NCBI RefSeq assembly: GCF_000421485.1
Contig: NZ_ATXC01000001.1
Coordinates: 558,001-622,000, forward strand
Reading direction: 5' to 3'
Source: Desulfurobacterium sp. TC5-1
GTDB lineage: Bacteria; Aquificota; Aquificia; Desulfurobacteriales; Desulfurobacteriaceae
Length of the DNA: 64,000 nucleotides
The notes beneath the pieces are model-generated. The model made no database searches, had not been told where the DNA came from, and worked only from the letters and a program-made list of their open reading frames with translations. Shown piece by piece: positions 1 through 64,000 of the stretch; positions within the stretch are counted from its first letter, which is position 1, and every line of letters starts with the position of its first letter. The translations under genes were made by a program, and so were the position numbers.

Positions 1-28
1 CCTTGATAATCAATGACTTGGGGATATT

Positions 29-853
29 ATGAGGTTTTCTCAGGCAGTTGAGCTGTTTCTCAACTTTAAATCAAAGGAATTAGCCGAAAGAACCATCAAG
101 GAGTACAGGAAAGATCTATCTCTTTTTAAAGAGCTGATAGGTGACAAAGATGTAGAAGAGATAAAAACGTCTGACATCATGATTTTCAGGGGTAGTCTAA
201 ACTGCAGTCCTTCTCTCATAAACAGACGTCTTTCCGCTCTCAACTCATTTTTTAACTTTTTAGTTGACATGGAAGTTATAAAGAGCAATCCTGTTAAAAA
301 GTCCCTCAGGATAAGGAAAGTAAAGCAGAAAGTCCCGGAAGCCCTCTCTTATGAGGAGGTAGAAAAGGTTCTTCAGGCAGCTAAAGAGAGATGCTACAGA
401 GATTACCTGATGATGAAGACAATCCTTTTCTGCGGTCTTCGTATCTCAGAGCTTCTCTCTATAGAGAAAAAGGACATTGTTACTGTAAAAGGGCGAAAAG
501 TGTTGAGAGTTGTTGGAAAGGGCGGCAAAGAGAGGTTTATCCCACTGCCGGTAGATTTTGCACGGGAACTTGAAACCTACATGAACTCTTTAGACGGCGA
601 AAAACTGTTTCCTCTAACCTATCAGGGAGCAAAGTACATCTTTAACAGGATAGCCGAATGTACGGGAGTAAAACTACATCCCCATAAGTTAAGGCATACC
701 TTCGCCACAATTTTAGTTGATAGGGGCGTTGATATAAGGGTAATTCAGGCATTTTTAGGCCACGCATCGCCAAACACAACTGCAAGGTACGCTAAAGTTC
801 GTGATGATGTTATGTTTAAGGTTGCCGACGAAGTTTTTAGCAACGTTAGTTAA
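29..853 (+). CDS. Tyrosine recombinase, XerC/XerD type
   Basis: Site-specific DNA recombinase of the Xer/phage-integrase family, probably for chromosome-dimer resolution. The 274-residue length fits Xer proteins. The N-terminal SAM-like core-binding domain covers about residues 1-95 and the catalytic domain about 105-270. The catalytic set is visible: R138 (GLRIS), K164 (GKGGK), H219 and R222 (HKLRH), H245 (LGH) and Y254 (ARYAKV). The ATG is preceded by a GGGGA-like ribosome site. No att sites, phage or integron genes are nearby, so a housekeeping Xer role is more likely than a mobile-element integrase. The XerC versus XerD choice cannot be made from sequence alone. Confidence 0.9.
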   Translation: MRFSQAVELFLNFKSKELAERTIKEYRKDLSLFKELIGDKDVEEIKTSDIMIFRGSLNCSPSLINRRLSALNSFFNFLVDMEVIKSNPVKKSLRIRKVKQKVPEALSYEEVEKVLQAAKERCYRDYLMMKTILFCGLRISELLSIEKKDIVTVKGRKVLRVVGKGGKERFIPLPVDFARELETYMNSLDGEKLFPLTYQGAKYIFNRIAECTGVKLHPHKLRHTFATILVDRGVDIRVIQAFLGHASPNTTARYAKVRDDVMFKVADEVFSNVS

Positions 854-970
854 CTATTGATATTTATGGTTAATATTTTCTTTTTCAAGATGAAAAGAGT
901 GTAGTCAGAAAAAGGAAAATAAATTTTCGGAAGAGTCTAACCTTGAGAACTGAAAAGCAAATGTGAATTT

Positions 971-3088
971 CTATACCAGAATTTTTAGAAACTTCATGAC
1001 AATCGTCTTTTCACCGTAGTTGGCAAAGAAGGCTGTCACCTTTGCATTGTCACCAATCCCTTCAACTCTCCTTACAACACCTTTACCAAACTTTTTATGG
1101 AAAACAATTTTCGGTTTTTTGTTCTTTTTAACAGAAGAGACGCTTTCTGTTGATGCAGTTTTTGAAGGTCTCTCTTTCCTTACCACCTTTTTAATTAAAT
1201 GAGGCGGTATCTCTTCAAGAAATCTTGAAGGTTCACTTTCTCTATAACTGCCAAAGAAACGCCTGCTCTTTGCCCTTGTTAGAATAAGAAGCTTTTTAGC
1301 CCTGGTGATGGCAACGTAAAACAGACGCCGCTCCTCTTCTATCTGCTCCGCGCTTTCAAGGGAACGAACGTGGGGAAATAGTCCTTCTTCAAGTCCCGTT
1401 ATGAAAACTACGGGAAATTCTAAACCTTTAGAGGCGTGAACAGTCATCAACGTTACCTTTTCCGCCTCTTCCATCTCATCCTGATCGGAGGAAAGTGTAA
1501 TCGTGTTTAAGAACTCTAAAAAGAGCTCTTCACCTTTAAGGCCTGTCCTTTCTGCGAACTCTTCTATTGTGTTTCCGAGCTCTCTTATATTCTCGAGTCT
1601 TGATTCCCAATCTTCCCTGTACTCTTTCCTTAAATAGTCTTCATACCTTGCCGCTACAGTTATGAATCTGACAAGCTCGTAAGGTCTTAAACTGTTTACC
1701 TTTTCTCTTCCCTCTTCTATTATGTGAATTAGCTCCCTTATACCTTCTTTCTGCCTTGTCGGAGCGGTTTCGAGCATCGCTTTAAGGGCTTCAAGATTGC
1801 TTTTGCCTTCGTCCAGAAGTTTTTTTATCTTCTCTTCCGCAGCTGCCCCAAGACCCCTTTTGGGCGTGTTAAGAATTCTAAATATGGAAAGTCTGTCTTC
1901 ATCAAAAAGAATAATCCTTAAATACGCAATGATATCTTTTATCTCTTTTCTCTCGTAAAACTTCAATCCACCGACTATTTGATAGTTTATCCCTGATCTT
2001 CTAAGTGCATCTTCAACGCTCCTTGATTGGGCGTTTGTCCTGTAAAAGATTGCTATGTCAGAAGGTTTCGTACCTGTATCTATAAGTTTCTTAACCGTTC
2101 TGCCAACAAAGTAAGCCTCTTCCTGATCATTAAACCCTACAAACAGTCTTATGGGCTCACCATCTTCGTTGTCTGTAAAGAGCTTCTTTCCTTTCCTTAT
2201 CTTGTTGTGTTCTATAACGGCATTTGCGGCAGAAAGGATTACTCCAGAGCATCTGTAGTTTTTCTCAAGTTTTATAACTTTAGCACCGGGGAAATCCTTT
2301 TCAAAGTTTAAGATGTTGTTTATATTTGCCCCCCGCCAGGTGTATATACATTGATCCTCGTCACCGACAACGCAAACGTTTCCCTTATCTATCGTTAAAG
2401 CCTTTGTTATTTCGTACTGAATACCGTTCGTATCCTGGTACTCATCAATTAGAACATACTGGAAAAATTCAATGTAACGCTTCCTTATGTCGTCGTGTTC
2501 GGTAAGCAGTTTTTTTGCATAGAGCAACAGATCGTCAAAGTCAAAAGCGTTCATTTCCTTTAACTTTCGGTTATAGGTTTCCACTATTTCCGAGAACCGG
2601 TCGTAACCTCTAAATTCCATCGCTTCGGGAGGAAAAAGGCCATTTTTTACGTTGCTTATCATTGAACCGATGGCTGCAGGATTATAAAGATCCGTATCTA
2701 AGTTCATCTCTTTTAAAATGGTTTTAAGAAGATTTCTCTTGTCGTCTGAATCAATAATCAAAAAGTTTGGCTTAAAACCGATTCTTACACTGTGAGATTT
2801 TAAAAGTCTAACGCAAAAAGCGTGAAACGTCGCAACAGAAACGCCGGCTTTACCTTTAAGGAGCTGTTCTACACGTTCTTTCATTTCCCTTGCCGCTTTG
2901 TTTGTAAAGGTAACGGCAAGTATCCTTTCAGGTTCATAACCAAACTTTTCTATCATGTAAGCTATCTTGTAGGTTATGACCCTTGTCTTTCCAGAACCCG
3001 CTCCTGCAAGTATTAACAGGGGAGAATCGAAATAGGTTACCGCTTCTCTCTGCTGTTCGTTTAGATCTTTTAGCAGTTTTTCTATCAT
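971..3088 (-). CDS. UvrD/PcrA-family superfamily 1 DNA helicase
   Basis: ATP-dependent 3'-5' DNA helicase for repair and replication-fork maintenance. The 705-residue protein has Walker A GAGSGKT at about residues 29-35, the Walker B region LIDEYQDTN, the QCIYTWRGA motif and the late LMTVHASKGLEF and VAITRAKK helicase motifs. The C-terminal part from about residue 650 is the PcrA-type tail (HKKFGKGVV...), which in PcrA contacts RNA polymerase. Its start overlaps the stop of the upstream homoserine kinase gene by four bases, so the two are translationally coupled. PcrA and UvrD cannot be separated with certainty here. Confidence 0.95.
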   Translation of the reverse strand: MIEKLLKDLNEQQREAVTYFDSPLLILAGAGSGKTRVITYKIAYMIEKFGYEPERILAVTFTNKAAREMKERVEQLLKGKAGVSVATFHAFCVRLLKSHSVRIGFKPNFLIIDSDDKRNLLKTILKEMNLDTDLYNPAAIGSMISNVKNGLFPPEAMEFRGYDRFSEIVETYNRKLKEMNAFDFDDLLLYAKKLLTEHDDIRKRYIEFFQYVLIDEYQDTNGIQYEITKALTIDKGNVCVVGDEDQCIYTWRGANINNILNFEKDFPGAKVIKLEKNYRCSGVILSAANAVIEHNKIRKGKKLFTDNEDGEPIRLFVGFNDQEEAYFVGRTVKKLIDTGTKPSDIAIFYRTNAQSRSVEDALRRSGINYQIVGGLKFYERKEIKDIIAYLRIILFDEDRLSIFRILNTPKRGLGAAAEEKIKKLLDEGKSNLEALKAMLETAPTRQKEGIRELIHIIEEGREKVNSLRPYELVRFITVAARYEDYLRKEYREDWESRLENIRELGNTIEEFAERTGLKGEELFLEFLNTITLSSDQDEMEEAEKVTLMTVHASKGLEFPVVFITGLEEGLFPHVRSLESAEQIEEERRLFYVAITRAKKLLILTRAKSRRFFGSYRESEPSRFLEEIPPHLIKKVVRKERPSKTASTESVSSVKKNKKPKIVFHKKFGKGVVRRVEGIGDNAKVTAFFANYGEKTIVMKFLKILV

Positions 3089-3981
3089 TTGACGTCTTCT
3101 ATCCTTGCACCTTCTTTGTCAACTTCAAGGACAAGGTATCTGGCGTCAATGCCGAGACTTTCAAACACATCACACATGGCTTTTCCAATGTTGTCAAAGT
3201 TACTGTCAGCAAGTGCACCTATACAGCTGCCGGCACCGGAAAGGTAAACCGCATAAGCTCCCTCTTTGTACCCCTGAGACAAAACTTCCCAGAAACCGGG
3301 GATGAGGTCGCACCGGTAAGGTTGATGAATTCTGTCTTTAACCGCTTCTTTTAAAAGAGAAAAGTCTTTCTTCTGAAGTGCACCCATGAGAAGGGCAACT
3401 CTTTGAACGTTAAATATTACATCTTCTCTGGTGTATGTTTCGGGGAGGACGGAGCGGGAATCCTCCGTTGATAAGAATAGTTCAGGAACGACTATTATGA
3501 CTTTAAGCTCTTCCGGAAAATCAAGTTTTACATAGGACAGATCCCCGTTAGTTGCCGCAACAACAAATCCGCCCGTGTAAGCAGGCAGAACGTTATCCGG
3601 ATGGGGTTCAAACTTAAAAGCAACATCTATTACTTCAGGAAGGGAAAGTTTCTTTCCTGCTATTTTTTCAGCGGCAAGAATACCACCGACGATAGCCGTT
3701 GCGGAACTTCCCATTCCGCGGCCAAGGGGTATTCTGTTTACCTGCTTTACCTTGACAGGTTGATTTAAGCCGAGGTATTCCATCGTACTTTTAAAGGCTC
3801 TCAAAAACAGATTTTTCTCGTTTTCTGGAAGCTCACCTTTACCTTCGCCTTCAACTTCTACAGAGTATGCATCAGCAGTTTCTACAATAAAGTCGTTATA
3901 GATTGTAAGAGCAAGGCCAAGAGCGTCAAATCCTGCACCGAGATTGCTCGTTGAAGCGGGAACAGAAACCTTAAATTTCAT
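3085..3981 (-). CDS. thrB: Homoserine kinase
   Basis: GHMP-family kinase that phosphorylates L-homoserine in threonine synthesis. The ATP-binding motif PLGRGMGSSATA lies near residue 90, and the N-terminal opening (VSVPASTSNLGAGFDALG) is the typical ThrB signature. At about 298 residues it is full length. The ATG at 3981 is preferred over a GTG one codon upstream because GGAGG then sits four bases away instead of one. It overlaps uvrD by four bases, an unexpected metabolic-repair pairing. No other threonine genes are in the window. Confidence 0.93.
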   Translation of the reverse strand: MKFKVSVPASTSNLGAGFDALGLALTIYNDFIVETADAYSVEVEGEGKGELPENEKNLFLRAFKSTMEYLGLNQPVKVKQVNRIPLGRGMGSSATAIVGGILAAEKIAGKKLSLPEVIDVAFKFEPHPDNVLPAYTGGFVVAATNGDLSYVKLDFPEELKVIIVVPELFLSTEDSRSVLPETYTREDVIFNVQRVALLMGALQKKDFSLLKEAVKDRIHQPYRCDLIPGFWEVLSQGYKEGAYAVYLSGAGSCIGALADSNFDNIGKAMCDVFESLGIDARYLVLEVDKEGARIEDVK

Positions 3982-4059
3982 CACTCCTCCACCGTTTAGC
4001 TTGAGATAAGATAATAGCTTTGAAACAGAAAAAAATCAAGCTTCTGAGTGAACTAAAGT

Positions 4060-4941
4060 TCAGTGCACGTTTTCCACTTTGAGATTTAAACGCTGCAGAA
4101 TGTTGTCAACAGAATCCTCTGCAATGATCTCAGCAATAGTTACAGGCTTTTCAGGATTTACGGTTATCTTTAACGTTCCCGGATCTAAAATAAAGTCAAC
4201 AAACGCTTTTGCCAGCATTTCAGAAACAGGATCGCCGTTAAGCTCGTTTTTTATCTGCTTAATTAACGCAGCTTTTACCTGATCCTGAGAAATGTGTCTT
4301 TCAGCAGCAATAAGGGTTATCACCCTATTAAAAAGTCCTTCATCAGAGTAAGAGATCTCTCCGTTATAAATTGAAATTTCACCCCATCCGCCTAAAAGAA
4401 AGTAAAGCACTTCCTCTTCTCTTACCGGCCTGACATTTCCGAAATTGAATTTTAAGGACAGAGTGCCAATATCTTTCAGGTGATATGTTAAATCGGAAAT
4501 CGTCAGTTTTCTTTTCTCCATATCATATCTGTAAGAGCTTGAAAAATCTGCACTCATTCTATCACCATATCCAAGAGCTTTCAGAATGAGTCTATCTTCC
4601 TCAGGAAGTGAGTTTACATAGAAAGTAATTCCCTTGACTTTTACTAAAGCAAAGAGAGGAAAATCATGCTCTCTATCAAAATCTGAAATTACAACTCTGT
4701 TTATCGTTACAGGATATCTTGAACCAGCGTACAGCACTTTTATTCCGCTGATGGTAAGTTGATTTCTGAGCAGAGAATAGTCAACACTTCTGTAGCTTAC
4801 GTCTGCGTAAGGCTTAATTTCTTCAAATTTTTTATCTATCTTTTCTGATACCTTTTTGTTAATGTAAATTTTGGCACCGAAAAATGATATTACTAAGAGC
4901 ACTATAATGGTGAAAACGCCGTAAATAACTTTTTTAGACAT
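4060..4941 (-). CDS. Membrane-anchored protein of unknown function
   Basis: I do not recognise the family. The protein has one N-terminal transmembrane segment (about residues 5-25, VIYGVFTIIVLLVISFFGA), so most of its roughly 290 residues should be outside the cytoplasm as a membrane-tethered domain. The body alternates strand-like segments and resembles in style DUF945/AsmA-like envelope proteins, but I see no diagnostic motif. The ATG at 4941 has AAGGA seven bases upstream, while an ATG 12 codons earlier lacks a good site. It lies between thrB and a response-regulator gene on the same strand. Confidence 0.7.
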   Translation of the reverse strand: MSKKVIYGVFTIIVLLVISFFGAKIYINKKVSEKIDKKFEEIKPYADVSYRSVDYSLLRNQLTISGIKVLYAGSRYPVTINRVVISDFDREHDFPLFALVKVKGITFYVNSLPEEDRLILKALGYGDRMSADFSSSYRYDMEKRKLTISDLTYHLKDIGTLSLKFNFGNVRPVREEEVLYFLLGGWGEISIYNGEISYSDEGLFNRVITLIAAERHISQDQVKAALIKQIKNELNGDPVSEMLAKAFVDFILDPGTLKITVNPEKPVTIAEIIAEDSVDNILQRLNLKVENVH

Positions 4942-4983
4942 GCCCTGTTCCTTCCAATCGTTTTTAAAAGCATACACTAAATG

Positions 4984-5982
4984 TTATTCGAAAATTTTTA
5001 AAAGCTTATTCTTTAGTTCCTGTGGCGTAATAGGTTTTGCTATATATTCGTCAAAAAGGTCCCTATGTTTTTCATAATCTTCAGGATACATCGTAAGAGC
5101 GATGACTTTAGTTTCTGGAAAATGCTTTTTTATAAATGCAGCAACTTCCGTCCCAAGACCGTCACCAAGGTGTATATCTGTAATAACGATGTCAAACCGT
5201 TTTTCTTTCAAAACAGAAAGGGCATCGTACAGTGATTCTGCTTCGTCTATTTCTTCAAAACAAAAATCCTTCAGCTCTTTTGCAATCAACCTGAACGTTT
5301 CCCTGACAACAAGTCTTGTGAACAGGACATCTTCCACGATAAGTATGGAAAGTTTCCGGCTGCCGCATTCTGGTTTTAAGCAGTTTTTAGCTTCGTAGAG
5401 AATTTTCTCAAGTGCATGTTTTGAATCTTCCCGTTCAAAACCGACAACAACCATCGTTCCATCTTTCAACTTAAATCCGTAAAGATAAAGTCCGTCATCG
5501 CCAAGATAGTAAAACTGCTTCTCTTCAAGAGTGAATCCCTCTATAAAAGTTTCTAAAACCTCTTCATCAACGCTTTTTCCCTTTCTTACTATTTCTAAAA
5601 CGGGCCTTCCTTCTACATCAATTATCTTTGCAAATATAAAATCTTTTCTTCCAAAGATTTGAGAAACCAGTAAACGGAAAAAGTCTATCGTGTCTGCCGA
5701 TAAGATCAATTCATCGATAGTTGTTTTCTCCTCTTTCTCACTTTTTTCTTTTGTTGAAGAAGCAGAAAGCAACTTATGAATTATTTCTGCGTGCTGTTTC
5801 TTAACAACCTCGTTGGGTTGCTCTTCTCCGGTAAGCTTTCTCTCTATTCTCTTAAGAACCTTGCCATTTCTGAATATCAGTGTCACAACTTCCTGAGAAG
5901 TTTTGTAATATTCAGTCTGTATATGAAATTCAGTATTGCCCAATCTCAAATTATCATTCCTTGAAAGCAGACCGCTGTCCAT
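4984..5982 (-). CDS. Response-regulator receiver domain protein with an unassigned N-terminal region
   Basis: The last 120 or so residues are a CheY-like receiver domain: acidic pair in LIVEDV, phospho-acceptor Asp in VITDIHLG, Thr in ALTMYPE and Lys in IAKPITP. The first 210 residues do not match a domain I know and include a variable charged stretch (KEKSEKEEKT). The receiver is therefore at the C terminus, the reverse of the usual order, so the N-terminal part may be a sensory or output module. A strong GGAGG precedes the ATG. No cognate kinase is adjacent. A diguanylate cyclase lies upstream on the same strand. Confidence 0.8.
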   Translation of the reverse strand: MDSGLLSRNDNLRLGNTEFHIQTEYYKTSQEVVTLIFRNGKVLKRIERKLTGEEQPNEVVKKQHAEIIHKLLSASSTKEKSEKEEKTTIDELILSADTIDFFRLLVSQIFGRKDFIFAKIIDVEGRPVLEIVRKGKSVDEEVLETFIEGFTLEEKQFYYLGDDGLYLYGFKLKDGTMVVVGFEREDSKHALEKILYEAKNCLKPECGSRKLSILIVEDVLFTRLVVRETFRLIAKELKDFCFEEIDEAESLYDALSVLKEKRFDIVITDIHLGDGLGTEVAAFIKKHFPETKVIALTMYPEDYEKHRDLFDEYIAKPITPQELKNKLLKIFE

Positions 5983-6126
5983 CCACTCCCTCCATATTTA
6001 ATCACAATTCACAATAATGATAAAAATTATACTCAAAACATGCAAGTTTACGGATAATTTTTATTTAATTATTTAATTTACCTGCCTGGTGGTTTATTTG
6101 CTTAATGCGGTGGTTATTAAGAAACC

Positions 6127-7194
6127 TCAATCAAATATCAGGCCAGAATCTTCTTCCTCCACATACACTTTAACACTATTCTTGCCGGATTTTTTTGCCT
6201 CATAAAGGGCCTTATCTGCCAGTTTAACTGCCCTGTCTATTGAATCACTGGGATCTATCTCGCTTACCCCAAAACTGGCCGTTACCTTTACGCCGTTAAA
6301 ATCGTGAGAGGCAATTATTTTTCTTAATTTTTCAGCAACGAAGTAGGCTTCTCTTTTCGATAGATGGGGGCATATAACGACAAATTCCTCTCCACCCCAC
6401 CTTACAAGCTTATCGCATCTACGGATGCTGGTCATTATCAGAGCCGCCATCTTTTTTAAAACTTCATCTCCTTTAGCGTGGCCGTAGGTGTCGTTAACCT
6501 TTTTAAAATCGTCAATATCAATCATAATCAAAGATATAGGAAACCGATATCTTTTAGCTCTTGCAATTTCCTCCTTGATAAATTCCATAAATGCCCGCCG
6601 ATTATACGCTTGCGTTAGAGGATCTTTGATAGAGGATTCCTTAAGCATTTCAAAGGTATCGTCAATGACCGTCATCAGAATAAAGGCTCCGAGAGAAATA
6701 ATGGATATGAAGCCAATGAGGTTTAAGGTGTAATATAGAAGCGTACTGACCGGATGATGGTGATACTTTAAAATAAGAATGAAAATTCCTGATAAAAACG
6801 TTGCAATGGCACCTGCGGCATCAGCATAAGGGAGAATTAAGAAGGCAAGACCCGGAACAACCGCAAACCACATGTACAAAAAGTGTTCTCCTTGAACAAC
6901 TATCCCGAAACAAAGGAGAGAAACTGAAAGAATGAGAGTAACGGCAGAGAAAAAATAACAGCCAATCGAGTAGACAAATTTTGCAAGTATTGACAGGAGA
7001 AAACTGAATACTCCAAACTTAAACATCAGGGGCTTTCCAAACAGGTAGGCGGGAAAAATTACAATTACCGGAACAAGAAGCGGAGTAAGGTTCAGGACCG
7101 TGTTCAGAAAACGCTTTCTGTGTGGACATCTTTCGTAGAATCTGTTTCTGTCTTTACATCTAAAAGAAAGGAGTATGAAGTTCCAATTGCACAT
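6127..7194 (-). CDS. Membrane diguanylate cyclase (GGDEF domain)
   Basis: Synthesises cyclic di-GMP from two GTP. About residues 30-180 contain five or six hydrophobic helices and form an integral membrane sensor region. The C-terminal GGDEF domain starts near residue 190 (DPLTQAYNRRAFMEF) and has an intact active-site loop, RWGGEEF. I see no RxxD inhibitory site in the usual position before GGEEF (RRCDKLVRW there has RCDKL instead), so product inhibition may be absent. AGAAGG five bases before the ATG supports this start. It is monocistronic, and the signal sensed is unknown. Confidence 0.9.
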   Translation of the reverse strand: MCNWNFILLSFRCKDRNRFYERCPHRKRFLNTVLNLTPLLVPVIVIFPAYLFGKPLMFKFGVFSFLLSILAKFVYSIGCYFFSAVTLILSVSLLCFGIVVQGEHFLYMWFAVVPGLAFLILPYADAAGAIATFLSGIFILILKYHHHPVSTLLYYTLNLIGFISIISLGAFILMTVIDDTFEMLKESSIKDPLTQAYNRRAFMEFIKEEIARAKRYRFPISLIMIDIDDFKKVNDTYGHAKGDEVLKKMAALIMTSIRRCDKLVRWGGEEFVVICPHLSKREAYFVAEKLRKIIASHDFNGVKVTASFGVSEIDPSDSIDRAVKLADKALYEAKKSGKNSVKVYVEEEDSGLIFD

Positions 7195-7392
7195 GCTAAC
7201 CTTCTACTCTTTGTTGTATACAGCCATCTGGTACCTTACTAAATTTATTATAATCCATAATATCTAATTTGTCAAAAATCATTCAAAATTACCAATTAAT
7301 TACATTATAGATAAAATAAGCACTGTAAAATAGAGGAAAGGCCTGCATGAAGTTTTGAATTAACGAATGGTACAATTAGCGTGGAGGAAAAA

Positions 7393-7647
7393 ATGCTGAA
7401 AAAAGGAGTGAATTTAATCTGCAAAGTTTCAGTGAAAGACATTGCATTTGTTAACGCAATTTTTGAGTGGTATCACGAGGTGGGAACAGTCAGGACACGA
7501 GACAACAAAAAAGGAATTATAGAGATCTGGCTGGCGCCGGACTTTGTTGATGAAGGTATGAAGGCCATTGAATACCTTAAAAGTGGTGGATTTGTTGAGA
7601 AACTTGAAGTTATAGGTGAGGCAGGAGACAGCTGGCACAGGGAATAG
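7393..7647 (+). CDS. Small DUF4911-like protein
   Basis: An 84-residue cytoplasmic protein of unknown role that resembles the short DUF4911 proteins of thermophiles and Deltaproteobacteria (a beta-alpha ferredoxin-like layout ending in a charged tail). The ATG at 7393 is chosen because GGAGG lies five to six bases upstream. A GTG four codons earlier would place the ribosome site inside the gene. It stands alone, facing the pstS terminator hairpin. The family call is from general appearance only. Confidence 0.65.
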   Translation: MLKKGVNLICKVSVKDIAFVNAIFEWYHEVGTVRTRDNKKGIIEIWLAPDFVDEGMKAIEYLKSGGFVEKLEVIGEAGDSWHRE

Positions 7648-7651
7648 AAAA

Positions 7652-7670
7652 GCCCCGCCTAAGGCGGGGC
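7652..7670 (-). terminator. Rho-independent terminator of pstS
   Basis: A perfect 8-bp GC stem (GCCCCGCC / GGCGGGGC) with a three-base loop. On the minus strand it is followed by TTTTCTATT, so it terminates the pstS transcript. On the plus strand it has no T-run but may still slow transcription from the small gene that ends four bases before it. Confidence 0.9.
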
Positions 7671-7696
7671 CATCCGGAGAGAAACATGAGAAGGAA

Positions 7697-8734
7697 TCAC
7701 TTAAAAACAACCGTTTTCCAGTATTTTCTGATCATATTCTTAACAGATTCCGGAAGCGGAACATAACCAAGTTTTTCAGCAGATTTATCGCCGTGCTTGA
7801 ATGCCCAGTTAAAGAACTCAGTAACTTCTTTATTTTTCATCTTTTTCTCTCTTGGAAGGAGAATCATTGTTGCGACTGTCAAAGGCCAGCTGTTTTTACC
7901 TTCTGCGAGAAGAAGGTTTCCTTCGGTATAGAAGTGAGTTCCCAAAGACCATTTAGCATGGGCTGCGGCTGCTTTAAATGTTTCATCGCAGGGCTCAACC
8001 CAGTTTCCCTCTTTTGCCTGGAGAACAGCCGCAGAAAGTCTGTTCTGCTTTTTGTAAGCATATTCAACATATCCTATTGCACCAGGAATCTGCTTTACGT
8101 AGTTTGTTACACCTGCATTTCCTTTTGCACCTATACCAGTAGGCCATCTTACAACTTTACCGTACCCTATTCTGGACTTCCATGCAGGTGATATGCCGGA
8201 AAGCCAGTACGTAAAGTTCCATGTAGTTCCTGAACCTTCTGACCTGTGAATAACTGTTATAGGTATGTGAGGAAGGTTAACACCCTGATTGTCCTTCTTG
8301 ATTTCAGGATTGTCCCAGTATCTCACTTTACCCATAAAAATGTCGGCAACCGCCCTGTTTGAAAGCTTAAGCTTTCTATCGCCTACACCTGGAAGGTTGT
8401 AAACAACAACTATCGAGCCAATAACCGCCGGAAACTGGTAAAGTCTTCTCCTGTCAAGCTCAGACGGTTTAAGCATCTTGTCGCTACCGCCAAAATCAAC
8501 AACTCTATCGGTTACCTGCTTGATACCGCCACCGGAACCAATTCCCTGGTAGTTTACTCTATTCCCTGTTGCCTTTTTAAAATCCTTTGCCCACTTAACA
8601 TAGACAGGATATGGAAATGTAGCACCCGCTCCGTTGATTGTCCATGCTTTAGCTGAAGATGAGGCTCCTAAAACCGTTCCTGCCGTTACTGCAACTGTCA
8701 GAGCCGCGACTGTAACTTTCTTCATCTTTCTCAT
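7697..8734 (-). CDS. pstS: Periplasmic phosphate-binding protein
   Basis: Binds inorganic phosphate outside the membrane for the Pst ABC transporter. A Sec signal peptide covers about residues 1-30 (KKVTVAALTVAVTAGTVLGA ... AKA). Phosphate-contact motifs of PstS are visible: GAGATFPYP, GIGSGGGIKQ, VDFGGSD and HRSEGSGTTWNF. The length of 345 residues is normal. pstC, pstA, pstB and phoU are not in the window, so the permease must be elsewhere. It follows the PhoB/PhoR-like genes on the same strand and has its own upstream TTAACA direct repeats, so it is probably induced by phosphate limitation. Confidence 0.95.
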   Translation of the reverse strand: MRKMKKVTVAALTVAVTAGTVLGASSSAKAWTINGAGATFPYPVYVKWAKDFKKATGNRVNYQGIGSGGGIKQVTDRVVDFGGSDKMLKPSELDRRRLYQFPAVIGSIVVVYNLPGVGDRKLKLSNRAVADIFMGKVRYWDNPEIKKDNQGVNLPHIPITVIHRSEGSGTTWNFTYWLSGISPAWKSRIGYGKVVRWPTGIGAKGNAGVTNYVKQIPGAIGYVEYAYKKQNRLSAAVLQAKEGNWVEPCDETFKAAAAHAKWSLGTHFYTEGNLLLAEGKNSWPLTVATMILLPREKKMKNKEVTEFFNWAFKHGDKSAEKLGYVPLPESVKNMIRKYWKTVVFK

Positions 8735-8787
8735 CCTTTTTCCTCCCGAAAATTTTCAAGGTTGCTGATTAAAATATCTCACAAAAA

Positions 8788-8804
8788 TGTTAATTTTTTG
8801 TTAA
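8788..8804 (-). promoter_or_regulatory. Pho-box-like direct repeat upstream of pstS
   Basis: Read on the minus strand there are two TTAACA hexamers whose starts are 11 bases apart (8804 and 8793), overlapping the stop codon of the sensor-kinase gene. Tandem TT(A/T/C)ACA repeats with about five-base gaps are the known PhoP-binding pattern of Bacillus. Together with the gene context they suggest phosphate-dependent control of pstS. The transfer of that consensus to this organism is inference. Confidence 0.6.
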
Positions 8805-9748
8805 GAATTTGCAGGTATCCTGATAAAGAAAGTCGTACCTTTTCCCGCTGACGAGTCAAACTCTATTTCCCATCCGTGGTGTTTAACTATCGTCTTAACG
8901 AGAGAAAGACCTATTCCGAGTCCCGTACTCTCTTTCGCCTTTACAAATTTCTCAAAAATAAAAGGTTTAAGGTTTTCTGGAATGCCTCTTCCGGTATCAT
9001 AAACTTCTATAACAATACTATCCTCTAATCTGTATCCCTTTACACCGACTTTACCATTTTCTGTAAATTTTACTGCATTGTCCAGAAGGTTTATGAGAAG
9101 CTGCTGAAAAAGTATCTTTTCGGCACTTATCTTTAAGTCAGGTTCAACGCTGACGCTAAAATTTATTCCTTTGGCTGCCATTTTATCTTTAAACTGGTGT
9201 CCTATCTCTTCAACAACATCACCAACATCTATTTCTATAAACTCACCTTCCTGGCCTTTCATAAGAAGGCTTATAGAGTTAACAATGTTCATTATTCTGT
9301 CTATTTGAGATGTCATTTTCCCGATAATCTCAGATTCTGCTTCAAGGGATAAAAGCTCTGCATAGCCTTTTATAACCGTAAGGGGCGTTTTAAGCTCGTG
9401 AGAGATTGTTGAAATTATTCTTTTCTTAAATTCCTCTATGCAGGTTTGACTTGTAATATCCTCAATCTCTAACATATAGACATCTTCCAGAGGTTTAGCC
9501 TTTATTTTAAGAATTCTTCCGCTCTCTTCGAATTCAGCTTCTGCCTTTTTTCCCTTCATTAACTTTTCGTACATTTTTATGACTGCAAAATAAGGAAATC
9601 TATCCCATATCTTATCTGAACTTCCAATTACTGTTCCCGTACTGTCTATGAAAAGTATGGAAGAGGATTCTCTATTTATTACCGACAGGGTTTCAAGGTT
9701 CAAATTTATAACCGACTCCCCAGACTGTTTTGATTTTGTACCCTTCAT
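8801..9748 (-). CDS. Sensor histidine kinase, PhoR-like
   Basis: Two-component kinase that should phosphorylate the adjacent PhoB-like regulator. It has a PAS-like N-terminal region (about 20-115), a HisKA domain with H-box [18 protein letters not shown] near residue 140, and a HATPase domain with N-box [17 protein letters not shown] and GLGIGLSLV. There is no transmembrane segment, unlike classical PhoR, so it is cytoplasmic. The start is uncertain: the ATG at 9748 overlaps the regulator gene by 56 bases, and a TTG at 9703 would leave an 11-base overlap. Neither has a strong ribosome site. Confidence 0.85.
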
Positions 9749-10364
9749 TGCCAAGTTTCTCTCTCAAGTTTTTTATGTGAACGTCTATTGCTCTAATAGA
9801 ACCTCTGCTTCCAAGCTTCATTGACAGTTCATCTTTTCTTATAGCTTTACCGCTGTTTTCTACCAGTATTCTAAAAATCATAAATTCTGTTTTTGTAAGA
9901 TATACCTTCCTGCCGTTAATTTCTACGGTTCTAAAGTCATCAAGGAATTGAATACTGCTATGGACGGTTTTAGGCGGCACTGAAATTTCTCCGTGTCGTC
10001 GCAGGAGAGCTCTAACCCGTGCAAGCAACTCTTTTATGCTGAAAGGCTTCGTAAGATAGTCATCTGCTCCGCTGTCAAGCCCTTTAACCTTGTCATCCTC
10101 ACCTGAGAGGGCTGTCAGCAGAAGGACAGGCACATCAATTTTTCTATCTCTTAACAACCTGCAGGCATCTCTGCCTTCCATTCCCGGAAGCATAACATCA
10201 AGAATTATTAGATCGTAAGCCTGCCGATACTCGATAATGTTGTTAAGTAGCTTTTCAGAGGTATCAAAAACCCTTACCTTATAGCCTTCGCGGGAAAGAG
10301 CAAGTTTGAGGATATTTGCTATTTCCATGTCATCTTCAACAACCGCAATTTTTATCTCTTTCAT
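9693..10364 (-). CDS. OmpR/PhoB-family response regulator
   Basis: DNA-binding regulator with an N-terminal receiver domain (VVEDD acidic pair, [10 protein letters not shown] phospho-acceptor Asp near residue 55, LTKPF Lys) and a C-terminal winged helix (residues about 135-223, with [15 protein letters not shown] and WGVGYKFEP). The ATG at 10364 has GAGG five bases upstream. The genes downstream are its kinase and pstS, so control of phosphate starvation genes is the natural reading. TTAACA repeats lie just upstream of its putative promoter, which suggests autoregulation. Confidence 0.9.
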
Positions 10365-10416
10365 TTCTGCCTCTTCAGTATTAATTTTATTCACACAAGC
10401 AGTTGTTTATATTTTA

Positions 10417-10445
10417 TTAACATTTCTCTTAACAGACTCTTAACA
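10417..10445 (+). promoter_or_regulatory. Triple TTAACA direct repeat (Pho-box-like) in a divergent promoter region
   Basis: Three identical TTAACA hexamers begin at 10417, 10429 and 10440, a spacing of 12 and 11 bases, between the PhoB-like gene on the minus strand and the small gene on the plus strand. The same hexamer at 11-base spacing precedes pstS. A TATAAA element for the minus-strand gene sits just beyond the first repeat, so binding could act on the regulator's own promoter. The last repeat is only 12 bases from the plus-strand ATG, where it would more likely block than activate. Confidence 0.6.
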
Positions 10446-10457
10446 GAGAGGAAGCGT

Positions 10458-10706
10458 ATGATACCGGAAGAGTTTGAAGCTGCCGTTGAGAAAGTCCTTT
10501 CAAGTTCTGGATTTGATTTAAAAGTTGTTTTCACGGAGCTTGACAAGTGGGACGAAGCAGTTTTCCTCACGCTTGCTCTTATAAACGAAAAAGAAAAAGA
10601 TTTCGTAACAATACAGGAATCTTTTAAGGTAGAATACCTCCTTGAAAACGGGAATGTCATCAGTATTGCATTTAGACCAACACCCATGGACATGTTAGAG
10701 GAGTAA
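10458..10706 (+). CDS. Small conserved-looking protein of unknown function
   Basis: An 82-residue acidic cytoplasmic protein with mixed helix and strand character and no motif I recognise. GAGAGGA lies five bases before the ATG. It ends one base before the start of suhB (TAATATG), so it is the first gene of a plus-strand operon with suhB and mrp. The longer-looking reading frame on the opposite strand is judged to be its shadow. Confidence 0.75.
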   Translation: MIPEEFEAAVEKVLSSSGFDLKVVFTELDKWDEAVFLTLALINEKEKDFVTIQESFKVEYLLENGNVISIAFRPTPMDMLEE

Positions 10707-10707
10707 T

Positions 10708-11490
10708 ATGGAAATTATCGACGTGGCACTAAGAGCGGCAGAGAGAGCTTCAGAGATACTTTTAGGTTACCAGGGGCGTCTTGAGAAAGAAGAGATAGCC
10801 TTTAAATCAAAAAACGATTATGTGACAAAAGCTGACAGAGAAGCTGAAGAAAAGATAATAGAAACGATAAAAACCTATTTTCCAGATCATTCTATTGTAG
10901 CAGAGGAGAGCGGTACGTCAGGGAACAGCGATTACACATGGTACATTGACCCTCTTGATGGAACGAAGAATTTTATACACGGACTACCTGTGTTTTCCGT
11001 CTCTATAGGTGTTGCTTTTAAAGGTGAAATGATAGCCGGAGTTGTCTCAATTCCAAAATTAAATGAGGTTTTCTCGGCTGAAAAGGGAAGCGGTGCTTTT
11101 TGCAACGGTGAAAAGATAAAAGTAAGCGATAGACCTTTCAATGAAGGGTTGATAGCTACCGGTTTTCCCTTTAAGGGAAAAGAGATGTTAGACGATTATC
11201 TCGTCTGTTTTAAAGAGGTCTTCTTTTCTGTTTCTGGTGTAAGGAGGTGCGGTTCTGCAGCAATAGATCTTGCCTACACGGCAAAGGGGATTTTTGACGG
11301 ATTCTGGGAGCTCTCTTTAAAAGCCTGGGATATCGCTGCAGGCGTTCTTCTCATAGAGGAAGCAGGCGGCACCGTTTCCGATTTTAAAGGAGGTAGAGAC
11401 TTTTTAAGGACGGGAAATATCATAGGAGCTTCCCAAAGCAGCTACAAACATTTATTTTCAATAGTGAACAAATATTTAGGAGGTTTTTAG
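10708..11490 (+). CDS. suhB: Inositol-1-monophosphatase family phosphatase
   Basis: Mg2+-dependent sugar-phosphate phosphatase of the IMPase/FBPase superfamily. Metal-binding motifs are intact: EES (near residue 70), [10 protein letters not shown] (about 89-98) and WDIAAG (about 211-216). The 260-residue length is typical. In thermophiles, members of this family can act on inositol phosphate, fructose-1,6-bisphosphate or other sugar phosphates, and sequence alone does not decide which. It is tightly packed between the small unknown gene and mrp. Confidence 0.9.
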
Positions 11491-11491
11491 A

Positions 11492-12352
11492 ATGGATGAG
11501 AAATGCAGCAGCTGCAGTCTAAAGGATAAATGTTCAACAGTGAAAGATCCTATCGATCAAAAGCTTATCTGTAACATGTCAAAGATTAAACATAAAATAG
11601 CGGTTTTAAGTGGTAAAGGTGGTGTGGGAAAAACCACTGTTGCCACAAACCTCGCCGCTTCTCTTGCTAAAAAAGGCTTTAAAGTCGGACTCTTAGACGC
11701 AGATATTCACGGACCTAACGTTGCGAAAATGCTCGGCGGTGAAGGTGCAAAACTTCACGTTAATCCGGAAACGGAGCTTATAGAGCCTTACACGCCCGAC
11801 GAAATGCCAAATCTTAAAGTGGCAAGCATGGCTTTTCTGCTTCAGGATTCAAGTCAGCCGGTCGTATGGAGAGGACCTCTAAAACATCAGGCAATAAAGC
11901 AGTTCCTTGCAGAGATGGATTGGGGCGAGCTTGATTATCTCATCATTGATCTTCCTCCTGGAACCGGTGATGAAGCTTTAAGTATTGCGCAGCTCATAAA
12001 ACCTCTTGACGGCTTTGTGATTGTAACCACACCACAGGAAGTAGCGTTGCTTGATACTAAAAAGTCCGTAAATTTTGCAAAGATGTTAAAAGTGCCTGTC
12101 TTAGGTCTAATTGAAAACATGAGCGGACTCATATGTCCTCACTGCGGTAAGGAGATTGAAATATTTAAGTCTGGCGGTGGAAGAAAAGCAGCAGAAGAAC
12201 TTGACATAGAATTTCTGGGGAAAATCCCTCTTGAGCCTAAAGTTGTAGAGACAGGTGATGCAGGAAAACCGATAGTAATAGCTGACCCTGAATCTGTATC
12301 TGCAAAGGCTTTTGAATCCATAGCTGATAAAATTATTGAAAAGGTAAGCTGA
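11492..12352 (+). CDS. Mrp/NBP35-type iron-sulfur cluster carrier ATPase
   Basis: P-loop scaffold or carrier that loads Fe-S clusters onto apoproteins. The deviant Walker A motif GKGGVGKTT is near residue 40, and the family signatures [15 protein letters not shown] and a CPHC pair (about residues 216-219) are present. An extra N-terminal segment contains CSSC and a nearby C, like the N-terminal cluster site of NBP35. It is followed at once by genes for a small CxxC membrane protein and a polyferredoxin with many Fe-S cysteines, which would be plausible clients. Confidence 0.92.
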
Positions 12353-12354
12353 AG

Positions 12355-12507
12355 ATGAAAGTTAAGATTGACAGAAAAACGGGAGCGGCTCTGCTGCTCC
12401 TTATCATTTTTTTATCTTTTGTTTTCATAGGTCTGTCTCGGAAGGAGTGGCTTTATGTATATAAAAATGGAAGGCTTTTATGCCTTTCCTGTATAGGGAT
12501 TGAATAA
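12355..12507 (+). CDS. 50-residue single-pass membrane protein with a CxxC tail
   Basis: A very short gene with a clear protein design: a basic N terminus (MKVKIDRK), one transmembrane helix (about residues 10-27), a short outer segment and a terminal CLSC motif. It begins two bases after the mrp stop and its TAA shares a base with the ATG of the polyferredoxin gene (TAATG), which implies translational coupling. It could be an accessory subunit or thiol/cluster handling partner of that polyferredoxin. I do not recognise the family. Confidence 0.65.
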   Translation: MKVKIDRKTGAALLLLIIFLSFVFIGLSRKEWLYVYKNGRLLCLSCIGIE

Positions 12508-13355
12508 TGAAGGTACCCTTTTTTAAAAACAGAAGATTTTATCAGTCAATTACCGCAATAATTTCAAACCTTGCTGTATGGAACTTTTTTAGCGGAAAAC
12601 TTTATACCGGCATTTTGAAAGCCATTCCTTTTCCGTCAATGAACTGTTACGCATGCCCCGCTTCCGTCTTTTCATGCCCAATAGGAACACTCTCTCACTT
12701 AATGGTAATGGCAAAATTTCCGTTTTACACCCTCGGCATTTTAGGTTCCGTTTCTCTGCCATTCGGAAGATGGATATGCGGCTGGATATGTCCGTTTGGT
12801 CTTCTGCAGGACATGCTTTACAAGATTCCAACACCAAAAGTAAGAATGCCTAAAAAGTTAGAACTGATTAAGTTTGCTATGCTCCTTTTCCCTGTCCTGA
12901 TACTTCCTTACTTTTTAAAGAAACACCTTTTCTGCATGATGTGTCCGGTTGGAACGCTTGAGGCAGGACTCTACTGGGTGGGATTTCATCCTGAGATAAG
13001 GAGACTTGCCGGAATGCTTTTTTCTTTTAAAGTTGCCGTCATGATACTCATTGTGGGAGGAGCGATTTTTACAAAGAGGCCTTTCTGCAGGTTCTTCTGC
13101 CCGTTAGGTGCTCTTTTTTCACTCTTTAACAAAGTATCACCTATAAGGTTTACACACGACGCATCCCTGTGTACAAGGTGCAATCATTGTCAGGATGTAT
13201 GCCCCGTTGACCATAAAATTTATGAAGATCCGAACAGCACCTCCTGTATAAGGTGTTTAAACTGCATAAGAGATTGCAAAGCCCTTGATATAGAGTATCC
13301 TTCTATCTTTAAAATTCCTCAAGGTAGGAATCATAACGAGAAATCTCTTCCTTAA
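12507..13355 (+). CDS. Membrane polyferredoxin, NapH/CcoG/YccM-like
   Basis: A 282-residue integral membrane iron-sulfur protein likely to pass electrons across or along the membrane. It has about four hydrophobic segments, membrane-proximal cysteine motifs CYACPASVFSCP, CGWICPFG, CMMCPVG and CRFFCPLG, and two C-terminal 4Fe-4S ferredoxin motifs (CTRCNHCQDVCP and CIRCLNCIRDC). NapH acts in quinol oxidation for periplasmic nitrate reductase, but no nap genes are nearby, so the partner is unknown. Its last 47 bases overlap the convergent spoVG gene. Confidence 0.88.
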   Translation: MKVPFFKNRRFYQSITAIISNLAVWNFFSGKLYTGILKAIPFPSMNCYACPASVFSCPIGTLSHLMVMAKFPFYTLGILGSVSLPFGRWICGWICPFGLLQDMLYKIPTPKVRMPKKLELIKFAMLLFPVLILPYFLKKHLFCMMCPVGTLEAGLYWVGFHPEIRRLAGMLFSFKVAVMILIVGGAIFTKRPFCRFFCPLGALFSLFNKVSPIRFTHDASLCTRCNHCQDVCPVDHKIYEDPNSTSCIRCLNCIRDCKALDIEYPSIFKIPQGRNHNEKSLP

Positions 13356-13641
13356 ACTTGTCCAGAATCTTACGCCTTATGTGTAGATAGAGATTTTTAT
13401 CAATTGTCTCAACTACCGGAACAAACTCTCCCGATTTTGACTTCCTTGTCGGCATCTGTATAAAAAAACCCTTGTTTGACTCTATAATCTTTATGTCTTT
13501 TATTTTGAGAATACCGTTTATAACTATTTCTGCAACGGCCTTTACATTTCCTCCTATTCCGCTTGTATCAAATGGATATATGCGAACATCAGTAACTTCC
13601 ATGTCCATTACAGGGAGTCTTTCAACAGCCTTTTTGTCCAA
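13309..13641 (-). CDS. spoVG: SpoVG-family nucleic-acid-binding regulator
   Basis: SpoVG proteins bind RNA/DNA and modulate gene expression, and are named from Bacillus sporulation though most carriers do not sporulate. The family core is clear: MEVTDVRIYP, AVAEIVING, IKDIKIIE, GFFIQMPTRKSKSGEF. The TTG start at 13641 is favoured by AGGAGGA just upstream. A shorter form from the ATG in VMDMEVT is possible. The gene overlaps the 3' end of the convergent polyferredoxin gene by 47 bases. Confidence 0.85.
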   Translation of the reverse strand: MDKKAVERLPVMDMEVTDVRIYPFDTSGIGGNVKAVAEIVINGILKIKDIKIIESNKGFFIQMPTRKSKSGEFVPVVETIDKNLYLHIRRKILDKFKEEISRYDSYLEEF

Positions 13642-13649
13642 GATTCCTC

Positions 13650-14099
13650 CTACAAAAGGGAAATTCCGTCCTGTATGAGACGGAAAATTTCTCTATCAAA
13701 CTCCTGCCATCTCTGAAGTCTCTTACGAGAAATTACCTGTATAGGGAAAAATATGCCTGTCGTTTGATACACGTGATATCCCGCTTCCATTAAAGTTTTT
13801 AAAAACGCGGTTTCATTACCTTCAAGTATAACAATAACTTCCCGTTCCCCTTCTCTATCTATCAGTTTCAGCTCTTCTGGAATTACAATTTCTTTTATCC
13901 TTTCAACAAGTCCATTAAGGGCTCTTTTCCAGTTTTCATCGCCTGAAACCTCGTTCCACCATGGAGGCTTTTCCTCAAAAGAAGGAACTTCGCAAAAAAC
14001 AACGACTGCCTCCGTTCCTTCACTTATCTCTACATCTTCTACCGGTACGAACACGCCGTTTTTATAAACCACCTGTGCCGTTTTGAACTTCCCTTTCAT
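13650..14099 (-). CDS. DUF104-like N terminus joined to a degenerate nucleotidyltransferase-like C terminus
   Basis: The first 35 or so residues (VYKNGVFVPVEDVEISEGTE) resemble the DUF104/AF2212 small antitoxin-type domain. From about residue 55, the pattern helix, VIVIL strand, FPIQVIS strand and final helix ending in a GI-L motif resembles a MNT-type nucleotidyltransferase, but the GSxxxG catalytic loop and the paired Asp residues are missing, replaced by a short REGEREV stretch. It is probably catalytically dead. It sits nine bases upstream of spoVG on the same strand. The domain assignments are by eye and tentative. Confidence 0.55.
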   Translation of the reverse strand: MKGKFKTAQVVYKNGVFVPVEDVEISEGTEAVVVFCEVPSFEEKPPWWNEVSGDENWKRALNGLVERIKEIVIPEELKLIDREGEREVIVILEGNETAFLKTLMEAGYHVYQTTGIFFPIQVISRKRLQRWQEFDREIFRLIQDGISLL

Positions 14100-14243
14100 G
14101 GTTGCATTCTCCAGATGTTAGCCTTACAACTAAATTTTGAGAGAAAAGCCTCACTTTTCAAGCTAAAAGGGAAAAATCATGGGTTTTCTTTCTAAATCCG
14201 CATTGTTTGATAGAATAATACAACAACTAACACGGAGGTTGCA

Positions 14244-14822
14244 ATGAAAGTACTGGCAATTAACGGCTCTCACAGAAAAGGCTCGACTTTAGAACTGCTT
14301 AAGATAGTCCTCGATGAAATAGACTCCAGCATAGAGAAAGAAATTGCATCCCTGTCGGACTACGAAATCGGTTACTGTAAGCTCTGCGGCGCCTGCAAGA
14401 AAAACGGCGGAACATGTATTCTAAAAGATGGTTTCCAGGAATTAGCGGAAAAAATGACTGCAGCTGATATTATCGTTGTAGGTTCCCCCGTTTACTTTGG
14501 TTCAATAACCGGAAAATTGAAATCTCTGTTTGACCGTTCAAGAGCATTAAGGGTAAGCTGGTCTCTTAAAAACAAGTTCTGTGGTGCTCTGGCAGTTGGA
14601 GCAACTATTCACGGCGGGCAGGAACATACTATTCAGGCAATTCACAGCTGGGCTCTCATTCACGGCATGCTTGTATTTGGTGACACATCACCAACAGCCC
14701 ATTTTGGCTGCGCAGCAGTGGCGAGTCAGAAGGACGGCAAGTTTGAGTTCAACAAAGGCGGCATTGAAACGGCAAAAAGCCTCGGAAGGCATATAAACGA
14801 GATAGCCGAAATGCTTAAATAA
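14244..14822 (+). CDS. Flavodoxin-fold NAD(P)H-dependent FMN reductase family protein
   Basis: A 192-residue flavoprotein of the iron-sulfur flavoprotein/FMN reductase group. The phosphate-binding loop is INGSHRKGST (residues about 5-14), and GSPVYFGSITGKLKSLFDRS near residue 85 is the second FMN loop. A compact CKLCGACKKNGGTC cysteine cluster near residue 47 matches the Isf-type site that can bind a 4Fe-4S cluster. GGAGG lies six bases before the ATG. It is a single-gene unit closed by a good hairpin terminator. Electron donor and acceptor are unknown. Confidence 0.88.
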   Translation: MKVLAINGSHRKGSTLELLKIVLDEIDSSIEKEIASLSDYEIGYCKLCGACKKNGGTCILKDGFQELAEKMTAADIIVVGSPVYFGSITGKLKSLFDRSRALRVSWSLKNKFCGALAVGATIHGGQEHTIQAIHSWALIHGMLVFGDTSPTAHFGCAAVASQKDGKFEFNKGGIETAKSLGRHINEIAEMLK

Positions 14823-14827
14823 TATTC

Positions 14828-14849
14828 GTGGGCAGCTGAGGCTGCCCAC
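14828..14849 (+). terminator. Rho-independent terminator after the flavodoxin-like gene
   Basis: A perfect 9-bp stem GTGGGCAGC / GCTGCCCAC with a TGAG loop, followed by ATTTCTATT. It lies six bases after the stop codon. Confidence 0.9.
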
Positions 14850-15010
14850 ATTTCTATTGGAATATTTTTCAAAATGCCATTCAAGCGTGCAAAAATTTTA
14901 AAAGCTTGAACCTTTTCGGTAGTCCTAAATCCTAAAATTTGATATGATTAAATTTACTCGGCGATGTAAGCATTTCATAAGATATGCTTGATAAAAAATA
15001 GGGAGCAAAT

Positions 15011-15538
15011 ATGAATAATTATAAAAACATTAACGAGAAAACTGTTCTTGAAAATATATTTGAAATTTTTCTATGGAAGAGTCGATTGGCGGTTATAATT
15101 GCAGTCATTCCTTCAATTCTGGCATCTCTTTCACTTTTTTTCATAGGAACTCATAAAATCCTTAAAGTTTTTTTGCAAACTTTCGGCAATTTCATGAATT
15201 ATGAAAAAGGATTTTATAAATATGCGGTTATGGACGTTGTCACGGCGGTGGATATATATCTTATAGCAACTGTTATGATAATTTTTGGCTTGGGTCTATA
15301 CGAACTTTATGTTAGTAAACTAGATCCTGCTGAACATTCTGAAATCATTAAAATACTTAAAATTAAATCTCTTGATGATTTGAAAGGAAAATTAGGTAAA
15401 GTTATTTTGATGGTTTTAATAGTTACATTTTTTAAATATGCACTACAGATACCATATCACAATCCACAAGAACTTTTAATTCTATCCATTTCTATTCTTT
15501 CAATATCCGGAGCCATTTTTCTCAGTGCTCGCCACTAA
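15011..15538 (+). CDS. YqhA/UPF0114-family membrane protein
   Basis: A 175-residue inner-membrane protein with about four transmembrane segments, matching the UPF0114 layout: W/R-rich start (FLWKSRLAVI), a conserved D-x-Y-L-I segment (VDIYLIATVMIIFGLGLYELYVSKLD) and a late KVILMVLIV helix. Function is unknown in the family. GGGAG precedes the ATG. It marks the left edge of ordinary sequence: the next 190 bases contain a long inverted repeat, after which the CRISPR-linked genes start. Confidence 0.75.
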   Translation: MNNYKNINEKTVLENIFEIFLWKSRLAVIIAVIPSILASLSLFFIGTHKILKVFLQTFGNFMNYEKGFYKYAVMDVVTAVDIYLIATVMIIFGLGLYELYVSKLDPAEHSEIIKILKIKSLDDLKGKLGKVILMVLIVTFFKYALQIPYHNPQELLILSISILSISGAIFLSARH

Positions 15539-15593
15539 AGTGAAGAGATCAGGAGGAGAATGATATGATGTCATTTTTAACTGCGCACAACAA

Positions 15594-15663
15594 GCTGGTA
15601 TCTGGCTTCGTTTTACTTCTCCCAAATTTGCTCTGTTTCGCTCCACAAACTTCAGATACCTGC
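15594..15663. repeat. 70-base inverted repeat at the left edge of the CRISPR island
   Basis: Arms GCTGGTATCTG (15594-15604) and CAGATACCTGC (15653-15663) pair with one mismatch around a 48-base centre. The stretch 15539-15728 has no convincing gene: a 39-codon frame preceded by AGGAGGAGA begins at 15565 but looks unlike a protein. It could be a REP-like element or a relic at the junction. Confidence 0.4.
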
Positions 15664-15728
15664 AAAACGATAGCCGAAACTTAAAGTAGTCTCCGTTAAT
15701 TAAAACTGCATTTACGCTGGTTCGAACA

Positions 15729-16169
15729 ATGAAAAAACGATTGATGGAAATATACAGGGAACTTTTCAAAGAAGATTACGTGGAAAAAAGCATGGAAAGA
15801 TGTAAAAATTCCAGATGTTTGTGGCTTGTTGTTGACATTTCATCCGTTTCAAGTATTGTTTCTGCCGATTTGGGAATAAGAAGACAGCGGGAAAAAAGAC
15901 CGATGATAACATCCAAAAAGGTGAAATCAAACTACATCTGTACGTTTCTCACAACAAAAAGCAGACATTGCGGTTATGACCTTGAACCTGTCAGAGTGGA
16001 TTTACAAAAATGTAATAAACTTTGTGATGAATTTCACTTCATCAAACAGAGTTACAAATTCATCTATATAGATTTCAGGAGAAATACACGCAGGAAAGTT
16101 TTTAAAATTCCAGAATACTTTGTAAAAGACGAAAATCTGTTTAAATTCTGCGGAGTATGCGGTGAGTAA
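15729..16169 (+). CDS. Unknown 146-residue cysteine-rich protein, first gene of the CalpS-CalpT-CalpL-like block
   Basis: I do not recognise this protein. It contains three close cysteine pairs (CKNSRC near 25, CNKLC near 93, CGVC at the C terminus), suggesting metal binding. The middle part (RPMITSKKVKSNYICTFLTT) and the end (HFIKQSYKFIYIDF ... FKFCGVCGE) have a faint PemK/MazF-toxin rhythm, which I treat as a weak hint only. No good ribosome site precedes the ATG at 15729, and ATG 15744 is an alternative. It overlaps the sigma-like gene by eight bases, so the two should be co-expressed. It is a candidate extra component of the signalling cascade. Confidence 0.6.
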   Translation: MKKRLMEIYRELFKEDYVEKSMERCKNSRCLWLVVDISSVSSIVSADLGIRRQREKRPMITSKKVKSNYICTFLTTKSRHCGYDLEPVRVDLQKCNKLCDEFHFIKQSYKFIYIDFRRNTRRKVFKIPEYFVKDENLFKFCGVCGE

Positions 16170-16764
16170 CTTTCTGTCACCAGAAATCATCGACAAGATA
16201 ACTTCCGTTTTAATCAAGAAGTTAACGGAAAAAGAAAAGCAAATTATACTTAAGCAGTATGGTGAATGCAGCTTTCAGGTTATAAGGGCTGAAGTTTCTT
16301 ACATCCTTACGGAGAAAAAGGAAATTATTGAGCAAAAAAAGGAAGTAAATTTCAGTTTCCTGTACACTATAGTACGCAACTACTTTCAGGATAAATTTTT
16401 AAAGGGTAGAATCCAGCACATTTTAAAAGAAAAGTCTCTTCCCGAATTTTCAGGGAAAAGTATAAGCCGCTCAGTCATAGCATTCCTTTTTGCAGAAGAG
16501 ATGGTAGAAATAGTAGCTAACCATCTCTCAAGCAAGGAACTTGAAACACTATGTTGGATGATGTTCAACAAAAAGTATCCCTCTGAGGAAAATCCATTCT
16601 TATCAGCCCTATCCAGAGAGGCCAAATATAAAAGGTGGAATAGGCTAAAGCCAAAACTGAATTCTCTCTTTAAGGAATATGGATCTTTAAACGAAGAAGA
16701 ATTTGTGCTTTTCTGTGAACTCTACATGTCAAAAATCTGTAAGAAATTTCGTTTAAAAGGGTAG
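16162..16764 (+). CDS. Sigma-factor-like protein, CalpS-type
   Basis: A 200-residue protein with an ECF-sigma-like plan. Residues about 65-85 (SFLYTIVRNYFQDKFLKGRI) resemble sigma region 2, whose usual form is LYxIxRNxxxDxxR. Residues about 122-172 resemble region 4, ending in a basic helix (EAKYKRWNRLKPKLNSLFKEY). It starts with GTG at 16162 behind GGAG and is followed by the CalpT-like and SAVED-Lon genes. In Sulfurihydrogenibium, CalpS is a sigma factor held by CalpT and freed when CalpL cuts CalpT. The same role is inferred here. The sequence is divergent, so the sigma call is moderate. Confidence 0.65.
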   Translation: MSNFLSPEIIDKITSVLIKKLTEKEKQIILKQYGECSFQVIRAEVSYILTEKKEIIEQKKEVNFSFLYTIVRNYFQDKFLKGRIQHILKEKSLPEFSGKSISRSVIAFLFAEEMVEIVANHLSSKELETLCWMMFNKKYPSEENPFLSALSREAKYKRWNRLKPKLNSLFKEYGSLNEEEFVLFCELYMSKICKKFRLKG

Positions 16765-16769
16765 AAGGT

Positions 16770-17564
16770 ATGGCTACATTGAATGAATTATTGAAGGACT
16801 ACATTGAAATTAATGGAGAAGTAAAGGTGATGTTTGAGCATAGAAAAAACGTGACAGAAGTTCAAATAGGCGATGTTTTAGAGTTTACAACAAATAAAAA
16901 TCCTATACTTGTCTGTGTATTAGATAGTGCTTTTCCCTGCGAAACCGTTCTCATGTCCTACCTCTGGGAAATGGCAACTTCCAGCGACCTGATAGTCAAC
17001 TTTGAACATCCTTTAAGGGACAAATGGATTTTGCAAGGTGATATGGTTCTTTACATAACAGAAAACTTGCTTGGCTCGGCAAAACTTGTCGGAAGAATTG
17101 ACAAAAAAGATGTTGAAATTATAAAGCGCTATTTAGAAGACGAAACTTTTTACCTTCCGAAAGATAGATGCGGAATAGGGGATAAGCTGGCCGTTAAACG
17201 GGAATTCAAATTATTTGAAGCCAAAAGGAGCAGGGAATTTCTCTTCAACCTTATAAGAGAAATAGAAGAAAAGGAGAAAACGCTCTTTTACGTATCGGGT
17301 AAAACGTTAGAAATGCTGCCAGCAGTAGCCGGAAGAGAGAAAGAGGCCGTAGCGATGGAAGATTTTATTGTTTTCAATCACGAAAATAAACTCAGAGTAA
17401 AGGTAATAAATAGCAGTATTATAAACAAACCGGCACTAATAAAGGTACTTAACATGGAACTTTACGTTGATAAACTGCCGGAGGAATTTATCATAGAGTT
17501 TGAAAGGCCTGTAATGAGTAACATTGAGTACATTGCCAAAACAATTTCCATAGAAGGTCGATAA
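16770..17564 (+). CDS. CalpT-like anti-sigma protein, predicted substrate of the SAVED-Lon protease
   Basis: A 264-residue soluble protein lying between the sigma-like and SAVED-Lon genes, in the place and size range of CalpT, which binds CalpS and is cut by CalpL into about 23- and 10-kDa parts. A plausible exposed cut region is the small-residue linker AVAGREKEAVAME (about residues 185-197), which would give fragments of similar sizes. The C-terminal part is a separate small beta-rich domain. The N-terminal MazF-like fold of CalpT cannot be confirmed by eye. The TAA shares a base with the ATG of the protease gene, so the pair is coupled. Confidence 0.65.
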   Translation: MATLNELLKDYIEINGEVKVMFEHRKNVTEVQIGDVLEFTTNKNPILVCVLDSAFPCETVLMSYLWEMATSSDLIVNFEHPLRDKWILQGDMVLYITENLLGSAKLVGRIDKKDVEIIKRYLEDETFYLPKDRCGIGDKLAVKREFKLFEAKRSREFLFNLIREIEEKEKTLFYVSGKTLEMLPAVAGREKEAVAMEDFIVFNHENKLRVKVINSSIINKPALIKVLNMELYVDKLPEEFIIEFERPVMSNIEYIAKTISIEGR

Positions 17565-19033
17565 TGGGCTGGTTTGGAAAATTAATGACAAAAGAAATAG
17601 AATTAACTACAGAAGAGACAAATAAACTAATCAGAAGCGGTGAGGTTGACGAGGAAGACCTTCCCTTTCTTTTAAAGGCTGTTAAAGAAAAAAGTCTTCC
17701 CTGGTCAACAGCTTTTGAAACTTTCTATGCTATTAAAAACTTCAAGCACTTTAAACGACCTAAACTATTTAAAAACTTATTTGGACTTTCAGAACAGGAA
17801 ATTTCTGATCTCTTTTCAAAAGAAGTAGTAAAAGTTAAATTCCCTGTTGTAAAATATGGAAAGGGTAAAATAATAACGGCACACCTGGTACCTCTTCAGA
17901 ACTCCGTTTTAAACTTTTCGAAAGTAGATGATGAACTGCTAAGTGTAATTAAAAGAGCAACGGGAAAAGGATTTGCTGTTACATTTGATTCTCCTTTTAG
18001 TCAGGACTCGTTTATGCTTGCTGTCGTGGCGGGGCTACTTGCAGAAGATAAACACTTTCTTTCTCATCTCAGTTTCACCGGAAGTGTTGATTGTTACAGA
18101 AATATTCTTTCTGTGGGTCTTATCGGCGAAAAAAAGAAGATAAGTGAAGAGCAAAATCTAAAACTTATAACTGCTGAAGACGTCAAAAATCTCAAACAAT
18201 TGAAGTGCTATCTCAAACGAAGTATTCCTGTACCTTTCCCGCTAATGGTCGGAAAACACAAAGAAGCCGTAAAAATTTTCTTTAGAAATTTTGAGAAAGA
18301 AACTAAATTAAATTGTGATGCCGTGTCGAAGTTTTCCGGTATTTCCCTTTCCGATATGGGTGTAGTTAAAGGGAATTCCCTGGAAAACTCCCTCGAAGCC
18401 TTCCACAAACTTTTAGAAGAGGAATTTTCCAGTAAACTTTTAAAAGTTACAGGGAGAAGAGAAGATGCAGTATTTCATATTACAGGTGTTGTCTCATCAC
18501 TGATGTACGGAGCCGGTATAATTTTCGGGGTAAGAAAAAAAGCTGTCCTCTATCATTATCAGGACGGTGAATATCATCCGATACTCGCCATAAGTAGAGA
18601 ACTCAAAGAAATAAAACGCAGTAGAAACTGGATTAAAACAAGCCAGATAGAAAAAGGAAGCAATAAAGAAGCCGCAATTACTCTTCACATAGCAAGCCAT
18701 AATCCTCTCGGTTCCACCAGGGCTTTTGTAAAAAATTATCTAAAAAATGCATCCCATTTTTATATTACACTAAAGGAGAACACCGGTAATGTACCTTTAA
18801 ATCGGGAAATATGGAAAACCGTTGTTTCAGAAATCTATTCTGAACTAAATAGACTGCGAAGCGAGTATATGGTCGAGAGATTCCATATATTCTTGAGCAT
18901 TCCATGTCCGATGGCTTTTGCTCTCGGAGCATGTGCCGGAAAGTTTATACCGGCAACCATATACAACTATATTCCAGAAAAGAACAGTTATTCTGCCGTA
19001 ATAGAAACAGATAAGTTAAAAAATATTTTTTAA
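17564..19033 (+). CDS. SAVED-domain Lon-like protease, CalpL-type cyclic-oligoadenylate-activated effector
   Basis: A 489-residue protein with a Lon-like protease domain (about 90-340) and a C-terminal SAVED sensor (about 345-489). In the protease part, DSPFSQDSFMLAVVAGLL followed by TGSVDCYRNILSVGLIGEKKK follows the Lon active-site layout, giving a Ser149-Lys190 dyad. The 41-residue spacing equals that which I recall for CalpL (S152/K193). The SAVED end is recognisable by HIFLSIPCPMAFALGACAGK and the following Y-rich strand. In CalpL, cA4 binding to SAVED drives filament formation and cleavage of CalpT. No transmembrane helix is evident here. Cas10 begins 78 bases downstream. Confidence 0.8.
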   Translation: MGWFGKLMTKEIELTTEETNKLIRSGEVDEEDLPFLLKAVKEKSLPWSTAFETFYAIKNFKHFKRPKLFKNLFGLSEQEISDLFSKEVVKVKFPVVKYGKGKIITAHLVPLQNSVLNFSKVDDELLSVIKRATGKGFAVTFDSPFSQDSFMLAVVAGLLAEDKHFLSHLSFTGSVDCYRNILSVGLIGEKKKISEEQNLKLITAEDVKNLKQLKCYLKRSIPVPFPLMVGKHKEAVKIFFRNFEKETKLNCDAVSKFSGISLSDMGVVKGNSLENSLEAFHKLLEEEFSSKLLKVTGRREDAVFHITGVVSSLMYGAGIIFGVRKKAVLYHYQDGEYHPILAISRELKEIKRSRNWIKTSQIEKGSNKEAAITLHIASHNPLGSTRAFVKNYLKNASHFYITLKENTGNVPLNREIWKTVVSEIYSELNRLRSEYMVERFHIFLSIPCPMAFALGACAGKFIPATIYNYIPEKNSYSAVIETDKLKNIF

Positions 19034-19065
19034 TCTGCGTCCACTAAATTTAAAAAATTTCGTTA

Positions 19066-19071
19066 TATAAT
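19066..19071 (+). promoter_or_regulatory. Candidate -10 element ahead of cas10
   Basis: TATAAT in the 78-base gap between the SAVED-Lon gene and cas10, embedded in a near-palindromic AT run (CGTTATATAATATACG). No convincing -35 lies 17 bases upstream (ACTAAA). If used, it would make the csm operon a transcription unit separate from the Calp-like genes. Confidence 0.4.
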
Positions 19072-19111
19072 ATACGAAGGGTGGTTTTAAAAAGAAACAA
19101 AAGGGGATAGC

Positions 19112-21583
19112 ATGGAAAAAGAATTTGAAATCGTTGCCACAGCAGCTCTCCTTCACGATATAGGCAAGTTTTATAGAAGAGCTGAAGGCAAAAGAGATTC
19201 TCATCAAGTTATGTCCGAGAAAGCAGTTTTAGAAAAACTTTCCGCTGGCCTGAAAAAATTCTTCAGGGATAATGAAATCAAGGAAATAGCCTTACTTGTG
19301 AGAAATCATCATTACGGAAGAGAAAAACTGGATAATGTTGAACTCACAAGCTCTCTTCAGGCTCTGATAGATGGTGATAGGCACAGCGCCGGACTTGATA
19401 GGCACAACATAGAAGAAAAATATGATGAGAAGCAAGTTACAGAAAGAACACCCCTTGTTTGTATATTTGAAGAGATTGCTTATAACAAAAAGCGAATAAA
19501 TGATATCTCCGAGCTTCTTTCAAGTGATGTTTATGTTTACAAATTTAAAAAGCTTTCTCCGGAGAGTGCTTTTCCCGAAAAGAAAAGCAGATATTACGAG
19601 GACGCGAGAAACGCAGATTACCGGCAACTTTGGAAAAAATTTGTTGACGAGTTCAACTCAATAGAAAAAACTGCAAATTTCAACCTATTTTATGAAGCGA
19701 TGAAATCCGCTATTATCAGATACACGTGGTGTATTCCTTCAAATACCTATGCACCGAGGGGATTCTCCATACCTGACGTTCCTTTATGCGATCATTTGAC
19801 CTCTTCTGCCGCAATAGCTGTTGCTTCTTACCGCTGGCGCCAGAGTTATTCCGAAAAAAGGCCAAAATATATTCTACTCTCCGGTGATTTTTCAGGAATA
19901 CAGAACTTCATATTTTCAAGGTACGGAGAATCAAAAAAGTATGCGGCAAAAATTTTAAGGGCCAAATCCCTGCTTGTCAGTTTTGCCCTTGAAACCATAA
20001 TTACCCGGATAGCAGAAGAGTTTGAAGTAAACAGAGCTTCTCTTCTTTTAAATGCAGGTGGAAAATTTATGATGATTTTACCCGATATTGATGCAGAATC
20101 CAGAATTAGAAATATTAAACATCAGCTTGAAGAGGCACTTATAAAAAATCACTATGGACTTCTTTCAATTAATCTTGCCTATGTTAAATTAGAACCGGAA
20201 GATTTTGAAAAGGGAAAATTCCTTGAAAAATTAAAGGAATTACATATTGAAGAAGGAAAGCAGAAATTCAAATCCTTTTCCATCAAAAACACGGAACAGT
20301 TTGCCGTTAAAAATTACATTCAATCTCTCATGGGTAAGTCCCCATGTTCAATATGCGGAATCCGCCCTACCGGCAAAAATAAAGAAATATGCAGTTTATG
20401 TGATTATTTAAAGAACCTCGGAGAAAAGTTACCAAAAGCAAAAGCAATAAAAGTTACACCGAATCATGAACTCTTCCCCCTTCCAGACATAAAAGCTTAC
20501 ACGGATACAAATAATCTGATTTCTGAATATAGAAGTGCACCGGATGATACTCTCATTTTTTCCATAGGTGAGTCAGTACCGGGAATTCCAGCTAAAAATG
20601 TGAATGTCCATCTACCGGTCAATAAGCCCGGCGCAAATTTATCTGAAATAATAAAAGAAGAAATTATTAAAAGATGCGAGGAAAATCCAGATATACCGAC
20701 AGTTAAAACTTTCTGCCAGTTGGGTATTGAATCCCTAATTTCAGATGAAAAAGGATTAAAAGGAAAACCCTTCATCGGTGTTCTTAAAGCAGATGTTGAC
20801 AATTTAGGTTTTATTTTTATGAAAGGTTTTGTCGGAATAGAAGGTTCTGAAGATAAAAGCAGGGAAAGTTTATACTCCGTTTCCCGCGTTTTATATCTCA
20901 GCAGAATGATAGATTACTTTTTCTCTGTTGTTCTCACCAGCAAATTTGAATTGAAGGATAAAGGATTCCACAACATCTATACCGTATTTGCGGGCGGTGA
21001 TGACCTGTTCCTGATAGGACCGTGGGAAACAATGTTTAAATTTTCTGAAGAGATGGAAAAAGAATTCAAACGGTATGTTGCCTACAACCCCGATATTACA
21101 TTTTCTTCCGGTATTTTTGTTACAAAACCGGACGTTCCCGTATATTTCCTTGCTGAAGGAGCAGAAGGTGAGCTTGAAAAATCGAAAAAAAAGAAGAATC
21201 GCATCACTGCTTTCGGAAGGACGGTAACCTACGACGAATTTAAAGAGCTTCTCCGGATAGCTGGAGAACTTGAAAGAGAAATGGATGAGAACAACGTTTC
21301 AACCGCCCTTGCGTACAAACTTATAAAACTTTCCGACATGGCAAATTCCATACCCGAGGACGGAAAGAATGCTTTGTGGAAGGCGTATCTGAGTTACCTT
21401 ATAAGCAGGAACTACGGAAAAGAAAATCATAAAAACGACGAAGAGCACATCACTTCGTTCCTGAGAAAGTGGATTAACTACATAGAAATTTACTCTGAAA
21501 ACATCAGCAGAAAAGAAAAAGACAACAAACTTTATATAGCATTAGTTAAAGCCCTTTACAGGAGGAGAAGATATGGAAACTAA
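19112..21583 (+). CDS. csm1: Cas10/Csm1, large subunit and cyclic oligoadenylate synthase
   Basis: The 823-residue Cas10 of a type III-A effector. It carries an N-terminal HD nuclease motif (LLHDIGKFYRR, about residues 14-24) for target-activated ssDNA cleavage, a zinc-ribbon pair (CSICG ... CSLC, about 413-431) and the Palm-domain cyclase motif GGDD at 628-631, all intact. It should therefore make cyclic oligoadenylates on target RNA recognition and switch on the effectors encoded on both sides. GGGGA precedes the ATG. The csm2 start lies inside its last codons. Confidence 0.97.
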   Translation: MEKEFEIVATAALLHDIGKFYRRAEGKRDSHQVMSEKAVLEKLSAGLKKFFRDNEIKEIALLVRNHHYGREKLDNVELTSSLQALIDGDRHSAGLDRHNIEEKYDEKQVTERTPLVCIFEEIAYNKKRINDISELLSSDVYVYKFKKLSPESAFPEKKSRYYEDARNADYRQLWKKFVDEFNSIEKTANFNLFYEAMKSAIIRYTWCIPSNTYAPRGFSIPDVPLCDHLTSSAAIAVASYRWRQSYSEKRPKYILLSGDFSGIQNFIFSRYGESKKYAAKILRAKSLLVSFALETIITRIAEEFEVNRASLLLNAGGKFMMILPDIDAESRIRNIKHQLEEALIKNHYGLLSINLAYVKLEPEDFEKGKFLEKLKELHIEEGKQKFKSFSIKNTEQFAVKNYIQSLMGKSPCSICGIRPTGKNKEICSLCDYLKNLGEKLPKAKAIKVTPNHELFPLPDIKAYTDTNNLISEYRSAPDDTLIFSIGESVPGIPAKNVNVHLPVNKPGANLSEIIKEEIIKRCEENPDIPTVKTFCQLGIESLISDEKGLKGKPFIGVLKADVDNLGFIFMKGFVGIEGSEDKSRESLYSVSRVLYLSRMIDYFFSVVLTSKFELKDKGFHNIYTVFAGGDDLFLIGPWETMFKFSEEMEKEFKRYVAYNPDITFSSGIFVTKPDVPVYFLAEGAEGELEKSKKKKNRITAFGRTVTYDEFKELLRIAGELEREMDENNVSTALAYKLIKLSDMANSIPEDGKNALWKAYLSYLISRNYGKENHKNDEEHITSFLRKWINYIEIYSENISRKEKDNKLYIALVKALYRRRRYGN

Positions 21584-21998
21584 ACACCATCCCGATCTGG
21601 AAATTATCACAAAAATGTTTAGAGAATACCTTTCCGCAGACCGGAAAAAGCAAGCAAAAGTGTTAAAAGATACAGCAGAAAAAGTGGCAAAATTGTTTGC
21701 AGAAGATAAAACGTCAAAACACCAAATTCGCAAGCACTACCATAGACTATTGGATATAAAAGAAAGAATAAAAACGAAAAATACGGATGACATTAAGGAA
21801 TTCTATCCAGAAATAGCAATGACCGCAGCTTATGCAACATATGACAGAAGCAGAAATAATATTGGAAATGCCTTTGAAAGATTTTTAAAAGAACTAACTA
21901 ATGAAGCAATCAACAGCAATAAAGATAACTTTCTCAAGCTCATGACTCTTTTTGAAGCAGTTGTAGGTTATGCAAATATGTATGTTAAGAAAAATTAA
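21573..21998 (+). CDS. csm2: Csm2, small subunit of the type III-A complex
   Basis: A 141-residue, mostly helical protein in the csm2 position. The charged N-terminal segment, the QIRKHYHRLLDIKER helix and the ending ...LMTLFEAVVGYANMY are typical for Csm2, which lines the crRNA-target duplex in the filament. It overlaps cas10 by 11 bases with a strong GGAGGAGA site. Presence of csm2 rather than a cmr5-type gene supports subtype III-A. Confidence 0.93.
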   Translation: METKHHPDLEIITKMFREYLSADRKKQAKVLKDTAEKVAKLFAEDKTSKHQIRKHYHRLLDIKERIKTKNTDDIKEFYPEIAMTAAYATYDRSRNNIGNAFERFLKELTNEAINSNKDNFLKLMTLFEAVVGYANMYVKKN

Positions 21999-22012
21999 AA
22001 CTGGAGGAGAAG

Positions 22013-22705
22013 ATGGAAAGATTAAAAGAAATAGTCACGATTGAAGGAACTGTTAAACTTGTCACGGGTCTTCATATAGGAGCGGGAAATGATGAGATAA
22101 AAATAGGCGGAATAGACAATCCTGTAGTTAGGAATCCTATTACCAATGAACCTTATATTCCGGGTTCTTCCATAAAGGGAAAAATGAGATTTCTTCTTGA
22201 GTGGTACCTTGGAAAAGTAGATATGCAGGGAGGCAAGCCTTTTTCAAACTTTGATGGAAGTAAAGAAGCAGAAGTTATTTTGAAAATTTTTGGTGTTTCC
22301 GGTTCTGAAGAAAACAGGATAGGCCCTGCGAGAGCGTCTTTTTATGATTTGTTTTTAACAAAAGAAAGCAGGAAGCTTTTAGAAGAAAGAGTCGGTGCAT
22401 TAATGACAGAAGATAAAGCTGAAGTGATGGTTAACAGAATAAAAGGAACCGGAGAAAATCCAAGGCATACGGAAAGGATTCCTGCAGGTGCAGAATTTAA
22501 ATTTAAGCTTGTTTACAAAATTTTTGACGAAGAAGATGAAAAACTGTTTGAATATCTACTTAAAGGTTTGAAACTTCTTGAAATAGACGGAATCGGTGGA
22601 AGTGTATCAAGAGGTTACGGAAAGATTAAATTTGAGAAACTTAAAAAGAAAACCTTAATAGGCAAAGGAGAAGAAGATATAGACCTTGAGAAAGTGGAGC
22701 TTTAA
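22013..22705 (+). CDS. csm3: Csm3, Cas7-type backbone subunit and target-RNA nuclease
   Basis: A RAMP protein of 230 residues forming the crRNA-binding backbone and cutting target RNA every six bases. The catalytic Asp is present (D35 in GGIDNPVVRNP), as are IPGSSIKGKMR (about 50-60) and the glycine-rich IDGIGGSVSRGYGKI near the C terminus. An intact D35 means RNA target cleavage, and so switch-off of cyclic-oligoadenylate synthesis, should work. Ribosome site GGAGGAGA six bases before the ATG. Confidence 0.96.
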   Translation: MERLKEIVTIEGTVKLVTGLHIGAGNDEIKIGGIDNPVVRNPITNEPYIPGSSIKGKMRFLLEWYLGKVDMQGGKPFSNFDGSKEAEVILKIFGVSGSEENRIGPARASFYDLFLTKESRKLLEERVGALMTEDKAEVMVNRIKGTGENPRHTERIPAGAEFKFKLVYKIFDEEDEKLFEYLLKGLKLLEIDGIGGSVSRGYGKIKFEKLKKKTLIGKGEEDIDLEKVEL

Positions 22706-22706
22706 A

Positions 22707-23672
22707 ATGGAAGCAATAAAATTAGTTATAGAACCATTAACACCATTTTATACACCACTACAGAGCAATACACTCTTACAGAGCGATACACTTTTTGGAG
22801 AATTCTGCTGGCATTACAGATTTTTATATGGTAGAGAAAAGCTTGAGAACCTGATTAATAACTATGACACGGAACCTGTCATGGTTTTCTCCAACGGCTT
22901 TCCCGAAGGATATCTGCCGTTTCCTGTTATACCTTTCAGAAACCTGCCAGTAGCTGAGAAAAAAGACATTGGCATATACAAAATTCTCAAGAAGTTTAAA
23001 AAGCAACCCTTTATAGAGAAAAAGCTCTTGAGGGAACTGATAGAATCAGGAAAAGAAATAACCGCTGAAATTCTCTTTGAAAACTTTACCAGGAAATCAA
23101 ATGAAAAAGAAGCTCTACCGTCTTACAGAAAAGCCAAACAGATGCACGTTACAATCGACCGTAGGTTCGGAAGTCACCTTGAAGGCCATCTGTTCGATAA
23201 GGAATACCTGTTTTTCAACAAAGGTTCGAAGATTGAAATCTACTGTAAGTTTAATTCAAAACGGATAACTCTGGAAGAAGTAGAACAAACATTTCATTTT
23301 ATGGGTTTGAACGGATTTGGTGGAGAAAAAACAACCGGTAAAGGAAAATTTGAAATTGTGTCTATTGATGAATCTGACCTTCCGGAAACAGCAAATCCAA
23401 ACGGATTTATCTCTCTTTCAACCGGAATGGTTAAGGAAGGCGAAATAGAAGACTACTATGCAAGATTTTTCACCAAGTTCCCCAAACATGGACCTGAAGT
23501 TTGCCCCGAGGGAATAAACATATTCAAGAACCCTGTAATTCTCACGAAAGAAGGGTCTGTATTTAAATGCAAAGAAAGAAAAGAGGTTTACGGTAGAATT
23601 TATAAGATTTCTCAGAATGATAGCTATATCCACTGTGCAAAAATACTTCCACTGTTTGTGAGGTTGCAATGA
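22707..23672 (+). CDS. csm4: Csm4, Cas5-type subunit capping the crRNA 5' end
   Basis: A RAMP protein of about 321 residues that binds the crRNA 5' handle and contacts Cas10. The N terminus (TPLQSNTLLQSDTLFGEFCW) and the glycine-rich loop FGGEKTTGKGKFEI (about residue 210) fit Csm4. The ATG at 22707 is preferred over an upstream TTG because GGAG lies seven bases before it and the csm3 stop immediately precedes it. It overlaps csm5 by four bases. Confidence 0.95.
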   Translation: MEAIKLVIEPLTPFYTPLQSNTLLQSDTLFGEFCWHYRFLYGREKLENLINNYDTEPVMVFSNGFPEGYLPFPVIPFRNLPVAEKKDIGIYKILKKFKKQPFIEKKLLRELIESGKEITAEILFENFTRKSNEKEALPSYRKAKQMHVTIDRRFGSHLEGHLFDKEYLFFNKGSKIEIYCKFNSKRITLEEVEQTFHFMGLNGFGGEKTTGKGKFEIVSIDESDLPETANPNGFISLSTGMVKEGEIEDYYARFFTKFPKHGPEVCPEGINIFKNPVILTKEGSVFKCKERKEVYGRIYKISQNDSYIHCAKILPLFVRLQ

Positions 23673-24808
23673 AAAGCTATAAGTTAAAATTAACTGTTGA
23701 AACACCAACTCATATAGGAACTGGAAATACGTATTACGATCTTGAATACACGGTAAAAAACAAAAAATTTTATGTAATTAATAAGGCTAAATTTTTTAAA
23801 CGCCTTGAAAAACTCGGGAAAATTGACTTATTTACAAAAATAGCAGCAAAGGGAGATGAATCGTCTATAATTGAAATAAGAAAACTTGTCCATAACAATT
23901 TCAATCCGGAAGACAGTTTGGCTAATTTTGAAATTGATAAAGATGCCCTATCAGATCTTGAAAAAAAATTATTCAGATTTGCAAACATAGAAAGGCATAG
24001 AAGCGGCAAAATAATGGGGATTTTAAACCGGATGAAAATAAGAAAAACTTACAAGAATCCCTTATCTTTTAAACCTATGATTCCGGGAAGCAGTATAAAA
24101 GGTGCAATAAGGACAGCACTTATTAGCTATTTAATATCTAAAGATGAGATACTATTAAAAAAGCTAAGCACTATTTGGGCAAAATACAGCAGAAATCCCA
24201 AGAAAGCCATTAACAACATGAATAATGAATTAATATCTCTGGCACTGCGCAATTTTGAAAGAAAAATTAAACCTGACACCACCAAGGACATTTTACGGTT
24301 CATAAAAGTTTCAGATTTTATGCTTGTTGATGGAGGAATAAAGATAGGTAAAGCTGAAATGGTGCACAGAAAAAAGAAAAAAACAGGTCTTCCTGTGTAT
24401 CTTGAATACATAACGGAAAAAAGCGTTTTTGAAGGAACAATAACAATAGACAAAAAAGCAGCCGAAGAGATATTCGGAAATGAGAAAAATTTCAGAGAAG
24501 AAAATTTCAGCATAGAAAACATAATGAAATACCTAAGAATACACTATGGGAAGAATACATATTACAACGGCGAAAGAGAATACTTTAAAGACTTTATCAA
24601 CTGGAAATTAAGACAGTACAAGCATAAAAAAGAAGCACCTATCAAGGTCGGTTTTCATTCCGGCTCCCTTGCCGTAACAACCGGCATTAAGGAAATTACG
24701 AAGATATACGACAAGGAAAAGAAACAGTATAAAGCACTGCCGCCGCTTACCCTCTGGACAATAAATAAAAAGCCTATGGGCTGGTGCTATTTAGAGGTGA
24801 TTGAATAA
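23669..24808 (+). CDS. csm5: Csm5, RAMP subunit at the crRNA 3' end
   Basis: A 379-residue RAMP protein that caps the other end of the Csm3 filament and is linked to crRNA 3'-end trimming. TPTHIGTGNTYYDLEYTVKN at the N terminus and IPGSSIKGAIRTALISYL (about 137-154) are the standard motifs. It overlaps csm4 by four bases and shares one base with the cas6 start, so expression is tightly coupled. Confidence 0.95.
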   Translation: MKSYKLKLTVETPTHIGTGNTYYDLEYTVKNKKFYVINKAKFFKRLEKLGKIDLFTKIAAKGDESSIIEIRKLVHNNFNPEDSLANFEIDKDALSDLEKKLFRFANIERHRSGKIMGILNRMKIRKTYKNPLSFKPMIPGSSIKGAIRTALISYLISKDEILLKKLSTIWAKYSRNPKKAINNMNNELISLALRNFERKIKPDTTKDILRFIKVSDFMLVDGGIKIGKAEMVHRKKKKTGLPVYLEYITEKSVFEGTITIDKKAAEEIFGNEKNFREENFSIENIMKYLRIHYGKNTYYNGEREYFKDFINWKLRQYKHKKEAPIKVGFHSGSLAVTTGIKEITKIYDKEKKQYKALPPLTLWTINKKPMGWCYLEVIE

Positions 24809-25593
24809 TGCCGGGAAAGATCAGGATTATATTTGAAGCCGATAATCCAGTTCCTGTATCGGAGCTTTCTCCCGACAGGATTCACGGATTGTTTTTCTCA
24901 ATACTTGACAGTGAAACAGCCGGAAAACTTCACAGTATAAACGGGCTGAAACCATTTACCCTATGCTGTCCCGTATTTTTTAGAAGTAAAAAGGAAACGG
25001 TGAAAAGATTTTTTGTAGAGATAACATTCCTTGAGGATTGGTTATTATCAAAAACAACAACAGCTGTTATCTTAAATTCAAGAAACAGAAATTATTACTT
25101 AAACAGTTATAAAATAAAACTTTTCAGAACATTCAAAATAGATTCGGATGACATAATAAGCTATGAAAACATAAAAGAGAAAGCAAACACCCGCACAAGA
25201 GATATTATACTGGACTTCATAACGCCAACGACATTTAAAAGAGGTAAATATGATTATCCGCTTCCGGAACCTTCTCTCATATACAAAAGCATCCTTAAAA
25301 AATGGAATCGATTTTCAGGGGAAAGACTGCCGTCAAAGGAAATCCTTGAAAAAATCGGGAGAGATATACAGGTTGCCGGATGCTGGATAAAAACGACAAA
25401 GCTTGAAATGGCATCGCTCAAGAAAATAACCGGATTCAGGGGACGAATAGTCTTTTACAACGCATCTAAAGATGCTGAATTCAACAGGATAATTACTCAG
25501 TTAACCCTGTTTGCTCCCTTCTGCGGTATAGGAAGAAAAACAACCATGGGATTCGGAAAAGTTAGAACATTCTTTAATCTTCAGGGAGGCTAA
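24808..25593 (+). CDS. cas6: Cas6 CRISPR RNA endoribonuclease
   Basis: Cuts the array transcript within each repeat to give the 8-base 5' handle. The 261-residue protein has a double ferredoxin-like plan with the C-terminal glycine-rich loop CGIGRKTTMGFGKV. A likely catalytic His lies in the N-terminal SPDRIHGLFFSIL helix. With the repeat read on the minus strand, the expected handle after cleavage is AUUGCGAC. Confidence 0.92.
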   Translation: MPGKIRIIFEADNPVPVSELSPDRIHGLFFSILDSETAGKLHSINGLKPFTLCCPVFFRSKKETVKRFFVEITFLEDWLLSKTTTAVILNSRNRNYYLNSYKIKLFRTFKIDSDDIISYENIKEKANTRTRDIILDFITPTTFKRGKYDYPLPEPSLIYKSILKKWNRFSGERLPSKEILEKIGRDIQVAGCWIKTTKLEMASLKKITGFRGRIVFYNASKDAEFNRIITQLTLFAPFCGIGRKTTMGFGKVRTFFNLQGG

Positions 25594-25594
25594 C

Positions 25595-26860
25595 ATGGCT
25601 GAAGTTTTTGCAAGTTTTCTGGGCACAAGCAATTATAAGGAAACAACCTATTTTCTTTACGGTGAAAAGGTGAGAACAAAGTATATTCAGTCGGCTCTGC
25701 TTCAAATTCTCAACAGTAAAGAAGGGAAAGAGAGAGAAAGTGAAAAAATTTTCAGAATTTTCCTGACACCTACGGCAAAGGAAAAGAATTGGCCGTCTCT
25801 TAAATCCGAAATTGAGAAACTATCCATTGATATAAAATTGGAGCCGGTTTTTATAGATAAAGATATAATCAGTTCCGAGACGCAAATGTGGCAATTATTT
25901 GAAAAATTAGCCTCATCTTTCAATGAGAATGAATCGGTAACTTTTGATATTACCCACGGTTTTAGATTTTATCCTATGATGTTGATGGTTATGCTGAGCT
26001 ATTTAAAGCTGACGAAGAATATAAAAGTAGCCGGAATATTTTACGGTGCCTGGGAAGCAAGAAATAAGATAGATGGCACGGAAGTAACGCCAATACTTGA
26101 ATTAACGGATCTCGATAAACTTTTTGACTGGATAGTCGGAACCCAAAATTTCATCAAGTATGGTATTTCCGAAACTCTCACGGAACTGTTAGAAAATGAA
26201 AGCAAAAACATCCTTAAAAAGACAAGGGGAAAAGATGAAAACGCTCAAAAGTTAAGAGATTTCTCCATACATTTAAAGAGATTTACCGAGTCAATTAGAA
26301 CCTGCAGAGGGAAAGAGATAATTTCGGGATTTTCAAAAGAAAAATTTTCATGCAAAAATGAAAACGGAAAAGAGATTGAAATAACAGAGCCGGAATCTCT
26401 TGATTACGAAATACTGAAAAATTTTTCCAGAGAAATCGAGATAGAAAACGGAAAATTTTCAAAACTATTAAAAAATCTCTTAAAAAAAATTCAATTTTCT
26501 TTAAAGGAATTTTCGACCGGAAGAATAGAAAATCTCCTGAGCGCAGCAAAGTGGTGTTCTTCTCATAATTTAATCCAGCAAGGATATACATTTTTAAGAG
26601 AATATATATCAACCCTTCTTGTGAAAGAGAATTACGGAACAGAAAAGATATTTTGTCGTAATACAAGAAAAGAAGCTGAAGAGAAAAGCATGTCATCATC
26701 TAAATGGAAGAATTTGCTGAAAACAATGGCCGATTTTCGCAATGATATTAACCATTGTGGAATGAGAGAAAAAAGCTTAAAAACGAAAGCACTCAAAGAA
26801 CAACTTGAAAAATTAATCGTAGAAACTGAAAAGATTTTAAAAAACAATGACAATCATTAA
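25595..26860 (+). CDS. CARF-HEPN ribonuclease of the TM1812/Csx2 family
   Basis: A 421-residue ancillary effector. The CARF sensor spans about residues 1-180, with an early LGTSNY motif and DITHGFRFYPMM near residue 117, the TM1812 signature. The C-terminal HEPN domain has the ribonuclease motif R382-NDIN-H387. Such proteins bind cyclic oligoadenylates made by Cas10 and degrade RNA nonspecifically. GGGAGG precedes the ATG, and it is the last gene of the csm operon, 183 bases before the CRISPR array. The exact ligand (cA4 or cA6) cannot be told. Confidence 0.9.
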   Translation: MAEVFASFLGTSNYKETTYFLYGEKVRTKYIQSALLQILNSKEGKERESEKIFRIFLTPTAKEKNWPSLKSEIEKLSIDIKLEPVFIDKDIISSETQMWQLFEKLASSFNENESVTFDITHGFRFYPMMLMVMLSYLKLTKNIKVAGIFYGAWEARNKIDGTEVTPILELTDLDKLFDWIVGTQNFIKYGISETLTELLENESKNILKKTRGKDENAQKLRDFSIHLKRFTESIRTCRGKEIISGFSKEKFSCKNENGKEIEITEPESLDYEILKNFSREIEIENGKFSKLLKNLLKKIQFSLKEFSTGRIENLLSAAKWCSSHNLIQQGYTFLREYISTLLVKENYGTEKIFCRNTRKEAEEKSMSSSKWKNLLKTMADFRNDINHCGMREKSLKTKALKEQLEKLIVETEKILKNNDNH

Positions 26861-26966
26861 AATTGATAAGAAGTTCACAATCAAAATCACTGATTTTCCA
26901 ATCTATTAAAGCAAAGTTTTTACTCTTTTTAAAGTTCGGGATGTTGATTTTCATGAAATTCTTTTT

Positions 26967-27025
26967 GTCACTCTGAGGCGCTTTGCACTGAAGAGCCTTA
27001 GATCCTTCGCTTCGCTCAGGATGAC
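26967..27025. repeat. REP-like imperfect palindrome between the csm operon and the array
   Basis: A 59-base element with arms GTCACTCTGAGG and CTCAGGATGAC around GATCCTTCGCTTCG. This GATCCTTCGCTTCGCTCAGG wording recurs as an intergenic repeat in many bacterial genomes. In 26861-27043 I see no gene, only this element. Confidence 0.6.
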
Positions 27026-27043
27026 GTCCCATCTTTTTTAGAC

Positions 27044-27831
27044 ATTTCAATCCCTCTCATTTATCAGGGCATTTCAATAAAAATAAAAAAATTAATAATA
27101 AATTAAAATATAAAATGTCGCAATCCCTCTCATTTATCAGGGCATTTCAATTGAAAATCACGAAAGTAGCAGAAAGAGCATTTGATTATCCACGTCGCAA
27201 TCCCTCTCATTTATCAGGGCATTTCAATAAAGTTAAAGTTTATTTAGGATAGGGTGGCGTTATGTCAAGAAAGTCGCAATCCCTCTCATTTATCAGGGCA
27301 TTTCAATAAACAAACCCTTGTTAAACTGAAAGGGGATTAAGAAAATGTCGCAATCCCTCTCATTTATCAGGGCATTTCAATCTAAAGAAGGACGGAAGAG
27401 AATTTTAGGAGATATAAAGAGTCGCAATCCCTCTCATTTATCAGGGCATTTCAATAAACAAACCCTTGTTAAACTGAAAGGGGATTAAGAAAATGTCGCA
27501 ATCCCTCTCATTTATCAGGGCATTTCAATAAGTAGCAGCCTGGGAAACGCCAGAAAATATTTACACAAGAGAGTCGCAATCCCTCTCATTTATCAGGGCA
27601 TTTCAATGATTCCTTTTGTAAATGAACATATTCCAATTCTGCCTGTCGCAATCCCTCTCATTTATCAGGGCATTTCAATATAAGGGATTCATTGAAGAGA
27701 TAAAGGAAGTTGCACAAGTCGCAATCCCTCTCATTTATCAGGGCATTTCAATATTTCTTCAAGGACGACCCTAAAACTGTAGCCCAGACAATAATTGTCG
27801 CAATCCCTCTCATTTATCAGGGCATTTCAAT
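27044..27831 (-). CRISPR. Type III-A CRISPR array, 11 repeats and 10 spacers
   Basis: The 35-base repeat begins GTCGCAATCCCTCTC on the plus strand and ends GGCATTTCAAT. Repeats start at 27044, 27117, 27194, 27273, 27347, 27421, 27495, 27573, 27645, 27718 and 27797. Spacers are 37-44 bases. Read on the minus strand the repeat ends GGGATTGCGAC, giving an AUUGCGAC handle like known type III handles. The leftmost copy is degenerate in its first four bases (ATTT for GTCG), as expected for the trailer end. Transcription is therefore judged to run right to left. Spacers four and six are identical, and spacer one contains no G or C. Confidence 0.97.
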
Positions 27832-27958
27832 AGCGGCAAATTTAACCGCCTATCTTCCAAGGCTTCCAAAACTTGAAGTTTTTATAAAAAGCTAATATCC
27901 CTTGTATCTCAAGCTTTCCGAACATACAACTTTTTCCATATTCTGCTTGCAAAGACCG
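27832..27958 (-). promoter_or_regulatory. CRISPR leader region
   Basis: The 127 bases between the last intact repeat and the outer cas2 gene, on the side opposite the degenerate repeat. On the minus strand it has TTGAGA followed 17-20 bases later by a TTTTATAAA run, a possible promoter, and a GCGG...CCGC hairpin directly at the repeat border. Leader identity is inferred from position and repeat orientation. Confidence 0.55.
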
Positions 27959-28282
27959 CTAAAAGAAATAGTCTCTTAACAGCGTATTGTCATAGTTACC
28001 TATTCTAATTATACTCTCAATACTTTTTGCGTCAATCGGATACAGGTAAAATTTATCCGTGTTTTGCCTTAAATATTTTTTGATTCTGCTTATCATCTCT
28101 CTTTTTTCTGAAGGGGAAAGTTCAAGCTCAAACACACTTAACTGCGTTCTTACTCCGTAAGAGTATAAGATTCTCATTATCTTCATCCGTCTTATAGCGG
28201 AGAGTCTTGCCTCTTTGGGTGTGTTGTCCTTTATGCATATATCGTAAACTGCCAGGTATTTGATTATCCTTGTTTTTCCCAT
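27959..28282 (-). CDS. Second Cas2-like adaptation protein
   Basis: A 107-residue protein with the Cas2 plan: YLAVYDICI strand carrying the Asp, RRMKIMRILYSYGVRTQLSVFELEL, and FYLYPI near the end. It differs clearly from the neighbouring 89-residue Cas2 and has an extra N-terminal basic segment and a longer linker after the first strand. Its ATG shares a base with the stop of that gene (TGATG), so both are made together. It lies next to the leader. Two tandem cas2 genes in one adaptation cassette are unusual. Confidence 0.85.
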   Translation of the reverse strand: MGKTRIIKYLAVYDICIKDNTPKEARLSAIRRMKIMRILYSYGVRTQLSVFELELSPSEKREMISRIKKYLRQNTDKFYLYPIDAKSIESIIRIGNYDNTLLRDYFF

Positions 28283-28551
28283 CACAGCACTGTGCTCTCG
28301 TTGAGTTCTTTAACAACACCAAATTTTTGAACCATATCAATTACGTAACGAGAAATCGGAAATATAAAAACCCTATCTGTATCATGATCAATAATCTCAG
28401 AAATTTCTTTTTCTATTCTTTTTACATTAGACAGCGAAGTTTCTATCTCAAAACAGCTGAATTGAACTCTCATTCCGTAAGAAGAAAGCAGTTTAGAAAC
28501 TTTATTCCTTATTTTGGTATCTGATATATCATAAACAACAACATACTTCAT
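28282..28551 (-). CDS. cas2: Cas2 adaptation protein
   Basis: An 89-residue Cas2 with the standard features: MKYVVVYDISD carrying the metal-ligand Asp at residue 8, RNKVSKLLSSYGMRVQFSCFEIE and VFIFPIS. Cas2 bridges two Cas1 dimers during spacer integration. It overlaps the end of cas1 by four bases and is followed by a second cas2-like gene. Confidence 0.93.
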   Translation of the reverse strand: MKYVVVYDISDTKIRNKVSKLLSSYGMRVQFSCFEIETSLSNVKRIEKEISEIIDHDTDRVFIFPISRYVIDMVQKFGVVKELNESTVL

Positions 28552-29486
28552 TTTTTAAGCTCCTCTTTAAGGTATTTAAGAAAGTTATTAACCTGGGAGA
28601 AATACGAATCATCTCTGTTGTGAATGACCACATCGGTATAATACTTTAAAAAGACTTTCAAAGGCTCATTTTTCAGATAGACACCTCTTTTCTCTTTTAT
28701 AAAGTCGTCCTTTTCAAAAAATCCGTCGTTCAAACACCTGAAAACAAGAGCCGTCAAAAAGGGCCTGACAATCTCAAGAAGGTCAGAACAAAGGGCTGCA
28801 TGTCTTCCTCTTTTAATATGGAAAAATCCAAAATACGGATCTAATCCGGCCGAAATCACAACAGAATGTAAAACGGAATAGAAAACAGTGTATGAAAGGC
28901 TTAAAAGCGCATTAACAGGATCTTCAGGAGGATAATAAATTCTTCTCTCAAAGTAAAAAGGACTTTCATTGAAGGAAGCGAGTTTTGAAAAGAGAAATCT
29001 GCTCATGTTTCCGTCAATACCCAACATTGATTGATTATCAGAAGCCGACAAGATAGATGCTTCTACGCTTTCTTTCCATTCCATTACCGGTGCCATGCTC
29101 ATTTTTGACGGAACGTAAAGTCCCGAAAGCACATTCACTATGTTGTTTAATTTTTGTAGCAGTAAGTTTTTAGTTAATTGAACCTTAAATTCCTCGTTAC
29201 TGAATTTGGCATACTGAAGAAGTCGAAACTTATTGTCACTTCCTAAAAATTCCGGATATACTACACTTATTAACTTTCCAAACTTGTTCATAATGAACAG
29301 GAACTTACCTTTTGTTGAAAGAAGCCGAATAACGGGAACAGTAACATTGACATAACCCATGATAAAAACATGACTTACAGCTCCAAGGGGAACCCTTGAT
29401 CTCTTTTCACCGATGTCAATCACAAGCTGGCTGCCGTCTTTAGAAACCTTTGCACCTTTGGAAGTTACAAAGAGAAATCCTTTCAT
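28548..29486 (-). CDS. cas1: Cas1 CRISPR integrase
   Basis: The 312-residue integrase that inserts new spacers. The ATG at 29486 is chosen because it forms TGATG with the upstream stop and starts the standard Cas1 N terminus (MKGFLFVTSKGAKV). The C-terminal metal site shows His in FGFFHIKRGR and Asp in CSDLLEIVRP. The first ligand, normally Glu in GIEG, is Asp here (GIDGNMSRFLFSKL). That is a conservative change and activity is still possible. There is no fused reverse transcriptase. Confidence 0.93.
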   Translation of the reverse strand: MKGFLFVTSKGAKVSKDGSQLVIDIGEKRSRVPLGAVSHVFIMGYVNVTVPVIRLLSTKGKFLFIMNKFGKLISVVYPEFLGSDNKFRLLQYAKFSNEEFKVQLTKNLLLQKLNNIVNVLSGLYVPSKMSMAPVMEWKESVEASILSASDNQSMLGIDGNMSRFLFSKLASFNESPFYFERRIYYPPEDPVNALLSLSYTVFYSVLHSVVISAGLDPYFGFFHIKRGRHAALCSDLLEIVRPFLTALVFRCLNDGFFEKDDFIKEKRGVYLKNEPLKVFLKYYTDVVIHNRDDSYFSQVNNFLKYLKEELKK

Positions 29487-30616
29487 CAGTGCCAGTCCCC
29501 CGATATTAAATCCTCTACTGTTAAAATCTGCAAATCCATAAGGTTTGCCCTTTTGGTTAAAAACTTTAAAGAAGTGTATGCAGACCAAGCTTCTTTATAC
29601 TTTTTCCCTTCCTCAGAGTTTAAAAACTTTTGCCAATCTGAATCTCTGCGATCAAACGGCTTTTTAGGCATGGAAGGAAAAGCTTTTACAGAAGGTCTCT
29701 TTGTATTTAAAACTGCAGGCGCTATGCACAGATAGCCTTTTCCGAAATCTCCACCTATCCTTTTGGTAAGTTCATGAAGTTCATAAAGATGTTTAGAGAA
29801 AACATTGATGTTTTTCCCTGTCTTGCAAGAAAACAGATGAAGTCTGTTATTTTTTACAGCGATAACATCAATTTCATTTACCACGTCAGAATCGTACCAG
29901 TTTATTACAACACCGATGTGAACGTCATAAAAACCTCTCTCTATAAGTTTGAGAAAAACAAATTCTTCAAACCATTTACCTCTTAAATAGCCTTCGTCAA
30001 AAACAAGGTATTTACCGCCGTGAGGTTTAATAACTTGATATTTAACGGCAAGAGAGTAAAAATCCGGCGGAAAAAGACCTTTTGGTAAGAATTGGCCCTG
30101 AATTTTGTTAAGAATCAAAGTAAATTTTTTATAGTTAAAAGCTACGTAATAAGTCAATGCCTTCCTTTCAACAATTTTACCTATTTCCTGAACTTCCGAC
30201 TTTATCTTAAACCCGTACATTGCGGAATGAATCTCAACATCAAGCAAGTCATTTTTTATCTCTGCAACGATTTCACCGTCTAAAGAGAGGAGTTTTCCAT
30301 CGGGCGTGTAATAAATAACTTTATCCTTCCCGGCAATATCAAACAGCACCATAGCGGTGTATTTCGTTCCGCAGTTGAGAAGGTAAAGGACATCACCGGA
30401 AATGTCAGAAACCGAAGAAACAATGGATTTCCTGTTGTAAGGTTCTATGGTCTTAATCTCAACTTCTATTCCGGAGTAGGTTAAAACATTTTTTAAAAAT
30501 TTTTCAAACTTCCTGACTTTTGGTGTTGAAAGGAGAAGAATCTTCTCCGGCTTCAAAGTTAAAGCCGTTACAACTACAGGAAATGTTTGGGTTGAAACAG
30601 GCGAAACTAAAATCAA
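29486..30616 (-). CDS. CARF-PD-(D/E)XK nuclease, Card1/Can2 (DUF1887) type
   Basis: A 376-residue ancillary type III effector. The N-terminal CARF fold runs to about residue 140, with the ligand loop LLNCGTKYTAM (about 79-89). A linker follows, then a nuclease domain with GKWFEEFVFLKL (213-224), NEIDVIAVKNN (247-257) and LHLFSCKTGK (259-268), the DUF1887 active-site strands with E248, D250 and K265. The usual Glu of the ExK motif is Ser263. Can2/Card1 enzymes nick DNA and/or cut RNA when bound to cA4. It is the first gene of the minus-strand cas1-cas2 operon, with a base-sharing stop/start with cas1. Confidence 0.88.
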   Translation of the reverse strand: MILVSPVSTQTFPVVVTALTLKPEKILLLSTPKVRKFEKFLKNVLTYSGIEVEIKTIEPYNRKSIVSSVSDISGDVLYLLNCGTKYTAMVLFDIAGKDKVIYYTPDGKLLSLDGEIVAEIKNDLLDVEIHSAMYGFKIKSEVQEIGKIVERKALTYYVAFNYKKFTLILNKIQGQFLPKGLFPPDFYSLAVKYQVIKPHGGKYLVFDEGYLRGKWFEEFVFLKLIERGFYDVHIGVVINWYDSDVVNEIDVIAVKNNRLHLFSCKTGKNINVFSKHLYELHELTKRIGGDFGKGYLCIAPAVLNTKRPSVKAFPSMPKKPFDRRDSDWQKFLNSEEGKKYKEAWSAYTSLKFLTKRANLMDLQILTVEDLISGDWH

Positions 30617-30661
30617 TCGTCCCTCACAAATCTATTAAGCACATTTTTTATTTTACCAAAA

Positions 30662-30712
30662 CAACATTTGTTGCTTGCATTTAGCTAAAGGAATAATTTA
30701 AGTTAACTTAAA
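30662..30712. promoter_or_regulatory. Two palindromes in a divergent intergenic region
   Basis: CAACATTTGTTG (30662-30673) is a perfect inverted repeat, and TTTAAGTTAACTTAAA (30697-30712) is a 16-base perfect palindrome ending just before the ribosome site of the next gene. The gap separates the CARF nuclease gene from a membrane-protein gene. They may be operators, but no regulator can be named. Confidence 0.4.
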
Positions 30713-30726
30713 CATCGGAGAACAGA

Positions 30727-31605
30727 ATGAATTTTGATTTTAAAGAAACGCTTAAAGTTGCTGTCAGAAGCAGTCTTTTTATTGTTAAGTTAATAGTGCC
30801 TCTTTACATTGTTGCCGATACGTTGCTCTATTTCGGAATACTTAACCACGTTGCTTTTGTCTTCAAACCTTTAACGGAACTTATACATTTACCGGTAGAA
30901 AGTGCCATTGGAATAGCGGCAGGAATGATTTTTAATCTTTACGCTGCTATAGCTTTTCTGGCACCTTTAAGCCTTACACCTTTTCAGTGGACGGTTATAG
31001 GACTTTTTCTGGGCATCGCTCACTCTTTTTTGGTTGAATCGGCAATAATGAAGAAACTGGGTATTCCTGTTATCTATTCTATTATTTTAAGAACGTTAAC
31101 AGCTATAGTTGCGGTAAAACTTTTAATGTTACTCCCCTTTAATCTGTCTTCCCGAATTAGCAGTAAGAAAGAGGTTTCCGTAAAAGTTTACAAAAATATT
31201 TTTGACATGCTCGGTCATTCTGTTCAGCATGCAGTTATACTATCAGGGAAAATCGTTCTTCTAATTGTTGTGATAATCTTTGTACTGAACTTTATAAAGA
31301 ACCTGCCTCCTGTAAAAAGGTACAGTGAAAAAGTCAACACGATGTTCTCCATACTGACAGGTCTATTTTTAGGCATTACGTACGGCGCCGGTGTGCTTAT
31401 AAATGAAGCAGAATCGGGCAGTTTAACGAAGAGAGATATTCTGTTTATCGGAACATTTCTTATGATTTGTCATTCTGTCATAGAGGACAGCTTTTTGTTC
31501 GTAATCTTCGGTGCCAGCTGGATTCCGATGGTGGCAATAAGGGTACTGTTAGCAGTCGCAATTTCTCCGGCTGTGGCAAAGGTCGGAAGCAAAATTTTAA
31601 CTTAA
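30727..31605 (+). CDS. Nucleoside-recognition (Gate) domain membrane protein
   Basis: A 292-residue integral membrane protein with about eight hydrophobic segments in two similar halves, fitting the Gate/nucleoside recognition fold of SpmA/SpmB-like proteins. Typical elements are the PLYIVADTLLYFG start and GTFLMICHSVIEDSFLF in the second half. The substrate is unknown. GGAG lies before the ATG. Its stop codon overlaps the convergent trmI stop by four bases. Confidence 0.75.
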   Translation: MNFDFKETLKVAVRSSLFIVKLIVPLYIVADTLLYFGILNHVAFVFKPLTELIHLPVESAIGIAAGMIFNLYAAIAFLAPLSLTPFQWTVIGLFLGIAHSFLVESAIMKKLGIPVIYSIILRTLTAIVAVKLLMLLPFNLSSRISSKKEVSVKVYKNIFDMLGHSVQHAVILSGKIVLLIVVIIFVLNFIKNLPPVKRYSEKVNTMFSILTGLFLGITYGAGVLINEAESGSLTKRDILFIGTFLMICHSVIEDSFLFVIFGASWIPMVAIRVLLAVAISPAVAKVGSKILT

Positions 31606-32372
31606 ACCTTACGTGCAAAGATGAGAAAAGCTGTATGGGCAGGCATTCTGTCTTCCGGCCTCAGCCTTTCCGGAACTGTTTTGTAATGCCTTAAAAGGAT
31701 TTCAAGAACTTCAACATCTATGAAAGGCATGTTTTCTAACGTTTCAAGTGTTTTTATTATCTGGTTCACGGTTGGAACCAAAATGCCGAGCATTCGTCCT
31801 TTTTTCAGCGCCCCGTAGGCATGGTCAAGGTAAAGCCACGGTTCCCTGACATCAAGGAAAACGGCATCTGCGTCCGTTTCGTCGAACCCTTCTGATATGT
31901 CTCTATGTTTTGCAGTTACTCTGTGGTCAAGTCCAAGCTTTCTCAAGTTTGAAACGGCGTTTTTTATGAACTCTTCTCTTCTCTCGTAGCTTATCACCTG
32001 CCCGTTTTCACCTACTATATGGGCAAAAACGGCAGTCATGGCACCGCTTCCGATACCGCTTTCAACAACCTTATCTCCCGGCTTTACATCAAGGCGCAGC
32101 GCTATGTAGGCTGCATCTTTCGGATAAACTATCTGCGTAAGTCTGTTAAGCTTGTACATAATAAAATCGTGAAGGGTTGCCGGAAGAACAAGGAAAGAAT
32201 AGCCTTTATGCGTTTTTACTTCACTTCCGTACTCAAGCCCTACAACATCATCAGCTTCAATTATCCCGTATTCTGTGCCGAATTTCGGCGTAAGGGCAAG
32301 ATTAATAAAGTATTTTTTATTTTTTTCTCTATCGTAGAAAATAACCGTATCTTCTCTTTTTATCTTATTCAT
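31602..32372 (-). CDS. trmI: tRNA (adenine-58-N1)-methyltransferase
   Basis: SAM-dependent enzyme making m1A58 in tRNA, a modification that stabilises tRNA in thermophiles. The Rossmann motif VVESGIGSGAMTAVF is near residue 100, and the acidic FLDVREPW and PTVNQI motifs follow as in TrmI. The N-terminal beta-domain and 256-residue length are normal. Its ATGA start overlaps the lytic transglycosylase stop by four bases, placing it at the end of the argS operon. Confidence 0.93.
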   Translation of the reverse strand: MNKIKREDTVIFYDREKNKKYFINLALTPKFGTEYGIIEADDVVGLEYGSEVKTHKGYSFLVLPATLHDFIMYKLNRLTQIVYPKDAAYIALRLDVKPGDKVVESGIGSGAMTAVFAHIVGENGQVISYERREEFIKNAVSNLRKLGLDHRVTAKHRDISEGFDETDADAVFLDVREPWLYLDHAYGALKKGRMLGILVPTVNQIIKTLETLENMPFIDVEVLEILLRHYKTVPERLRPEDRMPAHTAFLIFARKV

Positions 32373-33448
32373 CTCATTACCACACTTTCACCTTCGTTGT
32401 TGTATGCAACTATGATAAGAACCTGTCCTCTATAGACGTATTTTCCTCTTATGCGGTTAAGCTTTTTCACGGTGTGAACGTCCGTGCCAAACTTTCTGGC
32501 AATTCTGGTAACCTTTTCGGTTCTATACGGACGGTAGATGTAAATTCTTGCATCTTTTGCTTTTGCAAGGAAGGTTCTGTTCCCTATAGAAAAAGCGGGT
32601 ACATAGACATACCTGTAAGCGGGAACAACTCCTTTTCTATACTGCCTGTTGAAATTTTTGATTATTGCATACTTAACTCTCAACTTCCTCGCTATGGCAT
32701 ACAAACTGGTTTTTGAAACAATCTTTATTTTTAAAAGCTTGTGTTCCGAAGTAGCAACCTTTATCTGTCCTGAATTGATGAGAGAAGCTACCGCGTAGAA
32801 TTTTGGAACGTAGTTAAGTGTTTCATCGGGAAGCTTTGCTAAATCCCAGAAAGAGTCGGTGTGATAACGCCTCATAAGAGAAAGTATTTTTCCTGGACCG
32901 GCGTTGTAAGCAGCAATGGCCAGATCCCATTTTCCAAAAATTTTATAAAGCTTTTTGAGATACCGCGCTGCTGCTCTTGTTGATTTTTCTATGTCAAAAC
33001 GTTCATCTATGTAGTAGTTCACTCTTAATCCGTAAAGTCTTGCCGTCCTCGGCATTAACTGCCACAGACCCGCCGCACCGGCACGGGAAACGGCAGCCGG
33101 ATTACCTTCACTTTCTATTATCGGAAGGTATGCAAGAACTTCGGGAACACCTTCTTCTTTAAGGATGGGCTTAACGTAAGGCAGGAAAATAGAGTATCTT
33201 GCCGCCTGTTGAACAAGCTTAAGCCTGTTCATGCGGTTTTTATAGTACTGAAGCCAGAACTGAACACCCGGCTGATTCCAGGGAATGTCAAGTGTCTGGA
33301 TGGTATCTTTTGTAGTTGAAACAGAAGCACCAAACTGGTCTATAAGAAGAGCTTTAGATTCCTGTTCTACAACTGTCTTAAGGTCAGCCGCCGAAGCTGA
33401 CGCGAAAAGTAAAAACGGCAGGAGAAGCCCGAAAATGAGCTTACGCAT
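32369..33448 (-). CDS. Membrane-bound lytic murein transglycosylase, MltD-like, with LysM domains
   Basis: Exported enzyme cleaving peptidoglycan glycan strands. A signal peptide covers about residues 1-20 ([18 protein letters not shown]). The SLT domain holds the catalytic Glu in [20 protein letters not shown] and the conserved [10 protein letters not shown] and AYNAGPGKI motifs. Two LysM-like repeats (about 235-275 and 298-345) bind peptidoglycan. It overlaps yebC by eight bases upstream and trmI by four bases downstream. Confidence 0.92.
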
Positions 33449-34184
33449 TATTCATAACCTCATCGGGCATATCAAAGTTGGAATAAACTTCCTGAACATC
33501 GTCAAGGTCTTCAAGCACTTCAAGAAGTTTAAGAACCTTCCGGGCAGTTTCACCCTCTACCCTCGTTGTGTTTTGAGGAACAAGGTCAACCTTAGCCTCT
33601 TCTATCTCTATTCCTGCTTCTTCAAGTGCGTTTTTCACAGTCTCAAGATCCTGAGGTTGCGTATAGATAACAAACTGTCCATCTTCATTTACAAAATCTT
33701 CAGCACCGGCATCTATGGCAACCATCATTACCTCTTCTTCATCTTTACCTTCAGCATTTATAGTTACAATGCCTTTCCTTTCAAACATCCAGGAAACACA
33801 ACCTGATGTTCCCAGGTTTCCACCGTGTTTTGAAAAGGCGTGCCTTACTTCAGATGCTGTCCTGTTTCTGTTGTCTGTGAGGCACTTAACGATAATTGCC
33901 ACACCTCCAGGACCATAACCTTCATAAGTTACCTCTTCGTAGGTCTCACCGGCTATCTCACCGGTTCCTCTCTTGATTGCCCTTTCTATGTTTTCTTTAG
34001 GCATGTTAAACTTTTTAGCTTTTTCAATAGCAGCACGGAGACGCGGATTAAACTCGGGGTCTCCGCCGCCTTCTCTTGCAGCAACCGTTATTTCCCTTGC
34101 AAGCTTCGTGTATATCTTTCCTCTTTTTGCATCCTGAGCCGCTTTTTTATGCTTAATGTTTGCCCATTTTGAATGTCCAGCCAT
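33441..34184 (-). CDS. yebC: YebC/PmpR-family translation/transcription regulator
   Basis: Full-length 247-residue YebC with the hallmark N terminus [20 protein letters not shown]. The family helps ribosomes pass difficult sequences such as polyproline and was earlier described as a transcription regulator. Three domains are expected and the length agrees. A CGGAGG site precedes the ATG. It lies between nikR and the lytic transglycosylase. Confidence 0.95.
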
Positions 34185-34239
34185 GACTTTACCTCCGGAG
34201 AGTATGCAGTGGTAAATATGTGGGGAAAAAGAGGAAAAA

Positions 34240-34647
34240 TCAAGGCTCTATGCCCGTTACAACCAGCTTACCATGTTTAACGCCCTTTTGACTGATAATT
34301 CTATCTGCAAGCTCCCTTATCTCGCTTGCTTTACCCTTTACAACTATCGTCTCCATGCAGTGGTGATGGTCAATGTGAACATGGAGGGACGAAATAATAT
34401 TTCCAAGATGTTGATGTTCTATCTCTGTTAATTTGTCTTCAAGTTCTTTCTGATGATGGTCAAACACTATGGTAATTGTGCCGAAAACTTCCCTATCCTC
34501 TCCAACGGATTCCTCGATAAGAGCGTTTCTAATAAGGTCTCTAACTGCTTCTGAGCGGCTGACATAACCTTTTTTTTCTATGTATTCGTCAAACCTCTCA
34601 AGCAGTTTCCCGTCAATTGAAATACCAAACCTAACGATTCCTGCCAT
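34240..34647 (-). CDS. nikR: Nickel-responsive regulator NikR
   Basis: A 135-residue ribbon-helix-helix repressor. The N-terminal DNA-binding part ([19 protein letters not shown]) is followed by a C-terminal ACT-like metal domain with the Ni ligands in [15 protein letters not shown], including the His-x-His and Cys of the high-affinity site. Nickel control fits a hydrogenase- or urease-using organism, but no nickel transporter or hydrogenase genes are in the window. A clear AAGGAGG site precedes the ATG. Confidence 0.95.
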
Positions 34648-34672
34648 TTTCTTCCCTCCTTTTCTTCTGAAA

Positions 34673-36043
34673 CTACACTACCTTCTCTTCCCTTATCCTG
34701 CACTCAACACCCAGCTTTCTGGCAAACGATTTAAAAGCTTTTACATCAAAATCTTTAACGTTTACTGCAGATATAATAACATTAAAACCTTTTTCTTTTG
34801 CATCAATAATGAATTTTATCACACTTTCAAAGCTTCCGTTTCCAAAAGAAGGACGAACAATCCTGTAGTATTCTTCAGGGCTGGAAGCGTTTAGACTGAC
34901 ATTAAAAGTATCAACAACACCTTTAAGCTCGTTCAAAATGTTTTCACTGCCGGTTATCAGATAGGCAAGACCGTTAGTGTTCACTCTTATTTTTTTAGCT
35001 CCCATCCTTTTAGCCCATTTAGCGACCTTAACGAGAACATCAAACCTTTCAAAAGGTTCACCGTACCCGCAGAAAACAATTTCATCGTATATACCGGGAT
35101 TTTTAATACGGTACATGTACTCTTCTGCAATCGGCTCTCTATCAAGTTTTAAGTTGTAACCTAAAACGTAATCTTCTTTACCCCTAAAACAGAAAACACA
35201 GTTACACGGACACTTTGTTGTAAGATTTATGTAGAGGTTGTTTTTAACCTTATAAACAAGTTTCGGTTCTGATTCCTCTTTTGTCATTGGAAGACCGAAT
35301 ATTCTCTTTGCGTTGACCGTTGTTATCCTGTCAACATCGGTAAAATTGAGGTTAAGATAATCGGCAATGGCTTTTATCGTATAAGCAACGTAAACAGGTT
35401 GATTTCTCCTGCCTCTCTTTTTTTGAGGTGCAAGATACGGAGAATCGGTCTCAACAAGAAGGCGGGAAGAAGGAACTTTTTTTAAGGTCTCCCTCAAAGC
35501 TTCATTTTTAGGATAAGTTACAGGGCCTGCGTAAGAGATGAAAAAACCATTTCTTAGCGCCGTTTCAAGCAGTTCTTTATCACCGTTAAAGCAGTGAATG
35601 ATTCCTTTCACTCCTTCCATCTCTTTTTTGATAAATTCTGACATTTCATGGGAGGCTTCCCTGGTGTGAATTATAAGCGGTTTGCCTGTCTCTCTTGAAA
35701 GCTCTATCTGTATTCTGAATATCTCTTCCTGCTTTTCCTTAGGTGAAAGATTCCTGTAAAAGTCAAGTCCGGCCTCTCCAACGGCTACAACCTTTTCATC
35801 AGAAAGAATCTCTTTAAGTTTTTCCTTTACACCGGCAACGTAGTTAGATGCATCATGAGGATGAATACCCGCTGAAGCGTATATGAACCGCTCTGTTCTG
35901 GCGAGCTCAAGAGCCTTTAAACTATCCTCAATGTTGCAACCAACCGTAACGACAGCTTCTAACTTCTGCTTACACTCTTCTATTACCTTTTCTCTATCGC
36001 TATCAAACTGGGGAAAATGTAGATGCGCATGGGTATCTATCAA
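34673..36043 (-). CDS. TatD-family nuclease fused to a radical SAM domain
   Basis: A 456-residue two-domain protein. Residues 1-255 are a TatD metal-dependent DNase (DTHAHLHFP, GEAGLDFYR, HTREA, HCFNG, ETDSPYLAP). Residues about 265-456 are a radical SAM domain with the CxxxCxxC cluster motif in TKCPCNCVFCF and GYGEPFERFDV. In many bacteria a TatD-associated radical SAM protein is a separate neighbouring gene. Here both parts are in one frame. The start is TTG, seven bases after GAGGAGG. The radical SAM substrate is unknown. Confidence 0.9.
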   Translation of the reverse strand: MIDTHAHLHFPQFDSDREKVIEECKQKLEAVVTVGCNIEDSLKALELARTERFIYASAGIHPHDASNYVAGVKEKLKEILSDEKVVAVGEAGLDFYRNLSPKEKQEEIFRIQIELSRETGKPLIIHTREASHEMSEFIKKEMEGVKGIIHCFNGDKELLETALRNGFFISYAGPVTYPKNEALRETLKKVPSSRLLVETDSPYLAPQKKRGRRNQPVYVAYTIKAIADYLNLNFTDVDRITTVNAKRIFGLPMTKEESEPKLVYKVKNNLYINLTTKCPCNCVFCFRGKEDYVLGYNLKLDREPIAEEYMYRIKNPGIYDEIVFCGYGEPFERFDVLVKVAKWAKRMGAKKIRVNTNGLAYLITGSENILNELKGVVDTFNVSLNASSPEEYYRIVRPSFGNGSFESVIKFIIDAKEKGFNVIISAVNVKDFDVKAFKSFARKLGVECRIREEKVV

Positions 36044-36047
36044 ACTG

Positions 36048-36686
36048 TTACCTCCTCTTTTTTATTATGCCGGAAAGCTTCATCCTTTTAAGTTTTAATA
36101 AAATTGACTTTGCCTCTTTCTCTGTAAACATTCCGGCCGTTACGCGGTAGTACCTGCCAAACCTACTAACGCTTGCAGGAATTCCAGCCTTTTTAAGTTT
36201 GTGAACAAGCCTTTCTGCGTTGACCTTCTTGCTAAAAATTCCAACCTGAACAAAGTAATCTCTATTTTTCTTCTTAGCTTCCTTTGTTTTCTTAACTTCC
36301 TTCTTAACAGCAACTTCCTGCCTGGTAACTTCTGTTTTCTTTTCCACTACAGGCTTGCCTGAAACCCTGGATGTAGCTTTCTGTTCCTTTTTCTCTGCAA
36401 CCTCCACTTCCTGCTTTTTCTCAACTTTCTTTTCTACCTTTTTCTCAGCAGGAGGGACAGCCGGTTTACCGTTCACAACTACAACCTTTTCCTCCGGTTT
36501 GGGACGTGAAAGGGGCGTCAGAGAAGCTATAGTTTTCATAAGTTTCTGTTTCTCAACCTCAAACTCCTTCTTTGCCGTGGTATAACCGTAATTTTTACCC
36601 ACCATAAACCCAATACCATAGGAAACCATTAAAAGAACAACTGCTGCAGCCATTAAAATGTAATAAAGTTTTTTGTTCTTCTCCAT
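36048..36686 (-). CDS. SPOR-domain cell-envelope protein
   Basis: A 212-residue protein with one N-terminal transmembrane helix (about 7-27), a long Lys/Glu/Val-rich low-complexity stalk (about 60-145), and a C-terminal SPOR domain (about 143-210, YFVQVGIFSKKVNAERLVHKL ... YRVTAGMF). SPOR domains bind denuded glycans at division sites, so a role in division or wall maintenance is likely. It sits between argS and the TatD fusion gene. Confidence 0.88.
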   Translation of the reverse strand: MEKNKKLYYILMAAAVVLLMVSYGIGFMVGKNYGYTTAKKEFEVEKQKLMKTIASLTPLSRPKPEEKVVVVNGKPAVPPAEKKVEKKVEKKQEVEVAEKKEQKATSRVSGKPVVEKKTEVTRQEVAVKKEVKKTKEAKKKNRDYFVQVGIFSKKVNAERLVHKLKKAGIPASVSRFGRYYRVTAGMFTEKEAKSILLKLKRMKLSGIIKKRR

Positions 36687-36688
36687 CT

Positions 36689-38326
36689 CTACATCCTCCC
36701 CGGCGCGTTTACATTAAGTATATTAAGTCCTGAACGGATTGTTTTCCTAACACCATTTACAAGGTACAGCCTTGCCGAAGAAAGTTCCGGATTATCGGCA
36801 TCCACAACTCTATTTTTGTTGTAATACCTGTGAAAAGCTGAAGCAAGGTCTATCAAATAGTAAGGTAAAAGATGCGGCTCTCTCTTCCTTGCCACTGCTT
36901 CAAGAGTTGATTTTAATCCGTAACACTTAAGTATTAGGTCAAATTCCTCCTCTCCAAGAAGTTCAAGGTGTTCTACTGAAGGTTCTATACCTTTTTCTTT
37001 TGCCTTATCAAGGATACTGGAAATTCTTGCATGAGCATACTGAACGTAATAAACGGGATTCTCGCTCTTTTCAGAAAGAGCAAGATCTATATCAAAATCA
37101 AGGGGCGTGTCGTGTCTTTTTGTAAGGAAGAAAAACCTAACAGCATCAACGCCAACTTCATCAATAAGCCAATCAAGTGTAACAAAATTGCCCGCCCTTT
37201 TTGACATCTTCACTTCTTCACCGTGTTTAAAAAGTTTCACAAGCTGAACAAGCACAACCTCAAGCCAATCTGAAGGTTTTCCCAAAGCTTCTATGGCTGC
37301 TTTTACTCTCGGTATGTAACCGTGATGGTCAGCGCCCCATATATCTATTCCTCTATCGTAACCCCTTAAAATCTTATCGTAATGGTAAGCTATATCCGAG
37401 GCAAAGTAGGTATATTCTCCCGTGGAGCGCTTCACAACTCTATCTTTATCGTCTCCAAACTGAGAGGTTCTAAGCCACAGAGCACCATCTTTCTCATAAA
37501 TTAAGCCTTTCTCTTTAAGAAGTTCAAGAACCTCTTCAACCTTACCGCCTGTATAAAGACTTTTTTCGCTGAACCAATGGTCAAATTCAACTTTCAGCCT
37601 TCCAAGCGTTTTTCTTATCTCTTCTAAAAGGACTTTCTTTCCAAACTCTGCAGCAAGCTCAATTGCCTTTTCCTCTTCCATATCCACAATTTCAGGATAC
37701 TGAAGTATAAGCTCTTTAGCTATGTCAATAATGTACTCTCCCCTATAGGCATCTTCAGGAAGAACAAGTTTTCTACCCGCAAGCTCCTGAATCCTGTAAT
37801 AGATTGAAATACCCAGAAGCTTAATCTGTCTGCCGGCGTCGTTTATGTAAAATTCTCTCTCCACGCTGTAACCTGCAAGTTTCATAACCCTTGAAAGAAC
37901 ATCGCCAACGACTGCTCCTCTACCGTGCCCAACATGTAAAGGTCCGGTAGGATTTGCAGAAACATATTCGATTAAAACCCTTTCACCTTTTCCAATGTTG
38001 GAAATAAAGAAGTCGGTTTCTACCACTTTCTTTAAAAGTTCAGCGTAAAAATCTGGTGAGAGAAAAAAGTTAATGAAACCATTACCGGCAACTTCTACTT
38101 TCGAAAATTCCTTTTCGTTAGAGAGTATCTCTGCAAGTTCTTCTGCAATCTTAATCGGCGGTTTTTTCAACGTTTTAGCAAGGAGAAAAGCCGCATTGGT
38201 GGCGACATCTCCGTATTCTTTTTTCTTGGGCGGTTCAAAAGAAGCCCTTTCAAGAATATCATCAACATCCACTCCGAAAGCGGAAAGAACTGCAGAAGCC
38301 ACCTTTTCTTTTATCGTATCTTTCAT
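36689..38326 (-). CDS. argS: Arginyl-tRNA synthetase
   Basis: Class I synthetase charging tRNA-Arg. The HIGH-type motif is in NPTGPLHVGHGRGA and the KMSK motif is KMSKRAGN. The N-terminal Add-1 domain and the C-terminal anticodon-binding domain are complete, for 545 residues. The ATG at 38326 has GAGGAG eight bases upstream. An earlier in-frame ATG has no such site. It leads a seven-gene minus-strand cluster down to trmI. Confidence 0.96.
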   Translation of the reverse strand: MKDTIKEKVASAVLSAFGVDVDDILERASFEPPKKKEYGDVATNAAFLLAKTLKKPPIKIAEELAEILSNEKEFSKVEVAGNGFINFFLSPDFYAELLKKVVETDFFISNIGKGERVLIEYVSANPTGPLHVGHGRGAVVGDVLSRVMKLAGYSVEREFYINDAGRQIKLLGISIYYRIQELAGRKLVLPEDAYRGEYIIDIAKELILQYPEIVDMEEEKAIELAAEFGKKVLLEEIRKTLGRLKVEFDHWFSEKSLYTGGKVEEVLELLKEKGLIYEKDGALWLRTSQFGDDKDRVVKRSTGEYTYFASDIAYHYDKILRGYDRGIDIWGADHHGYIPRVKAAIEALGKPSDWLEVVLVQLVKLFKHGEEVKMSKRAGNFVTLDWLIDEVGVDAVRFFFLTKRHDTPLDFDIDLALSEKSENPVYYVQYAHARISSILDKAKEKGIEPSVEHLELLGEEEFDLILKCYGLKSTLEAVARKREPHLLPYYLIDLASAFHRYYNKNRVVDADNPELSSARLYLVNGVRKTIRSGLNILNVNAPGRM

Positions 38327-38445
38327 ACACGACTCCTCGAATATAAAGTAGTGCCACAAATATTTTATTTTATCGTAGAAAGATATTCAAACAGCAAAGT
38401 GTGAAAAAGGTAAAATAGTAAAAACAATCCTGAAAGAGGTAAAGA

Positions 38446-39105
38446 ATGATTTCCTATAGAGACTTGCTGAAGGATAGAAAAATTTTCTACTACATAGAAA
38501 GAGCCGATTATTTTCTAAAAAACATGGGGTACACCTATCACGGCACAAAACACGTAGTCTGGGTTGCCAGCCGCGCAAGGATGATTTTAGATAGGTTGAA
38601 CTATCCTGAAAGAGAAGTTGAGCTTGCTGGAATTGCAGGCTTACTCCACGATATAGGGAATATCGTATCCAGACACGACCACGCACAGGCAGGTGCACTC
38701 CTTACCTATCAGTTACTCAAAGATAAAAACCTGCTAACAGAAGAAGATCTGACTGATCTGATGTACGCTATAGGAAACCACGAATCAGCCACCGGCGTTC
38801 CTGTAACGCCAATTGCAGCTGCTGTCGTAATAGCGGATAAATCTCACGTTAGCAGAAATAGAGTGAGAAAAGACAGTAACATAAAAGAGGATATTCATGA
38901 TAGGGTTAACTTTTCCATTTTTTATTCCGATATCGAGGTAAATCCAGATAAAAAAACCATCAAATTAGTTTTAAAAATGGATACCTCAATATCAGATATT
39001 TTAGAATTTTTCAGCATTTTTAAAGAAAGAATGGAGATGTGCAGAAGGGCAAGCAGGGTTTTGGATTGCAAATTCAGGATAAAAATTAACGGGAAAGATT
39101 TATAA
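38446..39105 (+). CDS. HD-domain phosphohydrolase
   Basis: A 219-residue protein of the HD superfamily. The first His is in YHGTKHVVWVASRA, and the HD pair is in GLLHDIGNIVSRHDHAQAGA, with a later Asp in VIADKSH. These are sufficient metal ligands for phosphohydrolase activity. The substrate (a nucleotide, or a cyclic dinucleotide) is unknown. It is divergent from argS and convergent with the glycosylase-like gene, overlapping it by six bases. Confidence 0.85.
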   Translation: MISYRDLLKDRKIFYYIERADYFLKNMGYTYHGTKHVVWVASRARMILDRLNYPEREVELAGIAGLLHDIGNIVSRHDHAQAGALLTYQLLKDKNLLTEEDLTDLMYAIGNHESATGVPVTPIAAAVVIADKSHVSRNRVRKDSNIKEDIHDRVNFSIFYSDIEVNPDKKTIKLVLKMDTSISDILEFFSIFKERMEMCRRASRVLDCKFRIKINGKDL

Positions 39106-39993
39106 AGAGGTATCAATTTCTACGTGAGAAGCAGAAACGACCACCTTTCCAGAAACGCAGAAATGTCTGACGGGGCATTCTTCTCTTTTAGGACAGTCGC
39201 CATTCTTTCTGTAGTGACACCCGTGCTTGCTCAACAGCCATAGAGGCCTGAACATTGAAACCGGCGGAATACCTTCATCTTTTAAAGCTTCATCCCACAC
39301 TTTTATGACAAGGTTCCTTACGGTTGCCGTTATACTTTTTGCCCTGTAGCTTCCCGTTATGCATCCCGTGGTAAAGGTTGCCCTTGTTACATGAACGTCA
39401 ACAGGAATGGGTAGTTTTCCCACATTCTCAAAAGGCAGGTCTTCAACCTTCTCTTTCAAAATTCTTATCCAGTGAGGGAAAATCTTCCTGCCGGATAGGT
39501 TAGGAAACTTTTCATGCCACTTTTTATCGTCAATTTTTCTGTAAGTCTCATCAACCATATAGTTAAAACTGTCGAAGAAGGAGAGAAAACTGCCGCCAAA
39601 CTCACCGGCTATTGTTTGAGAAATATTCCACCAGATATCGGTATCCTTATCCTTCCTCATCGCAATTCTGTGCTTCAAAAGAGCTTTTTTGAGCTCATTT
39701 CTTCCCCTTTTAACAACCTCCTTCGGTGAAAAAATCCACTGAAGTTCCTTGTCTTTAAGGGTCTCCACTGCACTTTCCCAGAGCTTTTTCGCATCTCTCA
39801 TGTAATCAAGAGCGGTGACAAGGGAAAGAACAGCTATAAGTTTCTCCCTATCTTTCAACGGAACTTTCTTTATCTCATCGTCCGGAAGTTCTTTAAAGCT
39901 AAAAATCCCCCCTTTTTCAAGTCTTTTTACAAGCACCTTCGCAACTTTTTTTGCTCTTTCCGGATGAATCTCAAGGTTAACCCTTTTTCCCAT
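39100..39993 (-). CDS. Divergent HhH-GPD-like DNA glycosylase with a predicted Fe-S cluster
   Basis: A 297-residue protein, assigned cautiously. The segment LPIPVDVHVTRATFTTG resembles the catalytic-Asp region of EndoIII-type glycosylases (usual form VDTHVxR). The C-terminal CHYRKNGDCPKREECPVRHFC arrangement (C-x7-C-x5-C-x5-C) looks like the 4Fe-4S loop of that family with altered spacing. A clear hairpin-helix LPGxG motif is missing. The N-terminal third is helical and unassigned. If correct it would be a base-excision-repair enzyme. Confidence 0.6.
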   Translation of the reverse strand: MGKRVNLEIHPERAKKVAKVLVKRLEKGGIFSFKELPDDEIKKVPLKDREKLIAVLSLVTALDYMRDAKKLWESAVETLKDKELQWIFSPKEVVKRGRNELKKALLKHRIAMRKDKDTDIWWNISQTIAGEFGGSFLSFFDSFNYMVDETYRKIDDKKWHEKFPNLSGRKIFPHWIRILKEKVEDLPFENVGKLPIPVDVHVTRATFTTGCITGSYRAKSITATVRNLVIKVWDEALKDEGIPPVSMFRPLWLLSKHGCHYRKNGDCPKREECPVRHFCVSGKVVVSASHVEIDTSL

Positions 39994-40014
39994 CTTCTTC
40001 CCCTGATTTTAAAT

Positions 40015-40437
40015 TTAATGCTTTTTACGGCTGCCGACAAAACCGCCAAAGAAACAACTATCCCCTGCAGCGCAGGTTTTGCATCTCAAGACCTGAACAA
40101 TGAAAAGGGGGAAAAGTATAAAAAGAAATACAGATTCTTTCTCAGGAACCAAAATTAACGGAAAAAGAAAGAAAAAAGCCCAGTAAACGGTTGCCACTTT
40201 TGTGTAAGGAAAAAAGAAAGAACGGCTCTTCCTTTTTATTCTAAGTAATCTCCCAACCCTATCCCATTTAACGGTGCAACCTCTACCGTAGAGAGGGCAG
40301 GAAGGACAGAGGGAAAAACGCAAAAAGAAAAATCCCGAAACGACAAAAACACCATAAACCACTTTCATACTGGAAGTTAAAAAATAAAGCCCCACAAGCG
40401 TATAAACCAAGATTAAAAGTGTTTCTATAAAGGCCAT
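40015..40437 (-). CDS. Cysteine-rich membrane protein of unknown function
   Basis: A 140-residue protein with about four transmembrane segments and two cysteine clusters on the same side by topology: CPSCPLYGRGC (about 44-54) and CKTCAAGDSC (about 119-128). A basic loop (RIKRKSRS) lies between them. The cysteines suggest a metal or iron-sulfur site. The start is one base after the glnD stop (TAACATG). I do not recognise the family. Confidence 0.65.
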   Translation of the reverse strand: MAFIETLLILVYTLVGLYFLTSSMKVVYGVFVVSGFFFLRFSLCPSCPLYGRGCTVKWDRVGRLLRIKRKSRSFFFPYTKVATVYWAFFFLFPLILVPEKESVFLFILFPLFIVQVLRCKTCAAGDSCFFGGFVGSRKKH

Positions 40438-40438
40438 G

Positions 40439-43045
40439 TTAGCGCTCTTTCAGAACAGTTAATATCCTTTCTCTTATTTCGTTTAACTTGCCTTCATCAG
40501 TTATTTTGTTGTGTTCCATATCCGTGATGTAAAAAGAGTCGATAACCCTGTTCCCTTCCGTTGATATTATGGCTCTACGAAGTTTCGTTCCGGCATTAAC
40601 AAGCTCTCTCGTAATAGCGTAGAGCAGCCCGAGTCTGTCCCAGGTAGAGACTTCAACAATCGTGTACTTTTCTGACGTTTTATTGTCAAATTTCACCTTC
40701 GTGGCAGGTTTGGGAAGATTACTTCTAAAACCTTTATTTTTAAAAGGATTTTTTAAAAGTTCTTCCACAACAATTTCATCCCTGTACACCTTCTTCACAT
40801 ACTCCTTAACTTTTTTGATAATATCTTCTTCCGGTACCTCCTCCGACACCGTGGAAACTCTTATCGTGTAAACCATAAAGTCAATTCCGTCAACTGTAAC
40901 AGCTTTGTTTATATAAGCACCTTTTATGTTGAGGTTAAGATAGGTAAAAATACCGGCAATTTTGTAGAAAAAGGCTCTCTTGTATCTGTCAACAACTGTC
41001 AGTTCGCAGTAGCCCATTTCAGGGAAAAAGTCAGGTTCAACGCGAATATTCTTATCCTCTTCAATGAGCTCCTTCACCATTTTCAAATGTTTAACTACAT
41101 CCTCCGGCGAGTAGGTTCTCAAGTAGTCAGGCTCTGCCGATTTAAAAAGCTTTTCAAGGAGGACTTTATCAACATCATCTTTAAGTAACTCCTTGACTTT
41201 TTCCGCCTTTTTCTTCACTTTCTCTTCTATCAATTCTTTTACATTTTTACCGGCGTGAAAAACATCCATGGCGGAAGAGAAAAGCTCCCAGAGGAGAGCT
41301 GCTTTCCATCTATCCCAACCACCGGGACCAACAGCTTTTATATCTGCACAGGTTAAGAGGAACAACTTTTTAAGCCTCTCTTCGGTTCCGCATTCTTTTA
41401 CAAAACTCTCTATCAACTTTGGATCACTTATATCCCTTCTAAAGGCAAGGTGGGACATAAAGAGGTGATTCTTTATCAGCCAGGCAATCTCGTCTATATC
41501 TTCATCGGGAAAGTCAAGTTTTTTAAGGTAGCGCCTCGCTATTGCCGCTCCGACATTTTCATGCTTACCCCTCTTTCCTTTCCCTATATCGTGGAGAAGA
41601 GCTGCAATGTAAAGAAGTTCGGGTTTTTCAAGGTCGTCTAAAACCTGATAGAGACCGCGGGTTTCTATGTTTATATCCCTTATTTTTTCAAGTTCTCTAA
41701 CGGTCATTATCAAGTGTATGTCCGTTGTAAACTTGTGATAGGTATCAAACTGAAAATGCCCCCTTAACCTTTCAAAATCCGGAATTAACGTATCAAGTAC
41801 TTTACAGTCGTGCATTAATTCAAGAACGTAAGAAAGCCTGACTGGATTCATGAGAATTTCCTTAAACTTTAAAAGCACCTCTTTTTTCTGGAACTTTTTC
41901 TTTTCAGTTTCTGCAGAAAGTTTGAATATGCTGAAGGCAGTGGGTGATATAGAAAAGCCAAACTTCTGCACAAGTTTAAAAGCTTCAACCACAAGAGCCG
42001 GATTCTTTAACACTTCTGTTTCCCTATTTTCGTAGATATAAAGGGACCCTTCGTGCTCGTAAAAATGGGGACTTAACTCGTGCTCTTTCTTTAAAACAGA
42101 GAAAATCGACTTTCTACTGCTTTTTAAAGACTCTCTTGACTTTCTTATTATTTCCCTCGTAATAATCGACAGGTCAAGGGCTGAATTAAAGTAACTTTTC
42201 ATAAAGCTTTCTACGCCTTTATTGTCCCTTGAAAAGCCGAAAAATTCAGCAACTTCCCTCTGAAGCTGAAAACTCAAAATGTCACTCTTTCGTCCACTTA
42301 TTATGTGAAGATGATTCCTGACCCTCAAAAGAAAATCGTAAGCTGAAATAACATCTCTGAAACTCTTCCAATCGATAATATTTTTATCTATAAAACCTGA
42401 ATAGTTTTGAATATCGTAAACAATTTTCGCAATCCAGAATGCTTCATGAAGGTCTCTTAATCCACCCTTGCTTTCCTTTACATTCGGCTCCTGATAATAG
42501 ACAGTTCCAAAAAATCTTTTATACCTTTCATTCCTTGACTTAACTATCTCATCGATAATGTTTTCTGCATTTTTCTTCACAAAACGAAAAAACTTCTTCT
42601 CAAAACTCTCAGCAACTTTTCTATCACCTTCGACAAAGCGAATTTGAAGAAAATTTGTAAGAATGCTCAGGTCATTTTTCGCAAGTGAAAGAGCCTCATC
42701 AACACTCCTTGGCGCATAGCCAAGATCTATGTTAAAAGAAAGCATATAGTAGTAGAAAGCTTCAAGATCTTCTTTGTAAGCATCTGTGAGCTTACCGTCA
42801 TAAAGAAGGTTAAAATCCATGTCTGAGTAGAAGTTGAGTTCTCCTCTTCCGTAACCACCAAGAGCAACAAGACAACACGGAATGCTCCACCTGCCAAAAA
42901 AATGGGGAAAGACACCCTTTAAAAGTTTATCAAGAGCATTTTTTAAATCCTGAGCCACGTGAAAGCCTGTCTCTTTATCAAAGTGGCGTTTTTTTATCCT
43001 TTCCCTCTCTTTGAAATACTCTTCCTTAAGAGACTCAAGATTCAA
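40439..43045 (-). CDS. glnD: [Protein-PII] uridylyltransferase/uridylyl-removing enzyme
   Basis: Senses glutamine and modifies PII to control nitrogen metabolism. Domains in order: nucleotidyltransferase (GGYGRGELNFYSDMDFNLLY near residue 90), HD hydrolase (LLHDIGKGKRGKHENVG near 495) and two C-terminal ACT domains. The TTG at 43045 is chosen because GGAGG lies five to six bases upstream and the preceding gene stops just before it. The earlier ATG is inside that gene. The protein is then 868 residues, a normal size. No glnB or glnA is in the window. Confidence 0.94.
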   Translation of the reverse strand: MNLESLKEEYFKERERIKKRHFDKETGFHVAQDLKNALDKLLKGVFPHFFGRWSIPCCLVALGGYGRGELNFYSDMDFNLLYDGKLTDAYKEDLEAFYYYMLSFNIDLGYAPRSVDEALSLAKNDLSILTNFLQIRFVEGDRKVAESFEKKFFRFVKKNAENIIDEIVKSRNERYKRFFGTVYYQEPNVKESKGGLRDLHEAFWIAKIVYDIQNYSGFIDKNIIDWKSFRDVISAYDFLLRVRNHLHIISGRKSDILSFQLQREVAEFFGFSRDNKGVESFMKSYFNSALDLSIITREIIRKSRESLKSSRKSIFSVLKKEHELSPHFYEHEGSLYIYENRETEVLKNPALVVEAFKLVQKFGFSISPTAFSIFKLSAETEKKKFQKKEVLLKFKEILMNPVRLSYVLELMHDCKVLDTLIPDFERLRGHFQFDTYHKFTTDIHLIMTVRELEKIRDINIETRGLYQVLDDLEKPELLYIAALLHDIGKGKRGKHENVGAAIARRYLKKLDFPDEDIDEIAWLIKNHLFMSHLAFRRDISDPKLIESFVKECGTEERLKKLFLLTCADIKAVGPGGWDRWKAALLWELFSSAMDVFHAGKNVKELIEEKVKKKAEKVKELLKDDVDKVLLEKLFKSAEPDYLRTYSPEDVVKHLKMVKELIEEDKNIRVEPDFFPEMGYCELTVVDRYKRAFFYKIAGIFTYLNLNIKGAYINKAVTVDGIDFMVYTIRVSTVSEEVPEEDIIKKVKEYVKKVYRDEIVVEELLKNPFKNKGFRSNLPKPATKVKFDNKTSEKYTIVEVSTWDRLGLLYAITRELVNAGTKLRRAIISTEGNRVIDSFYITDMEHNKITDEGKLNEIRERILTVLKER

Positions 43046-43046
43046 G

Positions 43047-43598
43047 CTACTCCTCCAGTCCCGCCAGATGCCAGAGTCTATCAAAAACCTTCTCGTAACG
43101 GTGCGCCAACGGCAAATCATCTTTTATAACAACAAGGTTCTCGTCATTCCTCTTTTCAGCACTCACAGTCCAGTTAAAACTTCCCGTAATAACGGTTCTT
43201 CCATCTATAACCGCAAATTTGTTGTGCATCAATCCACCGCCACTTCCCCTTTTAAATCGAACCGGAACACCTGCCTTCTTAAGGATTGGCGCCACGCACC
43301 TTTTAGATTTTGCAGTTCCCTGATCTATTATAACCCTTACCTTGACGCCCCTTTTATGAGCTCTAATAAAAGCCTTAACTATCTTTTTTGATGTAAAACT
43401 GTATATGGCGGCATCTATACTGTGCTTTGCACTATTTATCTCTTTTATCAGGGTATCGGTACAACCACCCCGTGGCGAAAAATGAACCTCAACAGAAATA
43501 GAAGCTGCACCTGAAACAACCGGCTTCTGCTCCTTCTGGAAGGAACATGAAAAAAGGGAAAAATAAAAAATCAACAGGAGAGGAAAAACCTTCCTCAC
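43047..43598 (-). CDS. Phospholipase-D-like (HKD) lipoprotein, Nuc-type nuclease
   Basis: A 183-residue single-domain PLD-superfamily protein. The HKD motif is HNKFAVIDGRTVITGSFNWT (about 130-150), and single-copy HKD proteins of this size are usually dimeric endonucleases such as Nuc. The N terminus has a lipoprotein signal peptide with lipobox-like LFSC (about residues 15-18), so it is membrane tethered outside the cytoplasm. A GTG start overlaps the secG stop (GTGA). An exported nuclease could help in DNA scavenging. Confidence 0.85.
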   Translation of the reverse strand: MRKVFPLLLIFYFSLFSCSFQKEQKPVVSGAASISVEVHFSPRGGCTDTLIKEINSAKHSIDAAIYSFTSKKIVKAFIRAHKRGVKVRVIIDQGTAKSKRCVAPILKKAGVPVRFKRGSGGGLMHNKFAVIDGRTVITGSFNWTVSAEKRNDENLVVIKDDLPLAHRYEKVFDRLWHLAGLEE

Positions 43599-43870
43599 CG
43601 CTTTTGCTCCACTTTTACCTTATCAACAACAGAAGAACCACCAAGGTATTTAGAACCTATAACTGAGAGGAAAATAGAATTAAGGATAAAAAGTGCGCCA
43701 AGAATTGCCGTCGTTTTCGTAAGAACAGACGCCGTATCTGCTCCAAAAGCAGAAGAAGCACTTCCACCACCCATGAGGGAAGAAATATCACCTTTCCCTG
43801 GCTGAATAAGAACAACAATAACAAGAAGAATCGCAAGAACGGCATGAACTATAAGTAAAAGGGTAAACAT
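43595..43870 (-). CDS. secG: Preprotein translocase subunit SecG
   Basis: Small two-helix membrane protein of the SecYEG channel. It has 91 residues, a first helix (LLIVHAVLAILLVIVVLIQ), the cytoplasmic loop PGKGDISSLMGGGSASSAFG, typical of SecG, and a second helix. It is located directly after tpiA, the common tpiA-secG order. GGAGG precedes the ATG. Confidence 0.95.
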   Translation of the reverse strand: MFTLLLIVHAVLAILLVIVVLIQPGKGDISSLMGGGSASSAFGADTASVLTKTTAILGALFILNSIFLSVIGSKYLGGSSVVDKVKVEQKR

Positions 43871-43873
43871 CCG

Positions 43874-44623
43874 TTACCTCCCAAAGTTCACAATTTTTAC
43901 AAAAGATTCAACCTTCAAACTTGCCCCACCTACCAGGGCACCATCTATATTGTTCATCGCCATCAAGCCGTCAACATTTTCAGGTTTAACGCTTCCACCG
44001 TAAAGAATTCTCACAGATTCAGCTTTTTTACTTCCAAAAAGCTCCGAGAGTTTTTCTCTTAAAAACCTGTGAACCTCTTCAGCAAGTTCCGGCGTCGCCG
44101 TTTTACCGGTTCCAATAGCCCACACAGGCTCGTAAGCAATAACAAATTCGCTGTCAGCTGAAACCCCTTTGAGACCCTCTTCAAGCTGACTTCCAACAAC
44201 ATCAAACGTTTTTCCCTCTTCTCTTTCCTCAAGAAGCTCACCAACGCAGAGAACAGGAACTAAACCGTGAGAAACTGCAGACAAAACTTTCTTATTTATA
44301 AGCTCATTACTTTCACCAAAGATATGTCTTCTCTCCGAATGCCCCAAAATGACAAAGCTGCATCCGGCATCTTTCAACATCAACGGTGAAATTTCGCCGG
44401 TAAAAGCACCTTTTTCCTCAAAATACATGTTCTGAGCACCAAGCCTTACATTTGTTCCATTAAAAATTTCACTTACAGGATATAGAGAAGTAAAAGGGGG
44501 ACAGATAAGAATATCCCTATCAGTAACGTTAGAAACGGCCTTGACAAAATCTCTGGCAAACTCGATACTCTCAGAAACTGTCTTGTTCATCTTCCAGTTT
44601 CCAGCAATTAAAGGCTTTCTCAC
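43874..44623 (-). CDS. tpiA: Triosephosphate isomerase
   Basis: Interconverts glyceraldehyde-3-phosphate and dihydroxyacetone phosphate. The substrate Lys and N terminus IAGNWKMNKT, catalytic His in LGHSERR, Glu in AYEPVWAIGTGK and phosphate loop YGGSVKPEN are present. The GTG at 44623 is preferred because GAGGAGG lies five bases upstream and it gives 249 residues, the normal length. An upstream ATG would extend into clpX. Confidence 0.96.
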   Translation of the reverse strand: MRKPLIAGNWKMNKTVSESIEFARDFVKAVSNVTDRDILICPPFTSLYPVSEIFNGTNVRLGAQNMYFEEKGAFTGEISPLMLKDAGCSFVILGHSERRHIFGESNELINKKVLSAVSHGLVPVLCVGELLEEREEGKTFDVVGSQLEEGLKGVSADSEFVIAYEPVWAIGTGKTATPELAEEVHRFLREKLSELFGSKKAESVRILYGGSVKPENVDGLMAMNNIDGALVGGASLKVESFVKIVNFGR

Positions 44624-44633
44624 ACCATCCTCC

Positions 44634-45869
44634 TCAAGATGCTTTAACAAGTTCATATTTAGGCTTTCCAGTAAGAACCGCTTCCCTGTCAATAGTCACT
44701 TTCTTTATGTCTCTTCTATTTGGAACCTCAAACATTATATCAGTCATCAGTTTCTCCATTATAGCTCTCAAGCCTCTGGCACCGGTTTTTCTTTTAATAG
44801 CTTCCCTTGCAATTTCTCTTAAGGCATCATCGGTAAATTCAAGTTCTACACCCTCAAGCTCAAACAACTTCTTATACTGCTTAACAAGAGCATTTTTGGG
44901 TTCTTTAAGTATCCTGATAAGATCCTCTTCCTGAAGCTCCGACAGGGTGGCTATTACAGGCAACCTTCCTATAAGTTCAGGTATAAGTCCGAATTTCACA
45001 AGGTCTTCAGGCTCAACGTATCTTAAAAGCTCATTTCTCTCCATCGTTTTCCTGGCAAGGTCAGCATTAAAGCCCATCGTTCCTTTACCGATTCTTTTTG
45101 CAATAATATCTTCAAGCCCGACAAATGCTCCACCACAGATAAAGAGGATATTTGAAGTATCTATCTGAATGTACTGCTGCTGGGGATGTTTTCTCCCACC
45201 CTGCGGTGGAACATTGGCAATCGTTCCTTCAAGTATTTTAAGGAGAGCCTGTTGAACGCCCTCGCCGGATACGTCTCTCGTTATGGAAGGATTTTCGCTC
45301 TTCCTTCCAATTTTATCTATCTCATCGATGTAAATTATCCCTCTCTCTGCCTTTGCTACATCCATATCGGCATTCTGGAGAAGCCTTAAAAGAATATTTT
45401 CCACATCCTCACCAACGTAACCAGCCTCTGTAAGGGTCGTTGCGTCAGCTATTGCAAATGGAACATCAAGAAACTTTGCAAGTGAACGGGCAAGGAGCGT
45501 CTTTCCTGAACCTGTAGGACCTATAAGGAGAATATTGCTCTTTTCAATCTCAACATCATCGGGTGACGATGTTTGTGTGAAAATCCTTTTATAATGGTTG
45601 TAAACGGCAACAGAAAGAATCTTTTTAGCCTCCTCCTGACCGATAACGTACTGATCGAGAAATTCTTTTATCTCTTTAGGCGTGGGTAATTTACCGGGTT
45701 CTACTGCTGATGTTTTTTCTCTCTTTTGAGAGTGAATCATTTCATAACATTCATCAACGCAGTAGTTGCAGATTGCAACGCCCTTAGGACCGGTTATAAG
45801 TGCTTCTACCTCAGATGCACTCTTACCGCAAAATGAACAACGTCTTGGTGGAATTTGTGTTTCAAACAT
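44634..45869 (-). CDS. clpX: ClpX, ATPase subunit of the Clp protease
   Basis: Unfolds substrates for ClpP. The N-terminal zinc-binding domain has CSFCGKS and CNYCVDEC. The AAA+ core has Walker A GPTGSGKT near residue 122, Walker [11 protein letters not shown], the ClpP-contact loop region and the [11 protein letters not shown] sensor-2 segment. At 411 residues it is full length. clpP is not in the window. It starts the clpX-tpiA-secG-nuclease-glnD cluster. Confidence 0.97.
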
Positions 45870-45899
45870 TCACATCACCTCTCAATATAAATAAGGTCG

Positions 45900-45928
45900 T
45901 TTAAAATTTCTGACAGACTAAATATAAT
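45900..45928 (+). promoter_or_regulatory. Candidate sigma-70 promoter for trpF
   Basis: TTTAAA at 45900-45905, a 17-base spacer and TATAAT at 45923-45928, 34 bases upstream of the trpF ATG. The -10 is perfect and the -35 matches four of six positions. Confidence 0.6.
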
Positions 45929-45962
45929 ACATGTTGCAGAAAAAGTTAATGGGAGCAGAAAA

Positions 45963-46592
45963 ATGGTCAAAATAAAAGTGTGTGGAATAACAAATATCGA
46001 AGACGCATTGGCAGCTGTTGAAGCAGGAGCTGATGCTGTAGGTTTCATAATGTTCAAAGGAAGCAAACGCTACATATCCCCCCTTGAAGTAAGACACATA
46101 ACCAAAGAGTTACCCCCTTTCGTCACAAAGGTAGGTGTCTTTGTAAACGAGGACAGGGCAACAGTCCTCGAGATACTAAGCTACGCTAACCTCGATTTTG
46201 CACAACTCCACGGTGACGAAACGCCAGAGTACTGTAGATACATAGGAAAAAGAAGAGTTATTAAAGTTTTTAGATTAAAAGATGAAACGGAAATAAAAAG
46301 AGTTAAAGATTATGAAAATGTAGCATCAGCAATTCTCCTCGATACATTTTCACAGGATGCGTTTGGTGGAACTGGCAAAACCTTTGACTGGAACATAGCT
46401 CTAAAAGTCAAAGAAGCAGTTAACCTTCCTTTAATCCTATCCGGCGGACTCAACAGTGAAAATGTGTCCGCAGCAATTGAAAACATTAGACCTTATGCCG
46501 TCGATGTTTGCAGTGGTGTAGAGTCCCACCCGGGGAAAAAAGACAGAGAAGCGGTAGAAAAGTTCATAAGAACGGCAAAATGCAAGGGATAA
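45963..46592 (+). CDS. trpF: Phosphoribosylanthranilate isomerase
   Basis: Third step of tryptophan synthesis from anthranilate. The (beta/alpha)8 signatures are CGITNIEDALAAVEAGADA with the catalytic Cys, FVNED, QLHGDE, LLDTF, GGTGKTFDW and SGGLNSENV. The length of 209 residues is normal. It stands alone from other trp genes and is followed by a tRNA promoter. Confidence 0.95.
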   Translation: MVKIKVCGITNIEDALAAVEAGADAVGFIMFKGSKRYISPLEVRHITKELPPFVTKVGVFVNEDRATVLEILSYANLDFAQLHGDETPEYCRYIGKRRVIKVFRLKDETEIKRVKDYENVASAILLDTFSQDAFGGTGKTFDWNIALKVKEAVNLPLILSGGLNSENVSAAIENIRPYAVDVCSGVESHPGKKDREAVEKFIRTAKCKG

Positions 46593-46601
46593 AACAACCC
46601 A

Positions 46602-46632
46602 TTGACAAATACGAACACAGTGCAGATATTAT
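46602..46632 (+). promoter_or_regulatory. Candidate promoter for tRNA-Ser, SRP RNA and dnaX
   Basis: TTGACA at 46602-46607 and TATTAT at 46627-46632 with a 19-base spacer (GATATT at 17 bases is an alternative). The tRNA begins 17 bases after the -10. Confidence 0.5.
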
Positions 46633-46648
46633 GTAAAGCAACATTAAA

Positions 46649-46742
46649 GGAGGGGTGCCCGAGCTGGCCGAAGGGGCACGACTGGAAATCGTGTGTACCC
46701 CCACAAGGGGTACCGCGGGTTCGAATCCCGCCCCCTCCGCCA
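46649..46742 (+). tRNA. tRNA-Ser, anticodon GGA
   Basis: A 94-base class II tRNA with encoded CCA. The acceptor stem GGAGGGG pairs with CCCCTCC, the discriminator base is G, the anticodon arm is CACGA-CTGGAAA-TCGTG with anticodon GGA at 46684-46686, and the long variable arm (TACCCCCACAAGGGGTA) and TTCGAAT T-loop are clear. It reads UCC and UCU codons. Confidence 0.97.
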
Positions 46743-46769
46743 TTTATAGTGTAAAATAACAACAAGAAA

Positions 46770-46866
46770 GGTCGGGTCCTCCGCAACACCTGGACGGTGA
46801 ACCCCGCCAGGCCCGGAAGGGAGCAACGGTAAGCCGGAAGGGTGTGTGCGGTAAGGGTCCGGCCCC
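46770..46866 (+). ncRNA. ffs: Small bacterial signal recognition particle RNA (4.5S)
   Basis: A roughly 97-base RNA forming one long hairpin. Ends GGTCGG and CCGGCC pair, and the domain IV core is conserved: GGTGAACCCCGCCAGG, the GGAA tetraloop in CCCGGAAGGG, and AGCAACGGTAAGCC. It binds Ffh for co-translational targeting. It lies 27 bases after tRNA-Ser and 31 bases before dnaX. Confidence 0.97.
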
Positions 46867-46897
46867 TTACCATAAAGCTATTGAGGTCTTTTCTACT

Positions 46898-48310
46898 ATG
46901 GGATACCTTGCCATACCGAGAAAGTACAGACCCTCACGATTTAGCGATGTCGTAGGTCAGGAACACGTCACAGAAACCATCAAAAACGCAATAAAAACCG
47001 GGAAAATAGCCCACGCTTACATATTTGCAGGGCCAAGAGGTGTAGGGAAAACAACAACAGCCCGCATAATAGCCAAAGCCTTAAATTGTGAGAATCCCCG
47101 GGACGGCGAACCGTGCAACGCATGTTCAATATGTGACGCGATAAACAAAGGGGCTTTCCCGGATGTTATAGAGATAGACGCCGCATCAAACAGAGGTATA
47201 GACCAGATAAGAGAGCTGCGGGAAACGGTTTTCTATTCGCCAACAAGGGGCAAGTACAAGGTTTACATCATAGACGAATTTCACATGCTCACAAAAGAGG
47301 CGTTCAATGCGCTTTTGAAAACCCTTGAAGAGCCACCAGAGCACGTTGTTTTTATCCTTGCAACAACAGAGCTTGACAAAATTCCGGCAACCATCCTGTC
47401 ACGCTGTCAGAGATTCCTCTTTAAAAAAGTTCCTGAAAACAGAATAATAGAAACCCTTGCAGATATATGTGGAAAAGAAAGTGTAAACTTTGAAACGGAA
47501 GCCCTAAAACTCATTGCCGTCGCTTCTGAAGGCTGCCTTAGAGACGCTGAAAGTCTCCTTGATCAACTAATAGCCCTTTCTTCAGGAAACATAACAGCAG
47601 AAGTGGCTTCCCGCTTTTTAGGAGTTCTGGGTTCAAACATTCTCAAGAATCTCCTGGAAAAAGGATTTACAGGCGATCGAAAGGGACTTAAAGAGCTTCT
47701 TGACCAGCTTGAGTCAACGGGATACAACCCTTCAACCATCACGAGACAGTTGTTGAGCTTTATTGAAGAAGAATTTTTAAAACAAGAGAGTCAGTGGAAT
47801 AAAGAAGAACTTACCGCAGCATTCGAAATAGTAACAAAGAATCTTAAAACCATAGAATCCCATCCTTTTCCGTTTACCGCACTGCTGTTTACACTTTATA
47901 AACTCTCATACTTTAAAGAGGTTAAAAAACTGTCCGAAATTTTAAAAGGCGATATCAATTTTAGCGCTTTGACTCCTGAAACTTCCACCAACAGTTTAAA
48001 AAAAAATTCCAATAAAAATGAAATAAAAGACACCAACGGCTTTAATCTCAATCACTACATAAAAGATGTAATAAAAGGCAAAAATATCGTTGAGATCATT
48101 CCCAAAAACATGACCGCCTATGAAAGACTCGATGCAAAGAAAAAAGAGTTAGAAATAGAGTACGGAAAACATGTCGTAATAGTAAAACCCGCTCAGAACG
48201 ATAAAAGCAGAGAGGTGAAATTAGACCCGGAAACTGAAAAGAAAGTTGATAAAATAGCATCACTTTTTAACGCTAAAATTGTTCCGGGATATCCGAGGAA
48301 AATCAAATGA
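46898..48310 (+). CDS. dnaX: DNA polymerase III tau/gamma subunit
   Basis: Clamp-loader ATPase of 470 residues. It has Walker A GPRGVGKTTTAR, a zinc module (CENPRDGEPCNACSIC), Walker B IIDEFHML and sensor ATTELDKIPATILSRCQRF. The clamp-loader domains end near residue 365. There the gene contains a run of nine A (47998-48006, codons for SLKKN). A one-base gain or loss at this run meets a stop codon within seven codons, which would give a gamma-like short form. The ATG at 46898 begins the conserved MGYLAIPRKYRP. An upstream frame would run into the SRP RNA. Confidence 0.95.
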   Translation: MGYLAIPRKYRPSRFSDVVGQEHVTETIKNAIKTGKIAHAYIFAGPRGVGKTTTARIIAKALNCENPRDGEPCNACSICDAINKGAFPDVIEIDAASNRGIDQIRELRETVFYSPTRGKYKVYIIDEFHMLTKEAFNALLKTLEEPPEHVVFILATTELDKIPATILSRCQRFLFKKVPENRIIETLADICGKESVNFETEALKLIAVASEGCLRDAESLLDQLIALSSGNITAEVASRFLGVLGSNILKNLLEKGFTGDRKGLKELLDQLESTGYNPSTITRQLLSFIEEEFLKQESQWNKEELTAAFEIVTKNLKTIESHPFPFTALLFTLYKLSYFKEVKKLSEILKGDINFSALTPETSTNSLKKNSNKNEIKDTNGFNLNHYIKDVIKGKNIVEIIPKNMTAYERLDAKKKELEIEYGKHVVIVKPAQNDKSREVKLDPETEKKVDKIASLFNAKIVPGYPRKIK

Positions 48311-49662
48311 AAATACTGATAATAGATGATGAAGCCGGCATAAGGGAAAGTCTATCTGACATTCTTAAAGACGAAGGCTACAACATTTCTCTGGCGGAAT
48401 CGGGAAGCAAGGGACTGGAAAAGATATACTCTGAACTTCCCGACATCATTATTCTTGACCTGTTTTTACCGGGAATTCCGGGCATGGAGATACTCAAGAA
48501 GCTTTCAAAAGAAAAAATAACGGAAAAAGCGGTTATCATCGTTATCTCGGGACACGGTAACATACAGACGGCGGTAGAAGCCATTAAAATGGGCGCTTTT
48601 GACTTTATAGAGAAACCCATAAACTTTGACAGACTTCTCAGCGTTCTCGAAAAGGCGAAAAAACAGCTATCTCTCATAAAAGAAACAACCATTTTAAAAG
48701 AAAGGTTGTCATCCGAAACGATTATTGGAAACAGTCCTGCCGTAAAAAAACTCAAAGAACAGATAGAAGCGGTAGCACCGGTTGACAGCACGGTTATCAT
48801 CTACGGTGAAAGCGGTACAGGAAAGGAACTGGTGGCAAGAAGCATCCATAATTTGAGTAATAGAGCAAACGCACCGTTTATTCCTATAAACTGTGCCGCA
48901 ATTCCTGACAATCTAATTGAGGCAGAGCTGTTTGGGTACGAAAAGGGTGCTTTCACAGGTGCAAACGCAAGAAAAAAAGGAAAGTTTGAGATAGCAGACG
49001 GAGGAACAATATTTCTTGACGAGATTGGCGACATGCCGTTAATGGCACAGTCAAAACTGCTTAGAGTCCTTGAAGAAAAAGCCGTTGAAAGAATAGGAAG
49101 CATTGAAAAAATCAGTGTTGACGTAAGAGTCGTTTCGGCAACAAACAAAAACCTTGAAAAAGCGATAGAAGAAGGAACTTTCAGAGAAGATCTCTACTAC
49201 CGATTAAACGTAATTCCGATACATGTTCCTCCACTAAGAGAAAGAGGAGAAGATGTCCTCCTTTTAGCAGACCACTTTTTAACAAAATTTTCTGCAGATT
49301 ACAAAAGGGAAAAACCCCGGCTGTCTGAAAGCGTAAAAGAGATATTTCTCAAGTACCGCTGGCCTGGAAACGTTAGAGAACTGAAAAACCTGATGGAACG
49401 GCTCGTAATACTTGTAAGGAAAGAAAAGATCGAACCGGAAGATCTTCCAGATAACATGTTCAGTAGAAAAGGATTCTCTGTGAATAGGTTTACTGTCTTA
49501 CCGTTAAAGGAAGCAAGAGAAGAATTTGAAAAAGAGTACATCGTGTCTATACTTAAAGAGACCGGCGGTGACATGAAAAAAGCCGCTGAAAAAATGCAGA
49601 TTGACCTTTCAAATCTTTACAGGAAAGTGAACAAATACGGGATAAACAGTGACACTGTTTGA
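48307..49662 (+). CDS. NtrC-family sigma-54-dependent response regulator
   Basis: A 451-residue activator with a receiver domain (IIDDE, LDLFLPG phospho-Asp near residue 52), an AAA+ domain with Walker A GESGTGKE, the sigma-54-contact motif GAFTGA (in ELFGYEKGAFTGANARKK) and Walker B GGTIFLDEIGD, and a C-terminal Fis-type helix-turn-helix (MKKAAEKMQIDLSNLYRKVNKYGI). It overlaps dnaX by four bases. No partner kinase is nearby, so the signal is unknown. The organism must have RpoN. Confidence 0.94.
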   Translation: MKILIIDDEAGIRESLSDILKDEGYNISLAESGSKGLEKIYSELPDIIILDLFLPGIPGMEILKKLSKEKITEKAVIIVISGHGNIQTAVEAIKMGAFDFIEKPINFDRLLSVLEKAKKQLSLIKETTILKERLSSETIIGNSPAVKKLKEQIEAVAPVDSTVIIYGESGTGKELVARSIHNLSNRANAPFIPINCAAIPDNLIEAELFGYEKGAFTGANARKKGKFEIADGGTIFLDEIGDMPLMAQSKLLRVLEEKAVERIGSIEKISVDVRVVSATNKNLEKAIEEGTFREDLYYRLNVIPIHVPPLRERGEDVLLLADHFLTKFSADYKREKPRLSESVKEIFLKYRWPGNVRELKNLMERLVILVRKEKIEPEDLPDNMFSRKGFSVNRFTVLPLKEAREEFEKEYIVSILKETGGDMKKAAEKMQIDLSNLYRKVNKYGINSDTV

Positions 49663-50254
49663 TTTCTTTAACATAACCGGGCTTTTGGCATTTGCAGTCT
49701 CAGGCGTATATAAGGGTGCAGGAAAGGAACTTGACATTCTCGGCGTATCAGTATTGGGATTTTTAACAGCCCTTGGCGGCGGCATAATGAGAGACGTTAT
49801 TGTAAATAGAATTCCTGTGGCGCTTACAGGTTACGGTGATGTATCGTTTGCCATAGGAGGCATTGCCCTTGGGATATTCCTCTACAGAGTTTTCAAAATA
49901 GATATATCTTCAAAAACAATAGTTAAAATCTTTGATGCCATAGGGCTTGCAGCTTTTACCGTTACCGGTGCACTTGTGGGAATAAAAGCGGGATTAAACG
50001 TTGTCGGTGTAATTATTGTTGCGGTTCTCACGGGAACGGGTGGAGGAATGACCAGTGACATCCTGATAGGGGAAGTCCCTTCCATCTTAAGGGAAGATGT
50101 TTACGCAACCTGTGCAATGTTTGGTGGTCTTCTGCTCTTTGTCCTGACCAGAGTATCTATTCCCCTCCAGATAGCCACGTTCACAACACTCATTTTTACT
50201 TTAAGTTTCAGACTTTTAGCAATTTTCAAAAACTGGCATCTTCCGAGGTTTTAG
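49649..50254 (+). CDS. TRIC-like (UPF0126/YadS) membrane protein
   Basis: A 201-residue protein with six or seven hydrophobic segments in two repeats, each with the glycine-rich pattern GxGxxxRDV or GxGGGMTSDIL. These UPF0126 features match bacterial homologues of trimeric intracellular cation channels. It starts with GTG inside the end of the activator gene (14-base overlap). The ion specificity is unknown, though glycine transport has been linked to some members. Confidence 0.85.
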   Translation: MTLFDFFNITGLLAFAVSGVYKGAGKELDILGVSVLGFLTALGGGIMRDVIVNRIPVALTGYGDVSFAIGGIALGIFLYRVFKIDISSKTIVKIFDAIGLAAFTVTGALVGIKAGLNVVGVIIVAVLTGTGGGMTSDILIGEVPSILREDVYATCAMFGGLLLFVLTRVSIPLQIATFTTLIFTLSFRLLAIFKNWHLPRF

Positions 50255-51370
50255 ATGGAAGTTGACAGAACACTGGAAGAGCTAAAAAAACACAATCTTT
50301 ACAGAAAGCTAAAAACTATTGAAAGAGCAGAAGGTGTTTATGTTTACATAAACGGAAAACGGTTTGTTAACTTCTCATCAAACGACTACCTCAGCCTTGC
50401 ATTTGACAAACGCCTTGCAGAAAACCATAAAAAGTGCTTAGAAAGATGGGGTTCAGGTTCAGGTGCTGCAAGGCTTGTTACGGGAAATTTCACCGTACAC
50501 GAAGAGTTAGAAAAAAAGTTGGCAAAAATGAAAAAAACGGAAGCGGCACTCCTTTTTACATGCGGCTACATGGCAAACTTAGGGATACTCTCATCCCTCC
50601 TTGGCAACGGAGATGCTATTTTCAGCGATGAGCTAAATCATGCAAGTCTCATTGATGGTTGCAGACTTTCAAAGGCGAAAGTTTTCATATACAAACATAG
50701 AGATGTTGACCATCTTGAAGAATTACTAAAAACAAACAGATCTGAGTTTAAAACGGCCGCTATCGTTACAGATTCCGTTTTCAGCATGGACGGTGACATA
50801 GCACCGCTCGACAAACTGCTAAAACTTGCAGAAGATTACAACACCTATCTAATCGTTGATGATGCCCATGCAACCGGTGTTATTGGAAACTCATCCTTTG
50901 ATTTTTTTGATATAAAACCCACCGAAAGAACAATCATAATGGGAACTCTGGGAAAAGCCATAGGCACTTTTGGTGCCTTTGTTGCCTCAACAAGCAGAAT
51001 GAAAGAATTTTTTGTAAACAGGGCAAGAACCTTCATTTTCACAACCGCCATTCCGCCCCACATAGCATGTATGACCATAAAAAACCTGCAAGAGATTAAA
51101 AGTAGAATGAATAAGTTACAGGAAAATATAGAATTACTTTCAAAGCTTACAGGTATAAAAAGTCAAACAGCCATATTTCCCCTTATCGTCGGCGATTCCG
51201 GCAGGACGCTGCAGTTATCAGAAAAACTTCTTGAAAAAGGTTTCATAATACCCGCAATACGTCCACCAACAGTACCTGAAGGTACGGCAAGGCTCAGGAT
51301 TACTGTTGCTGCAGGACACACGGTAAAAGATATAAAAAACCTATCGGACGCACTAAAAACACTAATCTGA
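50255..51370 (+). CDS. bioF: 8-amino-7-oxononanoate synthase
   Basis: PLP enzyme condensing pimeloyl thioester with alanine in biotin synthesis. Signatures are NYLS-like SSNDYLSLA, GSGAARLVTGN, DELNHASLIDG, VDDAHATG and the PLP-Lys motif TLGKAIGTFGAF. The 371-residue length is normal. GAGG precedes the ATG, directly after the TRIC-like stop. bioA is 4 kb downstream on the other strand. The last nine bases overlap the convergent diguanylate cyclase gene. Related KBL-type enzymes are the main alternative. Confidence 0.88.
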   Translation: MEVDRTLEELKKHNLYRKLKTIERAEGVYVYINGKRFVNFSSNDYLSLAFDKRLAENHKKCLERWGSGSGAARLVTGNFTVHEELEKKLAKMKKTEAALLFTCGYMANLGILSSLLGNGDAIFSDELNHASLIDGCRLSKAKVFIYKHRDVDHLEELLKTNRSEFKTAAIVTDSVFSMDGDIAPLDKLLKLAEDYNTYLIVDDAHATGVIGNSSFDFFDIKPTERTIIMGTLGKAIGTFGAFVASTSRMKEFFVNRARTFIFTTAIPPHIACMTIKNLQEIKSRMNKLQENIELLSKLTGIKSQTAIFPLIVGDSGRTLQLSEKLLEKGFIIPAIRPPTVPEGTARLRITVAAGHTVKDIKNLSDALKTLI

Positions 51371-52981
51371 TACTCTGTTTCTGCCACCTTTCTTTGCCCT
51401 GTAAAGTGCCTCATCCGCCTTTTTAATAACTTCTTCAAGAGATTCACCTGGTTTTCTTTCAGCAACACCGAGACTTACAGTGATTCTCACTTCCCTGCCA
51501 TCACTTGTTTTTATCAACATGTTCTCAACAGCTTTTCTTATCCTCTCTGCAAGCTTAAGAGCATCCTTAACATCCGCATGAGGCAGATATATTACAAATT
51601 CTTCTCCACCATAACGTATAAGAATATCACTTGATCTTATAAGTCTTTTTATTTTTTCAACCAATGTTTTTAAAACCATATCTCCGGTTTCATGACCATA
51701 GGTATCGTTTATCTTTTTAAAGTGGTCTATATCTATCATAACGACTGAAAAGCGAGATTCCTGTCCCATTTTTTCAAGCATCTCGTCTATTTTTTCAAGA
51801 ATATACCTGTTATTAGTACTTGTTAGAGCATCTACAAAAGCTTTTTCAGAGGCCTCTTTCAGCTTTTGAGAAAGTAAATCTATGTATTTTTTTAGTGTAC
51901 CGCTTATCTCGTAAATATTTCTCTTTATCTCGTCATTAACGTCACCGGAAGATTTAGACGAGAAATAATACCTTTCTATATCATCGAAATTGCGATTTCT
52001 TAACAGTCTCAGCAAATATAGAACTTCTCTTCTCTGGCGTTTCAGATTATATATATCTACTAAAGATGCGAATAGTATCAATAAAAACACTGATGCAAAA
52101 GAGAACATAACCATCAGACTCATATTTCTAATGTGCACAAATATCTCCCCAAAACCTTTCTTAATACCTACATAACCGAGAACATTTCCTAATTCATCTT
52201 TAAGAGGATAAAAAACGTACGAATATTTTCCGTGTGCCCACGTGCCTTTTTTAAGAATAGATTCCTTAAATGCCTCTTTTATGTGAAAATAAAGGTAATT
52301 ACCCTTCTTTAAAGAAGCTTTCTGAACAAGTTTTTTATAAACGTTCCTATCAAGATTCCGTCTTAAAACACTATCTTTTAAAAGGTAAAAAACATTTGCA
52401 TTAATGGGATCCTGAAGAATCTGCCTCAACGTTTCAATATGAATCCCAAAAGACAGAGCACCTACGACCCTACCCTTGACAGATATTGGATAAGAAGCTC
52501 TCAAGCCCGGAAAACGTTTACATATGTAAAAATAAGCAGCAGGCTTAAAAGCGGTCTGTATCCAGAGAATATCCTCTCTTACTTTTGCTTCCCGTGGTTC
52601 TGAGGTCATTTTGGCAAAAGAAAACCAGTTCATCTTAGGATATTTAAAAAAATGCATCTCCTCAATATGAAAATCGCTATGGAGCTTCTGCCACAAAGGT
52701 GTAAATTCTGATTTCAGTATAAGAGGATTACCCAATTCATAAGACTTTCTAACAGAAGAATCTTTTGAAATCATTAAAGCTTCTGATAACAACCACTTTT
52801 TTGTTGTCTCTATCATTTGAACAACATACTTTCTTTTGTGGTTAAAAAACCTTTTCCTCAAGGAAATTTCAAAATGCATTTGAGCCTTTATAAAAAAATA
52901 GCCGGCAACAGCAAAGATTATAATTATAAAAACTGTTAAACTCAAGAAATTTATCTTAAAGTCAGCTTTTCTTATATTCAT
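51362..52981 (-). CDS. Membrane-anchored diguanylate cyclase with an extracytoplasmic sensor
   Basis: A 539-residue signalling protein. A transmembrane helix at about 12-32, a periplasmic sensory region of about 240 residues that looks dCache-like, a second helix at about 280-305, a helical linker, then a GGDEF domain (from about 385, DALTSTNNRYIL) with an intact RYGGEEF active-site loop. A candidate RxxD inhibitory site is absent (RSSDILIRYGG has RSSD, which does fit RxxD, five residues before the loop). The ligand is unknown. The ribosome site is weak. Confidence 0.9.
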   Translation of the reverse strand: MNIRKADFKINFLSLTVFIIIIFAVAGYFFIKAQMHFEISLRKRFFNHKRKYVVQMIETTKKWLLSEALMISKDSSVRKSYELGNPLILKSEFTPLWQKLHSDFHIEEMHFFKYPKMNWFSFAKMTSEPREAKVREDILWIQTAFKPAAYFYICKRFPGLRASYPISVKGRVVGALSFGIHIETLRQILQDPINANVFYLLKDSVLRRNLDRNVYKKLVQKASLKKGNYLYFHIKEAFKESILKKGTWAHGKYSYVFYPLKDELGNVLGYVGIKKGFGEIFVHIRNMSLMVMFSFASVFLLILFASLVDIYNLKRQRREVLYLLRLLRNRNFDDIERYYFSSKSSGDVNDEIKRNIYEISGTLKKYIDLLSQKLKEASEKAFVDALTSTNNRYILEKIDEMLEKMGQESRFSVVMIDIDHFKKINDTYGHETGDMVLKTLVEKIKRLIRSSDILIRYGGEEFVIYLPHADVKDALKLAERIRKAVENMLIKTSDGREVRITVSLGVAERKPGESLEEVIKKADEALYRAKKGGRNRVSD

Positions 52982-53072
52982 TTGTAAACCCTATATGCTT
53001 ATAAGGAATCCTATTTATAATAATGTATTATTTTTGCAAATAAGTCAAGAAATTAAACAGGTATCTAAATTT

Positions 53073-54305
53073 TCACTTCTGACGCTCTGCAATAAGAAAA
53101 TTGCTGTGTATCATAGATAGTATAGCAAGAGCGGAAATATCGTAACCGGTGATGTAATATCTCGCTTCGTTAACAGCCACCGAGGCAACGGCCAACTTTT
53201 TATCACCGTCCTCGACAAAACCGGTAAACCACTCACACCTGCCTTCAGGATAGTTAAGTTGAGAGAGCGTTCCTGTTTTACCACCAATAGTGAGGTAAGA
53301 ATATCTCCTGAGGCGACGGAAAAACTTCTTGTCAGAGGCTGTTCCAAATCTGACAGTGTCAAGCATCATTTTTTTTATTGTTTCTGCCGTCTCTTTTTTT
53401 ATAACACGCCCCAAAACGTGAGGACGATTCTTATAAATGACTTTCCCCTTATACCTTACCTCTTCAATCATGGAAGGCAGCACCATAACACCGCCATTTT
53501 CTATAGTAGCCGAAATGAGAGCCTCGTGTAAAGGACTTGTCCTCGTTTCTCCCAAACCGGCTGCAATTAAAGCAAGGTCATAATCGTCAAGAGGTTTCCT
53601 GATAATACCCCACGGAAAACCGTAATCTTTCCTGTTAAATCCAAACCTGTAAGCATAATTAAGAAGTCTCTTTTCCCCTATAAGCCTACCGATAACACCA
53701 AAGTAAGGATTAGAAGAATAGGCAAAGGAGTGGAACATGTTTCTCGGAATTATATAGTTACTTTTAAACCAGACTTCGGGAGAACAGGAATCATCGTGAC
53801 CTCGTGTTATTAATCTCTCTTTCGGATCTATGCCAAACTCAAGAGCTGCAGCTGCCGTAATTATTTTAAAAGTAGATGCCGTAACAAACGTGTTCCTGAT
53901 TGTCAAATCAGGATAATTTAAGCTGCTAACGGCTGCAATCACCTTACCGGTGGAAGGTTCTATAGCAACAAAAGCACCGTATTCTAATTTATATCGCTTA
54001 AATTCTCTTTTTATATCCTTCTGAATTTCAGGATTTACAGTAAAAATCACCTCTGTACCATTTAAATCTCTATAAACATATCTACCATCCTCTACATGAG
54101 CTTTTTTAAAAAGGGTGAATTGTAACGTAAAATTCCCGTTTAATTTATCAAGAAAAACTTCGTACGGTTTCTCTGGTCTCTCTATTTCTGTTTTGCCACC
54201 TATATTTGCCATTGAATTAATAATATAGGGATAAATTACAATGGCAAAAATTATCGCAAAAGCAAAAAGCCAGTATCTTAACTCCTTCCTCTTAAAATCA
54301 GCCAT
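53073..54305 (-). CDS. Penicillin-binding protein transpeptidase
   Basis: A monofunctional D,D-transpeptidase of about 410 residues. It has a cytoplasmic start, one transmembrane helix (about 8-30), a short linker domain, and the acyl-serine motifs STFK (catalytic Ser), SSN and KTGT. It lacks a glycosyltransferase domain and a full PBP dimerisation domain, so it is a small class B-like protein. The ATG at 54305 has AAGGTGA four bases upstream. It has no mre/rod or fts neighbours, so which wall-synthesis machine it serves is unclear. Confidence 0.88.
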   Translation of the reverse strand: MADFKRKELRYWLFAFAIIFAIVIYPYIINSMANIGGKTEIERPEKPYEVFLDKLNGNFTLQFTLFKKAHVEDGRYVYRDLNGTEVIFTVNPEIQKDIKREFKRYKLEYGAFVAIEPSTGKVIAAVSSLNYPDLTIRNTFVTASTFKIITAAAALEFGIDPKERLITRGHDDSCSPEVWFKSNYIIPRNMFHSFAYSSNPYFGVIGRLIGEKRLLNYAYRFGFNRKDYGFPWGIIRKPLDDYDLALIAAGLGETRTSPLHEALISATIENGGVMVLPSMIEEVRYKGKVIYKNRPHVLGRVIKKETAETIKKMMLDTVRFGTASDKKFFRRLRRYSYLTIGGKTGTLSQLNYPEGRCEWFTGFVEDGDKKLAVASVAVNEARYYITGYDISALAILSMIHSNFLIAERQK

Positions 54306-54384
54306 TAAATCACCTTCTCCCGATTCCATTTATGAAAATGCTGGTTTAAAATATATTCCAACTACTTATCGTATGGAAGGCTAA

Positions 54385-55446
54385 ATGAGCATCAAAGGAT
54401 ATCTGATAGAACTTGCAGAAAAAAAGAAAAACTCCATAACTACCGACTTTGAAACCATTTCTTTAGAAGCCCTCGGAAAGGCCAGCGAACTGTGGAAAGA
54501 GTTTGAAGGTGAGGAAATAAAAGCCACAATAGGAGCCGTTGACGGAAGCTTAAACAAGAAAGAGTTCCTCGGATTTGTTGTTTTTGCCGTAGCTGCATCG
54601 TCTGTTTTCTTCAACGAATCAGGAAAAAATGAGGAAAGAGAAAGCTATAACATAGACATAGATGTTCTAAAACCCTCAGAATACTCTGACTCAAGAATCA
54701 GGCTTTTTATGGGTATTCTTGAAATAAAAGAACTCCTTAAACTATATAAGGAAGAAAATCCCGACATTATGCTTATCGACGGTTCCATTGTAGGAGACAT
54801 AATAAGGCCAGTATCGTTCACCTTCCAGATTGAAGACGAAGAAAGAGAATACGTTGAAAACTGCCTTTTCCCCGAACTAAAAGAAACCTTCTCTCTAAAT
54901 TCTATAAACTCCAGGGCTTTTCACGAAAAAATTGTAAAAGACGTAAAACCTGAAAAATATCCTGTTATTGCAGGTTACCTTGAATATCTTGAATATTTAT
55001 TATCGATAGAAAAATTGCTCAATGTTGCGGAAGACAGAATAGTAGCCATATCAAAGAGATCCTCTTCAAAAATTTACAACTTCAACTCTATCATGCCTGA
55101 TATATTCATCTTTCAAATGGCTGATGTACCTTCCGGATACAGCAACCCCGTTGAGGTAGAAATATCACCTGAAAAAAAGTACAGGTTTCCTGAAATATTT
55201 GAAGATTCTTTCAGAAAGCGCAAAATAAACGTTTTCTTTGCAAAATTTACCACAGACGTGTACAAAATAGAAACAAACCTTCAACCTGAAAAGGTAATGG
55301 GAGCATTAAAAGGTACGATAGTAAGAAACTATCCCTACCCTCTAAAATTAGCCCACGACTCCGTAAAAATAGACAACCATACGATGGAAAAGATAATATC
55401 TGTCCTGTCAATCCATTTTAGAACAGGAAGGGAAGGGGTGGATTAA
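54385..55446 (+). CDS. NurA-domain 5'-3' nuclease
   Basis: A 353-residue protein with the NurA fold: the first acidic strand IGAVDGSLNKK near residue 50, a second LIDGSIVGD near 130, and late RSSSKIY and YPYPLKLAHD segments. NurA is mainly archaeal and resects DNA ends together with the HerA helicase. herA is not adjacent, unlike most NurA loci. Lateral acquisition from archaea is plausible but unproven. GGAAGG precedes the ATG. It overlaps the convergent bioA by four bases. Confidence 0.8.
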   Translation: MSIKGYLIELAEKKKNSITTDFETISLEALGKASELWKEFEGEEIKATIGAVDGSLNKKEFLGFVVFAVAASSVFFNESGKNEERESYNIDIDVLKPSEYSDSRIRLFMGILEIKELLKLYKEENPDIMLIDGSIVGDIIRPVSFTFQIEDEEREYVENCLFPELKETFSLNSINSRAFHEKIVKDVKPEKYPVIAGYLEYLEYLLSIEKLLNVAEDRIVAISKRSSSKIYNFNSIMPDIFIFQMADVPSGYSNPVEVEISPEKKYRFPEIFEDSFRKRKINVFFAKFTTDVYKIETNLQPEKVMGALKGTIVRNYPYPLKLAHDSVKIDNHTMEKIISVLSIHFRTGREGVD

Positions 55447-56801
55447 CCACCCAGAACCTCAACAATTGCATCTTTGTAAGTCTTAACCATCAGTTCTATC
55501 TCTTCCTCTGATATGGCGAGCGGAGGCATCATTACAAGCGTAGGACCTAAAGGTCTTGTGAAAACGCCCTTTTCTATTATCCGTCTTGAAACACGCCTTC
55601 CAACATCGTCCTTCCAGGAAAATCCTTCTTTAGTCTCCTTGTTTTTTACCAGTTCTATGCCAACCATAAAGCCTCTACCACGAATATCACCCACATGCTT
55701 CAAGTCAGACAGGTGAAAATTCAACTGTTCGTAGAGAAACTCTATCTTGGGCAAAAGAGCTTCAGGCCATCCCTTCTCTCTAAAAAGCTTTAAGTTCTCA
55801 AGTGCAACTGCACAACCGAGCTGATTTCCCGTAAAAGTGTGTCCGTGGAAGAACGTTTTTCCACTCCCGTAATCTCCGCCCCAGAAAGCTTCGTAAACAT
55901 CATCCGTAGCAAGAGTTATAGCCAAAGGCATATATCCGGCTGTTAACCCTTTAGAAACAGCCATAATGTCAGGAACAACATCTTCCCACTGACAAGCAAA
56001 CATTTTACCGGTTTTCCCAAAACCGGTAGCAACTTCATCAAGTATGAGCAAAACACCGTATTTATCACAGAGCTCTCTTACTCCCTTTAAAAATCCTTCA
56101 GGATGAACGATAATACCGGCGGCCGCTTGAACGAGAGGTTCCATAACAACAGCCGCTATCTCATCACCCCTTTCTCTCAGGATAGATTCCATAATAGAAA
56201 GAGAATATTCTTTACATTCATCTTCTGTTCCGTCAAACCTGTATGGATGAGGGGAAGGGACCTTGAACGTTTCAAACATGAGTTCCCTGAACATTGAATG
56301 AAAAAGATCTATTCCACCTATACTGACAGAACCTATCGTATCACCGTGGTAAGCCTCTTCAAGCTTTATAAACTTGGTTCTCTGTTTTTCTCCCTTTAGT
56401 TGCCAGTACTGATAAGCCATTTTAAGTGCAACTTCCATCGCCGTAGAACCGTCATCCGAATAAAAAACGTGTTTTAAACCTGGCGGGGCAATATCCACTA
56501 TCTCCTTTGCAAGCTGAACGGCAGGAACGTTTGTTAAACCTAATAAAGTCGAATGGGCAATTTTGTTTGCCTGAGCATAAAGGGCATCATTTAACCTTCT
56601 AACGTTGTGACCATGAACGTTACACCAGATTGAACCGACAGCATCAAGATACCTGTTGCCATCAACATCATAAAGCCAGCATCCTTCACCTTTCTCTATC
56701 ACGATTGGTTCATTCTTAACGTACTCGGCCATCTGAGTAAAAGGATGCCAGACAAAAGTTTTATCCCACTCTTTCAGTTGATTTGCATCTATCCTATTCA
56801 T
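55443..56801 (-). CDS. bioA: Adenosylmethionine-8-amino-7-oxononanoate aminotransferase
   Basis: PLP aminotransferase making 7,8-diaminopelargonate in biotin synthesis. The N-terminal WHPFTQMAEY is specific to BioA. DEVATGFGKTGKMFACQ and the PLP-Lys SKGLTAGYMPLA follow, with GHTFTGNQLGCAVAL near residue 315. It has 452 residues, which is normal. The start overlaps the end of the spherulin-like gene by eight bases. Confidence 0.95.
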   Translation of the reverse strand: MNRIDANQLKEWDKTFVWHPFTQMAEYVKNEPIVIEKGEGCWLYDVDGNRYLDAVGSIWCNVHGHNVRRLNDALYAQANKIAHSTLLGLTNVPAVQLAKEIVDIAPPGLKHVFYSDDGSTAMEVALKMAYQYWQLKGEKQRTKFIKLEEAYHGDTIGSVSIGGIDLFHSMFRELMFETFKVPSPHPYRFDGTEDECKEYSLSIMESILRERGDEIAAVVMEPLVQAAAGIIVHPEGFLKGVRELCDKYGVLLILDEVATGFGKTGKMFACQWEDVVPDIMAVSKGLTAGYMPLAITLATDDVYEAFWGGDYGSGKTFFHGHTFTGNQLGCAVALENLKLFREKGWPEALLPKIEFLYEQLNFHLSDLKHVGDIRGRGFMVGIELVKNKETKEGFSWKDDVGRRVSRRIIEKGVFTRPLGPTLVMMPPLAISEEEIELMVKTYKDAIVEVLGG

Positions 56802-57549
56802 TGTATCCCTCCTTTAAAAGTTCAACCTCCTTATTCCAGTAAATCGGAACCCTATCAAAAGGTAAAGTGTCATTATCATCAGTCACATAAAGGTAAGAAA
56901 CGTCAGTGGATAAAAGAACATTTGACATTTCACCTTCAGAAGCACCGTATATTATACAGCTGCTTTTTTCGGGAAAATCGGAATAGCAACCGTAAGTCTC
57001 AAACACATCGTAACTGTTTTCAAAAACAACAACATTATCGGCAAAGGAAAAATACCCCTCCGGAGGTCTTGTTCCCGGATTTAAAACAACAAAATAGTTT
57101 CCCTTAGATTTTATATAACCATACAGCGTTTTGTAATAATCAATATTGCCGGTATCGTTATCACTTGTTACTTCATCAAGGAAGAAACCTTTTATCCCCG
57201 GGTAAAGGCTTAACCAGGTATCAATGTCAGCTTCTACTTCAGACAACGGTCTCTGAGCGTATGTTGTGTAAACATAACCTACAGGAAGAAAACCCCTATC
57301 ATTTAAACTTTTTATCATTTCTGTGTAATTTGGATCTTCAACACTGCCCGGTCCTCCTTCAAAGGCAGGATTTAGAACAATTATCGGAGAAAGTTCAGCA
57401 GGAAGCGAAAGAATCTTTTCCCAATTGGAATCAGTCAAATCCGGGTAAAAGTATGCAGGTATCAGGATTTTATGCTCCGGTGCTTTTTCAACCCTTACGC
57501 CGCACGATGAGATGAGAAAGACAGAAAGAAGGAAACACCATATCCTCAT
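56794..57549 (-). CDS. Spherulin-4-like lipoprotein
   Basis: A roughly 250-residue secreted protein resembling the spherulation-specific family 4, a (beta/alpha)8 fold related to GH135 glycosidases: KILIPAYFYP at the start, VGYVYTTYAQRPLSEVEADIDTWLSLYPGIKGFFLDEV in the middle, and VVLNPGTRPPEGYFSFADNVVVFE. A lipobox (LISSC) lies at about residues 10-14. An Asp/Glu pair (FLDEV) marks the usual active-site position. The ATG at 57549 follows GGAGG closely. Its location before bioA may be incidental. Confidence 0.75.
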   Translation of the reverse strand: MRIWCFLLSVFLISSCGVRVEKAPEHKILIPAYFYPDLTDSNWEKILSLPAELSPIIVLNPAFEGGPGSVEDPNYTEMIKSLNDRGFLPVGYVYTTYAQRPLSEVEADIDTWLSLYPGIKGFFLDEVTSDNDTGNIDYYKTLYGYIKSKGNYFVVLNPGTRPPEGYFSFADNVVVFENSYDVFETYGCYSDFPEKSSCIIYGASEGEMSNVLLSTDVSYLYVTDDNDTLPFDRVPIYWNKEVELLKEGYNE

Positions 57550-57598
57550 AAAACCTCCGGAAAACAAAAAGACCTTTTTAAACTTCGGAGAATAAATT

Positions 57599-57604
57599 TA
57601 TAAT
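57599..57604 (+). promoter_or_regulatory. Candidate -10 element ahead of the TPR-protein gene
   Basis: TATAAT in the 86-base divergent gap between the spherulin-like and TPR genes, 31 bases before the ATG. The region 17 bases upstream (TTTTAA) is a weak -35. Confidence 0.4.
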
Positions 57605-57635
57605 TTAAATAATCATACCGCTACGGAGGCACGGA

Positions 57636-58259
57636 ATGAAACTGATAAAAAGAGTGATCACGACAGTTGCTTTACTTGGCATATTTACAACTTCATACGC
57701 CATGAACTACAATGAGATAAAAATTGCCTATCACAAATCTTTCACATATGAGAAAGCCAGAGACTATAAGGACGCCATAAAAGCCCTCATGCCCGTTTAC
57801 GAAACTTACCCCAAAGGATACACGGTCAATCTGAGACTTGGATGGCTTTACTACCTGATGGGGAAGTACAAAAATTCAGAGGTTCACTACAGAAAGGCGA
57901 TGGAAGCCATTCCTTCTTCGGTTGAAGCAAAACTCGGTCTTTCCCTTCCACTTATGGCAGAAAAAAGATGGGCAGACGTGGAATCATTAATGTATAAAGT
58001 GATAAAGACGGATTACTACAACTTTTATGGAAACTTAAGACTTGCCGTAGCTCTTAGAAACGAAGGAAAAGCCAAACTCGCAGAGCAGATAGCAAGAAAA
58101 ATGCTCGCACTCTACCCATCAAACGTTGCATTCCTTACAGAGTTAGGGCTTGATCTATTTGCCCAGGGAAAGAAAAAGGAAGCGTACGCTACATTCAGCG
58201 ACGTTCTTATTCTTGACCCCGAAAACACGGTCGCAAAACATTATCTTGGAATTAAATAA
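57636..58259 (+). CDS. Exported TPR-repeat protein
   Basis: A 207-residue protein with a Sec signal peptide (about 1-22, KRVITTVALLGIFTTSYA) and about four tetratricopeptide repeats (for example YTVNLRLGWLYYLMGKYKNSEVHYRKAME and NVAFLTELGLDLFAQGKKKEAYATFSDVL). It is probably a periplasmic scaffold. The partner is unknown. The stop TAA shares one base with the start of the nuclease gene, although the two proteins should act in different compartments. Confidence 0.85.
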   Translation: MKLIKRVITTVALLGIFTTSYAMNYNEIKIAYHKSFTYEKARDYKDAIKALMPVYETYPKGYTVNLRLGWLYYLMGKYKNSEVHYRKAMEAIPSSVEAKLGLSLPLMAEKRWADVESLMYKVIKTDYYNFYGNLRLAVALRNEGKAKLAEQIARKMLALYPSNVAFLTELGLDLFAQGKKKEAYATFSDVLILDPENTVAKHYLGIK

Positions 58260-60835
58260 TGACATTTAAGGATATCCCCGAATTTATAGCGGACAAAATA
58301 GAAAGCGGCAAACCGTACATAGCCGTAAGAGAACTTTCTTCAAGACTTCTCCTTGAAATATGTAAAATCCGTAAAAAACCTATAATAGGAAAAGTTGCAG
58401 GCACACTGCAGGAACTTGCTCTGCAACTGATTCAAAAAGACTTCCTGAATCCCGGAATAATGACAGAACAGGAACGACTCTTCATAGTCAGAGATGCCAT
58501 AAGAAAAACGGGAATTCCCCACTGGAGAAGCCCTTCTTATGTAGAAATAGTTGATAACAGGATAAGAGAACTAAAAGAACATAACATTGAAACAGAAACC
58601 CTGCGGAAATGCGCAGAAAAAGTCAACGGAAATCTTTCTAAAAAGTTGAAGCTAACCGCTAAAATCCTCGATAATTACAACTCACTTATAGGAAAATACA
58701 AGAAGTACGACATTTTTTCACTGTTTGAATCAGCAAAAGGGAAAAAACCGGAATATAGCGAAATTATACTCTTTTTCCTTCCACAAATACTTCCTCTTGA
58801 AGTGGATTTTCTGAACTCAATAAACACACCTATCACTGTAATAACTTTTAAAGACAACGGCTCATTTTTCAGTAAGTTAAGTAAAGAAAACCTAAAATTA
58901 GTTCAAAACTGGAAAATTATTGAGGTTGAACCGGCAGATATTGCGAAAAACTTCTCTTTTAAACCAGAGGGGAAAATTGACAAAGTAAAGTTAACGGAAA
59001 TTTCCTATACCACGGAGAGCGAAGGCATTAAAATTGTTGTCTCTTTTGTTAAGAAACTCTTATACGAAGGCGTTCCTCCAGAAAAAATAGCCATTGCAGG
59101 AAGGAATCTCGAAGGAAAAGAACTGCTGTTTTACGAGGCATTCAGAGAAGAAAAAATTCCCTTCTTTTCCCAGTACAAAGGTATTCCTGTTAGTTTACAT
59201 CCGGCCGTCAAAAAATTTTTATCCAGCGTAAAAAACGACGAAGAAAAAACCATAAAGGATTGGTGTAAGGCACTCAAAGAATCAGCTGAAAAAGAAAACA
59301 TAGAAGAAGAACTCGTAAAAGAACTTGAAACACTAAACCGAGAAATCGTCGCCCTAACCGAATCCAATATCATAGAGAATAACAAAATCAACGGTAAGGA
59401 ATTTCTTGAACTTTTAAAAATTATAATGAAAAACAGAACCTTTCTTATATCAGAAGAAGAACCCTTCGGCGTGTTTGCAGGTACACCGGAAAATGTACCA
59501 TCAGCACTTCCAACCCACATACTGTTTTTCGATTTCTCATCGGGTACCTATCCCCGCTCATTCCCGTTCGATCCAGATTTCAGCTACCAGGAAAGGGAAG
59601 AAATAAACCGGATTTTAAACCTCAACAATCCGATTTTAGAAGCTCTACCGGGGCGAGAAAAACTGATAATGTATGAGTTCCAAACATTCTACAATGTCCT
59701 TGCCACAGATCCTCAAGAGATGATATTTACATACCATATAGATAAAGGCAGTTCCACGTTCCTTTCCATACTAAAAACCTACACAAATCTGAAAAAAGAA
59801 AGTAGAAAATTTGTTTCCGCAAAAGCAAAAAGGCTCCTCTCTATATACAAAGACAAAACCAACGCTCACACACCTATAGAATGGGGAATTGTCAGATGGA
59901 AAGAAAAAATAGAAGGCGCTAAAGAAATGAACTTCATTTTTGACTCCAACTTCATAGGCAAATACCTGCCCAAAAACCTTTCTGTAACTGACGTTATATC
60001 TTACTTTGATTGTCCAACAGAGCTTTTTTTCACAAAGATCGTTGGTTACAAAAAGACCACAACCGTAGAAGCCCTTGAAGGACAGATATACCATGAATTC
60101 ATAAGGCGGTATTTTTCAGAAGGTGGAAATCCGGAAGAACTGTTTGAAAAAGTTTTCAAAGAATTCACTCAAAGTGTGGATGAAGAGCGGATCTTTCTCC
60201 ACAAGCCTTTTATCAAATATAACATTTTAAAATTTATAGCCGACTGGCAACCAAAAAGTAATGTTTACAAGCAGGAAATAGATGTAGAGGTAAAAATAGA
60301 TGACATAACTCTATCTGGGAGAATAGACTGGGTCGAAAAAAAAGATAAACACATAGAAGTCATAGATTTTAAAAGAGGAAACGTAAGTACAGACGAGTAT
60401 GATCCGGGAAAGAAAAAATCATTTCAGATAATTTTATATGGACTCTCCCTTGCAAGAGAAAAGGATGTCGTTAAAGCTGTGAAAAACTGGAAACACAAAC
60501 AGATAAACTTTGCATTTATAAGCATTCCCAAATTCAACAAAAAAAGTGAAGAGAAAAACTGGCTGAAATATTTTGAAGGAAAGAGAATAAGAAAAGAAAT
60601 CATGTCATCCATTACGTGGGTAGTAACAGGATATAGAATGATAGAAAAAGGGTTTTTTGCACCCCTTGGCATTAACCCTTATAAACCAAGTCCAAAAAAT
60701 AAAGAAAAACTTTTCAGCTTTAGAGAATCAAATATGTGCCCCTATACCCACACTTTAACCCAAAAGCAGCTAAATATTTACAGAGAAAAAGTGCAAAAAA
60801 TGTTTAAACGTATTAACAAAAAGCTCTGGGGCTAA
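58259..60835 (+). CDS. AddB-like protein with a C-terminal PD-(D/E)XK nuclease domain
   Basis: An 858-residue protein. The C-terminal nuclease domain runs from about residue 580: LSVTDVISYFDCPTELFF, GQIYHEFIRRYF, then SGRIDWVEKKDKHIEVIDFKRGN, which holds the catalytic Asp and the DxK motif, and KKSFQIILYGLSLA. The long N-terminal part has a worn-out helicase look without a Walker A motif. This combination matches the AddB/RexB subunit of recombination nucleases. Only two cysteines of the AddB iron-sulfur site are visible (FDCP and NMCPY). An AddA partner is not adjacent. Confidence 0.75.
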   Translation: MTFKDIPEFIADKIESGKPYIAVRELSSRLLLEICKIRKKPIIGKVAGTLQELALQLIQKDFLNPGIMTEQERLFIVRDAIRKTGIPHWRSPSYVEIVDNRIRELKEHNIETETLRKCAEKVNGNLSKKLKLTAKILDNYNSLIGKYKKYDIFSLFESAKGKKPEYSEIILFFLPQILPLEVDFLNSINTPITVITFKDNGSFFSKLSKENLKLVQNWKIIEVEPADIAKNFSFKPEGKIDKVKLTEISYTTESEGIKIVVSFVKKLLYEGVPPEKIAIAGRNLEGKELLFYEAFREEKIPFFSQYKGIPVSLHPAVKKFLSSVKNDEEKTIKDWCKALKESAEKENIEEELVKELETLNREIVALTESNIIENNKINGKEFLELLKIIMKNRTFLISEEEPFGVFAGTPENVPSALPTHILFFDFSSGTYPRSFPFDPDFSYQEREEINRILNLNNPILEALPGREKLIMYEFQTFYNVLATDPQEMIFTYHIDKGSSTFLSILKTYTNLKKESRKFVSAKAKRLLSIYKDKTNAHTPIEWGIVRWKEKIEGAKEMNFIFDSNFIGKYLPKNLSVTDVISYFDCPTELFFTKIVGYKKTTTVEALEGQIYHEFIRRYFSEGGNPEELFEKVFKEFTQSVDEERIFLHKPFIKYNILKFIADWQPKSNVYKQEIDVEVKIDDITLSGRIDWVEKKDKHIEVIDFKRGNVSTDEYDPGKKKSFQIILYGLSLAREKDVVKAVKNWKHKQINFAFISIPKFNKKSEEKNWLKYFEGKRIRKEIMSSITWVVTGYRMIEKGFFAPLGINPYKPSPKNKEKLFSFRESNMCPYTHTLTQKQLNIYREKVQKMFKRINKKLWG

Positions 60836-60946
60836 CTTATAACCTGAAAAAGCATCTATCCACCACTTAACACTTTTTAAGCTTCCCTGAATATATTAAT
60901 CTAAAGGCAAATTAAAACGTTTATTTTTAAAATCCTGAGAATTTAC

Positions 60947-60975
60947 TTGACAGATTAATTAAACAGAGATATGAT
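60947..60975 (+). promoter_or_regulatory. Near-consensus sigma-70 promoter
   Basis: TTGACA at 60947-60952, a 17-base spacer and TATGAT at 60970-60975, 42 bases upstream of the lipoprotein start. Eleven of twelve positions match the consensus. It should drive the lipoprotein and LysM genes strongly. The rest of the 180-base gap shows nothing else. Confidence 0.85.
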
Positions 60976-61017
60976 AAAAGTCAGGAGATTGTATGTATCT
61001 AACTAACGGAGGGTATG

Positions 61018-61371
61018 ATGAGAAAGAAATTACTGTTGGGACTTATACTGGTTCCACTGGCTATAACAGCCTCCTGCGGAACTGCCAAGAAAGAAGTTAA
61101 AGTTACACCCGAGCAGCAGAAGGAACAGGTAGAGCTCAAAGAAAAGTATCAGAAACTGTTAGACGAAATTGACACTATGAAAGATAAACTCACTAAAACT
61201 AAAGAAGAGAAGGCTGCTACACAAGAGAGAATAACTTACCTTGAAAACCAGATTGCAGCTCTTGAAGCTGAAAAGGCATCTCTTCAAAAAGAACTTTCAA
61301 CCATGCCTTCAAAGGAGAGCCTTGAACAGGAACTTCAGGCTCTTCAGGCTCAGTTAGGGGGTGAGCAATGA
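61018..61371 (+). CDS. Small coiled-coil lipoprotein
   Basis: A 117-residue protein with a lipoprotein signal peptide (lipobox ITASC near residue 20) and a long heptad-rich coiled coil from about residue 35 to 110 (LEQELQALQAQL and similar), comparable in style to Lpp/YbgF-like envelope spacers. The ATG at 61018 is better spaced from GGAGGG than the ATG one codon earlier. It overlaps the LysM gene by four bases and has a very strong promoter, so it may be an abundant envelope protein. Confidence 0.85.
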   Translation: MRKKLLLGLILVPLAITASCGTAKKEVKVTPEQQKEQVELKEKYQKLLDEIDTMKDKLTKTKEEKAATQERITYLENQIAALEAEKASLQKELSTMPSKESLEQELQALQAQLGGEQ

Positions 61372-62144
61372 GAAAGTTAACCGCAATAGTCACAGCAATG
61401 CTTATCTCTTGTGCGATTTCTCCAGCATTTGCAGCTGGAACATGTTCATCAAACATCTCAAATTATGAAACATGCACAGCAACAAATTCAACTGAAAATG
61501 CAACAGGAAATACAACAGAAAATGCAGCAATTCAAAAACCAACTGAGGCTACTTCGTATGAAGAATTAATGGCCCAGTACAAAAAAGCTCTTGCAGAATA
61601 CAACAGTTTAAAGGCTGAACTTGAAAAAGAAGAAAAAGAGCTTGCCATGCTTAAAGCTCAAGAAGCTGAACTTGAACAGAGGTATAACGCTCTTTCCTCA
61701 GACGTTGAAGCTCTGAAACAGGAAATAGAATACAGAAAGCAGCTTGAAGCAAAGATTGCAGAGCTTAAAGCAAAACTCGCAAAAGCCGGCAACAAAGTAG
61801 AAATGCTCCGAAGAAAGTTCATGGCACTTCCTAAAAGCTACCGCGTCGTAAGAGGTGATACTCTATGGGGAATTGCTTCAAAAAGCTACATTTATAACGA
61901 CCCCTGGCAATGGCCTCTAATATACAGGGCAAACAGGAACAAAATAAAAAATCCTCACCTTATTTTCCCTAAACAGGTGTTCACTATACCGAGAAATATA
62001 ACAGCCGAAGAAGTGATAGACGCAAGGAGACAGGCTCTAAGAACCCCTCCACCTCCAGGTGCAAAAGTTATAAAAGTCGGCCCTGTTAGAGCTGAAGACG
62101 TTCCAAAAACAGCAACCGATTACTTCCTTTTCATGAACAAATAA
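61368..62144 (+). CDS. Exported coiled-coil protein with a C-terminal LysM domain
   Basis: A 258-residue protein with a signal peptide (about 1-23, ending AFAAG), an Asn/Thr-rich segment (about 25-60), a coiled coil (about 65-145) and a LysM peptidoglycan-binding domain (about 158-210, YRVVRGDTLWGIASKSYIYND ... NKIKNPHLIFPKQVFTIP). It likely bridges wall and envelope together with the upstream coiled-coil lipoprotein. Four cysteines lie near the mature N terminus. A hairpin terminator follows six bases after the stop. Confidence 0.88.
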   Translation: MRKLTAIVTAMLISCAISPAFAAGTCSSNISNYETCTATNSTENATGNTTENAAIQKPTEATSYEELMAQYKKALAEYNSLKAELEKEEKELAMLKAQEAELEQRYNALSSDVEALKQEIEYRKQLEAKIAELKAKLAKAGNKVEMLRRKFMALPKSYRVVRGDTLWGIASKSYIYNDPWQWPLIYRANRNKIKNPHLIFPKQVFTIPRNITAEEVIDARRQALRTPPPPGAKVIKVGPVRAEDVPKTATDYFLFMNK

Positions 62145-62149
62145 CCGTT

Positions 62150-62170
62150 GAGGGGGGAAAGTTCCCCCTC
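62150..62170 (+). terminator. Terminator after the LysM gene
   Basis: GAGGGGGGAA and TTCCCCCTC pair with one bulged G around a two-base loop, followed by the T-rich CATTTCTCTT. It separates the envelope pair from the dnaG-rpoD unit. Confidence 0.75.
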
Positions 62171-62249
62171 CATTTCTCTTGACTTATCCACAGATAAGAA
62201 TAATTTTAATGGTGCGTTCTCTTTACTACTTTTAAAAGAGGTGATATAA

Positions 62250-63896
62250 TTGGGGAGAAAAAAAATCCCCCACTCTTTTGTAGAAGACTTGCTATCAAGA
62301 GTTGACATCGTTGACATAGTGTCAAGGTATGTCTCTCTCAGACAGGTAGGCCGCAACTTTTCAGCCCTCTGCCCCTTCCATCCAGAAAAAACTCCCTCAT
62401 TTGTCGTAAGCCCGGAAAAGCAAATATTTAAATGCTTCGGCTGCGGCGTTGGTGGTAACGCAATCACCTTCATAGAGAAGTACGAGAATCTATCGTTTTA
62501 CGAAGCGGTAAAGAGGCTCTGTGAACTTTCAGGCATTGAATTTCCATCAGAATTTTCAGAGGAAGATTCTGAAGCCGATACAGTATTTGAAAGCGCCAAC
62601 AAAGCAGCAAAATTTTTCCACTCAAAAATAGACAGAATAAAGGAATATTTGAAAGCCCGTTCAATAGATAAAACAAGCGCTGAGAGATTTCTAATAGGAT
62701 ACGCACCCGCCGATTACCACAACCACCTCAAAATAAATAGAGAAATACTCAAAAAGCTAAATCTTATAACTGAAAAAGGTTACCCATTCTTTAAAGAGAG
62801 ACTCATCATTCCCATATTCAACCACAGTGGCAAAATTGTAGCGTTTGGCGGAAGAGCACTCAAAGCAACTCAGAAACCAAAGTACATCAACAGTCCAGAA
62901 AGCGAGATATTCCACAAAAACAGCATCCTTTACGGATTTTTCCAGGCAAAAGAACGGATTTTAAAAGAAAAGGAAGCTGTTGTAGTAGAAGGTTACTTTG
63001 ACGTCATATCCCTGTTCCAGGCAGGAATAGAAAAAGCGGTAGCTCCCATGGGAACTTCCTTAACAGAAAACCATGCTAAAACGTTGAAAAGATACGCAAA
63101 TCGGATAATTCTATTTTTTGACGGCGATGAAGCTGGCGAAAAAGCCACACTGCGTTCTTCAAAAATTTTCACAGAGTTAGAAGTTGAACCTTTTATCGTC
63201 CGTCCACCGGAAGGTGAAGATCCTGATTCCCTCGCAAAGAAATCACCTGAAAAGCTTAAAAAACTTCTGTCAGAACCAATTCCGCTCATCCGGTACCTCA
63301 TAGAAAAAGTTGAAAAGGCACCACTTGAAATGCAGGCAGAAGAGATAAGAAAGGTCATCGACGTATTCTCACCTATGAAAGACAAAAATCCCTTCAAATT
63401 TAAAAAATTCCTCTCAGAACTATCTGCCGTTACAGGTGCAGATATAAAGTGGCTTAAAAAGCAGGTGCCGCAGTATAGAAACAGAAAAGATGCAGAAAAA
63501 ATCGAAAAACCCATAATACCTGAGTATGAAAAAGCTTTCATCAAAGGCATGATAGAGGGAAAAATACCCGTAAACCTCGACATATCACCAAACGTCTTCG
63601 TATCAGACGATTGCAGAAAACTTTTTGTTCTTTTCAAGATGAAAGGAAACATACCTTCATCGATAGAGATAGAACAGGAATACCCTGAACTTGGTGGAAC
63701 AATCGCAGAAATAGCACTTACCGAATTTACCGAAGAGGAAATAAAGGCTTCTCTGTGCAGAATTGTCAAGAAAGAGTTAGACAGAAGATTGAAAAACACA
63801 AAAGGCTTCATTGACAGGAAAAGGCTGAAAGAACTGTGTGTCAATCTAACACCTGAGGTTGGGGGAATTGAGGAAATTATTTCTTGCATCCATTAA
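62250..63896 (+). CDS. dnaG: DNA primase
   Basis: Makes RNA primers for replication. The N-terminal zinc finger (CPFHPEKTPSFVVSPEKQIFKCFGCG, about 40-65), the TOPRIM core (VVEGYFDVISL, FFDGDEAGEKA) and a helicase-binding C-terminal region are present in 548 residues. The start is TTG, with GAGGTGA five bases upstream. A short hairpin GGGGA...TCCCC brackets an A8 run just after the start codon. rpoD follows 17 bases downstream, the classical macromolecular-synthesis pair without rpsU. Confidence 0.96.
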   Translation: MGRKKIPHSFVEDLLSRVDIVDIVSRYVSLRQVGRNFSALCPFHPEKTPSFVVSPEKQIFKCFGCGVGGNAITFIEKYENLSFYEAVKRLCELSGIEFPSEFSEEDSEADTVFESANKAAKFFHSKIDRIKEYLKARSIDKTSAERFLIGYAPADYHNHLKINREILKKLNLITEKGYPFFKERLIIPIFNHSGKIVAFGGRALKATQKPKYINSPESEIFHKNSILYGFFQAKERILKEKEAVVVEGYFDVISLFQAGIEKAVAPMGTSLTENHAKTLKRYANRIILFFDGDEAGEKATLRSSKIFTELEVEPFIVRPPEGEDPDSLAKKSPEKLKKLLSEPIPLIRYLIEKVEKAPLEMQAEEIRKVIDVFSPMKDKNPFKFKKFLSELSAVTGADIKWLKKQVPQYRNRKDAEKIEKPIIPEYEKAFIKGMIEGKIPVNLDISPNVFVSDDCRKLFVLFKMKGNIPSSIEIEQEYPELGGTIAEIALTEFTEEEIKASLCRIVKKELDRRLKNTKGFIDRKRLKELCVNLTPEVGGIEEIISCIH

Positions 63897-63913
63897 ATCA
63901 AGGAGGTGCAGCG

Positions 63914-64000
63914 TTGGAGAAGAACAGCTTTGAAGAGCTGATAGCCCTGGGGCGAGAGAAGGGCTATGTAACATTTGACGAACTTATAGAGCACATCGAC
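63914..64000 (+). CDS. rpoD: RNA polymerase primary sigma factor, N-terminal part (cut by the window end)
   Basis: The first 29 codons of an open frame starting with TTG behind AAGGAGGTG. The encoded EELIALGREKGYVTFDELIE is the sigma-70 region 1.1 signature. The position directly after dnaG supports rpoD. The rest lies beyond the window. Confidence 0.88.
   Translation, partial: MEKNSFEELIALGREKGYVTFDELIEHID

Follow-up and report, generated by a model that had tools for sequence, protein, structure and literature searches.

The closest described system to the locus reported here is the tripartite CalpL/T/S cascade. In this cascade CalpT is cut and CalpS is released, and neither the target genes of the response nor a direct antiviral arm has been identified in the open-access literature that we searched. 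CalpT has been described as MazF-like (PMC9704534). A further point of comparison is the PADLOC model PDLC01080 'C3a162', of unknown function; the C3a162 set is reported to go back to a survey, published in 2019, of accessory genes of type III systems. Here, we describe a conserved fourth component of the known Calp system, a protein that we call X and that probably has a MazF fold; its function is inferred. X is unmentioned in the open-access Calp literature searched, which covers CalpL, CalpT and CalpS only, and a mention in the original Calp papers is not excluded.

The DNA analysed (the window) is a stretch of 64,000 nucleotides from Desulfurobacterium sp. TC5-1, of the Desulfurobacteriaceae, with Thermovibrio and Desulfurobacteriaceae MAGs as its named relatives. 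According to the ORF list of the window, X (15729-16169, + strand) starts with ATG and encodes 146 amino acids; its assignment as a protein of predicted MazF/PemK fold rests on the ORF, the family, the fold and conservation. X is the first gene of a Calp operon on the + strand. It is followed by a calpS-like gene for a sigma-like protein (16162-16764; GTG start; PADLOC HTH), a calpT-like gene (16770-17564; PADLOC CRISPR-T) in which NP replaces the RP of MazF, and calpL, which encodes a Lon-SAVED protease (17564-19033; PADLOC SAVED_LON_TM, E 9.8e-141; Pfam SAVED). A type III-A block, cas10-csm2-csm3-csm4-csm5-cas6-csx1 (19112-26860, + strand), lies 3' of the operon. The GTG of calpS (16162) shares 8 bases with the 3' end of X, and GGAG, a ribosome-binding-like site for calpS (16152-16155, + strand), is located within the final codons of X, which encode a C-G-V-C motif. 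The start of calpS fell between -31 and +9 from the stop of X in 45 of 45 loci, so that the two genes overlap or abut in every case (the window's own overlap in this count was taken from the ORF list), and most of the 45 have an arrangement at the junction similar to that of the window. Compared with its closest relative (68% protein identity), X has a dN of 0.196, a dS of 1.65 and a dN/dS of 0.12, with 34, 21 and 60 differences at codon positions 1, 2 and 3, and its reading frame is open throughout the relatives. These results collectively demonstrate that X is a real protein-coding gene under purifying selection. Elsewhere in the window, a CARF-PDDEXK (Card1/Can2-like) gene is present near the type III locus (29486-30616, - strand) and Csx1 is encoded at 25595-26860; with CalpL, these are likely to make three cyclic-oligoadenylate-activated effectors in one region.

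A search with a single query sequence found homologues of X with open frames in 15 of 101 relatives, and a 47-sequence family profile detected X in 59 of the 136 genomes scanned across the phylum. In this phylum scan, 69 of the 70 X matches were directly 5' of calpS or ended at a contig edge. For 61, one of which is a decayed locus (G077), CalpL lay no more than 4 kb downstream in the same orientation. Another eight ended at a contig edge or close to one; calpS was visible in six of these, and in two nothing was left to see. The remaining match, in G048, is a truncated relic, and this genome lacks Calp. CalpL was searched independently of X across the same genomes, the contigs being searched with a smaller, less diverse alignment. 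Matches to CalpL without X were mostly fragments, contig edges or SAVED proteins lacking other Calp genes; two (L056 and L109) are of unclear status. There are two clear exceptions: one intact Calp locus, in G046 (L089/L113), has CalpS and no X, and the second locus of G003 (L081) has CalpT-CalpL and neither CalpS nor X. The order X-S-T-L also occurs in Calditerrivibrio (Deferribacterota, L152), and X precedes calpS in the same operon core (L071:4859-5335) of G043, which we take to be Sulfurihydrogenibium YO3AOP1, the source of tripartite CalpL/T/S. Two tandem X genes stand before one calpS in Thermocrinis-like genomes (L016, L055, L101, L164). No relatives of X were found in phages, plasmids or IMG/VR. 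Taken together, these results show that X has a conserved place in the calpS-calpT-calpL operon, as expected of a Calp component, and is tied to CalpS by gene order, coupling and loss; a physical association of the proteins is inferred.

An earlier note on this stretch had claimed an ORF at 15729-16169 that encodes 146 residues, starts the block and overlaps the sigma-like gene by eight bases, and all of this held. Its claim that this is a fourth gene, coupled to a Calp-like cascade, also held, on synteny and junction evidence, and its claim that the gene is undescribed nearly did, since 20 of the 59 X proteins are recognised by C3a162. Homologues situated mostly away from type III loci, or a frame not conserved in relatives, would have refuted the claim of coupling; the homologues sit in Calp loci and the frame is conserved. 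The co-occurrence with SAVED-Lon genes that it proposed as a check was seen for the 61 of 70 X matches with CalpL downstream.

Two remnants or variants were seen apart from the intact loci. The relic (L105:6595-6843, on a contig of 1,743,135 bases) encodes 83 amino acids, 72 of which align with an intact X at 90% identity, and adjoins a radical-SAM (MoaA-like) gene; judged from sequence alone, it is a remnant of a lost Calp locus. The divergent CalpT-CalpL pair of L081 may represent a form of Calp that relies on a different effector.

Window X had no matches in Pfam, NCBIfam or PADLOC, and no member of the X family reached the cut-off of Pfam PemK (PF02452). A first AlphaFold model, of window X with 15 sequences (pLDDT 84), gave no match in a fold search. 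A second model, of the L071 family member with 59 sequences, had a pLDDT of 88.4 and a pTM of 0.82, with five consistent models. Its best match in the PDB was E. coli MazF (E 0.029, probability 0.89), followed by MazF-mt6 and MazF-mt3 with CcdB close behind, and in a viral model library a PemK-like protein came first (E 0.0049, probability 0.99), with a PemK/MazF toxin (0.95) and an endoribonuclease (0.95) among the other leading matches. Furthermore, the X profile matched a PemK profile from the same phylum with P 0.002, aligned on the RP...TT motif, and three X clusters took ranks 1-3 against PemK among 19 families from these loci. These results suggest that X has a MazF/CcdB barrel fold, a prediction that we hold to be probable; it comes from the L071 member, and the fold E-values are modest (0.005-0.03). 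A PDB search with the X sequence profile returned just chance matches to leucine-rich repeats, which were discarded.

The positions at which MazF carries its catalytic residues are conserved in X. R57 and P58 (codons at 15897-15902, + strand) are each conserved in 59 of 59 sequences, R57 aligning with the catalytic Arg of MazF, and residue 75 (T75 in the window, codon at 15951-15953, + strand), which aligns with the catalytic Thr, is Thr or Ser in all 59. In MazF-sth, the homologous Arg and Thr are essential (PMC10893535). CalpT has Arg at the MazF catalytic position in 0 of 35 sequences. Since R57 and T/S75 are kept while all but one sequence are only ~14-39% identical to the L071 member, an active site is more natural than a role in binding only. 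The family also shares a four-Cys site, formed by C95 (16011-16013) and C99 (16023-16025) in one half (16011-16025, + strand) and C141-G-V-C144 in the other (16149-16160, + strand); Cys is present in 59 of 59 sequences at C95 and in 57 at each of C99, C141 and C144. The first pair in the window protein, C25/C30, is Cys in only 9 and 12 of 59, mostly in the window's own family. We think it likely that the four conserved cysteines bind zinc, which is inferred from the Cys pattern with no metal data. X was also considered as a zinc anti-sigma (ZAS) protein and rejected: H-x3-C-x2-C is unmet, residue 137, four before C141, being Leu, and the predicted core is mainly strands.

The earlier note had counted three close Cys pairs, which is literally true of the window protein; just two are a feature of the family. 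The weak PemK/MazF rhythm that it sensed was the right lead, borne out by the fold, the profile comparison and the conserved Arg and Thr/Ser positions, and the AlphaFold comparison with MazF/PemK that it proposed succeeded with the L071 model and retrieved nothing with that of window X. As to its guesses at function, a toxin-like effector is supported as far as the predicted MazF-type fold goes, with RNase activity inferred; a zinc-dependent regulator fits the four conserved cysteines, again by inference; and an anti-sigma helper is not excluded, X following CalpS in presence and absence.

Our main reading, to which we give a probability of roughly 0.5, is that X is a zinc-bound partner of CalpS of the MazF type that cleaves or binds RNA; binding, zinc and RNase activity are all inferred. 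X would be translated in coupling with CalpS and act together with it, binding CalpS through the same kind of surface as CalpT uses and being kept quiet within the CalpS complex. When cA4 leads CalpL to cleave CalpT, X, whether released or newly made, would cleave RNA or at the least bind to it, so that the transcriptional response would gain an RNase branch. X is missing from the second locus of G003, which also lacks CalpS, and this speaks for the reading; the G046 locus, with CalpS and without X, speaks against it. No MazE-like antitoxin gene is found upstream of X, which is the first gene, and no conserved small antitoxin ORF was seen before it; in L011, L013, L014 and L015 its upstream neighbour is a divergent cas10. 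In the published work the cascade runs on CalpL, CalpT and CalpS only, which means that CalpT can be cleaved in vitro without X. Because X precedes calpS in nearly every carrier found and has a predicted MazF-like fold, the published three-protein Calp is probably missing a part.

A candidate promoter motif was found near these genes. In nine loci (L011 -10984, L013 -9741, L014, L015 +4851, L065 -5836, L068, L070, L073 and L103), as compared with 0.1 in shuffles, the form [AT]A[AT]CG-N17-[CT]TGAC is found 10-58 bases ahead of X; this motif was picked after being seen. As an independent check, sites of a strict form, AACG-N16-TCTGACA, were counted: the 56 Calp-positive genomes contain 91 and the 45 Calp-negative genomes 13, and 41 of the 91 sites are within 20 kb of Calp versus 2.2 expected. 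About 17 of these 41 are copies in calpS 3' ends (hand count from lists). CRISPR arrays lie no more than ~430 bases downstream of the motif at eight sites, two in G008 and one each in a Persephonella MAG, G026, G052, G054, G074 and G019 (L011 -7023 and -5115, L150, L178, L068 +9742, L202, L206 and L210), whereas none was found on its opposite side within 400 bases. In addition, the motif precedes cas1 in two Thermovibrio-type genomes (L013 +4070 and L014 +3349), with the relaxed form in one. Window X has no CalpS-type motif upstream; the window has only an antisense copy, AACG-N17-TTGAC (16728-16753, - strand), in the 3' end of calpS and aimed at X. Conservation at the DNA level was seen in this region of about 40 calpS loci (an NGT codon plus T, a TCA Ser codon and xTG before the TCA), and the antisense strand reads AAC-N18-CTGAC. 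The key Arg codon is CGT in 15 of 16 sequences versus 7% in calpS genes generally, the Ser codon is TCA in 37 of 38 versus ~25%, and Gly and Cys are invariably GGT and TGT; binomial P values are ~5e-17 for Arg CGT and 8e-22 for Ser TCA, with relatedness ignored. The strict form had no match in G043, and a classical GGAAC-type ECF promoter is absent before X. The motif, including the antisense copy aimed at X, resembles an ECF-type promoter and is a candidate for one; its use by CalpS is inferred, and X, CRISPR arrays and cas1 are, on the motif, a possible CalpS regulon. If the motif is right, this regulon becomes testable.

Two further observations concern the motif. On one contig (G085, C143; L197), four copies occur within 2.5 kb on one strand (4879, 5239, 6713 and 7290, - strand), mostly without a long ORF directly downstream. 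In the window, the CRISPR array downstream of csx1 (27048-27832) has no CalpS-type motif in front.

A bolder reading, which we regard as no more than possible, takes Calp to be a four-part switch in which two MazF-fold proteins compete for CalpS: CalpT, a dead, cleavable MazF fold, and X, with an intact catalytic pair and the zinc site. cA4 would then both reprogramme transcription and release an RNase, and CalpS would drive X, CRISPR arrays and cas1 from the promoter AAC-N18-CTGAC and limit itself by the antisense promoter inside calpS.

The main and serious rival is that X partners CalpS but has no catalytic role, being either a co-sigma factor or an additional anti-sigma factor whose MazF-type barrel and zinc site form a module for binding a protein or RNA polymerase; X would set a threshold or aid CalpS at promoters, and Arg and Thr would be retained for binding. 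In its favour, X follows CalpS more tightly than CalpT-CalpL, X and calpS overlap or abut at every junction counted, an antitoxin gene is absent, and MazF-like CalpT is already the operon's anti-sigma factor (PMC11417357; PMC9704534). Against it stand the complete retention of R57 and T/S75 at such low identity and the lack of the Arg in CalpT, which needs binding only, and on balance we lean modestly away from it. We consider it unlikely that X is an operon regulator, an RNA-binding leader protein that tunes translation of calpS or else the candidate transcript running antisense across both genes. The first position of X, the calpS ribosome-binding site within its final codons, the candidate antisense promoter in calpS and the CalpS-type motif before X in nine loci are in line with such a role; against this, only the sequence points to an antisense transcript and there are no data on a target element. 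That X is a chance ORF or a decaying gene without function, as the want of any direct family-model match for window X might suggest, is all but excluded by purifying selection together with conservation and synteny across the phylum.

The reading of X as a MazF-type partner of CalpS can be set against the known systems. X shares with the MazF/PemK/Kid mRNA interferases (PF02452; CcdB-like fold) the same predicted barrel, a similar size, the RP that opens a core strand and the Thr/Ser that closes the next one, at the MazF catalytic positions. X differs from them in its four-Cys site, which classical MazF lacks, its N-terminal helices, the absence of a Pfam PemK score and of a MazE gene, and its tie to CalpS. 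CalpT (CRISPR-T) is in the same operon and cascade as X and has the published resemblance to MazF, whereas it is longer (~265-320 aa), lacks the catalytic Arg and is the substrate of CalpL; direct similarity between the X and CalpT profiles was not significant (P 0.1-0.2). The presence in X of MazF catalytic residues where the named MazF homologue lacks them offers a direct two-mutant test. C3a162 and X are the same family, the best match being the Sulfurihydrogenibium-type X (E 4e-58), and the C3a162 model, to which no function, fold or Calp assignment is attached, fails to recognise two thirds of the family, window X (0 hits) among them. X is in nearly every such operon found, apparently including the type system, yet is missing from the accessible published description. 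The operon core of the YO3AOP1 CalpL/T/S system matches that of the window, and in G043, if this genome is YO3AOP1, the system published as three proteins has X in front of calpS.
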